The notes below the pieces were generated by a model that had not been told where the DNA came from, made no database searches, and saw only the letters and a program-made list of their open reading frames with translations. 64,000 nt of DNA, taken from contig JADGJT010000034.1 in the NCBI GenBank assembly GCA_027604005.1, forward strand, positions 1 to 64,000. Reading direction: 5' to 3'. Positions 1 to 64,000 of this stretch are shown here, piece by piece. Each line of letters opens with the position of its first letter. The first letter of the stretch is position 1. Made by a program: the position numbers and the translations under genes. The DNA comes from Dinochytrium kinnereticum. Its lineage: Eukaryota > Chytridiomycota > Chytridiomycetes > Chytridiales > Chytridiaceae.

Positions 1-2736
1 CCCCTGATCCACCACGACCAACAAAACCGGCGACCCCTTCATCCTCTCCACCTGACTGATGATGCCATGGATCAAGGCCATCAATTCGCCCCTGAGGCGG
101 GGGTCACGTCTTCCGACGCGTCTTTGGAGAGGAAAGTCCAGGAGGGCGTCGGGGGTGAAGAGGGTGCGGCTTGGGAGTGAACCCGAGTGAAGACCCCTGT
201 GGGTGAGGTAGAGGATCAGGTGGAAGGTTTTGCGGAGGGTGAAGAGGGTGTGGAGGTTTGTGTGGGTTGCGGGGCATTTCGTGCAGAGGGGTGGGGGTTG
301 GGTGGTTGTTGTGTGGGGGCATGATGAGTCGATGGAGATGAGGTCGGCGTCGGGTACTCGATCGCCGGGTTGAATAATGTGATGGGGTTGTGTCGTCCTC
401 CTGTGCCGCTGGGGGGAGATGATTTGAGGAAAGGGTCTGGCCCATGTGAGGGTTGAGTAAGTTTGGTGGGTGAGATGGGTGAGGGTTTGAATGAGGGTTC
501 GAATGGTTGATTTGGAGAGACTCTTGACGGTTCGAAGAAGGGTTCCTGGGATCTCTCTTAACCTCTTTAAATGAGAACAAGGAGGGGGATACATCCATGT
601 CTCAATGTCCTTCAAAACACCTCGATAACTCACCCCAACACCACTCAACATCCCAACAACCTCCCGCCTCATCGCGATCCCAACCGCGCCCCTCGCCAAA
701 CGCAAAACAGGGTTCCTCACCATGTTCACCCAAACCAACCGATCACAAACCTCATTCACCCTCGCCGCAATCTCCCTCCGCTCCTTCTCGTAGGTCCGCA
801 GAACTCGATCAGGTGAGACCCCTTGAACGACCCCAGCCAACTTCCATCCCAGATTTATCGCATCCTGGATGCCAGTGTTCATGCCTTGCCCTCCAACAGG
901 AGCGTTCACGTGAGCTGCATCACCCAGGAGGAACACTCGGTGAAGCTGAAACCGCCTTGCGAGACGTCGCTCGGCTCCCCACGTTGTCAACCAAACGGGG
1001 TGGAGAAGAGTCGGAGGCGTGGTGGTGGGTGATAGAAGCGTATTGACGGTCTCCTGAAGATCGTCAAGCGTCGGTGTTGGAGGGGATGAAGGAAACCCAT
1101 CTGGGATCCAGGTGGTTTCATGAACCCTTCTCTTCCTTTGATCCTCAGCGTTGATCGCGTCCTCCATGCCGTCCTTTCCGTCTCCAACCAACGTCTGATC
1201 AGACTCGGAACGCCTGCCTCGCATCGCCTCCAAAGCATCTATGGAGCTTGGAGGCGTCTTCCTCTCCCCGGTTGGCCAAACCATCGTCACGACACGGTAG
1301 ATCCCATCCCGAAAAGGTATGACGGTGGCCACCCCTTCAGGAGCCGAAAACTGCGTCACCCCAGCAACAAAGTAATCCTTGGACAATCTTACATCCCCCA
1401 TCATCCCGACAAAAGGATAAGGATAGCCCTCAAAAGGAATGTCATAGAGAGTTCGAACTCGAGACCGCGTGCCATCCGCCCCACAGAGATACTCTGATCG
1501 GATGATGAGACGCTTGGGGTTGGTCGATGGACGAGGTGGAAGAGGTGAGGCGGTGACGGTTTTGGGGTTGGTGGGAGGCGTGAAATGCACGCGACGGGTG
1601 GGGAACTCTTGGCATGAATGTTCGGGAGGTGATTGGTGAGGAGGGACTGGGGATGGGTGGGGAGGTTGGCCGTCTGGACAGGAGACGGTTCGGATTCGAT
1701 GGTGAAAGGTGCTGTGAGCTTCTGAGGTGGTTGCGATCGGACTGGACTCGATGGATGCTGTGATGGTGGTCGTCGAGTCAACGTTGAGGTCAAGGGAGGA
1801 GGCTTCGGGGGATGCAAAAAGGTGGTCCTGGCCAAACCCAACACCATCATCAAAGTGCATTGGGGAGTGACCGTTGCTGTTGAATTTGGGCGATGAAGTG
1901 GGTTGTGACTGCAGCGTTGCTCTGTCTGAACCGTCCGTCTCAAGAGTTGTGTTCGATTCTGATTCAACCGTTTGCCCACCGTCCACATCAACCATCTTCA
2001 CCGCATAGGAGAAACGCGCCATTCCAGATAAGCGAGCTGCTGAATCAATCGCTGGTTCATCCTCCACATGAACCACCTCAACATGACTAACCGCATCCGC
2101 CTCAACGATAGCGATTGCACCCCCAACCCTTTCCGACCCCTCACCCTCACCCATGCTCCTCCCCGCCATCTTTCCCTCTCCTCCCATAATTGAAATCTCC
2201 TCATCCGCAAACAGATCCCCAAAAGGAACCGTGTTCCCCTCCCCAACCTCACAAACGCAGGTCACCCCACCTCCATCCTGCTGGCTCTCCAAAAGCGTCA
2301 GCCCTCTCCAAATCCTCCCCCCCAACTCCACATACGTCCTCTCCAGTGCTTCCTCGGTGCAAAACTGAGGCAGGACCAAAACAAACGGAAACTTTGACTC
2401 CAGATCCCTCAACCCACCTTCACCATCATCACCACATTCATGATCGTAAAGCCCGAAATCAAATCCGGGAGAAGTGTAGCTTTGACGCTGAAGATGTGAT
2501 GTAAGGGCTGGTGAGAGGCTGTGGAGGAGCTCTAGCGTCCGCGCGTGGAGGGTTACGGCTTTTGAGTAGGGTGAACGGGTGGTGAGGGTGTCTATAAGGA
2601 TGTGCGGGATTTTGCGGTTGGCGAGGTCGATGGCTAGAGTTAGGCCTGTGGGACCTGCGCCTACAATTAGAACGGTGGTGGTGATGGGGAAGGGGTCGTC
2701 GGTGGAGGCGGGTGGTGGTGGTGGTGGTTGCTGCAT
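1..2736 (-). CDS. FAD-dependent monooxygenase (phenol hydroxylase-like), C-terminus beyond window
   Basis: This is a class A flavoprotein hydroxylase, a family that inserts one oxygen atom into an aromatic or polyketide substrate using FAD and NAD(P)H. One uninterrupted frame runs from the ATG at 2736 to the left edge (912 codons, no stop), so the end is missing. The dinucleotide-binding motif VGAGPTG is at residues 25-31. It is followed by SKAVTLHARTLELL, typical of this family. CGADGTRSRVR lies near residue 417, and the ribityl-binding LGDAAHVNAPVGGQGMNTG near 604-622. After it, QPGDRVPDADLI begins the thioredoxin-like C-terminal domain found in phenol hydroxylases. Residues of roughly 230-405, between the FAD-binding halves, are low-complexity (Ser, Pro, Thr, His) and have no counterpart in typical members. 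The start was chosen because VLIVGAGPTG follows 21 residues later. The substrate cannot be told from sequence. Confidence 0.88.
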   Translation of the reverse strand, partial: MQQPPPPPPASTDDPFPITTTVLIVGAGPTGLTLAIDLANRKIPHILIDTLTTRSPYSKAVTLHARTLELLHSLSPALTSHLQRQSYTSPGFDFGLYDHECGDDGEGGLRDLESKFPFVLVLPQFCTEEALERTYVELGGRIWRGLTLLESQQDGGGVTCVCEVGEGNTVPFGDLFADEEISIMGGEGKMAGRSMGEGEGSERVGGAIAIVEADAVSHVEVVHVEDEPAIDSAARLSGMARFSYAVKMVDVDGGQTVESESNTTLETDGSDRATLQSQPTSSPKFNSNGHSPMHFDDGVGFGQDHLFASPEASSLDLNVDSTTTITASIESSPIATTSEAHSTFHHRIRTVSCPDGQPPHPSPVPPHQSPPEHSCQEFPTRRVHFTPPTNPKTVTASPLPPRPSTNPKRLIIRSEYLCGADGTRSRVRTLYDIPFEGYPYPFVGMMGDVRLSKDYFVAGVTQFSAPEGVATVIPFRDGIYRVVTMVWPTGERKTPPSSIDALEAMRGRRSESDQTLVGDGKDGMEDAINAEDQRKRRVHETTWIPDGFPSSPPTPTLDDLQETVNTLLSPTTTPPTLLHPVWLTTWGAERRLARRFQLHRVFLLGDAAHVNAPVGGQGMNTGIQDAINLGWKLAGVVQGVSPDRVLRTYEKERREIAARVNEVCDRLVWVNMVRNPVLRLARGAVGIAMRREVVGMLSGVGVSYRGVLKDIETWMYPPPCSHLKRLREIPGTLLRTVKSLSKSTIRTLIQTLTHLTHQTYSTLTWARPFPQIISPQRHRRTTQPHHIIQPGDRVPDADLISIDSSCPHTTTTQPPPLCTKCPATHTNLHTLFTLRKTFHLILYLTHRGLHSGSLPSRTLFTPDALLDFPLQRRVGRRDPRLRGELMALIHGIISQVERMKGSPVLLVVVDQG

Positions 2737-3264
2737 GGCAGTTGACGTGGGGGGGCTTTTCTGGTTGTCGAAAAAAAAAGAAGAGCAGAAATCCGTCAGG
2801 GAGGCTTTGGCTCTTTGTGACGCCCTTAAGGCTGGAGTGTCTGCGAGGCGGCGCTGAGCTGCATCCGATGCGGATGGACGAGGAGGGCGATGGGGGTGGG
2901 ATGGTGGGGCTTAGCATTTGCCCCATGGCCCAGCTCGTCCCCCCTCCCACATACCATCCATCTCCAACTAGCATCGTTGGCCGTCCTTCTCCGCATCCAT
3001 CATTCCCTCGTGGATGCTGTCGCTCACCTGCGTAGCGTCTGCCGTCGCCGCCGGTGCCTCAGAGAGGGTGGTTGTTGGCCATCGACGTTCAATTAATTTT
3101 TTGGTTTCCAACTTTCCCATCACCTTCAGCCGTTGCAGGCCGTCATGCAGCATCGACTCCGCTGAGGACATCAACCACCCCGTCATCGCTCACACGCGCA
3201 CGCACGCCCGTCCTCCCTCCTCTCCTGCGCATTCTTCCTTCCTCACGCATTCCATTCCGTCCAA
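2737..3264. promoter_or_regulatory. Divergent intergenic region, monooxygenase / carboxypeptidase S
   Basis: About 530 bases separate two genes that point away from each other, so both promoters and 5' UTRs should lie here. No clear TATA box was found, and the short open frames inside look like chance. Confidence 0.4.
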
Positions 3265-5834
3265 ATGCCATCCTCTTCACCGCCTCCCTCCAACCACCCC
3301 TCTGAACACACCAGGGACGGCGGAAACGACACCCATGCCTTTTCAAACCTCGGCATGCGATATTCCGCAAGATCGACCGCATCCAACAACCACCGCACCG
3401 CACCAACGGACGACCAAACCTGGAGCATGGACACATCGTCAACTCGTAACCGAACCTCCATGCGGTCCTCTCGATCTCATGGAGGGGATGATAAGACTGA
3501 GGAAAAGGTTGTTGAGGTTTTAGCCGGGTTTGAGGGAGAGGCAGAAAAGCGACCGATCGGTCGTGCGGGTAGAACGGTCGGAATGATCCTCCTCATCTCA
3601 ACCATCCTATTCATCTACCTTCCCTTCTCGTTTATCGGTAATCTCGTCTTCCCGTTTAAACGACCGCACCATCCTCAACGCTCCTCCTCCTCAACCTCGC
3701 AATGCATCCAGCCCCCGCTGATTTTGCCGACCCCGAACGTGGCACTTGATGAAATGTATGAGAGGCTATTTGGAAAGGCGAATGAAGGGTATGCGATGGG
3801 GGTGGCGAGACGGTTGGCGGGGATGGTGAGGATTAATACGGAGGCTTTTGATGATCAAAATGGGATTGAGGTGCCTAGGAATGGTGCTGTTGCTGATCCA
3901 GATTTTGGGAGGAGGAGGGGATTTGTTACCCTAAGGGACTATGTTGGAGTGACATGGCCGAAAGTGTCGGTATTTTATATGCTATTTTTCTCCTTTGGCT
4001 TTGCTTATTTTCTTTTCTTTAGTTTGATCCCCTTCTATGTTATCCTTTATTTGTTTCTATTGGGACGAGAAATTGCCCGCCCTTGTTATATTGCTCAATA
4101 GTCTTTCTTAAATTTTTAATGGCTCATTTATCTTTTTTTACTTTTCGATGGCTGTACGTCGCGGTTAATTAGCCTCTTCTCTTTCTATAAATAGACATTC
4201 GACGCTAGATATGGAAGTTGTCAATCGATACGGGATGCTGTACCGATGGAAAGGCTCAGATTTAACCAAGGGCCCTATTCTTCTCACGGCTCATTTGGAT
4301 ACCGTGCCTGTTCCGAAGGAGACGCTATCTCAGTGGACCTACCCTCCTTTTAAGTATGTTTTTTTTTTCTCTCTTCTATCTTCATCAAAAGAATTGACGT
4401 CAAGCTTGATTTCATTTGTTAAAAGAACCCGTGTGGTTTTTTGCCTTGTTTTTGCTGACACCAGTCCTATTTCGTTTTTCTTCTCGTTTTTCGCTTTGCA
4501 GTGGGACGATCGCGGACGGATGGGTATGGGGACGTGGAGCTCATGATTGCAAAGCTCAGATGATTGAAATGTGAGTCTAAGATTAAGAAACAACAAAAAC
4601 ATCCTTTTTTTTCCCTAATTTTACGTGCTTTTCTTTTTTTAATCAAAAAATCAACAAAATCAGCCTTGAAGCCGTCGAAAACCTAATCATTGCTGGTTTT
4701 ACTCCAAAGCGAACCATTCTTATCGCCTTTGGATTTGATGAAGAGATTGGTGGGATACAGGGTGCTAAATTCCTTGCTAAGAGAATTCATGATATGGGGC
4801 ATCACAATGGTTTGGGTGGGATTCCGGTCGCTTTTCTGCTGGACGAAGGCTCGGGCATCTCAACTGCTGCTTCCATTGGTCTTAGCAATAACCGTGAAAG
4901 GGACGCCGCGTCCCCTTCTTTTGCCGCCGTGTCGACCTCCGAAAAGGGTTATATGGACGTTGAGATCACGGTCAAAGTCCCAGGTGGACATTCGTCAGCT
5001 CCACCCAAGAGAACTGGAATCGGACTGGCAGCGCTTGTCGTTAAGCAGCTTGATGACCATCCGTTTGAATTAGAAGTGGGTGAGGCGGTGCTGGAGCAGT
5101 TTGGATGTTGGACGAGGTTTGGAGCGGTTGAGGATCTGGGGCTTGTGAGGTGTGTTGGGGATGTTATTGCTGGTGTTGGAGGCGTTGAGAGAAGGAGGGA
5201 GCTTGTGGAGAGGGTCGGTGGGCTGGGAAATGGGTTTAGAGCGCTTTTGGGGACGACGCAGGCGGTGGATGTAATTAAGGGAGGTGTGAAGGTGAACAGC
5301 CTTCCAGAGTTGGTGACGATCACGGTGAATTATCGGATCGCGGCTGGATCGACGGTGGGAAGCACCGAAGCCCATCTGTTGAAAACGCTCCAGCCCCTTA
5401 CAAAGGCTCAAAACCTCACGCTTCACCAAACTCGCGCTACCGGAGAGTCGATCATCGTCAAACCGCCATCGAACCACCCGTCACAAGGGACCATCACGGT
5501 TGAAACGCTACCGGACTCGTTTGACCCGTCCCCGGTGGCTCCATCGAATTCTCGGGCCTTCCACCACGTGTCGTCGGCGATTCGACGCACCCTTGTTAAG
5601 AGCAAGGAGGAGGTTATGGTTGTGCATGCGGGTGAGGTGCTTGGAAATACTGACACAATTCACTATGGGGATGTTGTTGGGAGGGGCATGCTGATGCGAT
5701 TCTCTCCCCTGAGGGATGTGCTTGAGAATCGCATACACACGGTTGACGAGAGAGTGAGGGTGGAGGACGTAGTCAGAGGGTGTGGGTTCTTTTTTGAGCT
5801 GTTGAGGGGTGTGGATGGAGACACGGCCGTTTGA
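3265..5834 (+). CDS. CPS1: Membrane-anchored M20 peptidase, vacuolar carboxypeptidase S type
   Basis: This is a zinc exopeptidase of family M20 like yeast carboxypeptidase S, a vacuolar enzyme that releases C-terminal residues from short peptides. Exons: 3265-3965, 4195-4353, 4502-4570 and 4664-5834, giving 699 aa with phases that match at every junction. The Ser/Arg-rich cytosolic tail is followed by one membrane helix (GMILLISTILFIYLPF) near residues 109-132, as expected for a type II vacuolar protein. Metal and catalytic motifs are present in order: TAHLDTVPV (His, catalytic Asp), WGRGAHDCK (bridging Asp), FGFDEEIGG (catalytic Glu and ligand Glu) and a late NTDTIHYGD (last His). PGGHSSAPP marks the dimerisation domain. 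Length and order fit the family well. The next gene, alkaline phosphatase, is co-oriented but has its own promoter. Confidence 0.92.
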
Positions 5835-6235
5835 AGTAGTAGATCACAGTTCAAACAATTAAAAACAATACTTCCGAAGTAAGAGAAAAGGGAAAAGCCG
5901 AAAAGTGAGGAACGCCGAAACGAACATTATTGATTAATGTACATGTATTGAATAGATATTACGTGAGTCGATGCCATTGACATTCTTCCTCACCCAATCC
6001 AATGGGAGTGGAGTGTTTCGCCAAAGACAGAACACAAGCTGGTCAGAGTAACGTTGTCCAGAGACGAGTGCAGGCGGCATGCAGCTGTGTGCGCACACCC
6101 ATTGGCCAGCAGTCAACCATCCTGGTGACGCTCATCCCTCAAACAGGCATTATTCCCTTGCTGTCAGCACGCACGCGTTTGAATTTTTACCTTTTGCTTC
6201 TTGCTTTTATCCTTTTTATCCCTTGAGATGGATGG

Positions 6236-6243
6236 TATTTAAA
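6236..6243 (+). promoter_or_regulatory. TATA-like box of the alkaline phosphatase gene
   Basis: TATTTAAA lies 95-102 bases before the ATG at 6338. It is followed by a C/T-rich leader, a usual arrangement for highly expressed fungal genes. Confidence 0.45.
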
Positions 6244-6337
6244 CCCGCCCTCCACCCGCCATCGCACACTCCCCCGTCACCCCTCCCGTCTTAGAGACCT
6301 CCCCTCCCCTCACCTCCAACTACCTAGACAGACAGAC

Positions 6338-8902
6338 ATGAGGCTCGTCTCTGCTTCTCTCATCGTGGCCGCCGCCTCGGTGGCCTCAGTCTCCGCCGCC
6401 GTCGATCCCCTCGCCTCCGTCCCCGAGGTCGGCCAGTACGGCCGCTTCCGAGCCCTCCCCCGTGGCTCCAACCTCGCTCTCTCCCCTGTCGATGGCGCCG
6501 AGTTTGTCCCTGGCCAGCGCTTTGATATTTCCATTGAGCTGCACTCGGAGGACTTTAGCAAGGTGCCTGACCTCTCCAAGTTAGAGTTCACCGTGAACGG
6601 TGCCGATGCCGCGGCGGTTCTGAGCGCTCCCAAGCCGCATGCGTCGCTCTACAACACCACGTACTTCAAGGATGCCACCGCCCGCCATTCGAGGAGGTCG
6701 ACGACGGCGACGGTCGCCAGGTGAACAACGAATGCGTTTTTGCTTTAGTTTCCTTGTGCCCTTGATGCTTTGCCACACCCTGGCATCCTGACAATTGTAC
6801 TGACAACCCCGTCATCTATTCTGACAAACAGGCTCAACTGGAGGGACCTGGCCATCCCAAAGTCAGGCAAGTACGAGATCAGCATCAAGGCCGGCGCCGA
6901 GGAGGTCAAGGCTACATGGACCGTCAGGGGTTCATCCACCCGAAAAGCAAAGAACGTCGTCCTCTTCGTCGGCGACGGCATGGCCACCTCAATGATCTCT
7001 GCCGCTCGCTACATTGCCAAAAACACGCGCTTTGGAAAGTTTGAGTCCGGCGAGGGCTTCTTCAGCTTTGAAAAGTTCAGCTCGATCGGAAAGATCAGCA
7101 CCAACGGCATTGACTCCATCATGACCGATTCTGCAAACTCGGCCGCTGCCTTCCACAATGGTCAAAAGTCGTTTGTCAATGCCCTCAATGTCTATGGCGA
7201 CACCACCCCCAGCACCCTCGATGATACCAAGGTCGAGGTGCTTGCCTCCATGATTCGTCGAAAGCTTCCCGACATGTGCATTGGTGTCGTCACCACTGCT
7301 GCTGTTTGGGATGCCACCCCCGCCGCCGTCTTTTCTTACACTCGTTCCCGATCCGATGAGGGTGTCATTGTGGATCAGAATCTCCGTGGTTTCTCCAACG
7401 TTGTTCTCGAAGGCTCCGCCTACGTCAACAACACCAAGGAGGACATTAAGTGGTCCGCTCCTCCCGTCAAGGCGGATGTCATCTTGGGAGGAGGTGGAAG
7501 CGCTTTCTGTAGCGCAAAAGGCTGCAAGTCCTTCAACGGAGCTGATCAGTATGCTGCTTACAAGGCTAATGGATACGCTGTTGTCAACGATGGAGACGAC
7601 ATGACCAAGTACGCTGGTTCTGACCCACTTGTTGGAATCTTCCACATTGGCACCATGAGCACCTGGTACGACCGTGTCGTTGAGACCAACAACCTTGAGA
7701 GCCCCAACGCTAACCCCCTCGGCAACGGCGATAAAGCGTTAAAGCAACCTGGCTTGGAGGAGATGACCATGAAGGCTATCGAGGTCATGGAGAAGCGTTG
7801 CAAGGACGGCTACTTCCTCATGTCGGAGGCTGCCTCCATCGATAAGCAGATGCACCCAATTGACTTTGACCGTGGACTGGCGGATCTCCTTGAGCTGGAC
7901 CGTACCGTCCAAGCTGTCGTCGATCATGACACTAAGAAGGAGACCCTTATCGTCGTCACCTCCGACCACGCACAGGGTTACGATGTCTACGGAACCGTTG
8001 ACCTTGAATACATGCGCAAAGCCTCCAACGATGACTCCACTGACATCCGTGGTGCCCCCAACAATGTCACCAACCGCCCCATCAACTTCAAGACTGAAAA
8101 GCGTCAGGCTATCGGTGTTTACGATGCTGCCGGATGGCCTTCTTCCGTCGTTGACTCTAACGGTCTCCCAACCCTCTTCAAGGACCAAAGTATCAAGCTC
8201 GCCTCTGGCAAGATCGACTCTCCCACCCACGTTGAGAACTTTGAGCACAAAGATACCCCCCGGAGCCCTACCAACAGGAACCAGGGTGTCTACGCCTTCC
8301 AGGATGCCACCAACCCCGTCGTCGTCCGCAACTACTACACCGCGAACGATAAGGAGGTCGCTGCCGGCGGTATCTACATGTCTGGAAACCTTCCTCAAGG
8401 ACAGGGATCGACCGTTCACACCCTTCAGGCTGTCGATCTTTACTGTCAGGGACCAGGGTCTGAGAGGTGTGGAAAGGTTTTGGACAACACAGAGGTCTTC
8501 TTCATTATGGCGGATGCCCTCGGGTTAGGAGATACTCCCGATGATGTTCCCCCTACAAGCCAGTGCCCTGCTGCTACCGCTACCGCCACCGCCACCACCA
8601 CCATCACTGTTACCGCCACCGCGACGGTCCCTGCCGGAGGTGACTACAACGGGAAACCTATCGCCACTGCTGGTCCCGCTGCCGGTGGCGACTACAGCAA
8701 CGACGCTAAACCCGTCTCCACCGCCTCACCTGTTGACAACAGCGACTACATTAAAGCCAAGCCGATTGTTCCTTCTACCACTGCTGCTGGGTTGAAGAGC
8801 AAGGTGGACGGTGGGAACCTGTATCAGAATGCGGGTGAAAGCGTTAGGGTTAAGGGTGTTGCGTTTGTTATGGCTGTTGTGATGGCTTTTGCTGCGTTGT
8901 AA
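6338..8902 (+). CDS. Secreted or GPI-anchored alkaline phosphatase
   Basis: This phosphomonoesterase of the alkaline phosphatase superfamily releases phosphate from many esters, probably outside the cell. Two exons (6338-6720 and 6832-8902) encode 817 aa; the split codon AG|G restores the frame. Residues 1-21 form a signal peptide (MRLVSASLIVAAASVASVSA). An N-terminal beta-rich region precedes the catalytic domain, as in other fungal members. Active-site motifs: VVLFVGDGM (metal Asp, about residue 173), TDSANSAAA (Ser nucleophile, about 228), EAASIDKQMHP (metal ligands) and SDHAQGYDVYG (metal Asp and His). The C-terminus has a Thr/Ala-rich stretch and two GDY-containing repeats. It ends in a hydrophobic tail (VAFVMAVVMAFAAL), which suggests GPI anchoring. 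Whether it is cell-wall bound or vacuolar cannot be settled from sequence. Confidence 0.92.
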
Positions 8903-8974
8903 TTATCTGTTGATCGGTTGTGTTAGATTGTGTGGGCTGCCTTTTGTTTTATCTTTTTGTCTTTTCTTTCTTGG

Positions 8975-9003
8975 GTGGGTAGTCGCTGAGTAGCGCCCCG
9001 AAT
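8975..9003 (+). repeat. Hairpin repeat, copy 1
   Basis: GTGGGTAGTCGCTGAGTAGC and the following GCCCCGAAT can fold, with CGCT pairing to AGCG around a four-base loop and GGG pairing to CCC outside it. It starts 73 bases after the alkaline phosphatase stop, so it probably lies in the 3' UTR. Confidence 0.6.
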
Positions 9004-9053
9004 TTATCAGTCACTGTTATGTATTTGTTCTTTCATTCGGTTTTGTTGTTTCA

Positions 9054-9082
9054 GTGGGTAGTCGCTTAGCAGCGCCCCGAAA
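9054..9082 (+). repeat. Hairpin repeat, copy 2
   Basis: This is a second copy of the element at 8975, 79 bases further on. It matches except for changes in the loop (GAGT becomes TAGC), and the stem bases are kept. The pattern is what one expects if the folded form, rather than the loop, is what matters. Confidence 0.6.
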
Positions 9083-9741
9083 TTCATCGATGGTCGTTTT
9101 CCATATTTCTTCTGTTCGATGCACCTCCGTCATCCTTTCTCTTTTCTCCTTTTCTCCAGTATAAACGCTTATTCTCAATTGCTTTTTAAGAATATTTTTC
9201 CAATGAGCTCATTTTCGCGGTTTTTTTTAAATGCTAACCATTTGATTTTTTGTTTTAAGGTGGAAATAGACTGCACTTCTGCATTTGTTCTGACTACCAA
9301 AGACCCTTTGCTTCTTGTTTAATGCAATTTTGCATCCTTTTGCTGATCATCAAACCGCACCTGCGAAGAAACTCTTTCATTAGCGTATCCTTCTTCTCCT
9401 CATTTGAACATTTCCTTTTTTATGCTCTTGGGGTTGAGCGTGCCAAGTTTTCGAGAGGCACGGCTATGTGAAAGCAACATCGACCTATATTATATTTTTG
9501 CTTGTCATGCTATTGATTCCAGTCTTGTAGTTTCGTTGAACCACATTATAAGCTTTGGTATCCATTAAAAGAATCTAAATAGGCGATGATATTTATTTTT
9601 CTAGATGGTCCAATTTCTCTTCATCTTCATGGTCAATAATGTGAAGTTGAATATCTAATATGGTCTATGCCATCAAACATGTAATTTAAAGAACAAGGGG
9701 AACAAAATCAGAATTAGTTAGAAAGAAAAAGGCCTGACCCC

Positions 9742-12700
9742 TCACAACCTCTTAAAATGAACCGCAACGGCCCGATCCATCTCACCGTCCTCCCCATTCA
9801 CTCCTACCTCAGCCACCATCCAAACCCCCGCGCAAGCTAGAACAAGGACAAAAACAAGTCCAACCCCAACCAACCCAACCACCAACAACACATCAGTGGA
9901 GTCAATCCTTCGTCTCTCTTCTTGAATGACCCGAATCCCCAAGCTGCTGCTTGCTCCAAGCAGAGGCACCCTATCATCCAAAGCACGCGGTCGTCGGTGC
10001 GGGGCCCGGACTTGTTTTTTCTCCTCAGCCATTTTTGGGAGAGCAGCGGGGGAGGGGGTGGGTGGTTGCTGTTTGGTGGTGGGTACGGCGATGACGGTGA
10101 CATTACCGTCGTGATTTCCCAACACGATCCAGCAGAGCGACATGCTGAGACTGGTGGGATCAGTCTGATGGGGGAAGAAGGTTGGAGGAAACGGGTGAGA
10201 GTTTTCGCTGGACAGGAGGAGAGTGGTTTTGGCGGTTGGGTTGCGGAGGGTTGGATCTAGCCAGGTTTGGAGTTGTGGTGAGGAAATGTGGGTCAGCACC
10301 CATCCTTTTTGGGGGTCGATGGAGGCCTGGTCGAGGGTTGGGAAGTTTGTTGATCGTAGCCGGAGAGCGTCTATCGTGTTTGTTTGTTTTTTGAGGGCAT
10401 ATTAGCATTTTTTTTTCTCTTGTTACCTACAGTACGCTTGCTGATACAGAAAGATAAGCTGTGTTCTTACCAGATCGTAAAGGTACAGGGTGCCTCCCAC
10501 TCTTCCAACCCCAATCCATGACCCTTTTCTCCCCATTCGCACCCTCAGCACCAATCCGAACATGTGTCCCGCCAAGAGAAAAGTCGAGGCCCCTCGGAAC
10601 ATTATTGAGAGCGTTGCAAGAGAAGAATTCAATTCCTTGAAAAAATGGAAACAGAATAAATTGGTTTGGTCAGAGGTTTAGGTGGGCTTAAAAAAAATAA
10701 ACAAAATGGTAGTGAAATGAGGGGTACCTGTCTCTGGATCCCAAATCCGAACCGTCTTGTCCTCCGACCCGCTCGCAAGGATTAGGAACCCAGCTGTTTT
10801 GGAAAACACGAGGCATGTGATAGGTGATAGATGACCATAGAGTTTTCGATTTGAGGATTGAGCTGTTTTGATTTGATTCGTGTAAGCAAATCCCTCATAT
10901 AATAATTGATGCTAACTGAGGGAAAAAAACCCCCATACCTTTCCTTAAATCCCAAACCCGAATTCCCGACCACCCCTCATTAGAAGCCGCCACCAACCGT
11001 CCATTAGCGGAAATCGCGACGTGCTTGACGGGTGTTCGGGGGTCATTAGTGGAGGTGGATGTGGCGACGGGAAAGTACTCTGATAATTAAGCTAGTTAAC
11101 AAAGGTCCCAATTGAGGAAGAAAGCACAAAAGAAATTGGGCCTAACCAAATAGATCCTTGACACCCCACACCCGAATCGTTCCATCGCGTCCAGTTGTTG
11201 CGATCTCGGAGAGGTTGGGGGAGATGGCGATGGAGTTGATGGCTGTCGGGTGCGCATGAGCGTATAGAACCTTGCGGCCTTGGGGCGTGGTTTGAGTATT
11301 GGTGATTGGTATAGTATAGTCCGCGAGAAGAACGGGGAGAAAGAAAAAAAAATAGACTTACCACTCAAAACATCATACAATATCAGTGACCCGTCTACAG
11401 CAGACGAAGCGACCATCCGCCCATCATCTGACACGCAAACACTTGAGACTGAAGATTGATGTTTCGCAAGGAACGAAGGGCCTAAAAGTTGACGAAGAAA
11501 AAGGGACTCGTCAAGCCCAGAGAGATCACCTCCAAAAAACACCAACCAAGATGATGGCACTTTCTCCAAAGATAGACGGTCCCATCTTGAGTTCCATAAA
11601 CGCTGAGATCGCCAGTGTTTGAAAGGCTTGAGACCGTGACATTTTGAGGTGGGGTCACCTGTATATCGTTGATGCAGAAGCCTAGGTCAACATAACAATA
11701 TTTGATCAGTTTTTTGAAATGCCGGGAAGGGCTGAACCTTCGAGAGAATCTAAGGTTTGAATACGGCCAGTGGAGAGGATCGCAAAAACAAAACGGCTAG
11801 ACCCTTTTTGGAAGACGATGCTTGACACAGTGGCGTCCGTTAAGAAGTGAGACGCCGGTTTGAAGGAGACTGGAATGTTTGCAGGCTTTTTAGAGAAGAT
11901 AAAGTACTAAATCGAGAAAACCCACCATCATTGCAAACAGAAAAGAAGTCTATCCTCCCAACACCATTCTCCGAAGTCGCAACTGCAATCATTTTCCCCT
12001 CATCATCAAACGCAACGCCATCAACCTGACCCTTAACAGTCCCAACCCGTTCACACCGAGAAACATCCTCCACAGATCCAACATAAACCCCTCCTGAATC
12101 CGTAACAACCCCAAGCCTCCTCCCAAACATTGCGCCAATCGCCCTCACGATCTTTCCATCTCTCTCAAGATCCCCTCCATTAACGTCCCCCAGCATCTCC
12201 CCAGTAACCGTATCACGAACCCTAACCCCTTCTCCATTCCCCCACGTGGAAACAACAAGCCCACCTCCATCCCCAAACCCAACTGACCCGTGTCCATCAG
12301 CCCCGTCCATCCAAACCGACAAAACTGCACCCCACGTCTGCGGTCTTCCAAGCGCGACGTAGACTGGCAAGCCTTTCACAAGCGCGTCCACTCCATTTAG
12401 CAAAGGTGAGAATGGAACCGCTGTTCGGTACACTTGCGACGCGCAGCGTGATATCGGGCCGTAAAAGTATCTGACCATTCTGTACGCATGGGTCAGGGAG
12501 TGAGTGGTTGGGTGATCTCGGGGAATACATGAGAGGAGGAGGGGAAGACGGTGGAGGAGAGTGGTGAGTGATCCTGTAAGTGAGAGGATTTCTATCCAGA
12601 TCAAAAGATGGCGGGTTGTGAAGGTAGTCAAATGGGGTAGGAGAGTTGGGAGGAAGTCGGCGGGTACATTGGGAAGGAGATCTAGAAGTTCCACGCAGGC

Positions 12701-13013
12701 TTGCTGGACGATTGGAGGGATATGGTCCTATTTGACGTGAAGTAGTGAGGTTTTGGCGTTTGGAGTAAGGTAATAAATAAAAGGTTACCTTCACCCTTGC
12801 GTCAAACCCCGCAATCTCTTCATGAACTTTCCCCAGCTCGTCACTTGAGAACCGACACATGTTTGAAGAAAGATTGCCGCCTTCATTTAACACCCTCAAG
12901 CAATCCAAAGCGCGAGAGGCAATGGCAACATCGCCAGGTTTGGTTGATGAATGATCTTGACCTTCCATTGCGAGAACGGGGCATGTTTTAATTCGGCTGA
13001 GGGAGGGCGGCAT
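9742..13013 (-). CDS. WD40 protein, NACHT-WD40 receptor-like but without NACHT, C-terminal TM
   Basis: Ten exons in coding order: 13013-12789, 12727-11926, 11869-11738, 11681-11547, 11481-11362, 11278-11147, 11079-10939, 10862-10728, 10635-10471 and 10370-9742. All junctions are in phase, giving 871 aa. Residues 30-190 resemble the helical arm between NACHT and WD40 domains in fungal NWD proteins: CLRVLNE, IPPIVQQAC, FTTRHLLIWIEILSLTG and YRTAVPFSP all have counterparts there. About seven degenerate WD40 units follow, the clearest being SGSEDKTVRIWDPE, TTGRDGTIRVWG and GTQDGTVYLWRK. The last exon ends in a membrane helix (VLLVVGLVGVGLVFVLVLA) near residues 820-848, with about 23 residues after it, like a tail-anchored protein. 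No P-loop NACHT exists upstream: only 632 bases separate it from the next gene. A scaffold or repurposed immune-receptor part is possible; the function is unknown. Confidence 0.82.
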
Positions 13014-13645
13014 TTTTTGTGTGCGCTCTTTACTTTGACTAAGGGATGAGGAGGGAGGGAGGAAGTGGGAAATGAGGTACCTTTATCGTTTCTGCAGCCA
13101 CCTTTATCAACGACCAAAGACACTGTCTGTATGGCATTGATCTGGTCATTGAGTGGTGTAGGTTTCCCCAATCAGTGAAGACGATGGCGGCTTAGGTGAC
13201 AGGGTTGTGGGTTCGTGTGTCGGCTCTCAGAGACAATGCGCGTCTCGCTTGCGTGGGACTGCGGCGTTTGTGATTGGGGGCTTTCTGGGAATAGAGAGAG
13301 TTTGAGACAGTTTCGGTTGAGTTTAACGCGTGCCTGATTTGAGAGTCATAGTGGCAGAAGTGATATCAAGTAGGAGGAAGTGGGGTTTTTATCAGAAACA
13401 TGGCAGTGATACGCTGGTTTGGGCGTGCTTCCTTTACAAAGAATGAATATCCTTTGCTTTGAGACGTGGGAGCGAATCGGTGTTGACGCGTCTTCTCTTA
13501 CCCAAGACGCAGGCGGAGCTCTCCCCAACCAAAACACGCGCACAAAATATATTCTCTGCAATGCTTTGTTATTGAAAGCGGCCGTGTATTTACTTATGTA
13601 TGAGTTTATTTCACTGCCACACCGAGCAACACCCTCTTCTCAACT
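13014..13645. other. Intergenic region upstream of the WD40 gene
   Basis: These 632 bases hold the likely promoter of the WD40 gene and the 3' end of the IQUB-like transcript. A short open frame at 12896-13171 (-) overlaps exon 1 in another frame and could be an untranslated or alternative 5' exon; I cannot decide. Confidence 0.35.
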
Positions 13646-16600
13646 TCAAAGCGGTACCGGTCTAGGCATCAACCTCCCCTCTCTATCCTCAAAATAATGC
13701 CTCTTTAAATACCTCTCCATGGCCGGCAACTGCGCAAAATGCCTCCTAGCCGTCAAATGTTTCTGCGCAATCCTTCTCACAAAATCATCTGAATAAACCC
13801 CCAAGAAATCCACCTGTCTCTCATGAGAATCCGCCTCCACCTTTGTTAGCAGCACACAATTCCACGGGCTCAACTCCATCGACCTATCCCATCTGGTGAA
13901 CACCAGATCCTCTATATTCCTCGCACCGCTGATGCAGCTCTGACGATTCCAAACCGCGTCCACCAGGTAGCGCATGTCGGATTCTTGAAGAAGTGCGAGG
14001 GCGTTGTAGTGGAGGTCATGTGGGACGCCGGTTTCGGGTCTGCGTTGGAGTTCGGCGATCCGCATGGATCGGAGGAGGGAGGAGAAGACCGTGTCGTCTT
14101 GACGGTGGTGAGCTATGTTTTCTTTGGTCGTGCAGGGTTTGCAGCGGCCGAGATGTTTCATGGTTGTGGAGAGGTAGAAGTCGGTCGAGGGTTTGTATTT
14201 TGTGCAGCTCCGGCAGTAGTAGACGGATTGGTCGCGTTTCCAGGCTTGTCCGGCTCCAGGGAACTGGTTTGATGTTGTTTTAATTGTGGATAATAATTTT
14301 TAGCAACAACGTAAGGTGGGGCTTGACTTATGTGTAGTTGCTTTACCTTTTGGTAATGCGCCGCCTCCGGGTTAAATTCTGGCGTCTGTATGAATTGCAA
14401 GAACAAGTTGCCGATACGTCGTCGAAGTCCTAATTGGAAGAAGAACAAAAGTCTTAAACACCAAACTCCATCCCACCCATAAAAATTTTAGAATAGAAGA
14501 AACCATCACCAACCATCCAAACTCTTAGCATCCCTTCCCCTACTCACAAGATCACCCTCCCGATCAATCAATTCAACAATCTCCCTGCTAAGGTTACAAT
14601 CGAATTCCTGCATAAAAGTTAATCACCAGGATCGATAACGGGGTTGAAAGTACCTTAACGGTATACTTGACATGCAGTAAAATCTGAAGCCTCTCATCAA
14701 TAGTCAGCTGGGCGAGGTTTAAGGCGTGGTAAAGATCCCGAAGCTCCCTGGCGCGAACTGTGTTAGGGGTGTCAACGAAGCAGGGGGCGCCTTTGGCTGT
14801 CGGCCATTTTTTTGGTGCCGCCATCTGTGTAAGAGGAAGGTTAGAATAACTGCTGTGTAGATGAAATACAAACAATAATAAGGTGCAAGTGAACATTATA
14901 TTTCTTAGAAAAAGAAAAAAACTATAAAGAGAAAGATCGGGTAATGGGTACAATGAGCCGTCAAAAGAGCTCATCGTCGCTCACAATAAAAACAAAATCC
15001 AAATCGCTACAAGACATTCTTATTCTTTTTAAAATCCCCCAAAAATCGCTACAAAGGCAGCATAACGAAAAGAAAAGACAAAGAAAGGGAGAAGCGCGGA
15101 CCTGCCCAAGTAAAAAAAAAACAAACCAAACCAATATAATCCAATAAAAACCAAGCTAACCCCTACTCACTTACCTGTTCAAGCAACTTCACAACCGACC
15201 TCTCCCGATTCTCATCCGCGGCGGCAAGTTTCAATCGATCGATCTTCTGAATCAACGCTGCCTCCTGGTCTAGCAGATCCGCGAGCGCCGCAAGTCGAGC
15301 GGGCTCAGAGTAGCCCGCCTCGTTTATTTTCTCCGTCTCCTGAATTCGCCAGTCTTGTTTATTTATTTGTTTTTTTGAGAGCAAAACGGGGGTTAGTCTC
15401 CAGAAGAGGCCGCAATAAAGCCATCAGGGCGGGGAAATGCCATCAAATCATCCAACTTACTCTCCAGCCCATTATAAAGAATCTCAAAATCCTTCCCACT
15501 TTTGGGATGCAACCGGCTCTCAATCTCCTTTCTCCTTCTCTTCTCGGCAAGCTCTCTTCGTCTCTTATCCTTATCAGCGAGCATTCGAACCCGGTCATCG
15601 CGCTCTCGTTTCAGTCTTCTTACCAGACGGATTGCAAAACATTTCCGGACAAAGCATTGAATTCGGGTAGCCTTTTTTTTTTTTTTTGTAGATGAATTGG
15701 CGTTGATTCGGACGGGGTAACAGAAACGTGATATTAGCTTGTACTCGATGTAATTGCTGGGAGGAGATGTGAGCTGATACTGACCATTCTAATAAGGAGG
15801 TCGCGATGTTGGTCAGAGGTAAAGTATGGTTTTGGTTGGATGGTATAATCGGGTTCAGTTGTCACATGAAGATCAGATCGACCCTAACCAAAACCAAAAG
15901 ATGTTTAATCTCACATTCAACTCAGTCGATCCACACCTCTCCAGTCAAAATCCCCACTCTTAACACCAAAAAAAAAAAAAAAAAGATGAAATCCAATCCA
16001 ACAAACCATCTGAGTAGACGCCTCCTTAATAGTCTGAGTCCTTCGATTCCTCACAAACTTTGTCTGCGTATCCCTGTGAAATTTCGGCGCAGCAGCCTAC
16101 ATATAAAACCAAACCGCCAGCAACTCTTTTAGCATTAAACCCCACCGTCATCAAAAAACGCTTGGGAATAAAAGCAGACAAGAAGGTATTACTTACAGCA
16201 GCTTTGATCTCCTGAGGAGTAGGGGTCTGAGAAGAAGCATTGAAATACTCAACCCCCGTCTGTCGGTTCCTGAAACCCCCCATGTATGTTTTGCGATACC
16301 ATTTAGAGACGTCCGATGCGAGCTGATCACGTCTCAGCGTTGCGATGGGATGAGTTGTGACTGATTGTTTTTAGTTTTTCGTGGAATGGCAAAGTGGGAG
16401 GTTTTAGAATCATTCAGAAACCGCAAGGTTGAAAGATTTGAAAGTTAAGAAAAGAGAAGAAAAAAGAAACAGCCACTCAAAACCATCAAGAGACAAGATG
16501 GAAAGAATAAAATGATCTTCACCTTCTCTAATTTCCTCAACCTCACCACCGTCACCACCTCTACTCTCCCCAAACCGATCCTCACCCTCCCCAAAGCGAT

Positions 16601-17567
16601 CCTCATATTCCCCTTCCCCCTCCCCCTCCCCTTCCTCATCCAAATTACCGTTCCCATCCTTCGCCTCCTCACCACCGGCCCGATCCTCTTCCACAGCAAC
16701 ACCTTCCTCCCTAATTTTATCCTCGTCCTCAACCTCTGCAACAACCACCCCTCCCACCCCGTCATCCTCAATCACCGCAGCGTCATCACCCGCAGCTGGC
16801 GCCAAGTCTTTCTCATCGGTGATTCCAGGGGTTACCTCGCTTTCAGCCTCACGCGTTGCAGTACCGTCGTTCGCGTTGTCACTGTTGAGCGGTGGCGAAG
16901 AAACTTCATTGTCACCTTTCTCTTCGTCAGGAGATTGCGGTGGTTCTAAGACGGCCGTCACGTCCGCAGCAGCAGGGGATTCATTGTCGTTTTGCAGATC
17001 CGCTGGTACTTTGTCAACGTCACTCGCCAAACCCGCCTCATTGAGAGATGGTGAAGAGGAGGAAGCGTCTTTAATATCCTCTTTCGCTTCACCCTCTTTC
17101 ATTGTCTCTCCTCCCTCCACCTCCACCTCCCCACCGCCACCACTACCCATCATTTCCACTGCCTCCCAAACGTCGCCACCACTCGACGTTTCTCCTATCC
17201 CCCCATCACCACCGCCGACCACCCCCCCTTCCCCAACCGTCGCCTCGACACCTTCCTCCTCTCTCTCCACCTCCTCCTTCACTTCCACATCAACCTCTCC
17301 CATCTCACCAGATTGATCAGAGCTCTCAACGTCTCCAGGTGGGCCTCCCACGGCCTCCTCCCCCTCCTCCTTCCCCAGCGTCAACGCCAACTCTTGTGCA
17401 GGAGGAGGCGATGGTGGCGGGTCGGTCTCCCCTTCCACAGCCATTCCACTAATATTTCCACCGTCACCATCATTCTTGGGTGGAGAAGGCGCGGGCGGTG
17501 ACGAGGGCGAGGAAGGCTCTTGCGTCGAAGGCGAGGAGGGACGTTTGCTGGAGTCGTCGTCGGCCAT
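13646..17567 (-). CDS. IQUB-like ciliary protein (IQ motif; no ubiquitin-like domain seen)
   Basis: This is a homologue of IQUB, a radial-spoke-associated protein of motile cilia and flagella. Ten exons in coding order: 17567-16523, 16360-16197, 16096-16007, 15883-15785, 15671-15461, 15353-15175, 14824-14654, 14607-14514, 14429-14347 and 14263-13646, giving 917 aa with every phase matching. Residues 1-348 are acidic low-complexity sequence. The conserved part starts at WYRKTYMGGFRNRQTGVEYF and contains KFHRDTQTKF, an IQ motif (IQCFVRKCFAIRLVRRL), and then ALENWRIQETEKIN across the exon 5/6 junction. Near the end come the paired-Cys segments YYCRSC and GRCKPC, and DMRYLVDAVWNRQS and SPWNCVLLTK. 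Vertebrate IQUB has a ubiquitin-like domain before the IQ region; here that space is filled by the acidic region. The ATG at 17567 is the first in frame. Confidence 0.88.
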
Positions 17568-18284
17568 GTCAGATTGCCAGGGGATGTTTGACAAACCCTC
17601 GCTGCACTGACAATTCCATTTCTACTTTTCTTTTTTTTATTTTCCTCTGGCTGACGGAGGACGCAAGGATGAGGGTCAAACGCTGAAAACATCACAACTT
17701 GCAGCTGAATAAAAGTGTGGCCAAAACATACATCCAAAGAACAGAACGCATCGAGCAAAACAGCAGCAGGTGGATGCGCTCGGAAAAAGAGACAGGCAAA
17801 CAAACAAAACAAAACAAAAAAACAACTCTACCAGAAAACATAACACGGATCATTCACGAGATCCCATGCCCCTCTCCTCTCAAGAACAGGACAGAGCAAA
17901 CAAACGCTTCACGCCTTCAACCAACAAAACAAAAACAAAACAAAACAAAACCAAAAAGTTATAATCTCTCTCAACCTCCCGCATCCAGTTCGTAGGGTAA
18001 AGCAATGAAGATAACAACAAAAAAACAAAAACAAAAACAAACAAAACACAGCGAATTCAAAAAGGAAAAAAATAAGGAATAACAAGGGTATAAAGGGAAA
18101 AAAAAATAGCAGCGCCTTCAACAGCACGATCAAAGCATGGGCGAACGAGAAAAAAAGAAGAAAGGAGGGCCAACTAGGCCACCAACAAAAAAAGGAACTA
18201 GAAACAAAACACCAAACCCCTCCCCCCCACCCTGATAAAAATTGAAGATATGATAAAGTTTCATAGAAAAGCCACCCACCACCC
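17568..18284. other. Intergenic region, A-rich with CAAAA runs
   Basis: About 700 bases lie between two minus-strand genes. The sequence is A-rich on the plus strand, with several ACAAAACAAAAC-type runs. No gene is supported; the promoter of the IQUB-like gene should be in the left part. Confidence 0.45.
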
Positions 18285-21207
18285 TCACTCATCCCCTGGC
18301 ACCGGAGCCCCCGGCCTCCCCCCAACAACCCCAGACCCAGGCGTCCCACTCCATCCCTCCTCCTCCTCATAAACGCTAGAAGAATCCACCGACCCGGCAT
18401 CCCCCCTCCCGCCCGCCCAAACCCTCCTCCCAGCCACGCCTCTAGAAGACCCAGGCGTTCTCGGCACGGGTCCAGTCGGTCGAACAACAGGATCCGCAAA
18501 CGGGTTGTCAGACATGGTCATGATCGAGGAGGTCGGCGTTGGTGGGGCGTCGGGTCTTGAGGAGTCGGTTGCTGGCGGCGGTGCCGTTGCAAGCAGACCG
18601 CCAACGGAAGACGAGAGAGAGACTTTGGGGCCAGGAACGGATTTCGAGACGGCCGTGCCAGAGAACCCATGCAGATCATGAAGAACGCTGTCGTCATCGT
18701 CCTCCTCATCATCATACCCATAAGAAGTGGCCATGGAGGTCGGTGTGGCCGTCGACACACCCCTCATCCCTCTCACAGAAGTCTCCGCCCCAACCACGCC
18801 AGTCCTCCCAGTTCGAAGTTTCACCGACATGGGTGGCGGAGAGATCGTGAGGGGATTTCGATCATCATAAGGAGACGTCACACCCGAATCCACCCGTCGT
18901 CCATTCGAGTCAAACTGAATCACTCCTCCTCCTCCGCCACGTCGACGTCGCGCAACGGCCAGCGTGGCGAGGACAGCGAGCACAATCAATACAATCACTC
19001 CAATCGAGATCCCTGAGATCGTGGCTGGGGTCAACGTCACGCCTCCACCAGTGGAAGGCAAAGACCCACCCGTCGAACCCCCAACTCCATCAGGAAACGT
19101 CGTGGTTGGGGAAAAGGCGCCGGTGGGAGTGGCGGTTCGAGGCCCCGCACCATCTCCACCTCCAACTCCTGGGAGAGGGAGGAACGATGTCACAGTCAGA
19201 GGAGAGCCCGTTGCGTCCACCACGGTGATGATCGTTCCCTCCACCGTTATAACCGTCGCGACGCCCCCACCACCCGGGATATTGCCATTCCCAGCTCCCT
19301 GAGGATTACCAACCAGCCCCCCGCCTCCTGGAACAACAGTCGAACCACCCCCATCTCCCGGCAACCCCACTGACGACAAAGAGGAGGTAAGGGTAGGCCC
19401 TCCTCCACCACCAGGCACACTCGCAGTCGACGTCGGCCCAACCACAGCAGAAGATGAGGTCTCTGAAGGATCGGCAGGTGTTTCTGGAGTTCTTGGCTTA
19501 GGAAGTTCAGGGTTGGAGGGAAGAGCGTTAAAGTCTTCAAAGACAATGTTCATAAAGTTGAACGGTGAGGGTTCATCAGAAATCACGACGGGGGATGAGC
19601 CGGATTCGATATCACCGCCCAAAGGGACGTTGACGGGCTTTTTGGCGCGGTCAGATTTGGAAGGAAGGAGGCGCTGTTTTCAGTGTATGTTGTTTTGTTC
19701 GGTGTTGGATTTTTGGTTAGAGTCTTTTTAAGGATTTGGGTGAGGGCTGGGTAAGGGACTGGTCTTTGTGCGTTGCACAGTGGAAAGGAAAAGTGGTAAT
19801 GTAGAAGGCAGCGGCAATGAACAAAAAGATAAAGACATAAATGGAAAAAGGAGCAACAAAACAAAAACAGGAAAAAAACAGAAAATGACGAGAAAAGAGA
19901 GAAAAAAAAAAAAGCCCAAGAACAGTAACAGTTAAATACCCACCTGAAAAACAGCAGCGTACCCATCTCTCATGCCCCCACACGTCGAGCCATCCTTACA
20001 AGTCACAGAACACATAGCCCCACTCACCCCCATCCCCATCTCCTTCGTATTCCTCCTCCAAGCCCTCCTCACCCTCTCCCTCCACTCCGTCTTGGTCATG
20101 TACTGCCGAAGGGTCCCCAAACAAAAGCACCCTAAACTCGTCACCCGTTGTCCGCGATCCCTCTTACCACCTCGCTCCCCAACTCCAGCCATGATGAAGA
20201 AATCAGAGATGGTTGGCTTCTCCCATTTCGGCTTTGGCGGAGGCGTGACGGGTGCTTCCCCTGGAATTTCTTCTTCGGCGGGTTTGGCGGGAGGGTCTTT
20301 AGGAATATTTGGATCTTGTTGTTTGGGATCGTTCGGATCTTCAATGTTTTCAGGGAGGAAGTCTGAGGCCTCTATGGAGTCTAAGGAGGAGTGATCGGAT
20401 TGGTATGCCTTGGCGCGGTCGCAGGCGTCGGGGCAGCTCTGTGGGGTCAGCCAGGGACCTACAAGGTCGGCGAGGTCAGTGTCTATGTTTCCGCTGTTTT
20501 AAGAGGAGGGAGAGGCGGTTAGAAACGGTTTCCTCGGCGGATGATAAGGGGTACTGATATCCGTGAAAGGTAATAATTGCAATAATTGTTGGAATGAGAT
20601 GGTGCATCATGTGAGCCCCTTTGGCCCACAAAGAAAAAATAATGGGCTGCATGCAAATAGTTCCTGGCACGTAAACGACCTCCAGGCGTCCTGGTCGCCG
20701 TCGCTCTGAAAGTCAATAGACAACTCACATGTTATAACACCCAATGGCACGAACCATCGGCTCCAGCTCTCCCTGGGACTCAACAGCGGGCTGGCTCTGC
20801 TCCTCTGGAGAAGGCGCATTACCCTCGACAGCCAAAGGAGGCGAGCCAGCATCCAGCTTTGGCTCACCACCACCCGCATCTTGAGGCGGAGAAATGGGTG
20901 GGTTTGCGGCCTTATCCTCGTCCGCCCTTGAAGGGGGGGTAGAAGATCCCTGCATGAATGGCAAGGCGATGGAGGCATGCGAGGGGACAGGGAGAAGTAC
21001 AATGAGGACTGTGAGGGTGAGAGCGACGATAAGCATGAGGGAGGTGGTGGCCGTTCTTCTCCTCCTCATGATGGCAGGGGTGGTGGTCGCTGCAGAAGGT
21101 GATGATGGTGGTGATGGTAAGGAGCAGGAGGAGGAGGGGATGACGGGTGGAGTCGGGGTGCGTCGATGCGCCGTCGCCGTCGCCGTCGATGCTGATGTGG
21201 CCGTCAT
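18285..21207 (-). CDS. WSC-domain single-pass membrane protein
   Basis: Exons in coding order: 21207-20729, 20493-19944 and 19673-18285, giving 805 aa with phases intact. A hydrophobic signal segment (LMLIVALTLTVLIVLLP) follows MRRRR; the internal ATG at 21069 would place it at the very N-terminus, so 21069 may be the true start (759 aa). A WSC-like Cys-rich domain begins at IGCYN and SCPDACDRA. It is interrupted by about 75 Pro/Glu-rich residues and resumes at SLGCFCLGTLR and CKDGSTCGGMRDGYAAVFQ. A Gly/Pro/Thr-rich stalk leads to a membrane helix (SIGVIVLIVLAVLATLAV), an Arg cluster and a Ser/Gly-rich cytosolic tail. WSC proteins bind cell-wall glycan, and in yeast they act as wall-stress sensors feeding Rho1. 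A sensor role here is an inference from architecture. The split WSC domain is unusual. Confidence 0.75.
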
Positions 21208-21825
21208 GCTCAGCTCAGAAGCTTTCTTTCCCACGGGTGGGTTGGGGCGATAACAGGAATCGAGGTGGATGGCGACGATGACGGACGGATGATAAATAAA
21301 TAAATAAATAATAAATAATTAAATTAATTAATTAATTAAGGAAAAAAAAAAGAAAAATGTTTGTTAATCTGTGTGACGCTTGTGCCCCCAAGCAGCTGCT
21401 TCCGCCGGATGCTGCTTCCGTCCGCGTGGATCCTGCCGTCACACACGAAGGAGCCAGGGGTGCTGCCCGGGGTCCGGGGACACAGGCTGCGGGTCGCCCG
21501 TGTGTTCCGCGGTGATGCAGCCTTCTGCCAGCCAATCAAAGGGCAGAGCAGTATGCTTGTGCAGCCAGCCACAGGAATGTTCATGGCAACATCTGAAAGA
21601 ACAGCAATGGTGTGGAATATTCTCCCGCCTTTTAATAATTGATTCCTTGCGCCAACATGCAAAAAACCCCATCAGACCCAGGAATGTTTCTCAAAAACCC
21701 AGGCAGGCAATACACCCAACATTCCAGGAGAAGATCCCCACCGAAATGCTCAGTTGGGCAAAGCAGCACGCTCCACTTCCATAAACACCCACAACCCACA
21801 CTGTCTGACTGCTTTCCCCCCATCG
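21208..21825. promoter_or_regulatory. Promoter region of the WSC gene, with AT repeats
   Basis: It contains an AT-only stretch at 21292-21339 (ATAA and ATTA units) and a GC-rich block. The block carries GCCAATCA at 21531-21538, a CCAAT-type site. No convincing gene is present. Confidence 0.4.
21292..21339. repeat. AT-only simple repeat
   Basis: A run of ATAA units passes into ATTA units (48 bases without G or C after the first base). Confidence 0.8.
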
Positions 21826-24804
21826 TCACAGCGCAAGCCCCGGCGCCAATGACGCGGACGGGACGGCCGAAGAAGCTGGCGAAGCTGAAGGAGCAGGTGA
21901 CGGTGCTGGTGGATTCGACACGTCCGCGATGAACTGGAAAAAGTAAAACTTAAAGAGCAACGCTAACCCCGCGTGAGCCACCACCACCAATCCCAACGCA
22001 ACCGTTCTTGCCATCGGATTGGTCGACTGAGAGAGCGCCGGAAGGATGTTTTGGAGGATGAAGAAGGCTTTTTTTGGTGTTATTGTTTTTGTTGGCGGGG
22101 GGTGTAAGTGGATGTGATGTGATGTGTGGGTTAGAAAGAAAGAAATACTGCTGGCTTTGCTTGAATTGATGATGTGGATGATACTCAACTGGATGACCCA
22201 AACGCGATCCCAATAAGGATCCACCTCGCAAGCTCGATCGGAAGAATGCAAATCAACTATACATACATCCAAAACATAAAATAAAATCAGCATTTCCCTT
22301 CCCACCACAACAACAAAAAGCAAAAAAGACTCACCAATGCAGGTACCCAGATAGTAAAACTGTACCCATAAACAGCTACCAAATCAAAAAAACCAATGGG
22401 ACTCTTAAACCATCTCCCAAGCCCCCACAATAGCCCAGGAATCAACGCCATATAAGTGTACACAGATGACACCGCAACCGTCAGCAGCGTCAGGTCGTAA
22501 TTGTAGTTGCTGTTGTGAAGGTACGCAAAGATCGAGCCGGCTATCGACGAAGTCACAAAGAGAGAGAAGATTACCGTTGTCGGGATCCAGAAAGGGCCTA
22601 TGGATTTCGTTTTTTTTTGATATATATATATATATNNNNNNNNNNCTCCTTGCTGCGTGTGTCGTGCCCCATACTGGGCCGTTTGATTCCTTATTTTTTT
22701 TATATTCCTATATTTATATATATATCATTTTGGGGGGGGGGGGGGCGACGCGGGGGAAGTGGGATAGGTGAGGTGGCTTCCTGGGGTTAGCTTTAAGCGA
22801 TACCTACCGTAGAGGTCTGGATTTGGCGCCACGCGTTCCATAAATCCGCCTTTCGGAATCACAGAATCAAGCATCCTTTTCCCAACCTATCCCAACAAAA
22901 AATAAAAAAATAAAAATTCAGCTTAACAGAATCCCTCTCCTATCCCACCTTAGAGAAAACAACAACAACGAAAACAAAATCATCCTTCCCCCCCTTCAAA
23001 AAAACAGACACAAAAAAAAAAGAAGCATCCTACCTCATCCGAATCAACATCAAACCATTTTGAGTAATACTCAACCGTCCAGAACGCTCCTCTACCTCCC
23101 GACTGTGACGGTTGTGTTGGTGGAGACCCAGGCAGCCCGCTGGCACCTCCAGGTCCAGAACCAAAAGCCGGATCAAAATCAGTTGCTACAAAGGATAAAA
23201 AAACAACCACGTAAGTATCATTTTCAAAACAAAGTGCAGGATCTCCGAATTCCTTTGCAAGTGGTAGAAAAAACAAAAAGAAGATGGAAGACTGAACGAA
23301 AGAAAATTTTGCAGAGAATATCACCCTTCCCACAAGAACTCCTAGACCATCCCTCTTTTCTCTACCCCAAACAAAAACAAAATAAAAAATAATAATAACA
23401 ATAAACAAACCTGACGCAGTCCTCTGAAGAGATGACCCCCCCACATTCCCCGTCAAGTTCTGTTCCGCACTTGACAATACGTAGCCTTTTTGACGCAACC
23501 AAAAAAAGAAACATGTTAATAGAAAATACTTCAACAAGTGACTAAAAAAAATAAAATATCGAGCTCCAATACCCGCCCAACCTCTATCATGCCACAATAC
23601 AAGCAACCCAAAATCCTCTAACCCAATTAACTAATGGCGTTAAAACCAAAACTCCGTAATCCAAATATTCACATCAGTCCGAACAACTTCAACACGCTAA
23701 GAAACTCCCCCTCCACAAACCAACATCTCTCACCCCAAACCAGGGAGTCAAGGCAGCTATCACCCCCGTCGCAATATCAAAGAAGAGAAGAAAAAAACCA
23801 TAAATGTTCCATCCTTCCTTCACCTTAACAAAAAAGCCAATCTACCCCTTCCTCATTAAAAAAAACAAACAAAAAACAACAACAACAACAACACCAATTA
23901 CGAACCCCACCTCCAGCCCTAACTGAGTAAAGATAAAAGAAACTCACTCTGAAATTCCAACTGCGAATCGCTCGTCTCAACCTTCATCACAAACCCCCAA
24001 AAACGTAAAGAAACGCAAAAAACGAGAAATGTTAACCACGATTCAATCAATCTTTAACTCAAGCATTCTTTTATGGTGTGCATTGGGGATAAGGAACCGG
24101 GAACGGGCAGCCCTCTTTATGATGGGAGGTAGGAGAAGGACGCGACTTGTGAATCTCCTAACATTTCTAACACGACGGGTCTCAACGCCCCCCTTAAAAA
24201 ACAACCATGAACCAGCGATCACTCCGAAAAGCCAACGACCACTATCGTACCCTCGCAGAAACGCTACCAACTCCTGAAGCTTCCCCCAGTCCCAAAATTG
24301 AAAAAAAGAACAAACTCCGCATGATGGCTCTGCATCATGGAGCGAGCACCCCCACCCCAACCCCAACCCCAGGCGCTTCCACGAACAAAATAAAATATGC
24401 AAGCAAACACCCCCAACACCCCACTCCATAAAGGTTATCAAACCAACAATCAATCGCCATAAAAACTCAACAAAAACCTTTTAACCCATCAAACAACCAG
24501 GTTCACAGCAAACCCAAAAAAAAAAAAAACCGCAACCCCCATCGCCCGAGCAAAAACAGCGCCCACCCATACCAATAACTCACCCTGACCCCCAACCCAA
24601 CACCGAAACAACTCAGTCATTTTAACCCATATCCCCAAACACCCCAACCCCCCCCTCCCGTCCTGCGCAGGGACCTGCAAAACTTGCATCCCGCTACCCC
24701 ATCGTCCGCGTCAAGCACAAAACTCCATGCAAGGCTAAGCGGTGGGGGGGACTCACCGGCTCAACCTCCAGGATGGCATTGTAACTGGCGTTGGAGGATG
24801 TCAT
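21826..24804 (-). CDS. Yip1-family Golgi membrane protein (YIPF1/YIPF2 type)
   Basis: Yip1-domain proteins span the Golgi or ER membrane five times, bind Rab GTPases and help vesicle budding. Exons in coding order: 24804-24757, 23981-23948, 23485-23411, 23185-23034, 22886-22808, 22597-22335, 22256-22190 and 22067-21826, giving 319 aa with all phases consistent. The motif FWTVEYYSKWFDVDSDEV, then VAPNPDLYGPFWIPTT leading into the first helix, is diagnostic of the YIPF1/2 branch. Helices follow at VIFSLFVTSSIAGSIF, LLTVAVSSVYTYMALIPGLL, FDLVAVYGYSFTIWVPAL, LARWILIGIAFG and VALGLVVVAHAGLALLF. The C-terminus is Pro/Ser/Ala-rich. Intron 1 is long (775 nt). The intron between exons 5 and 6 contains a run of ten Ns, so its true length is unknown, but the coding sequence is not affected. 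Confidence 0.88.
22617..22745. repeat. TA repeat, assembly gap and G run inside an intron
   Basis: A (TA)n tract runs straight into ten Ns (22636-22645). A second TATATA stretch and a run of twelve or so Gs follow near 22732-22745. All lie within one intron of the Yip1-family gene. Confidence 0.9.
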
Positions 24805-25882
24805 GGTCCAAAATTTCAGTCACCCAGAATTAAATTCTTGCTTTTGGTTTTTCATGGGGAGGAAAGGAGGCGATCAGTGATACCTGAGGCTCTGCAGATC
24901 AGAGAAGCACCCCGCGAGACGGAAGAGAAAAAGGCTTGACGCGCGACTACTGGCGTAAGCAAAAGACCAGCAATCCGAGGAGAAGGAAAGACATTTAATT
25001 CAGCGATTGAATCTCAATAAGAAAGAGAGATGGGTTGAGAGATGTGATATCTCTGTTTTCGTTGAAAGATGTACTGTCATTTTAGTTGAAATATGTGAAT
25101 ATCTTTTCATTCCTCTGTTCTCGCGAGGAACCCTTCCACTCACCAAAGAGCAGCAAACGCGAATTAAAAAAGACCATGAACTCTCTTTGTATGGCTCTCG
25201 CAAAGATGTCAAAAAGAAAACAAACAAAGTAACAAACAAACAAACAAGCAACAAGAACAAGAGCAAACAGGAAACATGATTTGTTTAAAGAGCCATCATT
25301 GGTAAATCCCCCCTTATGAAATCTACCTACATGGGCGAAGGAAACGGTGTAAAGGGAGTCAGGGAACGATGGAGGGAACGTAAACTACCAAAAACACGGT
25401 GAGGGTGGGGCATTTGAGGTATGCAAAAAAGATAAATACAGCAGAAGAGGGAGGTGCTGTTATTTTTCACATAAAAGGACGGGGGTTCGGAATCACAAAC
25501 CAGAAACTGGTTTCTCCAAGTAAATCAACAACAACAACAAAAAGAAGGTGCAGGCAGGAGGAACTGGGAATCAAACCTCGATCAACAAAAACCAGCAACA
25601 CCAAAAATAATGGCCAACAAAAAAAGGTCACAACTTCTTCCCCCACAAAAGATAAAAATACAAAAAAATATAAGAATGAAGAAAAAAAAGGGAGGGGTGG
25701 ATGGTGATAACAGCAATAACAAAGAAAAATACCTCCAGCCTGAGGCGGAAACTTCAAGTTCGTGTCAGAAAAAATATCTCAAAAAAGAACAGAAACCCGA
25801 AAAAGAAAAAAGAATAAGAAGGAGTAGATAGCAAAACAAGAAAACAAAGCAACAACAAACAACAAAACCGCACCATCACCCA
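24805..25882. other. Intergenic region without a supported gene
   Basis: About 1.1 kb of A-rich sequence lies between two minus-strand genes. Lys-rich open frames on the plus strand result from A-runs and show no domain. It should contain the promoter of the Yip1-family gene. Confidence 0.45.
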
Positions 25883-28800
25883 TCAACCCTTTCCCTCCCC
25901 GTCTTCCCTCCCCTCCCTCTTTACCTCATCCTCCCTCCCCTCCCTCCTAAACCCCTGCACAACACTCTGATACCCCCCATAGCGATACGAATTATACCCC
26001 CCGGGCTGCTGCTGCTGTTGCTGGGAAGCCACTGGCGGAGGAGGGGGGAGGGTATAAGATTTCCCCTCTGTCGCTCCTCCCTGTGCCGCAGACGACGCAC
26101 CCTCGGAATGATAAGGCCGATACGGCGGGTACGAGACCGAATGATACGCAGGGGGGGCGCTCACAGTTGGTGTGTACTGATGATGATGATGATGATGTGG
26201 AGGAGGCGGGGGAGGAAGAGGAGAGTGGTGGTGGTGATGATGGTGGTGGTGGTAGTAGTCTGGTTGGGATCGTGATTCTTGCGGTTGCTGCTGTTGCTGT
26301 TGAGCTGATGAAGGAGGAGGATGAGATACCGGAGGCGTGTAATGATGGTGATGGTGATGATACCCTTCCTGATTTTGTGATGGTAGATTCGAGGGCGCCA
26401 GAGCCGCGGTGGGTGATGGAGCAGACTCAACAGATTGACCAGACAGAGCTCTTTGATGATGTTGTTCGTGAGTTTGATAATGCTGCGGTGAGTAATTAGC
26501 TGTGACGGGAGGAGGAGGCGGGTAACTTTGGTACGATTGACTCTGGTAAGGATGTGGAGGGTGTGGACCAGTGTAATAACTGTAGGATGGGTGAGCTGGA
26601 GCTGCTGGAGGGGGAAGGGAAGGACCATCTCTCTGGAGATTGGGGGGTTTCCCTTCGTCTTCTGGGTAGCGTTTCCTCTTTGATCCTGTATGTCCGTTAT
26701 CGTAAGGTTCGGTCGAGTGACGATGCTGAGATGCAGGAGCTGGGTGGTGGTGGTGATGGTGATGGTGGGGAGGTGGAAGAGGGTGAGACGGTTGATAAGA
26801 GTAAGCCACTGGCGATTGAGTATAATGCCCTGACGGCGCTTCAGAGGAAGGAGGGTAAGACGGCCCCACAGTGTAAGGTGGATAAGTCGTCTGTCGAGAA
26901 GTATGATGATGCGAAGGCGGAAGCGTCGGTGGAGGATGATGATGATGATGATGTAACGGTTGATAACTGGGATGAGTCTGCGGAGGTGGTGTCGGGACGT
27001 GCTCAGATTGCAATTGAGCAGTGGGAGGAGACACCCTCGCCTCAGCCTTCTTCTTTCCAGCACTTCTACTCGTCAACGGCGCAATAGGAGGCGGAGCCGC
27101 AGATACCCCGGACCCACCAGATCCAGCCGGTCTCACAGGTCTCTCAGCAGCCAGCTTGCCCCATCGATCCGTCCCAGGGATTCCTCCTACCCCCGTCCCA
27201 GCTCCAGCCCCCGACGACGCCGCCGACGCACCAGGAAGCGCCGCAACCATCTCCTCAGTGACGATTACGTCTTCCAGCAACGGGCTCGACGACGGGAAAG
27301 GAAGTTGCCCGTTCAGCACATCCAAACGAGAGTAATAGCAGACAACGTGATACCGATCACCTCCTGACCCATTTCCAGTACGGGAGCCAACGGAACTGGA
27401 CGACGTTGGAAGGCTAATGACCATCGTTTTTTTGATCAGGCCATCTTCTTTCAGAATGCTTGAGCCTTTCAGGGTGGCCGAATAGGCTGGGTCAATCCCC
27501 GGAACAAAGGAGGCATCGCCTTTTGTGACTGGTGCTGAGGGTGCAGCTGTAGAGGAAGAGGAAGAGGAAGAGTGTGTGGTAGAGGATGAAGTTTCGATGA
27601 GAGGTATGGAGGTGGGCGCTGGGGAAGAAGTGGATTGTGTCTCGGCGGAGCCTTGCTTTTCGCTTGAAATCGTCTCAATCTCCCTGTTGCATAGAAAATG
27701 GGTAAGTGGATTGGCTTAAAGCAAACCGAAGTGGAATAAAAAGAGGAGAGGGGTGGTGGCATTTCCCAAGTATTTTCCAGAAGTGCTCGTAAATAGGAAA
27801 ATGACCGAATGAAAAAGAAAGAGAAACAAAAGTAATCTAGATAGCCATCTGATAAGCCCGAAAAGGAAAGGACAAAAAAAGAAAACGTTGACAGCAAGGA
27901 AAAATAGCGCAAAACTTGGTAAATTGCTGAGGAAATACGAAGATGGAATGATACAAACAAAATTTACGCGTCCATTTTACCACCCCACCTCAAAGGCATA
28001 TTTACAACAGACTAGCAACTGCAAAAAGAAACTTGAAGGCTGCGTGCTTACCTGTAGATAAGAAATGGCCCGCTGATTCTCGATGGCGTCCATTTCATCC
28101 CATCCTGCAAGGAAAATACAAAGTTCAGCCATCCATTGATAAAAAAAAATTATGAAATGACAGACAAAAAAGAACAGAGAAAAAAAAGAGAAAAAAAAAC
28201 CCACCCTCCATCTTCTCATCCTGCTCCCACTCTCATCAAACACGATAATACTTCCACTCCGAACAGAATTCCGGTCATGCGATTTGGGCCGCTCATGAAG
28301 GGCTTTTAACTGTCCTACCTTGCACGCCTGGACAACGTACAAGGCGTCAAGCGGTGTGGAGATGAATCCAAAAAAAGTTTCAATTCCTCGAGGGGGTAAG
28401 TGCATCGCGGTGGGCGCCGAAGGCGGTGGAAGTGGTAATGCCGGCTTCAGCTTATCGGGGGGTGGAAATGGCCCTGCGACAGTCGGCATGTGTAAAGGCG
28501 AGGATCGTGTGAGTGTCGGAGGTGTGGGAAGAGAGGGGGCATGGATTTCTGGAGGGGAGGTAGAGGTACTTGAAGGGTTTTGCGCCGGAGATCCACCGTC
28601 CTGCGATGAACATGTTGCGGCGATTGGTTGGGAATCAATGTGAGCTACGTGATCTTGATTCTGTGGATGTTGGTTCTGTTGGAGGTTCTGGGGTGGTCCA
28701 GAGGGGTGATACTGGTTGGGTTGCTGGTCAGAATCATCCACTGCCATGGCATCGCTTTGGGTCGTTGGGGCCACTGAATCCTCTTTAGAAGAATGCTGTT

Positions 28801-29020
28801 CTATCGCATGGCTTTCCTCCGACTCATGCTGTTTCAACGAGTGCATGCGGTCAGCCACATCCTGATTACCATCCTCATGGTCGCCACCGTCCTTCACAGC
28901 AACCGCATGATCACCCACTGGCGGTTGGTGATCATCCGTCGCAGCGTGAGCGGCATGAGCCAGGACGGCCAAGCGCCCCTCCTCCGCATGAGCTGCTCGC
29001 GTGTCGCCTCCGTTGCTCAT
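25883..29020 (-). CDS. Gti1/Pac2 (WOPR) family transcription regulator
   Basis: WOPR proteins (Wor1, Ryp1, Gti1, Pac2) are fungus-specific DNA-binding regulators of morphology switching, spore formation and effector genes. Exons in coding order: 29020-28205, 28104-28052 and 27683-25883, giving 889 aa. The first half of the WOPR domain is at residues 211-290: ETFFGFISTPLDAL, then VRSGSIIVFDE, MRRWRDGMKWTPSRISG and PFLIYR, which spans two introns. The second half is near 369-425: LKEDGLIKKTMVIS and YHVVCYYSRLDVLNGQL. A Ser/Thr-rich linker of about 80 residues separates them. The N-terminal 200 residues are His/Gln/Pro-rich. The C-terminal 450 are Pro/Ser/His/Gln-rich with long His runs, probably activation or condensate-forming sequence. 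The target genes are not evident from the window. Confidence 0.9.
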
Positions 29021-29404
29021 GCCCTCGGGCAGCAGCAGCAGGCGTGTGGCCTAGCGTAATGGCGCATTAAACCAAAGGTCGTGCGTAGAGAAAGAAGGGG
29101 AAATAAATGAGTTAAATAAGAAGGGCGGCAGCCAATGGGTGTGGACAGACTCCGCCCTGCGTGTTTTGGGCAAAGAACGCGCGGATCCAGGCCCAGCCAA
29201 TCAACGCATCAAATCGTGTTGCACAAATCTGGATCCGGGCATTCCCCCCACTGAACAGGGAACCAGAGGGCGGGACTCATGTCTCTCTCTGCCCTCCTTC
29301 CCTCCCTCCCTCCCTCCCTCTGCCCCATCCTCCTGCGACCAGACACCGTGGGAACCCCCCGTCTCCCCCCCCCCCCCCCCCCGCATGCAGGCCACGTCAC
29401 CCCA
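29021..29404. promoter_or_regulatory. Promoter region of the WOPR gene
   Basis: It includes CCAAT-type sites (AGCCAATGG near 29132 and AGCCAATCAA near 29194), a repeated CCCT stretch at about 29291-29320 and an uninterrupted run of 18 C at 29365-29382. Homopurine/homopyrimidine tracts of this kind can form unusual DNA structures, but no function is shown. Confidence 0.4.
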
Positions 29405-29506
29405 TCATCCCACACACCCCTCCCTCCCCTGCAACCATCCCTCAACCCCCTGCTGCTGCTGCTGGCAATCACCTACGAAGCAGAGGGAAAGAAACCACCT
29501 ACTCAC

Positions 29507-29853
29507 CGCCGTCTCTTCCTCTCCATCGCAGTATCGTGGGCCGTCCTCCACTGTTCCCTCACCTCCAGATCCCTCAGCATGCATACAGGCCTGACACCAC
29601 CCCTCTCTGCCCTTCGTCTCAGTCAAAAAGAACCGAACAAGCAAGCCAGCAGCCAGATCCCGCGTCGTTGCCCCCTTCAAATCAGCCCAATTCTTGCTCT
29701 TCTCCCCCGTGAGTCTCCCAGCCTCAATCCCTGACTGCCCGCTATGTGCGATGCGGATAACCTCTGCAGCGGGCGTTGTATCCGTTGTGATTGAGCGAGG
29801 AGGTTGGTCTAGGCAGGGCGATGGTTGTTGGCTTGAAATAATCTCGATTGAAA
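29507..29853 (-). other. Open frame of uncertain coding status
   Basis: A frame stays open for about 115 codons from 29853 down to a good donor (GGCG|GTGAGT) at 29507. It contains WADLKGATTRDLAAGLLVRF and WCQACMHAE. No family is recognised, and no clear start or second exon was found. It may be an exon of an unmodelled gene, a 5' exon of the WOPR gene, or chance. Confidence 0.2.
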
Positions 29854-29899
29854 AAGAGGAGAGAATTTTTTTTATTTTTTTTTTTTTCCTCTGAAAGTG

Positions 29900-32800
29900 T
29901 TTTGGAGGCCTTGATGACCTACCTTTTTCGTGACTTGTGAAGCAAAAGTATAATTGCCTTCAACTCGTCTTTGTGTGAACCGAGCTGTGTTGGTAACAAC
30001 AATACTCTGCAACCACGAATCGCGCTCTTTCTTCCCCTGCAAAGGCTGCTCTAAGCAAACGGTCTAGACTCCTTCCCGCACAAAGAGCCCATTGTCTCCT
30101 GCTTTTGCTCTATGCTTTACACTGCTTTTCAGTCAAATGGACGCGTCCTGGAACACAAGAGTGCCCGAGGGTCGCTTGAACCTTACAGGCCTATTGGGTG
30201 TTCCGTGCGAATGCGTTTACCAATGATCTTCGTTGACCTAAAGATGCTCAGTTGATTCCTCTTCTTAAAGAAACAATATGCAGCGAGCGTAAGAAGATGG
30301 TCTAGACCATCGACCCTTTTCTTTTTCGGGCCGTGACCTGAAGATTTACGATACTCGAGATCAGCCATCGACTCATCGACTGTTTTTGATTGGGGCGAGG
30401 AGTTGCCGAGATGGGGCAGCGACACAATTTTCGTCTGGTATGATCTCACCAGGCTGTTTTATTTGTTTTTAGTTGTAAATGAATCAACGGATTGAAAAAA
30501 GCTATGCTGGTTTTTCCATTTCCAAGGTTTCTTCCCTCATCACTGCATTTTGCAAGGAAAGACGTACAGTCTCGTTTTTGCTATGTGCACGTTCACTTCC
30601 AGCATGCTCATTTTTCTGTGCTGGACGTTGACTCAAATCCTTTTTTAATGAGATATGTGGGACCGCGGGAGGTAAGCATGGTAGTAAAACTGGGGTTTAC
30701 GAGTGGTCGGAGCGTCACCTCCTCACTTCTCGCATCTCATCCCTAAGCTTCTTTTCATACATACACAATTCCAACATGGCTCTCCTTGAACGTTGGCGGC
30801 ATCTCTGCCATCCCCTTTCCATAATGAATCCTTACTGTAGACCCGTCCCGTGTCATAGCTCAATTGTGGAGCCCGGTGGACGGGATGTGTGACATACGAA
30901 GCATGCAGACATGGGAGACAACCTTATTTTTTCTCCAGGCCGACCTCACCAAAGCAACGCCCGTCAACCTTCTTCACATTCAGGCGATTTTCATTAAACG
31001 CATGGACCCTGCCTTACAGGGTTGAACTCTTTAGATATGGCGACGCCTTGGGTTTGCTATGAAAAATTTCTTGGGTAAGGAGCATCTCTGACGTTCTTCT
31101 GGCATGAAGCTCTAACTAACTTTAGGTTTTATGTGCCGAACACATCGTAACCCAAATGGTCCACACCATTTCCCGCCCACTTGCAATAACTCAGCTTACG
31201 ATACATAACTTGACGCAGTGAGATAACTGAAAACTTGGTAGCGATGGAAAGGTTTCAGCTAAAGACTTTTATGGCTCTCTGCTTGTATACCTCTAACTAG
31301 CGTGTTCTTTTACCCCCGACTGACGCGTGATAAAGTTGGTGTTCTTTCGTACCTTGTTTTTTCACGTTTGAATGAAGGCTATTTCATGCTACGAGGTAAA
31401 GGTAGCTAGCACACTTTCACATCTCATTTCTCAAATTTAATTGAAGCACAACCGCCATCTACATGCCTTTTACCTTCAACTTTTGACCATAGTGCTCTGT
31501 TCCCCAAGCTCTGCATCGAAACGGAAGAGCGATGGGTGGAAGGTAACGTTGGCTTGTCTTTTGGAGTGAGTGAAATCTTGATTCCGAACCGTTGTTTGTG
31601 ATGAAAGAGCATGGAGAAAAGTTAATTTTTTGATATCAAATACTGTCGGAATCGGAGGAGTCAAATTCTTCTATTTTATTTTTTTTTGTAAGTGGGTGAG
31701 GGAGGGTTTTTGGGCGAGGAATGGATGGACGAGTACTCTGATACTTTGGACTTTTCACGTGCGGTCATTATGTTCGTAGTAATACCGCACTCATCCACAG
31801 GTACGTTTTTCTAGATAGTATCGCACGGCATTCTTTTGAGTATCTTTCCGTAAATTCTTATCCACCAAACGGTTACGGCAAGTGAGTAGACGTCTTTATA
31901 GCTTTATTGGAGGGGGAATGTCAGTTTCATTGGATATAATAAGAGCAAGACTATTACTAGGTATTTAAAGAGGCATCCTTAAAGTCAGGCAAAGATTAGC
32001 AGATAGATACTCATCCTTCTCTATTTCTCCCTGCTGCCTTAGTCGATGATTCTTTCCTCCTGATCCCTCCACAATTGATTGTTAATTATGAGCAATCGTG
32101 GACAGAACAGGTATTCACTCGTGTGTTTAAGAGGTTCCGGGTAATGTGGGGATCACCTTCGGTGAGCCATTTACTCGTACGTTTACTTTAGCCCGTAATG
32201 CTTCAGATTAACCATATTCTGGCTCGCACCCTCAACGCCACCCGCGATTCAAAATGAACCTATCCACACTTCTGACAGACTTTTCTGGGGCTAAGAAAAT
32301 ACCGATGTTTTCACGACAGGGGGTGGGGTTTTTTTTTGATTGCATATTCATAGGGATCCCAACATATCGATTTCGATACTCAATACTACATCAAGGTCTA
32401 TTCAAACCTTTTTTTTTTTTTTTTTGACTACCTTCTGGAGTTTGCAATAAATGTGAGGATTGCAGCGTAACGCCCCGCCTCACTTCTTCTCTACGAAATG
32501 GTTAGGGAGAATGGGTACATGTGAGTCCAGGTTTTTCACGATACAGGGATCAAGTCTCGGTGATGCTATTGTATCTGTTCATCAATGTATCGTCTTCCAA
32601 GTAAAGTCTATGGTGACTTGTTATCTTGTCGCGTAGATCTGTCGATTTGGTTTTTTGAGTCCCTAACACCGAATAATACATGGTTGGTAAAGTCTGGACT
32701 ATTATATAGGTCTTTCTCCTTTTTCTACTGGCGGTAACGGGGTGGTTTAACTTGAGGGTTAGGGGTGATGATTAATAGAAGAGGAACATATTAGCTGACT

Positions 32801-35220
32801 GGTTTAGGGACGCAGGCCTTCCTAAAGAACTTAGGCAATATTTTTATAAATATATCACTAAGTGCTACTGCTTATTGTGAGATCGGAAAGCTAGTTTATC
32901 GATATTTTTTCAAAATTGAGGCAAGATGGTTGGATAAAAATGTTTTTTGCTTTGGACTTAGCCATACTCTGACTGACTGTTTTACTTCACGTATATTACT
33001 TCATCTCTTTTTTTTATTAGGCAGTGGAGTATCAGATGCCCTCCTATATGCCAACGTCGCTTTAGACTCTTGCTCCGCCGCATCCCTTGTGCATTCCTCA
33101 ACTAGGTATCCTCAGCACTATGCCTTATTGCACTAGCATAACCGAACCATCATCGCGATCATTCGTCCCAACCACCCCGCACAGGTCTTTTATACCTGTC
33201 TCTATGTTTTTTTGTATTAAACTATCTATTTCCACGCAGCCTCCTGGGCTTTAGTCTGGTTTAAAGTATATATAAACGATGAGGATGTGCAGGGCTCGTA
33301 GCTTTCCTAATAAGTGAACGATAACACGGACTGAGTGGGTAACAATTTTTTTAATAGACATGCTGGTTTTTCCCCCTTCGGTTCTTGTTCACGTTAGTAT
33401 GGGTTGGACTTTTTTCTTTATTTTACGATTTGTTTAAGATATTTTATAAAGTTGAAGTTAATAATGATCGATGTTGGATATAGCAGCCAGTGCAAGGATT
33501 GGCACGCTCATTAAAGCAATTATAGACAAGAGGAATACACGTTTTTCACCCACCATCTCATGAGCATTTCACCATTCCTCTTCTACTGATAGCGAGACTC
33601 CTATAACGTCGTCTGTAAAACTAATGATATTTTAACTTGATCGATCATGTTATGTCGACTGTACGTTTGACGATCAGACCGACGCGCCGAGAGTACCATT
33701 GAGACAGATCATCACATGATCAATTAATATTGATCGTTCTTTAAACAGCGAATTGCGGTAAGCGATTATGGTTTCTTTTGCATCTTTTAGAAGTAACGCA
33801 GCAAATTACCGGGCTAAGTATTCGCTGTTAACGTGCTAACTACGCGGCTATTTCTCTTTGTCGCTGCGGGTTGGTCTGTTGCGCTGTTGTTTTGAGAGAT
33901 ACTATGGCGTCATCCATGCACCTGGGTATGATGAGGAACAGGCGGATTTTTTTAAGTGGTGAATTGCGGGTGACAGCTTTGTTTCAGGAGTGAGGATGTT
34001 GTTCACCTTATGCATGTTGTTGACTGAAATCATTTATGGCTTCTTTGCTATTCAGTATTGCTGAGGTGGGTTGCCGATAGTGTTTTTTTGATTTTTGACT
34101 ATGATGCGAGAAGCTGTGGCTGTGTGGTTTGGTGATAAAGAGCCACTTGTTTCCTTGGGGGGTCTTTTTTTGGGGGAGTGTTTATTAAGATCTTGATGTG
34201 GCGATTACTTGTTGGTTCTTGGATTGATAAGTGCCATATGTTTTGATAACTGGTTTTTGTCTGGTTTGTTTTTTTTGATTTCTTAGCTCCTTCAAACAGC
34301 CTCTGAAATGTGATATGAAGGGAGTGGTGCCCATGGTTTCTGAAGGAAAACCGATACGTTTGTTACAGCATCCGAGATTACGTGGTTTTTTCAAGGTTGT
34401 TATACCTTTGGTGGTTTAGGTTTCTATTTGCCCACTTTCTTTTTGCCAAAATTGCTTCATTTATTATAATGAGGCTTGACTCCAATTTATGCCTTCATGC
34501 TTCTCGGCTGATTCTAGGTCTTAAAGGAGAACGGAGTTGTTTCTACAGATGCCGTCTCTGGTTGCTATTTTTTTTTTTTTTTTTTTGCTCTGGCACCAAT
34601 AATTGGGTACTAGCTCTATGGCTCTTTTTTTTTTCTTCTCTTCTCATGATTAATCAATTTGGCTGAATATGCAGTGGTTGATATGAGATAAATTAATACT
34701 GGTGGTCTCAACTTCAATCTTATCGGCTACAGTTCTAGGATGGTTTATCTTTATTGCGGTCATCAAAATATGATGTATTTATTATAGTCCTTTAACCACA
34801 TCGGACTTCCTTGATAAATGGAAAGGTTCATTCGTCCTCTCAAGGGGTTTTCTTGTTCAATGCAAAGGGGTTGCTGGCTACTTGTGCTCACTTGGCCCAA
34901 GTATCAGAAATGAAGAAAACCCTCGCCAACTTATATCGGATGATATGGTTTTTGACCAAGGGTTAAATATAATCATCGCAATAAAAAGTGGGTACGCGTG
35001 AAAGCAATCTTTGTATAGCTTACGCACAAGTACAGCGCATTCTTGAGACCGCATCCTTCAGCGCAGACCCCAAGCCCTCATGCGTTGGCAGCATGGAATC
35101 CGCATACATCCTCCATCTGCTGATAATCTCGACCCTCAGGTTCGGGCACTGGGGCGGTTGCCTTCGAAATACAGTGCCATCCATAAGGTCAACCTCACCG
35201 ACACTGCTCTGACAATCACC
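29900..35220. other. 5.3 kb stretch without a supported gene
   Basis: Both strands show only short open frames here. The base composition is more T-rich than the flanks, with many T runs of 8-18. I see no transposase, reverse transcriptase, terminal repeats, tRNA or rRNA. It may be a decayed element, a long regulatory region or a non-coding transcript; the sequence alone does not say. Confidence 0.5.
33718..33735. repeat. Short inverted repeat
   Basis: GATCAAT and ATTGATC are perfect 7-base arms around the spacer TAAT. The local sequence is also rich in GATC. It may be a protein-binding palindrome or chance. Confidence 0.35.
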
Positions 35221-35260
35221 ACTTTTTTTTTTTTTTTTGTAAAGGGTCTCTCAATAAAGC

Positions 35261-36740
35261 ATGTCGGCTCCAAACAGCATCCGGAAACCCAACCGCTCAC
35301 GCCCGGCACCCACAACCTCCGCTCCATCCCCCTGGTCATCCCCCACCTCAAAGCAAGTAGCATCGAGGAAGCCGCATCACACCCCCACAACAGCATCACG
35401 AAGATCAAAGCAGCCGCCACCAGCAGCAGCCTTCTCTGACAATGACGACGACGAGGCGTTCTCAACGCCCCTCGTGGCGTTTGGGAAGAAGACTGGCCCG
35501 GGATCGACCATGAAGAAGCGCTCAAGGATGGAGGTTGTGGCCACTGCTGAGGATGAGGAGGAGGAGGAGGAAGAAGAGGACGAGTTTCATGATTCCCATG
35601 ACATTCAGGATGATTCTTCGCAGACTTCAGTTGATGCTGAGGCTCCCACGCCACCACCAAAGACACCTACCATTGGGAGAAGGAAGCCGGTACCGGTGGT
35701 TGCGGCTGGCACAAAGAAGGTGTTTGGGGGATCGGATGATGAGGATGAAGGGGACATGATGGTCATGGAGGGAGAAAAGGAGGAAGTTGTAGCTGAGGGG
35801 GAGAAGGAGGAGGAGGATGACGATGATGACGAGGCGCCTGAGACGGTTTCGATCAAGAAAACAAAGGAGGCGGCTGAGGAGGATTTGGAGAGGAGGCATG
35901 AGGAAGAGAGGAGGTAGGCACCTTTTGCTATAGTCTTTGGTCTTTTTTTTTATCTTTTGTTCTAGATCCTGGTCTTCACTATTTCCAACTTAATCGTGCT
36001 AACATTCCTTTGAACCCATAAAGACTTAAGCAAGAGAAACGAGACCTTGCGGCGCAAAGGCAACTTAAGGGTCGCGAGGCCAACCTTGCAAAAGCTGAAA
36101 AAGCTAAGCGGACCATCTCTATGGAGGTATTAGAGGCCGCAGAGAGGCTAGACAAGTGAGTATTCCATTTTCAGCTTTGCTCATGTTCTTCTTTACTTTT
36201 TTCGCTTTGGCTAAACATGATAATGTCCAGGGAGCGTAAAGCGAAAGAGGCCGAAGCTCGTGAGATAGCCAAGGCAGAGCAGCTTTTGGCAATGGCTAGG
36301 GCAAAGCGGAAGGTATTTGCTGGCGATGATGAGGCTGACGGCGATGGGAAGAAGAGGAAGAAGAAAAGCAACGGCGTGGTTGAGATACAGTGGGTTTTAA
36401 TTTCTTTAAATTCATGTATGATTTTCTTGCTATTCTCTAACGGTGTTTGGTTTCAACAGAGGTTTTAAAGTCGTTTCCCTTTCTTCAACATCCTCCATGT
36501 CCCGAGGCGTCTCGCCAGCTGTTGTGCAGTTCCAGAAATCGCATTTCTTTGGAGACAGAGTGAAGCGCGTGCCAGGTGAGATTTTCCTTCACTATGTTGC
36601 TCCTATGCCTTCCTGGAATGCCTTGTTCTAAAACGCGTTTTTTTTTTTTTGTTTGAACAGCCGTCAAAACCATGTCAACAGCGAGGGATGGTGCGGCGCC
36701 GTTCTTCAGGAGAGCGGTGAAAGCATCAAATGGGAAGTAG
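35261..36740 (+). CDS. UTP16: UTP16-like U3 snoRNA-associated protein
   Basis: This likely homologue of yeast Utp16/Bud21 would be a component of the small-subunit processome that handles 18S rRNA maturation in the nucleolus. Exons: 35261-35913, 36024-36155, 36231-36389, 36460-36575 and 36661-36740, giving 379 aa with phases intact. The N-terminal half is disordered, with Ser/Pro and long Glu/Asp runs. DDDDDEAPETVS is typical of the family. A long basic coiled-coil segment follows (QEKRDLAAQRQLKGREANLA onward). The C-terminal block has FKVVSLSS and VVQFQKSHFFGDRVKRVP, matching the conserved F-x-G-x-R-x-KR end of U3-snoRNA-associated proteins. The ATG chosen follows a T-run leader. The family call rests on short motifs, so it is good rather than certain. 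Confidence 0.72.
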
Positions 36741-36914
36741 GTGGCGTCGCTGGCCATTGCTTCGTTTAAGTAAAAAAGGAGAATAAACAGCTGCACCTTT
36801 CCTTTCTTCCTCATCGTCGTTGGGTGTCCAGCTGGCAATCCAGTTCTGTTGCTTGAAAATTCTTTCTGAAAAATCCGCAATCCCCCTTTGCAAGACTGCA
36901 ACTGACCCCTGGCG

Positions 36915-37422
36915 ATGGCCTTGTTCCTGTCCCTTGGGCAGCTCGTCTACGTGTTGCTACTCCTCACAAACGCCATCGCAATCCTCCACGAAGATCGATT
37001 CCTTGCACGAAGTGAGCCCCTCCCCGCTTCTGTCTGTCCTTTTTCTTCAATCGATCTCGTCTCGATCTCCTCAAAACATTGGCCATGGCTTCGCCCACCA
37101 AAGTCCTTTCCTTTGCACGATGCAGAGTGGTCATCTCCTTTTATGTCTTAGTGCACCTGCTGATGTTTGAATGAACTGGATGGATGATGTTTTTAACTCA
37201 TGTATTTGCTTTCTAGTTGGTTTGAGTCAGGCTTCGTTCAGGAGTCAGTTTGGGGAAAACCAGGACTCTGTCAAAGCTCGCATCATCAACCTTCTCACCG
37301 CAGTAAGGACCTTACTCCGAGGTAAATCTATACTCTTTCTCCACTCATCTAACCACTTAAAAAAAGTACCCCTCATCGGCCTGAACCTAGTGGTCATAGT
37401 ATATGCGCTCATATTTGGTTGA
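36915..37422 (+). CDS. YOS1: Yos1-like ER-Golgi protein (IER3IP1 homologue)
   Basis: This small two-helix membrane protein acts, in yeast, with Yip1 and Yif1 in vesicle formation between ER and Golgi. Exons: 36915-37011, 37217-37321 and 37367-37422, giving 85 aa, the same length as the yeast protein. The first helix is FLSLGQLVYVLLLLTNAIAI, followed by LHEDRFLARIG, which matches the conserved L-x-E-x-RFL-x-RIG. Then come LLTAVRTLLRVPLIGLN and a second helix VVIVYALIFG. Each splice restores the expected residue (the first rebuilds Ile in RIG). The gene starts 174 bases after UTP16 in the same direction. Its last exon overlaps the longest possible frame of the next hypothetical gene, so that gene probably starts later. 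Confidence 0.9.
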
Positions 37423-37585
37423 GCGCAAGCAGCCCCTCCAGCGACGCTGGTGGTGGTCAAAGTGGTGGAGAGGCTTAAAAGCCTGGAGCACCTCTTGGCG
37501 ATCCGGTGGCAGCGGAGGGGGCGGGCTTGGGGGATGGGGAACACCGTGGGGTGGGGCCACAACGGGTCTCATCATAGGAGGGGCA

Positions 37586-38863
37586 ATGCGGTTGGGACCA
37601 GGAGCGCAGGTGGGGACTTTGGCTGGGATAACGAAATCGCGTGGATCTTCCATAGGGTCTGGGAGGATTGGTGTCTTGGGGACGGGGGGGACGGATGACC
37701 CCAGGATGGTTACGGCCATGGTGGTTGTTGGGGCTATTTGGATGTTGTTGGGGATTGTGGTATCGACAGCGATATTGATGAACGATGGCATTGTGGCGAG
37801 CTATTTTGTGTCGGGCAGAAGGGGCGGAAGGAGTGGAAGGCTTCGTGGAAGGCAGCAACAGAGCCGGAGGAGAAGAGCTGGGAGCAGCAGGGTTAGAGGA
37901 GTGGGGTCACCTGGTGATAGACCTCCCCAGCGTCGCCCTTTTCTCAGGTGGAGGGGTCTGGGGTTTGGGAGAAGGCGAAATATCAATCACTCTTCGCCTT
38001 CATCGCCTCAGTCACTTCCATCGAGATCAGGCCGTGGTGCTAGTGGCGGGTCGATTCCGGGGTCTTCGGTTCAGTCGCCGGCGCTTCGTCCCATCTCTGT
38101 TCTTCAGGGCTTTGAACCTGAGTCGCCACTGGCCGGGCCGGCGTCACCCACATCATTGGGTCCTAGGGCGTCTCCGGCGTCAATCTTCACGGGTGGCAGA
38201 AGACGAGATTCGTTAGATGAGAATTTTGACCCTCTCCCTGGTCCCGCGTTGTCACAAGATGGGACCTTTGAGCATGCCTTCAAGGATCTTTTGGAGCATT
38301 TTGAGGTATCGGATCACGAAGAAGAAGATGATGATGATGACTCTGTTGTCCTTCCACTTGATATACCTGGAGGCGGTGCAGAAGAAGGTGAAGATGATGA
38401 GGATGATGGGGAGGACGATATGAATCGCGAGAGCGACGGATTTGACGATAGTGATGCGATGAGCGATGACGCTGGAGATGATATTGACTTTGCTGCCCAC
38501 TTGTCTCCCCGCTTGGCCCCGACATTGATCTTAGAATCCGAGGACGAGGACAACGCAGAGCATCTTGGCTCGTCATCCGCCCACCTCCTTGATGAGGACG
38601 CCCTGCTTATCCGCGAGGAGGATCACCTTTTTTTGGATACTGCGTCCCTGCGTTCCCGCGCCTCATCTCCAGCGAGGTCTCCTGCTTCACCGTTAAGGCG
38701 GAGGATGAGGTTTAGGTTGAGGAGATCGGCCGTGCCTGGAACTCTCGCGGCTGTTGGCGCGTTCTTGCTTCTGGGGGTACTGTGGTTGTTGAGGAGGCGA
38801 GGGTGGGCTTTGTTGCCAAAGTTATGGCAGTTGGCGGGGAGAAGATGGGGTGGGGAGCTTTAG
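37586..38863 (+). CDS. Hypothetical acidic protein with two predicted membrane helices
   Basis: No family recognised. A single frame is open from 37403 to 38863. The ATG at 37403 lies inside the last Yos1 exon, so ATGs at 37586 or 37706 are more likely. From 37706 the protein begins with a hydrophobic segment (MVVVGAIWMLLGIVVSTAIL), followed by an Arg/Ser/Pro-rich region. A long acidic stretch comes next (EEEDDDDDS, GEDDEDDGEDD). A second hydrophobic segment sits near the C-terminus (LAAVGAFLLLGVLWLL) with Arg on both sides. The even acidic codon use on this strand favours coding. It could be a nuclear-envelope or ER protein, but nothing proves this. The first part read on the other strand is Pro-rich, a lesser alternative. 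Confidence 0.5.
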   Translation: MRLGPGAQVGTLAGITKSRGSSIGSGRIGVLGTGGTDDPRMVTAMVVVGAIWMLLGIVVSTAILMNDGIVASYFVSGRRGGRSGRLRGRQQQSRRRRAGSSRVRGVGSPGDRPPQRRPFLRWRGLGFGRRRNINHSSPSSPQSLPSRSGRGASGGSIPGSSVQSPALRPISVLQGFEPESPLAGPASPTSLGPRASPASIFTGGRRRDSLDENFDPLPGPALSQDGTFEHAFKDLLEHFEVSDHEEEDDDDDSVVLPLDIPGGGAEEGEDDEDDGEDDMNRESDGFDDSDAMSDDAGDDIDFAAHLSPRLAPTLILESEDEDNAEHLGSSSAHLLDEDALLIREEDHLFLDTASLRSRASSPARSPASPLRRRMRFRLRRSAVPGTLAAVGAFLLLGVLWLLRRRGWALLPKLWQLAGRRWGGEL

Positions 38864-39038
38864 TTTATTTTTTTTTTTTTTTTTACAATACATTTTGTTG
38901 GAGGGACTTTTGTTGTTGCCCTACCATAAATATTCGAGATCTTATTGTTTTATGTTATTATTGTGTTATCCATGCATGCAATTCATTTACAAGGATGCTT
39001 TATTATTTTGATGCAAATCATGTAGTATGTAATTAAAG

Positions 39039-42000
39039 TTACATTTGCCATTGATTCTGCGTAGGTGGCCCCGCACCCATGTTGCTGGGGTATCCTCCCT
39101 GCGAATTGTCCTCCGGGTACCCACCATATTGATTTACAACAACAGGCCCTGCCGAATAATCAATAGGGTAAGCAGAGGTGGGCACCTCTGGCACGTACTC
39201 CACATAACTCTCTCCTGACGTCATGACCCGCTGCTGTGGTGAGTAAAGCGTAGGTGCCATGGTTGCCCGATTGAGTAGCATGGACTCTGGAGGAAGGTAG
39301 ACGCGCTGGTGTGGCACGATAGGCACCGGGGCGGTGGCATTGGATGGAGGTTCGGCATAAGCTCGTCGCGTGTCAATTGCAGCTTGCAATGGCGGTTGAG
39401 GAGCGCCGACCTGCTGAGGCTGCACTGGTTGTTCTGATGGCATCGACCCACGGTGCTGTGCAGCAATAGGTTTGGCGGACGCGCTACGGGTCTGATCCTC
39501 AGGAGGGGGTAACATGAAGACCTCGATTCCATCTTCATCTTCGTCTTCATTGATTGCGCTGGCGTTGTCATCGGATTGTTGGTCAGGAGAGACCTTCTTT
39601 TTGGCATCCTGTTTGGTTTGGTACCATTTCCAGAGAAGGTAACCACCCACAGCCGCCAAGGCAACAAATGCGAGACTGCCAAATAGTGCGCCTAGAATGA
39701 CGCCTACGTTTGGGCCTGGTGAGACCCCTTGAGATGCTTCTTGAGTTGGTGTTGGCACATTAGAATCGGTGACGTCGCTCGTGGGGGATGGTATCACGTT
39801 CACATCTGAACTTGAACCGGTACCGCCACCAACCGCGGTTGTAGAAGGAATCGCCATGAGGCCAATCACAAAGTACCCACTCCTGTCGCAGGAGCAGGAA
39901 GCCTGAGTTCTGTTTAAGGCCTGAAGGCTACAGCCGCCTGTTCTCAATGTCATCAATGGACCTGTCACCGACGGAGTGAAGACCCCGCAGGCTAGCCTGC
40001 TTGCAACAGTCTCCCACTGGATCTCCGAAAGGACGGCTAAGAATCTCGAGCTCATTGGAATGGATGCGGTCACGCGGGATCCGGCTGGCCAATCAATAGG
40101 TCCGCCGTTAGAGCCTACCACCGTGAAAAATGGAACAACGTCGCTGAGGTCCTCAAATATCGACGTTTGGATATCAAACAGTGACCTCGCTGACATCACA
40201 GTCCCACAAGACAGTCTCAGGCAACCCCGATCATCAAAAAGAGCCTGAACGTCCGACGATCTGTACGTTACAGAGCATGACATCCCTGTGGTCGTCTGGA
40301 TTCGGTCCACCCCAAACTCTATATAGAGGTCCGACGTATTAATTATCTTGCTGGGCTGACCGCAAGACAAGGAGTCTACGTAGCAAGAATTTATAGCCGA
40401 GATTGACTGTAAAATAGAACCCGATAGTGCTGAATTGTATTCTGAGGGTGCAAATGTCTGCAAGGCATTAGAAAAAACTCCGATGGTATTTGACACGTCC
40501 GCATCCCCGAGACACCTGCCCAGGGGCTTTATGTTCTGAATGACGCCAGTCACAATTTGATAAAGAGATGTGGCGAGAGCGCCTATCTGCGATGTGGTGA
40601 AAGAACTGGCCGGAGCCACTGCAGTTGAGTTCACCAGGGACGAGAGCGTTGAAATGAGAAGTGGTCCAGCCTGATCGTCTAGGTAAACCAACCCGCTTGA
40701 CGTAACAGTATTAAAAAACCCAACAAGCGCAGCCCTAAGATCGCTTCTCGCTGTCTGAGTATACCCCGCATCAAAGAGTGACAGAGAGAGAGATGCCATA
40801 ATACTCATTGCAGCTTCAGCGTCTCCAAATGCACTGAAAGCGGGTATGGCTACCTCAGTTAAGTATGAAAAGGCTGGGCTACTCGCCGTAGCCTGCCGGC
40901 CGAGCAGGTGAACCGGCCCCGAATTTCTTCGCAGAATTGACGACCTCGACCCGCCGACAACTGTGATTGACATAATTTGAGGTACGCTATTTCTCACACC
41001 AAACCGGTCTCGAATCGTTGCGCGAATCTGGTACGAACCTTTTGCAAAGACTGAAGAGAAGGCTGGTGAGAATCCTGGGGAACCCACGGCGGTCCATGTT
41101 TGTGAACTGGTGCTCCTGACCTCCCAAGAATATAAAAGAGGCGTTGATTCTGCAATCCATCTGAGCGAAAGAAGTGAGTCACTCAACTATTTCATACCTA
41201 TTCAAACGAGAAATACACATACCCCGAACATGCGAACCGAAAGCTGGTGGCGAATTCTATTCCAACCTGTGCCGAGGTTGCAATACAGTATCCTCCGCGA
41301 GGCTCATCCCCAACCCGGAAATTTATGGAGGCCGTAGAGTTCAAACGCGTCACAGAGTCAGTTACTGTTACGCCTATGCAATAAGAGGCACCCGTAATCA
41401 AAACTCTAGACGGCAACCGAAGGTCCGGTGCTTTTACACCTCCTAAAGCGGGGGTTAAATTCAAGGGAGTAAAAGAGCCTGATGAGCCTCCGCATGACAT
41501 CAGCGAGTCCCATTGATACTGCAAGGAGGATCGGTTTGAAACAGATGCAGGATCAAGACGAGTCTGGACGGTGATTCCGCTTAATAGAAACGACTGTGGT
41601 GCCTCCTTTATGCTAAGAGAAAGGACTGGGATGTTTTCATTCACCAAGCTCAGGTAAACTAATAAAAGGGCGACATTAAACTTTCATTTAAGGATGCAAG
41701 GATTCACCTGGATCTGACACTCCCACAGCCCCAGTATTCAAGTTTCTCACGGTTAAAAAAAATTGATAATCTCCAGCTCTTAACATTCCCGAAAAATCCG
41801 GCGATAAAGTCTGCCCGGCCGATTGCAGTGAGCTAGTACCGACAGAAGAGCAAGGCTTAAAGGCGCTGAAGCAAGACCACTGAAACCCAAATATGCTCAG
41901 ATCGGTCACCGGAAACGCGTCATTTAAAAATGAGCCCCTCAGTTTGACATTCGATGTTGGAAACATCATGCGGCCACCAGCAGTCACGGTAATCCTCTCT

Positions 42001-44966
42001 TCCCCGGTTTCAATTGATACAACTGTCGACCCCAACATCCCATCCGTTGACGCGACGAGGAGCTGAAAAAAGAACCTTGAGGCGGGTGGGAGCACAAGAG
42101 GCGGAATGTTGAGGGAAAATCGCGTGGACTGTGACGGAGGGATACGGTATGAAAATCCATTGGTTCCATTCAAGAACGACCAGGTGATAGACGGGGTAGG
42201 GATAGATGCTGTTGCGCATCCTGCCGCGTTCTCCACCCTCGCTAAAAGCTGAATGGCGGTGTCGGGCTTGATCTTTTCCCTTGGTGACATTACGGTAACG
42301 ACGGGAAATATGGCAGAATCCAAAATCTTAACGGTTCTAGTGGCATTAGACGCGATACCGAAGATATTCTGCAAGGATATGTTTACCGAGTACGCTGCTG
42401 GGGTGAGTAGAGACGCTTGCAAAGTGAATGGGGTCTTTTGCGCTAAAAAGGTCGACCTCTGTACAGCTAAAGTGTCGGCAAGGTTTGGCAAAAGGACCCC
42501 AACCGTTCTTGATATAATGGAAAACTGGGCATTCGCAAAGGAATCCCCTCCTCCAGTAAATGACTGAGAAAGGTCGATGCTTATAGCTCCGCAAGAAGGG
42601 ATGTTTTCAGGACCTTGCATTATGATAGTTGGCCGTGGCGGGAATTCAGGGTTTGCAACCTTGAAGGATCCAGTGCTTGAATCCGAGAAGGCCGCATCAA
42701 ATGTGAAAAGAATGCTCTCCCTTATTGTGATCGATGGCGACGAAAAAAAAGTTGACATTACCCTAGGATCTAAGCTAATAAACGCCGCTGACCGGCCGTT
42801 GAATCTAACTCTGCAATCTTGAGGAAATCCAGGCCGTACCAACGCAGGGAGCCCATTCGATCCGTCCGTGACAAAAACATCATCACAAGAGCGATACACT
42901 TTAAGATCTGACGACGGGTTGGTGTCAACCTTCTCGTCAAAGTTGACCAGGATGGTAGAGGCGTCATTCGATAGCATTGCTGAGGTCACGGCTGGTCCTC
43001 TCGCATAATATACCAGAGTTATATTTTGCTTAGTTCGGAAAGGAATGCCTAGATCCTCACGCCATGGACCTTCTGATTTTCCTGGAGGTGGAATTGAGTA
43101 AACCACAACATAGTCAAGAGAGATTGATCTTGATAAAACAGGTGCGTCGCATTGAGCCATTTGGGATGATATTATGCGGAGATCGGTGAAGGTTCTCGGG
43201 GTAGTTGCGAAGACGCACTTTGCCATTCCGTCGTAAAAGGTGTAGAAGTTGCTCCCCATGAAGTTTAAAGTTGCGGCAACGTTTAGAAAGACGCGATCCA
43301 GCGACACCGATGAAATGAAAGACGTAGGCTTGTAGAATCTAATTACGGTAGAGACGGACGATGACGACCCTACAACCGAGATCCTAATAGGCAGAGACGT
43401 CCGAAAGTCTTCGGATAGAGAAAACACAGTCCGGACATATACCCTCAACCTCTGATTTGGTATAACTACCACGATATCCGAAGGAGAGATCCCCGAAGTA
43501 TTAATCTCGATCCAAACTAATCCTGACGTTAAACCCGCCCCAATCACATCAAAAAATGCCTTCCCTGAATTTGGCAGAACCTCTGGCTCGAGCCTTCTTA
43601 CGACGAGCCCACATGTGGTCCCTGTACCATTACAGACATCGCAACCATCAAGCTCTGCGGTGCCATTCACTACGCCAAGGCAGTCGAGGCATGATGTACC
43701 GTCTCCGTCGCAAACACCACATCGGTCAAGGACTTTCGCGGATTTTTGAAGCACGCAGGCGCCAGTGCAGTCTGTTACGTAGAGAGAAGGGTTATTCGCG
43801 GTTGGACATCCGCCTAGGCAGTCGCGTTGGTCGATGAAGGAGCAGGAGCCGCAACTGTACATTTGGCCCGGGAAAAGACACATTGAGGTTGGAAGAGGTG
43901 AGAGGGCTAGAAAGATCAGTATTTTTGCCACTGAATTTCGAAAAAAAAACTAACTTCTTCCTGTGTCGAGTATGGGGCCGGGTTGAACCGGGAAATATTT
44001 ATGAATACGACCGAATAGCAATGAAAAGAAATGTTAAAAAGATATATTAGCCGAAAACCTACACAATACTCGTCACTTACGTGTAGAGGTAGCTGCAGGT
44101 CTCGCAGTACCTATAATAGAGAAGAAAAAGAAGTCAGAGAGAAAACCACAGAAAAAAATATAATCAATAGAACAACATCAATAAGTCATACTTCGAAACC
44201 CTGCTATCGATCCACTACCCGCAGCGGTGCTCCAACTCCGAGTAATTGTTCTCGACAGACTTCCCCCAAAATCTGTTGACCCTGCCACCCTTAACGAGTC
44301 CGTACCCCTAGAAGGACCAATTGACTTTATAGACTCCAATGTACTAAGAGTTAACGAATTGACTGACTGTGTTGCAATCGTTGATTCAATCCCATTGCTT
44401 TTGAGGGGATCTAACGTCGCTTTAGTGGATGTCGAGGTGAGTAACGATGTTTCTGTTTCTTGAATAAGGGAAGTGGATGTATATGCCGATGCTGTCTGTG
44501 ACGGGATGACGTTCCATAACGATGATAAGGTCGAAACAAGGGCATTGCTGAGCACGAAATATACAGAGGATGTGGGATGGATTGACGAAGGTGGATGGCT
44601 GAAGCTAAATGACGTTGTTGGTGTTGAGGAGAGTGCTAGGCTTAAATCGTAGGATGTGGAATGCGTTAAGGTAGGAGAATTGCTTGAACTGAAAGACGTG
44701 GTTGACGTTGGGGAAGGTACATTGCTTAAACCATACAACGTAGAATGAGTTGACGAAGGTGGTGTCCCTCCAATTGATGAGGTCGGAGTCGGCGCTGCTG
44801 TATTGCTTAATGCGAATGCGCTCGATTGGGTAGATGACGATAGGGACGAGCTAGAAGCGAATATGGTGAAGGTGCCGATGATTAGCGATGATGTGACTGT
44901 GGGGACGTATGCTTCGTTGCTTAGAGCAACAGATGACGCGCTGAGGCTTGATGAGACCGTGCTCAT
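39039..44966 (-). CDS. Large REJ/GPS-like single-pass surface protein with Ser/Thr-rich N-terminus
   Basis: Exons in coding order: 44966-44192, 44110-44081, 43930-41708, 41658-41223 and 41160-39039, giving 1861 aa with every phase fitting. Exon 1 is Ser/Thr-rich with imperfect repeats around STHSTLYGLS and THSTSYDLSL. From residue about 270 there is a hydrophobic stretch (ILIFLALSPLPTSMCLF), Cys-rich repeats (CGVCDGDGTSC, CDVCNGTGTTC) and an IPT/TIG-like segment. Long beta-rich REJ-like modules follow, as in PKD1 relatives. Near 1575-1600, CSCDRSGYFVIGLM resembles a GPS motif but lacks the His-Leu-Ser/Thr cleavage triplet. A membrane helix (VILGALFGSLAFVALAAVGG) is near 1640-1665, with a 196-residue Pro/Gln/Tyr-rich tail. 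The protein is probably an adhesion or recognition molecule. Exon 1 could belong to a separate gene, but the internal signal-like stretch has no ATG of its own. Confidence 0.72.
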
Positions 44967-46066
44967 GATTATTTGGGGAGGTGATCAATACTCGACGGTT
45001 TTAAATATGCTGCCTTTCCAGAACTCCTCTTTTGCGATATTAAGGAACTCTCCAATGCCTTTCGAGCATGGGTGTGTTGGTGAATGGATTAACTCTTCAA
45101 ACTCTTAAACGACAAAAAGGCCAAAACTAAGTATTTGGCGTATTCTCCATGCAAGCATTCTCACAGGATACAGCGTCTTACCGTCTTCTAAGGAATTCTC
45201 ATTGCCGTCCACGATCACTTGAATCAAAAGAAGAAATCCGTACCGGCATCCGCAGATGCTGAGGTCTAGCTGTCAAGCCCAACCAACTTTCCCCCGTCAA
45301 ATCCGAAGATAACGCAGTAAATGCAGGGGACTGTTTTAACGATGAGTTAATACAGCGTATCAAGGTGATTCGGAAAGTGTGTTAAGAGTGGGTACTGTCC
45401 ATGTATAGTGGGAGCGAGGAGATACGTTGGGATCGACGGGCAAGATTGACGAGCAGTCAATCTAAATTCAACGGACGGAAGTCTTTGATAACCGTCCCAT
45501 GTGAACGGAATGCCCTTTCACAGGCATTGGAGTATTCCGCGTAAGAAGATGCGGCATTGCAAATATCTGTATGGTGTAAAGAAATGTATTCAAATTTCGA
45601 TTCTTTGATTATCCGAGAAAAATAAGTGGACTGTTCAAGGATGTAAAAAAAGGAAGTGAAGTAATGAAAATGATCGTGACGAGAGAAGCCGGGGGAAAGC
45701 GGGATAAAGAGCGGAGCACAGCAAAAAACGATAAATCAAAATGGATCAGGGCAAAAAAAAAAGAACCGCAGAAAGCTATTCAACGCTCTTAGGAAAAGGA
45801 ACAGAACCCCCCAAAACAACCAAGAAAAAGCGCAGAAAATCTCTTTATGCTTCGCGACTATTATTGCGCTAGCTAGGCCTCGGCGATAAAAGGGAAAAAG
45901 AAAAGAGAAAAGAAGAGGAAAAAACGAAGTACAAAAGAAAAACAAACGACGCAACGTCTACGTCTAGAAAACAAGCAATGGGTTTGTAGCGGCCCAGCCG
46001 CTCCAAGTATATCGATACAAGATACCACGAAAAAACCAGAACCACCTTAACAAAGAAATACACCTA
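44967..46066. other. Intergenic region without a supported gene
   Basis: About 1.1 kb lies between two minus-strand genes. It shows no recognisable RNA gene or repeat. The left part should carry the promoter of the REJ/GPS-like gene and the right part the 3' end of the next gene. Confidence 0.45.
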
Positions 46067-48057
46067 TCACCGCCCTCCATAATTCATTGGCGTGACGTTA
46101 AACCCTGGCTGCCCTGACTGCCCATACGCCTGCTGCTGCTGTTGATACTGCTGAAACCTCCAAGCCTCAAACTGCTGCTGCTGTTGTGCCGCCGAATAAG
46201 CAGCCCACTGTTGCTGCTGCTGCTGCTGCTGATACTGCTGGTACTGCCAAGCCTCATATTGCTGCTGATACATCGCCGCAGCGTTAGGATCGTACGGGTA
46301 CCCAGCAGGGGCGGGGTAGCCCGGATAGTAGGCTCCAGAAGTGGCGGGAGGCATCATCATCGGCATACCTAAGGGAGGCTGGGGGACAGAAGGGTAGCTT
46401 TGCTGAGGTGCAAGGGCCTGGGAGGTTGACGGAGAGGATGACGGTTTTGAGGAGGCTGATGAGGAGGCGGACGGGGAGGTTGTCATTGCAGGGGGAGAAG
46501 CAGAGCTGGCGGAAGGTGCAGAGGAAGAGGTCGCCGGAGGAGGGGAAGAAGGCGATGAGGTGCTAGTAAGGTTAGAGGAGGTGGCAGCAGCGGCAGCGCC
46601 GGCGGCCAAAATCTCATCCACCATGTTGAAGTCGCTAGCAGGAATCACAGGGGACATTAAGCTTGGGGTCGGGGAAACGGGAGGCGGAGATCTCGGGGCA
46701 GGGGGTGGCACATCCGCTGTTTGAACAATTGGCGCAGTGACGGAGAGAGGCGGGGTACTTTTTGCAATAGGGATTGAAGCAGGTGGGGGCGGGGGTGCGG
46801 GCTTTGCCATAATGTTAAAAGCAGGAGAGACAGGCGCGATAGGTTGGACCTTTATCGGCACAGGTGACGGCGGTGCGGCCCTGTTCATGAATGGCGGAGC
46901 AGGGCTCGGAGAGGCAGGGGGGGTCTCAGTCCTCGCAATAACACCGCTAGCAGGCCTGACCATTCCAGAACCTCTCTTCTTCCAAGGCAATGTCAAAAGC
47001 TCTTCATTGAACCTGTCAGACGAGCGCTTCTTGTAAATCAGGAAGCCCACAACTCCCGCGATCAAAAGGGCCACGACCAGCGCAACAACGACAAGAATGA
47101 TAACAAGACTGTTGTTGCTGCTACCGCCGCCATTGCCATTATCCCCAGAGCCATTGTTATTGTTGTTACTATTCGTGTTCCCTGGCCCACCAGAGGTAGT
47201 AGCCGCCCCACCGGTTGATCCGCTACCGGGATTCGTTGGGACAGCGGAAGAACTACCTTGGCCGGGATTCGACCCAGATGAGGCGGAGGAGGAGATGGAT
47301 GGCGCTCCGGTCGTGACGGAACCGCCTGGGATCAGGTTGAATGATGCAAGCTCGTAGTTCGGCCCTTCATCACGAAGGCTTCCAAGGATATTGTCGCTCT
47401 GCTGGTTGTGATCGGGGATGTACTCGGCGTTTATACCAAAGAATCGACGGGCTAATTTTAAATAAAAAAAGTGGAGAGGTTGGCGTCAAATACAAAAAAC
47501 AGCTTAAGGAGCTATTGGGATGAAGCAAGCCAACTCACCATTCTCTGGTGTCATGGAGATCAAGGCGTAAAAGTTGTAAGTGGTAGGATCGTACGGGCCG
47601 TAAGTGTACGTGTAGGCATACGTGTTGGGCCTGCTCTCCACGGGCCCCTTCCGCGTACAGGCCTGGTTCGCTGCTTCGACCCAAGTCTTTGAAATAATCT
47701 TTGCATAGCAATAGTAGTTACTTCCCGCAACCATGCCCGGCCGTTGGTAGACCTATGTGAAGTGGCATCCATTAGTCTCTGCTAGAAGAAAACAAAATAA
47801 AAACTGAAAGAAAGAACGTGAAAAAATAACAAGCGCAAAGCAAAAGATGGAATGAAATGCATTCGCTCTCCCCTCACCCAGATTTCTCCAGAGATTCCTG
47901 ATGCACTCGCAGCCATACTCATGATCCTGATGGGGTAGTTTTCAGTGGGAAAGGCCGGTTGAACGCCGCCCTGTGAGATAACGGAAGGTGCCATGCAGAT
48001 CATTGCCGCGGCCAGGGCAAGCCACCAGCGCATCCCGCAAGAATAAGAATCAGCCAT
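46067..48057 (-). CDS. Hypothetical secreted-type single-pass protein with Pro/Ser/Gln-rich tail
   Basis: No family recognised. Exons in coding order: 48057-47878, 47752-47539 and 47451-46067, giving 592 aa in phase. A signal peptide follows MRWW (LALAAAMICMAPSVIS), and MRWW itself may be the start (residue 9). An ectodomain of about 110 residues with only two or three Cys contains PIRIMSMA, SGEIWVYQRPGMV, YYCYAKIISKTWVEAANQAC and a Tyr/Thr-rich stretch. A Ser/Gly/Asn linker leads to the membrane helix (LVIILVVVALVVALLIAGVV). The cytosolic tail of about 320 residues is Pro/Ser-rich and ends with several Gln runs, with YQQQ and QQQQQ blocks and alternating Trp/Tyr. It shares the plan of the WSC and REJ/GPS proteins in this window but no visible homology to them. 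Confidence 0.65.
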
Positions 48058-48394
48058 TATGTGTGCTCCGTGGTGAGAACAGTGCACAGTGGGGGATGCG
48101 GGGAGCACCGTTTGTTGCCTGGTGGTCACCGGTGGAGACGTGGTGAAGGAGGGGAGGGGTGAAGGGCCAGAAAAAAGAAACCAAATTTGAGCGTCAAGGT
48201 TTTTGCACGACGGGAAAAGTCTATTTGTGACTGCAATCCTTCCTGGTCAACGACAAGGAAGTCTGCGCTGGACGGATGCTGCTGGGAATGACACGCTTGC
48301 CGCTGGAATAAAGCGCGGACTGCTGGGATAACGAAACACATGAATCGATAAATACGCGAGTGGATGGATGATATTCAACGACGCGCTGCCCTCC

Positions 48395-49456
48395 TCACAC
48401 GCCGTCAGCCGACAGGGAGTTGATGGCCGCGCGAATCGCCATCTTTGACCTGCCCCCCCCCACACCATCGCTGTACGCGTGATCATCCCCGTCCTCAGGG
48501 TCAAGCACCTTCTTTTGAACGAGGTACGCCTCAAAGTCTTCAATATCACATCTACCCCCCGCAGTCGACCCTGAGCTCTTTGTCCATCCAGAAATCTCAT
48601 CTGAGATCCGGAGAAGAGTGACAGCAAGCTCACCGCCTCGATAGACGAGCAAAGCCGGGAGGGCGATGTCGTCAAAGTGCCTGTCGGCCTTTGTTGACAC
48701 GATGCGAAGGAACCTTGTGTGTTGGTATTTGGGAGCCAGTATGGAGAGAAAGGCATTGACGAGACGGCAAGCATCATGAGAAGGTTGGTAGAGATGCATG
48801 ACAACCGTGGTGGACTCGGCGACGCCGTCTCCCTCGATGGAGGAGACATACTGGTCGACATCAATCTCGTTAAAAGTGCCGAATCGAGGGCGTGCACTTG
48901 AGATTGCAATCTCCTGCATTCTCTTCATACGGTACTCTTTGAGGTATTGATCATCCTCGCTCTCGAGTAAACGAAGAATGGCATCCTCCTCGTCCTCGCC
49001 AAGCTCATCTTCTCCATCACCAGCATCCTCGCCTCTTCTCTCCCTATCCTCCCTCTGGATCTCCCTCTCGATCCACCCAGACTTCATGGCAGTCGCAGAA
49101 AGCTTTTGAGCCTCCAATCTTTCCTTCTCAGAGGCCCTTGCCCTCTCCTGCCGCTCATGGAATTTGAAGTCCGCAATAACACCTTTGGGGCCAGTCATGG
49201 CTCCACCGATGCCCAGGTTCTGCCTCGTGACGTTATCTTTGACGATCCGGGATGCTTGCTTGGAGAGAGCGGGATCGGATGAGGAGGACGAGGGCCTGAA
49301 TGCCCATTCCTTCTCCTTCTCGTCCCAATCAAGGCTGCGACGGTCGTCCTCGATGTCGGCAGCGGAGGCAGCTGCGTTCATGGTCCTCGATCCGTCCATC
49401 TTGTCGTCGACGGCCATACCCTGAATGGCGGCGATGATGACCTCGTCCTGGTTCAT
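48395..49456 (-). CDS. Phosducin-like protein (PhLP1 class)
   Basis: Phosducin-like proteins of class I help the CCT chaperonin fold G-protein beta subunits and assemble beta-gamma dimers in the cytosol. A single exon encodes 353 aa from the ATG at 49456; an upstream in-frame ATG at 49564 is possible but precedes an atypical sequence. GPKGVIADFKFHE is the helix-1 motif of the phosducin/PhLP1 class. It is followed by a Glu/Arg/Asp-rich helix and YLKEYRMKRMQEI. The C-terminal thioredoxin-like fold begins at FGTFNEIDVDQYVSSI and contains VVMHLYQPSHDACRLVN, FLRIVSTKA and LPALLVYRGGELAVTLLRI, all at expected spacing. No thioredoxin CxxC is present, as is normal in the family. Confidence 0.9.
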   Translation of the reverse strand: MNQDEVIIAAIQGMAVDDKMDGSRTMNAAASAADIEDDRRSLDWDEKEKEWAFRPSSSSSDPALSKQASRIVKDNVTRQNLGIGGAMTGPKGVIADFKFHERQERARASEKERLEAQKLSATAMKSGWIEREIQREDRERRGEDAGDGEDELGEDEEDAILRLLESEDDQYLKEYRMKRMQEIAISSARPRFGTFNEIDVDQYVSSIEGDGVAESTTVVMHLYQPSHDACRLVNAFLSILAPKYQHTRFLRIVSTKADRHFDDIALPALLVYRGGELAVTLLRISDEISGWTKSSGSTAGGRCDIEDFEAYLVQKKVLDPEDGDDHAYSDGVGGGRSKMAIRAAINSLSADGV

Positions 49457-49905
49457 GTTTGCAACAGTTTGGTCGACTCCTTTCTTTTTGTTTTGAGATG
49501 TCTGGTGCAACGACGGACGAGGGAGGTGACAAACCAGTTGCAAGAGGAGGTTGCATTCATTCATTCAGTCAACACGCACCGGCATCCGCGCCCACCCCGT
49601 CCCGATGGACGGCGCGCTCAACGCGACACGGCATATCCCATCACAGCCAGTCCGCGCGCGTCGTGCTGCGTCTGGACGTCCAGTCCAGTCCATCCAAGAG
49701 TCACCTGTGTGAAATTTATTGATCACGACTTCCACTAAACACGACAACGCGTATTTGTGACTCACCCTGATGCCCTGGCCACCAACGACCATCACAATGA
49801 GACGGCACAGCAGTATAAAAGCCCTCTGACCACCTCTCACCCCGCTAACTGCTGCAAGCTGAACATCTATAAACACCACCTGAAGTTGAAGGACAGGAAG
49901 AAATC
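49457..49905. promoter_or_regulatory. Divergent promoter region, phosducin-like / universal stress protein
   Basis: These 449 bases lie between divergent genes. On the plus strand a TATA box (TATAAAAG) is at 49814-49821, 85-92 bases before the stress-protein ATG. Confidence 0.5.
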
Positions 49906-50614
49906 ATGGACGCTACACGCACCAACCTCCCCACTGCTGCTGACGCTGCCCTGATCCATGAGGAAGAGGTCCACGACACCGTCCACGCCAACGCCCAGAA
50001 ACACACTGCCCCCGCTGAAAGGGTCATTGCCATTGCCGTCGATGGCAGCCCGTCCTCAAAGGTCGCGTTTGACTGGGCCGTGAAGAATGTGGTTCGTCCA
50101 GAGCTTGACCAAGTCATAATTCTCTGTGAGTTTTTTTCTCACTCCTTTTTGCTTGTTTGCGTGATCTCCGCTGACATTTTTGTTTGTTTGTTTTATAGCC
50201 GCAAGACCTCATGCCATGCTCCCGCAGGAGATTGAGATCGCGGTATATTGATTCTTCTCCACTCACCTTTGGAAAAGTGAACTAATCCCTTAACAAACCT
50301 TTCAGAGGAAAAAAGGCGCCCACACCATCGTTCGCAACTTTGCCGACACTTTACCTCCCTACAAGTACCGAGTTCGGGCGATTGCCCTCGTTGGTAAGTC
50401 ATCAACTCCACAACACCAACTTCCCTCTCACTCACTCGTTTATCTTTAAGGCGACCCTCGGGAATCCATCACAAAGAAATGCGAGGAGCTTAAAGCTGAC
50501 ATTGTTGTTGTTGGGTCAAGAAATTTGGGACCAGTGAAGAGGGCGCTTTTGGGATCAGTGTCGGAGTATGTTGTCAGACACTGCTCGTGCTCAGTTGTTG
50601 TCGCAAGAGGGTGA
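49906..50614 (+). CDS. Universal stress protein (UspA fold)
   Basis: Universal stress proteins are small Rossmann-like nucleotide-binding proteins linked to stress survival. Exons: 49906-50125, 50199-50242, 50306-50393 and 50451-50614, giving 171 aa in phase. A 38-residue N-terminal extension precedes VIAIAVDGSPSSKVAFDWAV, the first strand with its conserved Asp. The end carries ADIVVVGSRNLGPVKRALLG and then SVSEYVVRHCSCSVVVARG. This matches the ATP-site pattern G-2x-G-9x-G(S/T), except that the second Gly is Asn. A strong TATA box in front suggests regulated or high expression. Whether ATP is bound with the Asn change is open. Confidence 0.9.
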
Positions 50615-50932
50615 AGGCCGCTGTTAACTTGTGTGCAGCTGTGCTTATGGGTGAAGAGCGCCGTTTTATGCAATCACTTGTTGTTTCCCCTTCTTATTGA
50701 TATTGACTTTATTTATTCTCTTCTCGGCAAGCAATACCTTAAAAAAAAAGAATAAAAATAACCAAAAGGGCACCCAAGCCCTCACCATTATCAAAAACGC
50801 GACCTATAATCTAATTATCATGTATGTAAAACAAATACAACCGGCCGTTCAAAATGAAGAAAAACAGTAAGACCATAATTTATAACCCGTCAACCTCATC
50901 TCATCACAAAAGTTCTTCACTACTCTACCTCA

Positions 50933-51420
50933 TTAAGTGGAAGAATATCGAGGGCCATAGTTAAAGGAAGGATTTAGAGTTTTGAGTCGTTGTCGCGTTC
51001 GGCGCGCAAGCGGATGGATTTGTCGAGCATCAGTTGCGGCAGGAGAAATGTAATAACAATTCATAACAATAACAATAGCTGTCAGATGTGTGTATGGTGT
51101 GAGATACCTAGGTTCAAACATGATCCCCCAATACCGGGTCATCACTTATCAACCAACGAAGCATCATGCTCCATAGCACCATGCTTGGCCATCATCCATA
51201 AGTTAACCTTCTTTCCCCCCTTTTCATCCCCATACCCGACGGGCATGGCTTGGTCCGCAAAGGTCTTTGCAGAGATGAGCTCCAATTGCATTTGAGGACA
51301 TCTTGTCGTGAGATGCCGTGACGTGGAATTAACCAAGGCCTTTGTGAAAGGACATGGTGCCATATTGGAATGGTGCTGGAGACCAAGCATCAAAGGATAT
51401 GTGTGAGGTGAACGCAGAAT
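50933..51420 (-). pseudogene. Decayed heme-thiolate peroxidase (paralogue of the gene at 55759-56650)
   Basis: On the minus strand, fragments that line up in order with the intact gene occur in different frames: FDAWSP, MAPCPF, PRHGISRQDVL, the block ending GAMEHDASL, DDPVLGD, and the C-terminal LRAERDNDSK and LNPSFNY. The proximal Cys (PCP) and the EHD site are still readable, but at least three small frame changes separate them. Stops follow, and the last third is missing. No splice sites explain the frame changes. I call it a pseudogene; a badly assembled real gene is the alternative. Confidence 0.7.
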
Positions 51421-52168
51421 GCTGATCAAGGACGACCCGCAGACGCACACCAGCACCGCATCCCTTTCTCTGAGAATAACACCCGGCAGTGCATCGTCTC
51501 ATCATTCGCACCATCAGGTCTCAGCAGTCCAGACCAAAGCGCCAGGCTTGCTGCAGAGTCGTCTCAAGAAGTCATGTTGCCTTTCCAATTGTTGAAAAGT
51601 AAAATTTTCTACCGGCTTGTGTTCCCTCTTTTCCCACAAATTAAACAAACGGTGGGCATCATTCCTCCCTGTCACCGGCGGAGACGGACGCACGGCAGAG
51701 AGACGGGCAATCCGAGAGACGACTGCATGCCGCACCGGAAAGGCCTTGATGTGTCATTGGAGAAGCGGAATGCTTGGGCTGGATGCGTCGGATGGATGTT
51801 CATTGGGATGGATGGATGGGATGGTTGGCGTGTTTGGTTGACGGGGGGTGCTGGAGGCCCTGATTGCCTTTGCAATCATCGTTTATTTGTGGCGGGAGAG
51901 ACATTGCCGATGCTCCCATTGTATATGGAGGGAAGTGTGGTGGGATGATATCGGTCTCATGGATACAAGAAGGAGTCTGTGAGGAAACCAACCACTGGAG
52001 TCAAATCGAGGCGATCGGATCACCTCAAATGGACCGTCTCTCTCTTGCACACGTCTCTCTCCTGCATGCGCAAACTGTCTCTCGCCGTCTTGTTTCTTCG
52101 ACTATTATTGAACCCTTTAAGGCTTTGACGGCCCCTAACCCTTTCCCCTCTTCTTTCTTGTAATAGTA
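51421..52168. other. Upstream region of ribosomal protein uL2
   Basis: No gene is seen. A GGAT/GGATG-rich short repeat lies near 51789-51826, and a pyrimidine-rich leader (CTCTTCTTTCTTG) ends just before the uL2 ATG. Confidence 0.4.
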
Positions 52169-53003
52169 ATGGGTCGCGTTATCCGTGCTCAGAGGAAGGG
52201 TGCCGGTGGCATCTTCAAGGCCCACGTTAAGAAGCGCCAGGGAGCCGCTAAGTACCGCTCCATCGACTTTGCCGAGCGTCACGGTTACATCCGTGGTATC
52301 GTCAAGGAGATTGTTCACGACCCTGGACGTGGTGCTCCCCTTGCCAAGGTGGTCTTTAAGGACCCCTACAGGTACAGGCAGCGTGAGGAGACCTTCATTG
52401 CCTCTGAGGGTCTTTTCACTGGGCAGTTCATCTACGCTGGAAAGAAAGGTGGGTTTTCTCTTTTGACCGTTTTTTAGAGTTGATATGCTCACAGTTGTCT
52501 TTATTTTAATTCTTATAGCGTCTTTGAACGTTGGTAACGTCCTCCCCGTCGGTACCATGCCTGAGGGTACCATCATCTGCAACGTCGAGTCCCGCACCGG
52601 CGACCGTGGATCCCTTGCCCGTGTCTCTGGCAACTACGCCACCATCATTGGCCACAACACCGATGACGGCTCCACCCGTATTAAGCTCCCCTCTGGTGCT
52701 AAGAAGCTTGTCCCCTCTGACTGTCGTGCCACCGTTGGTATCGTTGCTGGTGGAGGTAGGATTGACAAGCCCCTCCTTAAGGCCGGTGCTGCTCACCACA
52801 AGTACCGCGTCAAGAGGAACTGCTGGCCCAAGACTCGTGGTGTGGCTATGAACCCTGTTGATCACCCTCACGGTGGTGGTAACCACCAGCACATTGGTCA
52901 CGCTTCGACCGTGTCGCGTTACGCTCCCCCTGGACAGAAGGTTGGTCTCATTGCTGCCAGGAGGACTGGTCTGCTCCGCGGTTCCAAGAAGGTCAAGGAA
53001 TAA
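52169..53003 (+). CDS. RPL2: 60S ribosomal protein uL2 (yeast L2, human L8)
   Basis: uL2 lies at the peptidyl-transferase centre of the large ribosomal subunit. Exons 52169-52448 and 52519-53003 encode 254 aa, the length of yeast L2. It begins [19 protein letters not shown] and contains [18 protein letters not shown]. The near-invariant [16 protein letters not shown], whose His residues sit at the catalytic centre, is present, as is the ending [11 protein letters not shown]. Codon use is strongly biased to C- and T-ending codons, unlike its neighbours, as expected for a highly expressed gene. A single short intron interrupts the Gly-Lys-Lys-Ala junction in phase 1. Confidence 0.97.
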
Positions 53004-54008
53004 ATGTGATGGCAATTGCATTTGTGTCTGGGCTTTTGGTGTTCTCTTTTGCCTTGCTCTGGCGACTGTATGCTAGACGGCATGATAACGGGGTATTGCT
53101 TTGTCTTTGGGTTCCTCTCTTGCTTCTGTCTGTTGAGGAGTGGGACATTCAAGTGAAAAATAGACCTTGCATTGTTTGTTTATTAATTGTTATTGACTGT
53201 GAGGTCTTGATAGTCATGTCCATTTGCCACCGAAAGGCCATAAATTTTGGTGGTAAATATTGAGAGTAAGTTACTGTTCAATTGCACATTGGCGTGCTAC
53301 TACTGAACTGAACGCGCGCTGTCACTGAAGTCACGACGCGCTCGTTATTCCTTGAAGAACTTCTCACGCCGTAATGCATCTCGACGCATTCCGGATCACC
53401 TGCTCAGGAAGCAACAAACGTCCGGCGAGCCAATGCCTCGGAAGATGGAAGACACTGCCTGGGTGTTCTGTGGTAGATTCTTCCATTGAACAGTCTGGAG
53501 AGGCGATGCCAGCCATCGCCGTGGAAAGTGTGCGCGCATGCACGGCCATGCTGAGTAAGTGGAACGGCGCATAACTAAAAAAAGTTCAGGGGTGTTTGTC
53601 TAGCATCCGATTGTCGCATCTGCCATTCGGCACACGCGTTCCAGGTAAACGGTGAAAAGAACACAGGGGGAAAACAAGGAACCAGTGGACGCTTGGTCGT
53701 CCCCAATACAGCTCCAATTATTTATTATTTTATTTTCCACCCAAAAAATCAGTTGTGGGTGGATTTACCCTTAATCAACGTCGCTCTTTCGCTGCGTAGC
53801 TCGAGACGTTCAGGGCGTTTGGGTAGCTGGTCAGGTTGCGACGCGACGGTGGCCGTCTGGGAACTGTGGTTGATTAATCACGATTGGTTAGTGATCAGAG
53901 GGTTTTCTGGAGGCTTCCCCTCTTTAGCCCTCGCTGTCGTTGTGCCGGTCCACGGGCCCAATAAAAAAGGTGATTACAGCACCGTAGACCCACAAGTGCA
54001 TTGGTGCG
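53004..54008. other. Intergenic region without a supported gene
   Basis: About 1 kb lies between two plus-strand genes. An open frame of 66 codons at 53374-53574 has no recognisable feature. Near 53870-53890 there is a GATTAATC palindrome next to CGATTGG, an inverted CCAAT site, which may serve the F-box gene. Confidence 0.4.
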
Positions 54009-55391
54009 ATGCTCATGACGGACCTTCCGAATGAGCTGCTTGCTCAGATCATATCTTGGTTGGCGCTTGGGGTGTATTCGCAATGTGCATCGGATGTTGT
54101 CAATGTGCTTGCCACTTGCTCTTCGCTTCATAAGGCGGGATGGGATAGCCCAGAGGTTTGGTCGAGGCTTTTGAATACTAGGTTTGTTGTTCTTCTCCTT
54201 TTGGACTGTCCTCATGGCTGAGACTTTCGACAGATATGACCCCCTTTTGGCACCGCTTGAGGTTTCCGCAAAATCGTTGATGAGAACTCGAGTGCAGATG
54301 CTTGACCTTCCGCTTCGGATGAACATGCATGAGAGGAGGGTTATTTCTGCGGATGAGATGAGGGAGATTGAGATGTACATTGATGTGATGAGGCAGATTG
54401 TTTTGGAGCACGGTGAGCGACAAAATCAGGGTTTCTTTTCTATTCTGTTTCTCGTGATGTATCCGTAGCCTGGTTTGGGCTAATGATTTTGTCAAGTTCA
54501 TAAGAATATTGAGGTTATTGCTACAGCTCCCCACACGATACCATTCCTTGTTGCTCTTCGCGGTGTGCTTGGGGCTTCGTTCTCGAATTGGTCCAAGGCA
54601 CTGGATTTGTTTCAGATTCTATCCCATGTTCAAACATGTGGTGAGTGGCCCATCAGGTCCATTTATTGAAATTGGCGGACCCCGCATGGCTCATGTCTAA
54701 GTGCGATTCTTTGTTCACCACAACTATAGGCAATCAGCCAGTGTTCAGTGGGATCGCTCAAAATTATCCTGATTTGTAAGTGAGCCTTTTCCTTTCTGTT
54801 GCTTTTGCACCCGTCTGTTCTCAGGCTCGATTTTACTTAGTTTCAATGATGTTCTAAAATCCCAATAGCTTAAATCTGGAAGGATCCGAGCTACACCGGA
54901 TTGATTTCAACAGCAGCACTGTCACCTTCACTGATGCCTACCGCATCCACGTCTTCCTCTCCACCTTCTACTTCCCAAATCTCCCCGGCTTTCTGCTCCC
55001 TCCACCTCTTTTCCGTCCCATTAATCGTCACACTCTCACAGCAGACACTATCGCTCACCTCGAAGGCACATGGGTGGGGTATTATGTTGACGCGCGAATC
55101 ATATTTGGAGCCGTTGACGGAAAGATGTCGTTCACCCTTACTTTCATGAGTGAAGAGGAGGAGCCTCATTATGAGGATGGGAAGGCTGTCTTGGTGAAGC
55201 ATTTTAAAGGTGAAGGACGGGATACTGTTAGCCCTTTTGCAATGAGGGGGAGGGTTGAGGTTGAGACGGGACGATTTGTGACTTTGAAGGATTATCAATC
55301 GCATTCTTGGAATTATGTTGGATTTTTGACTGAGTTTGGGATGCTTGGGAGTTGGGGGGGTGGGACCTTTTGGTGTTGGAGGGAAGGGTAA
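54009..55391 (+). CDS. F-box protein
   Basis: F-box proteins connect substrates to the SCF ubiquitin ligase through Skp1. Exons: 54009-54181, 54234-54412, 54527-54640, 54730-54775 and 54869-55391, giving 344 aa with phases intact. The F-box is at the N-terminus (DLPNELLAQIISWL, then LATCSSLHKAGWDSPEVWSR). The C-terminal region has GTWVGYYVDAR, KMSFTLTFMSEEE, a GEGRD/F-x-RGRVE pattern, LKDYQSHSWNYVG and GGGTFWCW. This looks like the beta-rich C-terminal domain of many fungal F-box proteins that ends in GTFWLW. A second in-frame ATG lies two codons downstream and begins MTDLPNE. The substrate is unknown. Confidence 0.82.
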
Positions 55392-55758
55392 TGGGAGGGG
55401 GGGTTTTTTTTTCTTTTACTGTTCATCTTTTTGTCTCATATCTATTTTGTAAATGATGAAATTGCATTGTGCATAAAGGGCAACGATCGTGTTAATTTGG
55501 ATGAGTTTTTATGCCATCATTAATCACGTTTGTTAAAGGTGGTTAACTTTTCTTTTTTTCTTTCTTTCCTTCTTTTTGATTCTCGTACATATATACAAAG
55601 CTATGAAATAATCGGCCACCAAACAAATGCCACATGAAAGAGCAAAAACGGACTCTTTTCGACTGAAAGAATGAGGGAGGAAATGAAGGCGAAATCGCGA
55701 ACAGAAAAAAACAAACAAAACAAAACAAAACAAAACAAAAACCATCTCCCCCCCAACC
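55392..55758. other. Convergent 3' region
   Basis: These 367 bases lie between convergent F-box and peroxidase genes. A (CAAAA)n run is at 55711-55741, plus G and T homopolymers. No gene seen. Confidence 0.5.
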
Positions 55759-56650
55759 CTAAACCACAACCTCACGCTGCCCATCCTGCGCCAAAAACCC
55801 CGTAAACCCACGATAAGTCCTCGATCGGATGTAATTCAGCAAACTCAGCATCTCGAAAAATCCCACATTCCTCGGCTCCCAACCCAAATGAGCCGGAAAC
55901 CTCTCCTCCTTGATGAGTGAGTCCAACCAGTCCACTCTGATACCAGGCTGCCTTGAGTCTCGTGCGGAGCGATTCGGATCAGCTCGAAGAATGAGGAAAA
56001 GGATGGCAGCCTCACCGTTGGCCGTGTAGCGCTCTTTGTAGGTGTAGGTGAAGTTTGGGTTACGAGTTCGAGAGTCGTCTTCACGGAGGATTCGAAATTG
56101 AATCAGATCTTCGAGGGTTATGTGAGTGGAGTCTTGGCTTAGAGATCGGAGTTGGTTGTCTGGTTGCGGGTAAGGGGTTTTGGGTGAATGGTTTTCTTTT
56201 TTTTGTTTTTTGTACGTGTTTGAATGCCAACTTACACATTGTTAAATTCACGTGAACGTTATCTCCTAAGGCTGCGTCGTCCCTTGTCATTGATGCGTCG
56301 TGCTCGAGTACGCCATGAGGTCGGAGGTTTCCAACATCCACTCTTTTGACACCGTCTTGGTCGGTGTAGCCCGCATCAAGAGCCGAGCTGGTGAAGAAGG
56401 AAGTGGACGAGCTGTCTAGCTTCATGATGTCTTTCATGGCATGCGTCAACTGCTCCTTGGTCATGCCATGACGAGGTAATATGCCGTGGTTGACAAAGCT
56501 GTTAACAAACGGGCAAGGTGCCATGTCAGACTGATTCGATGGCGTCCATGAATCAAATGGGGAGTCGTTGGCGACAGCTGCAGTCGATGAGGGGAAGGCC
56601 ACCACTGTTGACGCGGCTGTTGATACGAGAGCGAGGATGGATAGATGCAT
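55759..56650 (-). CDS. Secreted heme-thiolate peroxidase (chloroperoxidase / unspecific peroxygenase family)
   Basis: These secreted enzymes use hydrogen peroxide and a Cys-ligated heme to oxygenate or halogenate organic compounds. Exons in coding order 56650-56236 and 56159-55759 give 271 aa. There is a signal peptide (MHLSILALVSTAASTVVAF). MAPCPFVNSFVNHGILPRHG contains the PCP heme-ligand Cys. LEHDASMTRDD carries the EHD magnesium/acid site, and ALGDNVHVN follows. The second exon holds LEDLIQFRILREDDSRTRNP and a Phe/Leu-rich C-terminal helix. The size fits the short subfamily. It is divergent from RPB4, with only 120 bases between start codons. A decayed paralogue lies about 4.3 kb to the left on the same strand. 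Confidence 0.92.
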
Positions 56651-56770
56651 TGCTTCTTATTTTTTTTTTTGTTGAGAGGGTTTGGGTGGAGGAAACGTGC
56701 GCTGGACTTTGAATCGAAATAAAAGTACTGCTGGAATTGTCTGTCTGAAAATCCGTCCCTTTGGTGAAAA
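56651..56770. promoter_or_regulatory. Compact bidirectional promoter, peroxidase / RPB4
   Basis: The two ATGs are only 120 bases apart on opposite strands, so both promoters and leaders share this interval. A T-run is next to the peroxidase start. No TATA box is clear for either side. Confidence 0.5.
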
Positions 56771-57857
56771 ATGAGCAAGAAGAACCGCCGTGGCATTACT
56801 GAGGACGAGGATGCGGCAGAGCTGCACCTGGGCGGGGGTGAGACTCGAAGGCGCGCTTGCCCCTCTCTTTTACCTTTATTGCTTGATTTCGATGCTCGGC
56901 TGCTTTTTGGTTGAGAACCTTGAGCCTGACGGTGTTGATAGAGTTCCAGGATGTGCAGTGCCTACTGATCTCGGAGGTGCGAGTGTTACTGGAGGTTGCT
57001 AAGGAGAGGAATCGGACAGAGGGGAGGGAAACCAACTCTGAGTATGCATCTTATTTTCTTCTTTCCATCTCACTGGCAAGCGACTGCTAGCCTTGTTGGA
57101 TGGGCTGTCCTTTATCAATTATTCTAAGACGAATGTCGCAAAATGGATGAAGGTATGGCTAATATCTGCTTTGCAGTATCATGCAAAAAACAGTCGATTA
57201 TTGTGAGCGCTTTAGTCGGTTTAATAACAAGCAGACCATCAAAGAAATCCGACAGTAAGTGTTCTCAATTGCATGATGAAAATCGTTCGTTCTGTATCGA
57301 TAAGTCTCAAGCATGTTTTGATTTTTGGATTTTGAACTCCTTTTTCTTGTTACCTTATCTTTGGTGATAAGGCTAATCTCATCTCGTTTTGTTGTGTTTT
57401 TTTTTGCATTATAATCCTTTATCTTAATCTTCTCTCTTCCCAATTTATGATTTTTGTTCCTTCTTGATTCTTGCTTTATCATTAATAACGCCGTAACCTT
57501 CCCCCTTTAATTCAACAGACTATTTCCCGAAAACGAAAACTTTCACCAATTCGAAATGGCCCAGCTTGCAAACCTCTGCTGCGAGTCAGTTGAGGAAGCA
57601 AAGGCACTTATACCCAGGTTAGACTTGTGACTCTCCTTTGCTAGAGACTGTCTGTTTACCCAATCACACTCTTGCTCGCACACGCCTTCACCCCACACCG
57701 TTTAGAATTGATTGCTTAATTTCTGCTAATTCTCAACGGCCATTAATGATATTTCTCCAACAGCCTGAACAGGAAGTTCAACAACTTTGAGGATGCGAAG
57801 CTCCAGGACCTTCTCGATCAAATGTCGAACCTGCGACGCTACCAAACCACGATGTAA
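56771..57857 (+). CDS. RPB4: DNA-directed RNA polymerase II subunit RPB4
   Basis: Rpb4 pairs with Rpb7 to form the stalk of RNA polymerase II. Exons: 56771-56837, 56942-57041, 57177-57254, 57519-57617 and 57764-57857, giving 145 aa, the usual length, with all phases correct. The N-terminus MSKKNRRGITEDEDAAELHL is followed by FQDVQCLLISEVRVLLE. KTVDYCERFSRFNNKQTIKE spans the central helix. FEMAQLANLCCESVEEAKAL and LIPSLNRKF, ending in LQDLLDQMSNLRRY, form the conserved HRDC-like C-terminal region. The start codon directly follows the shared promoter with the peroxidase. Confidence 0.95.
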
Positions 57858-57935
57858 ATAAAGCAAGCTTATTCTAGGCACTGTAAATACTTTTTAACGG
57901 GTTGGTGCAAGCACCAGCAGCACTGTTGTATCGTG

Positions 57936-58224
57936 ATGCCCAAATCAAAAAAAGATCCTCTAGCAATGGTGACAGACATTGAAGATGACTCGGATAAGGC
58001 CCCAAGCCTCTCCAGAAACGACGTCGAAAGCACAACATCTCTTTTTGATGAGTACTCACATTAGTTTGCCTTGTTATTGCAGTGTTAAAGGGCCAATCCT
58101 GAAGTACTTAAAGGAGCAAAAAAATAGGCTAGTTGAGGAGTGCAAAGTCGGAAAAGGGCAATTATACGATTCTATAAAGAACGAAAGCCTATGGATCTAC
58201 CCCCCAGAGCCAGTTTTGGGATAA
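57936..58224 (+). CDS. Small hypothetical protein
   Basis: No family recognised. Exons 57936-58051 and 58083-58224 give 85 aa; GA|T restores the frame across a 31-nt gap. That is very short for an intron, although it has GT...GCAG ends. The N-terminal half is acidic and Ser-rich. The C-terminal half is helical and charged (PILKYLKEQKNRLVEECK), then SLWIYPPEPVLG. It starts 79 bases after RPB4 on the same strand. Without the intron the frame breaks, so either the tiny intron is real or this is a remnant. Confidence 0.4.
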
Positions 58225-58780
58225 GCTTCGAAAAAGCTCCCAACCCCTCTCTCTCCTATCTGCGAAATATATACATGTGGATGCCAGATTTGATCAACAT
58301 TTTCAGGTAATAACTCCTCATATTAAGGCTGTGCTCTGCCCCCCCCATTTATTATTTATTGTGTTTGAGTATTCAATGAGGCTTTCAAGGATCAGACGTC
58401 TCCGGATGCCGCAACACTAGACCAAGACATCGTTTAAGCAAGGGTCAACCAGAGATAGATGTCATCCACAGGAGGAACATACGGGTATGCAGAAAGGGCC
58501 GACGACGACACCAACAAAGAAAAATAAAAGAGAAATGCAGAAAAGCGTCCCAAGGACCAAAAAAAACCTCAAAAGATGAGAGAAGAAACGCATGAAAGCC
58601 TTCATTTTCGTGGAAAACCACTGTACGGAGGGAAAAGGTGCACAGAGGAATTTAGTATGGGAGAGCTCATTGTAGCAAACACGTGAGAAATGCTAGATTC
58701 CCACAGATCTGCATTGCCTGGAAAAAATCCAGTCTCTTTCAAGTGTCGGGTCAACTATTGCGAGGACAATCCAATTATCT

Positions 58781-59002
58781 TTGATCATTTCCTTAAGTTT
58801 AAAAGGTATACTATATCTGTGTTCTTATCTTGCGGGTTTTACAGAAGGAGATGGACATTTTAGTGCCCAGAATCAATACCTGATTAGTTTCCATAAAAAA
58901 GATATCTCTATAGCATATAATATTAAAAAAATTATTGGTTATGGCTATAGCGGGGAAAACGCGTCAGGTAGAGGGGGGCAGACATTAAGGTTGATGTCCT
59001 GA
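58781..59002 (+). pseudogene. LAGLIDADG homing endonuclease fragment, organellar type
   Basis: The frame contains YLAGFTEGDGHFSAQ, an excellent LAGLIDADG motif (the helix and catalytic acidic residue). ISFHKKDISIAYNIKKIIGYG follows, the usual strand-plus-IIG pattern after the first motif of intron-encoded LAGLIDADG enzymes. There is no ATG (the open part begins with TTG) and it stops after about 73 codons, whereas a working enzyme needs about 250-300 residues. Such genes normally sit in mitochondrial introns. The likeliest reading is a piece of mitochondrial DNA moved to the nucleus, now decayed; assembly error is the alternative. Confidence 0.72.
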
Positions 59003-59419
59003 GAGAGGGTAAATCAGGAGATGTAGGGAAATTAGTAAGAGGATAGAAAGAGAGAGGGGACGAGGGGGGATAAGGAGGGGAGTTTTCAATAACGAAAGAT
59101 TAAAGAAGCCGAAATCTTTATTGATAAGACTGCACTGAGGGCTCGATAGCTCCAAAGGTCAGTAACATGCTCTGCCAGAGAAGTCAAAAGATAAAGAAAG
59201 AAGCTCTTATTTTTGTCATTTCTTCTAAAGTTGGAATAACCAGAGTCCCGTTTAAGAAGCGTAGGACTCATAACATTTTAAAGCCAAGCCAATATTAGCG
59301 ACGATACTTAACAGGGTTAGCCTTTATAAGGGCTGTTTAAAAAGGGGATTTTTCTTTTTTCTTTTTCTGGGGGTTTGTGATGTCGACCCGTGGTACAACA
59401 CACTGGTACCGTGCCAAAA

Positions 59420-59422
59420 ATA

Positions 59423-59455
<33 letters not shown>

Positions 59456-59457
59456 AA
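59420..59457. repeat. TAA/TAAA microsatellite
   Basis: About ten TAA units flanked by TAAA units. Confidence 0.9.
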
Positions 59458-59637
59458 TTTAATTTTAGCTTTCCAAACAGACGGTCCTTGTCGTCGTGCA
59501 ACAGCGCATGCAGACACGACTAACGTCAAGACAACCAGAAAAAAAAGTCCACTTGATATGCAAAAACATTAAAATAAATATGCGGAGGGCAGCAGAGGTT
59601 CTTCTTCACGTTGCGGAACACTTCTCGCTCTGCCCCT

Positions 59638-59645
59638 TATAAAAG
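59638..59645 (+). promoter_or_regulatory. TATA box of the first choice-of-anchor-I gene
   Basis: TATAAAAG lies 46-53 bases before the ATG at 59691, a close and canonical placement that suggests a short leader and strong regulated expression. Confidence 0.6.
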
Positions 59646-59690
59646 CAGACCATCCCCCGTCCATACCCACTCTCCCAGATATCGCACACC

Positions 59691-61568
59691 ATGTTCGTCA
59701 ACCGCATCGTGCTCGCTGCTGCGTTCACTGCCTCGGCTGCGCTGCTGGCATCCGCTGCTCCCGTCACCAGTGGAATGGTGTGCACTGGCGTCCCAAAGAT
59801 GACCAGGATCGGCGGCTATGAGACTGGACTCTTTGGCGTCGGCGCCTCTGAGATCGTTGCCTATGATCCCAAGCGCCAGCAGATGCTCATCACTAACGCT
59901 GAGAACAAGACGGTTGATGTGAGTGAAAACAACAACAAGCGTTTGCCCATTTGAATGCACTGACATACTGATCTCTCTCTAGATTATCGACATCTCAGTC
60001 CCCACCAAGGTCGTGAAGGTCGGAGCCTTCACGGCCAACTTTGCCAATTCGAGTGCCATCAACTCTGTTGATGTGTTTGGTGATATTGCGGCTGTTGCTG
60101 TACAGGGTGTTGTCAAGACCGATCCTGGATACATAGAGCTCTGGAACCTTGAGGGAAAGGAGCCCAAGTTCTTGAAGGCCGTCGAGGTCTGTGCTCAGCC
60201 TGACAGTGTGGTGTTCTCCCCCAATGGACAGTAAGTGATGCGTTCCTTGCTGCTCTCATCACTTGAATCAATGGCTGCCAATGGTGTTTTGCTAACGCTT
60301 CTTCATCTCGTAGCTGGGTTTTGGCCCCTTGCGAGGGTGAGCCCAACGACGATTACTCTGTCGACCCCGAAGGTGGCATTGCCATCATTGACCTATCCTC
60401 AGGACCCATGTCGGCTGTATGTTGCTGAAGTCAATTCTTTCATAGTTTTTCGTTTCAAGTCTGCCAATTTTTTATTGACACAACAACAGACTTCCAAGGT
60501 TGCGGACTTCAAGAAGTTCAACGGCGCCAACAAACCCGCTGGCCTCCGTGTCTCCTCAAAGGCCGCCACTGTTGCGCACGACATTGAGCCCGAGTACATT
60601 GCCGTCTCCTCTGACTCAAAAACCGCCTATGTATCGCTCCAAGAGAACAATGGCCTTGCCGTCGTTAACATTGCCGAGGCCTCTGTTGAGAAGATATACG
60701 CGTTGGGCCTCAAGAACCATTCGATTCCTGGGAATGGATTAGATGCCTCCGACAGGGATGGAAAGGTTGACATTAGAACTTGGAACAACGTTGTCGGCAT
60801 GTACATGGTAAGAGACAGTTTCGAGTTGAAGAAGCCCTTACATATTCAATGACATGAATGCAGCCCGACACTATCAACTACTACGAGGAGAAAGGAGAAT
60901 GCAACAAGACCAAGGGCGAGTACATTTTCACCGCGAATGAAGGGGATGGCCGTGGTTACAAAGCCTTCACTGATGAATCCCGCGTCTCTGCACTCAAGCT
61001 CAATAACACCTTTTTCAACGCAAACGATACCAAGGCCCTCGCCCGTTTGACCGTATCTAACGATGACGGGTTTGACCTTATCAATGGCACCAAGATCTTC
61101 CACACCCTTCATGCCTACGGCTCCCGCTCATTTAGTATCTGGAATGCTAGGACCGGAGAGCAGGTCTTTGACTCTGCTGATCAGATTGAACAGGTCACCG
61201 CTGAGGCCAACCCCAAGCACTTCAACTCTGCCCATGATGAGGCCAAGAGCTTTGACACTCGTTCAGACAACAAGGGACCCGAGGTTGAGGTTCTTAAGAT
61301 TGGGAAGATTGGGAAGATCCCATTGGTGTTTGTCGGCCTCGAGAGGCAGTCTGGTGTTTTGATGTACGATATCTCGAACGTGAAGGCTCCCAAGCTTCTG
61401 CAATACCTTAACTTGAGGGACTTTGAGGCCGATATTAAGCTTCAGGGTGACCTCGGACCTGAGGGGATGGACTTTGTTTATGAAAGCGATAGCCCCACTG
61501 GCAACCCTCTGCTTCTTGTCGGAAATGAAGTCTCTGGGTCTACTGCTATCTACGAGATCACCTGCTAG
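59691..61568 (+). CDS. Secreted choice-of-anchor-I family protein, copy 1
   Basis: It belongs to a family of secreted beta-propeller-like proteins, found in bacteria, fungi and animals, that includes sea-urchin mesenchyme-specific cell-surface glycoprotein. The molecular role is unknown. Exons: 59691-59918, 59983-60230, 60314-60416, 60490-60807 and 60864-61568, giving 533 aa in phase. There is a signal peptide ([20 protein letters not shown]). Typical segments: [40 protein letters not shown] (the GEPN-DY-DPEG signature), [54 protein letters not shown] and GPEGMDFV. A near-identical 3' end is found in the neighbouring copy. A canonical TATA box precedes it. Confidence 0.9.
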
Positions 61569-62049
61569 ATCTATCGGTGTTATTATCTTTTCTTTTGTTT
61601 CTTTTTCCAGTCCTTTTCATTTCCTTTCCTTACAATAATGTCGTTGAACGGCATGTGCTCCATCAAGCACACCTAAATATATTATCTTGTCTTTGCCCTT
61701 TCATCAGTTGCACATATTTTTCTTTATCCAGATTTACTATTTAAGTACATAGTGTTAACGAATCCAAGATAATGTTCTGTCTCTGGATTCTGGCCCGTGC
61801 CTTGTATCCCCCACATGAACTTCAAATTTTGTCCTTAATCTCAATTGAAAGACCATAGCGCCTGATCTGGATGGGGGAAAGTTTCTTGCTGCTTGCTTCA
61901 CACATTTGGCACTGCACAGATGCCTGGACGCGCCCCCTCCCTTTCTATTGCTTTTCGAGGTGGTGGTCTGCCATAAAAACCGCAGAATGGGTTGATGGGA
62001 ACGACCTACTAGATCTTCCTCAACATTAGAGAAGCATAGACAATTAATA
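61569..62049. other. Spacer between tandem choice-of-anchor-I copies
   Basis: 481 bases. It holds the 3' UTR of copy 1 and the promoter of copy 2; CCATAAAAACC at about 61971-61981 is a TATA-like site about 75 bases before the second ATG. Confidence 0.45.
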
Positions 62050-63932
62050 ATGAAGCTTTCGGCCATTCTCAATGGGCTCCTCGCCGTTGCTTCCACCGGT
62101 GGGTTGATTACATCTGCTACCCCGGTTAAGGTGGAGAGGGTTTGCACCGGTACCGTGACGATGACTAGGGTGGGTGGTTATGAGACGGGTCTGTTCGGTG
62201 TCGGAGCGTCTGAGATCGTTTCCTACGATGCTAAGCGCCAGCATATGCTCATCACCAATGCTGAGAATAAGACCGTTGATGTGAGTTTGGCTCCATTTTG
62301 TGTAGATACTTTGGTGCTGACATGATCACACTTCATTGCTAGATTATCGACATCGCCGTCCCATCAAAGGCGGTCAAGGTTGGGGCATTCAAAGCCAACC
62401 TTACAGAATCCAATGCCATCAATTCTGTTGATGTCTATGGGGATCTCGCTGCTGTGGCTGTCGAGGGTGCTGTCAAGACTGATCCTGGGTACATTGAGTT
62501 CTGGAATTTGAAGGGTGAAGCGCCTGTGTTTGTCCGTGCTGTCCAGGTCTGCTCGCAGCCTGATAGCGTCGTGTTCTCCCCTGATGGAAGGTAAGTAATG
62601 TTTTTTTGTCGTTTTCGGTGGTCTTTATGGCCTGACTCTCTTCCACCTATCCTGCTAGATGGGTTCTTGCTCCGTGTGAGGGTGAACCCAATGATGATTA
62701 CTCTGTTGATCCTGAAGGTGGCATTGCGATCATCAACCTTTCGAAAGGTGTGGCCCGTGCTGTGAGTGCTGAATGCTCCTATCATCTTGAAGGTTAACTC
62801 AACTCTAAACTCACGCGTTTTTCGAGAACAGACCGCCAAGGTCGCCGACTTTAAAAAGTTCAACGATGCCAACAAGCCCGCCGGTCTCCGTGTTTCCTCA
62901 AAGGCCACTACTGTCGCTCAGGACATTGAGCCAGAGTACATTGCCATCTCCTCTGACTCGAGGACTGCCTATGTCTCTCTTCAGGAGAACAATGGTCTTG
63001 CTGTTGTCGATATCAAAGGGGCTTCGGTGGTGAAGATTTTGCCACTTGGAGTCAAAGACCACAGTTTACCGCAAAATGGTCTGGATGTCACAGATAGGGA
63101 TGGAAAGATTGACATCCGGCCTTGGAACCGTGTCGTTGGAATGTACATGGTATTGAAGTTTGTTTACTTTGCCATACCAGTTCATTCATCATTCTCACTG
63201 ACCTCACTCTTTTTTGCATTCCAACAGCCTGATACCATCGCTTACTATGAGTCGGCAACTGACTGCGGCCACGTTGCGGGCAAGTTCATCTTCACCGCTA
63301 ATGAAGGCGACGGACGTGGATACAAAGCCTTCTCTGACGAGTCTCGCGTCTCTGCCCTCAAACTCAACACCACCTACTTTAACTCAACTGAGATCAAGGG
63401 CCTCGCCCGGTTGACCATCTCGAACGACGAAGGATACGACATGATTAACGGCACCAAGATCTTTCACACCCTTCACACGTATGGGACGCGATCGTTCTCG
63501 ATTTGGAACGCCACTTCTGGAGAGCAGGTCTTCGACTCTGCCGATCAGATTGAAAGGATCACGGCTGAGGCCAACCCCAAGCACTTCAACTCTGCCCATG
63601 ATGAGGCCAAGAGCTTTGATACTCGTTCAGACAACAAAGGACCCGAGGTTGAGGTTCTCAAGATTGGGAAGATTGGGAAGATCCCATTGGTGTTTGTTGG
63701 GCTCGAGAGGCAGTCTGGGATTTTGATGTATGATATATCGGATGTGAAGGCACCCAAGTTTTAGCAGTACTTGAATTTGAGGGACTTTGAGGCCGATATT
63801 AAGCTTCAGGGTGACCTCGGACCTGAGGGGATGGACTTTGTTTATGAAAGTGATAGCCCCACTGACAACCCTCTGCTTCTTGTCGGAAATGAAGTCTCTG
63901 GGTCTACTGCTATCTACGAAATCACCTGCTAG
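62050..63932 (+). pseudogene. Choice-of-anchor-I family protein, copy 2, with premature stop
   Basis: This is a tandem paralogue of the gene at 59691 with the same exon plan: 62050-62280, 62343-62590, 62659-62761, 62832-63149 and 63228-63932. The last four exons are exactly as long as in copy 1. The signatures are retained ([46 protein letters not shown]). In the last exon, after KAPKF, a TAG at 63762-63764 replaces the Leu codon of copy 1. It removes the last 56 residues, including GPEGMDFV and VGNEVSG. The sequence beyond the stop still reads in frame and almost identically to copy 1 up to its own stop at 63932. A 478-aa truncated protein could still be made. The stop may be a recent mutation, a sequencing error or a functional shortening. 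Confidence 0.82.
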
Positions 63933-64000
63933 CCATGCCCTTGCTCTGATCTCTCTGGTTAAGGAAAAAGCAAGTTCTTCCTTTCAATGTGATGGGGAGG

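What the first reader, a model, noticed from the sequence alone, without database searches (positions are those of the whole stretch)
9742..13013. NACHT-less NWD-type protein ending in a membrane anchor
The arm region and WD40 repeats match the C-terminal half of fungal NACHT-WD40 (NLR-like) proteins, but the ATPase half is absent and the protein gains a C-terminal transmembrane helix with a short tail. A detached sensor half fixed in a membrane could be a decoy, a partner of a separate NACHT protein, or a repurposed scaffold. I know of no described fungal system with this layout.
Basis: partly seen in the sequence, partly recalled or inferred. Interest (0 to 1): 0.75.

Follow-up and report, generated by a model that had tools for sequence, protein, structure and literature searches.

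The report
Membrane-tethered sensor half of fungal NLR
A chytrid fungus carries a gene whose predicted protein is the sensor-side half of a NACHT-WD40 immune-receptor-like protein, without the ATPase half, and is predicted to be held in a membrane by its C-terminal tail; it likely works as a fixed scaffold rather than as a self-switching receptor.

Summary
On the minus strand, 13013-9742, a ten-exon model with GT-AG introns gives 871 residues: a short N-tail, an arm (28-191), WD40 blades, a linker, one strongly hydrophobic helix (about 823-849) and a 22-residue tail. The arm is of the fungal NACHT-WD40 (NWD) type: a profile of nine such arms finds it at E 9.9e-20, with 0 of 1000 shuffles matching. 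An IQUB gene on the same strand ends 632 bases before the ATG, and no NACHT match lies on the contig. The organism is Dinochytrium kinnereticum (100% match). Its genome also holds three NACHT-arm-WD40 genes, two with TIR matches upstream. A NACHT-less orthologue, 45% identical, exists in Chytridium lagenaria, which argues against a pseudogene. None of 17 other arm-bearing homologues has such a helix near its C-terminus. Weak points: the lagenaria model stops before the helix, there is no RNA evidence, and function is inferred. Best guess: a tail-anchored scaffold exapted from an NLR sensor; a partner or decoy of the full receptors is the main rival. New variant of a known kind.

The parts
9742..13013 (-). 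whole gene: ten coding exons (12789-13013, 11926-12727, 11738-11869, 11547-11681, 11362-11481, 11147-11278, 10939-11079, 10728-10862, 10471-10635, 9742-10370), 871 residues
   Evidence: exons 1-9 and the first part of exon 10 align with C. lagenaria P0002
12933..13013 (-). N-terminal tail, residues 1-27, conserved (16 of 27 aligned residues identical in C. lagenaria)
12380..12932 (-). NWD-type helical arm, residues 28-191 (intron 12728-12788 inside)
   Evidence: E 9.9e-20; envelope; blastp to Dikarya NWD arms, best 1.6e-11; predicted all-helical in both models, with good confidence only in the first
10081..12379 (-). WD40 region, residues 192-759, probably two propellers (inferred by analogy with HET-E)
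   Evidence: (PF00400 98.2 bits); two-propeller reading from PMC12222747 section 17
9898..10080 (-). Pro-rich and basic linker, residues 760-820
   Evidence: sequence
9811..9897 (-). predicted single membrane helix, within residues 821-849
   Evidence: Kyte-Doolittle 19-window mean 3.15; coordinates
9745..9810 (-). short C-terminal tail after the helix, residues 850-871 (5 acidic, 3 basic)
13646..14299 (-). 3' end of the upstream neighbour, an IQUB gene; leaves 632 bases before the ATG
   Evidence: PDB 8j07 chain c2, E 4.9e-33

Best explanation
The gene encodes the arm and WD40 half of a NACHT-WD40 (NWD) receptor without any NACHT ATPase, followed by a predicted C-terminal tail anchor, and the protein likely works as a fixed membrane scaffold rather than as a switchable receptor. 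Shown by the calls: NWD-type arm, WD40 blades, no NACHT, a strongly hydrophobic stretch near the C-terminus, and a NACHT-less orthologue in a second chytrid genus. Inferred: an ancestral TIR-NACHT-WD40 gene lost its effector and ATPase parts and gained a linker and helix. The helix would be inserted after translation, probably in the ER, with arm and propellers in the cytosol. Lacking the nucleotide switch, the protein would not oligomerise and fire; its propellers would hold a partner at the membrane, with the conserved arm as the second binding surface. The lack of near-identical repeats argues that it no longer takes part in fast-changing nonself recognition.
For: Arm profile match E 9.9e-20, 0 of 1000 shuffles; of 111 untrained proteins, 10 match, namely the public model of this gene, its orthologue and 8 others. 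NACHT-arm-WD40 relatives in the same genome. NACHT-less orthologue P0002 45% identical over 99% of residues 1-700, arm 94 of 163 and residues 421-625 109 of 205 identical, which argues for kept function. Hydropathy 3.15; 0 of 17 other arm-bearing proteins and 0 of 3 own-genome WD40 ends tested have such a helix in their last 150 residues. Basic residues (ERRR, 814-817) before the helix and a net acidic tail suit a cytosolic N-side (rule recalled). Internal repeat identity is at the shuffled level: best ungapped 40-residue window 0.28 against 0.23-0.33 in 20 shuffles, while three own-genome NWDs reach 0.42-0.70 and three Dikarya NWDs 0.70-0.85.
Against: No partner, localisation or expression evidence. 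The orthologue's annotated protein stops near residue 744, so conservation of the helix is untested, and a search with residues 613-871 found no other protein with this end (it also missed P0002, so it is insensitive). Alternative splicing could remove the helix: of 24 candidate GT-AG pairs in exon 10, 7 cut into the helix and 8 lie upstream and would shift the frame. Residues 191-420 are only 34% identical between the two species, which would also fit a changing recognition surface. The arm is kept although the NACHT it normally adjoins is gone, which fits a trans partner at least as well. The ungapped repeat test understates similarity if repeats differ in length.
Confidence: 0.45

Rival explanations
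1. Split-receptor reading: the membrane-fixed sensor half acts in trans with the full TIR-NACHT-WD40 receptors of the same genome, as a decoy, a bait or a brake, its arm docking where a receptor's own arm would.
For: Three own-genome NACHT proteins with the same arm; nearest arm in the tree is C16, support 86/87; the arm is well conserved, 94 of 163 residues identical between species; two of the receptors have TIR matches upstream.
Against: No genetic linkage: the receptors lie on contigs C16, C28 and C434, this gene on C34. Long branches meet in the tree. No contact evidence. Its repeats show none of the homogenisation seen in recognition NLRs.
Confidence: 0.3
2. The helix is not part of the main product: exon 10 is spliced or ended differently and the protein is a soluble NACHT-less NWD remnant.
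For: The C. lagenaria model ends before the helix; the public model of this gene ends inside intron 9; candidate GT-AG pairs exist.
Against: The frame stays open for its last 116 codons (756-871) and its codon score there is the best of the four readings tested (0.211 against -0.072, 0.013, 0.09), though the same test ranks the true frame low on the arm and on 626-755; the helix is far above background hydropathy. Both public models end before the last blade is complete, so they look like annotation errors (inference).
Confidence: 0.15
3. Decaying pseudogene of an NWD receptor.
For: Degenerate repeats and missing domains.
Against: All ten exons are open with GT-AG splice signals and an orthologue with a matching N-terminal stretch and 45% identity exists in another genus.
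Confidence: 0.05

Closest known systems
Fungal NACHT-WD40 receptors (NWD family: HET-E, HET-D, NWD2 of Podospora anserina; basidiomycete NWDs)
   Same: Arm between the ATPase and the propellers (against nine Dikarya NWDs; HET-E itself was not compared), WD40 region probably of two propellers as modelled for HET-E (PMC12222747, section 17 read)
   Different: No NACHT, no N-terminal effector, no near-identical repeats, extra C-terminal membrane helix
TIR-NACHT-arm-WD40 genes of the same genome (C16, C28)
   Same: Same arm; C16 is the nearest arm in the tree
   Different: They have TIR upstream (joined by position, not by a splice model) and NACHT; no C-terminal helix in the ends examined (the last exon of C16 is not resolved)
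Apaf-1
   Same: Arm plus WD40 propellers as the regulatory half of a STAND ATPase (recalled); among PDB sequence and fold matches
   Different: Apaf-1 has CARD and NB-ARC and is soluble (recalled); its sequence match covers WD40 residues only
Sec12 / PREB
   Same: Cytosolic propeller with a C-terminal membrane helix in the ER (recalled; only a search listing seen)
   Different: No arm, one propeller, GEF for Sar1 (recalled); no homology tested

Membership tests
NWD / fungal NLR (STAND receptor) | NACHT (NPHP3_N or NACHT) ATPase | tested here: not met
   27 residues before the arm; none of 30 matches at E <= 1 on contig C34; IQUB gene ends at 13646
NWD / fungal NLR (STAND receptor) | NWD-type arm between ATPase and repeats | tested here: met
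   E 9.9e-20, residues 28-191
NWD / fungal NLR (STAND receptor) | C-terminal WD40 repeats | tested here: met
   PF00400 98.2 bits
NWD / fungal NLR (STAND receptor) | N-terminal effector domain (HET, TIR, HeLo and others) | tested here: not met
   only a 27-residue tail precedes the arm
Recognition NLR with high internal repeat conservation | WD40 repeats over about 80% identical to each other (said of HNWD genes in PMC12222747) | tested here: not met
   best internal ungapped 40-residue identity 0.28, shuffled 0.23-0.33
Tail-anchored membrane protein | single membrane helix close to the C-terminus, no other helix | tested here: met
   helix about 823-849, 22 residues after it; best other window 1.64; by hydropathy only
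Tail-anchored membrane protein | post-translational insertion and membrane location | not testable with these tools
   needs a tagged protein
NWD C-terminal end motif (GW...W.P..R) | profile match of the C-terminus to NWD ends | tested here: inconclusive
   hmmsearch E 2.7, no better than shuffles; hhalign E 0.022, probability 2%

The most novel reading that the evidence does not exclude
A split NLR: a stand-alone, membrane-tethered sensor half that works in trans with the TIR-NACHT-WD40 receptors of a zoosporic fungus, setting where and when they fire.
Probability: 0.25. Interest if true: 0.82.

Novelty: new variant of a known kind. Interest (0 to 1): 0.5.

Why it matters
The fungal NLR surveys I saw look for the nucleotide-binding domain (PMC4986451, PMC12258605, passages), so a sensor half that lives on without it would be invisible to them. 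Dyrka et al. 2014 reported no NLR hits in chytrids and a 2025 survey counted as few as one NLR in species of Chytridiomycota, while a 2022 paper says that TIR was already reported in NLRs of Chytridiomycota (PMC9815663, passage). This genome holds three NACHT genes with the NWD arm, two of them with TIR matches upstream. A conserved NACHT-less relative beside them makes a direct test possible of whether sensor halves can be reused or act in trans in an early fungal lineage.

Tried and rejected
NB-ARC in the own genome: no match at E <= 0.001. Conserved NWD end motif: visible by eye (GWV...WLDP..R) but not significant, so not claimed. Fold search with the predicted orthologue model (mean pLDDT 54.6): matches are generic propellers and say nothing about the arm, which was not searched by itself. 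A second model, of the public fragment of this protein with two sequences, is poor (mean pLDDT 50.1, arm mostly below 50) and was not searched. Codon scoring of exon 10 favours the helix frame but the test is weak: on the arm the true frame scores below one other frame and the reverse strand, and on residues 626-755 below the reverse strand. The search with residues 613-871 found only the public model of this same gene. The search with residues 20-350 found only that model and P0002. Dikarya proteins P0009 and P0067 have less than 200 residues before the arm and looked NACHT-less, but P0067 is called partial by its source and the N-terminus of P0009 reads like the part of an NWD that follows the NACHT core (my reading by eye, not tested), so they are taken as truncated models. 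Looking for the helix in other chytrid DNA was not possible: the genome collection held is of bacteria and archaea, and no metagenome scan was allowed.

Full report
Observation. The gene lies on the minus strand, 13013 to 9742. A splice model built by hand from reading-frame and phase agreement gives ten exons, nine GT-AG introns of 56-100 nt, and 871 residues. The best protein match is HDU67_006234 of Dinochytrium kinnereticum, 100% identical, so the window is from this chytrid (Chytridiales, Chytridiaceae). The public model is cut at both ends: it starts at residue 52 and runs into intron 9 (one search compared), and so misses the last blade, the linker and the helix. The arm-side search of the own genome finds one copy of this gene.

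The arm. I built a profile from nine Dikarya NWD arms. These were picked because they matched this arm by blastp, so the choice is not fully independent. Against 1819 targets the profile finds this protein at E 9.9e-20, envelope residues 28-191. Of the 120 proteins listed (of 247 found), 9 were used for training; 10 of the other 111 match at E <= 10: the public model of this gene, its orthologue P0002 and 8 others. Every one of the 10 with a named source is fungal; P0055 has no name. 0 of 1000 shuffles match. The same profile finds own-genome NACHT proteins on C16 (E 1.1e-29), C434 (5e-23) and C28 (1.7e-22), and C59 weakly (0.0043).

No ATPase. The NACHT model of fungi (NPHP3_N) has 30 matches at E <= 1 in the genome, 8 over its cut-off and none on contig C34. 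The 632 bases between the IQUB gene (stop at 13646-13648, PDB 8j07 E 4.9e-33) and the ATG have no open frame over 97 residues on this strand. The orthologue P0002 of Chytridium lagenaria also has only 65 residues before its arm and shares the N-terminal tail (16 of 27 aligned residues identical).

The C-terminus. The last exon encodes the last blade (to about residue 759), a Pro-rich basic linker, a hydrophobic stretch of residues 823-849 with best hydropathy 3.15, and a 22-residue tail. In the last 150 residues, 0 of 17 other arm-bearing proteins and 0 of 3 own-genome WD40 ends reach 1.9; the last exon of the C16 gene is not resolved. P0002 is annotated to stop at about our residue 744, in the middle of the last blade. 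I read this as a model error, but it means conservation of the helix is not shown. Of 24 candidate GT-AG pairs in exon 10, 7 cut into the helix and 8 lie upstream and would shift the frame. A codon score favours the helix frame, but that test fails on parts whose frame is sure.

Relatives in the genome. C28 and C16 carry TIR matches over the cut-off upstream of their NACHT (joined by position, not by a splice model), and C74 a TIR end below the cut-off plus NACHT. C434 is one open frame of 1369 residues with NACHT, arm and WD40. In an arm tree this protein and P0002 group together (100/99) next to C16 (86/87), with a warning of long branches. So the likeliest origin is a TIR-NACHT-WD40 gene that lost its front half; this is inference.

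Evolution. Between the two species the arm keeps 94 of 163 aligned residues, residues 191-420 keep 73 of 215, residues 421-625 keep 109 of 205 and residues 626-760 keep 53 of 119. The repeats resemble each other no more than shuffled sequence does (best ungapped 40-residue window 0.28; 20 shuffles 0.23-0.33), unlike three own-genome NWDs (0.42-0.70) and three Dikarya NWDs (0.70-0.85). HNWD recognition genes such as het-e have repeats over 80% identical (PMC12222747, passage). This argues against an allorecognition role and for a fixed binding role; but residues 191-420 are the least conserved part, which a changing recognition surface would also give.

Structure. An AlphaFold2 model of P0002 (mean pLDDT 54.6, pTM 0.42) shows an all-helical arm at about residues 66-216, with block means of 66-92 over 71-210, followed by propeller strands; residues 657-805 are below 50. 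A second model, of the public fragment of this protein, is also helical in the arm but mostly below 50 there (mean pLDDT 50.1).

Mechanism. With sensor half and anchor but no switch, the simplest working model is a membrane scaffold whose arm and propellers face the cytosol (0.45). A partner or decoy for the full receptors is the main rival (0.30). Neither was tested beyond sequence.

Literature. Seven searches for such a layout or for chytrid NLRs (two searches returned nothing) listed no paper that describes a NACHT-less, membrane-anchored NWD; most listed papers were not opened. One for the organism listed one unrelated paper. I saw passages of PMC12258605, PMC4986451, PMC9815663 and PMC12881547, and passages and one section of PMC12222747. 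PMC9815663 states that TIR has been reported in NLRs of Chytridiomycota, so TIR-NLRs in chytrids are not new.

Noticed in passing
own genome C28:51350-52637, C16:61198-62297, C74:71248-71742, C434:14619-15128: Several NACHT genes in a chytrid; TIR matches lie upstream of NACHT on C28 and C16 and a TIR end (below cut-off) with NACHT on C74. Published surveys report none (PMC4986451) or as few as one (PMC12258605) NLR in chytrid species, though TIR-NLRs of Chytridiomycota are mentioned in PMC9815663.
   Followed up: partly
own genome C59:52686-53150 (L019): A 1349-residue open frame with NPHP3_N (65.7 bits) and no Pfam WD40 match in that frame: a candidate for a NACHT protein without WD40.
   Followed up: no
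window 9742-13013: The public gene model HDU67_006234 is truncated at both ends compared with the splice model here.
   Followed up: yes
window 13646-14299, minus: 3' part of an IQUB gene; radial-spoke role recalled, as expected of a flagellated fungus.
   Followed up: partly
window 6749-8902 and 4587-5834, plus: Alkaline phosphatase (PF00245, 1.2e-52) and an M20 peptidase (PF01546, 7e-12).
   Followed up: no
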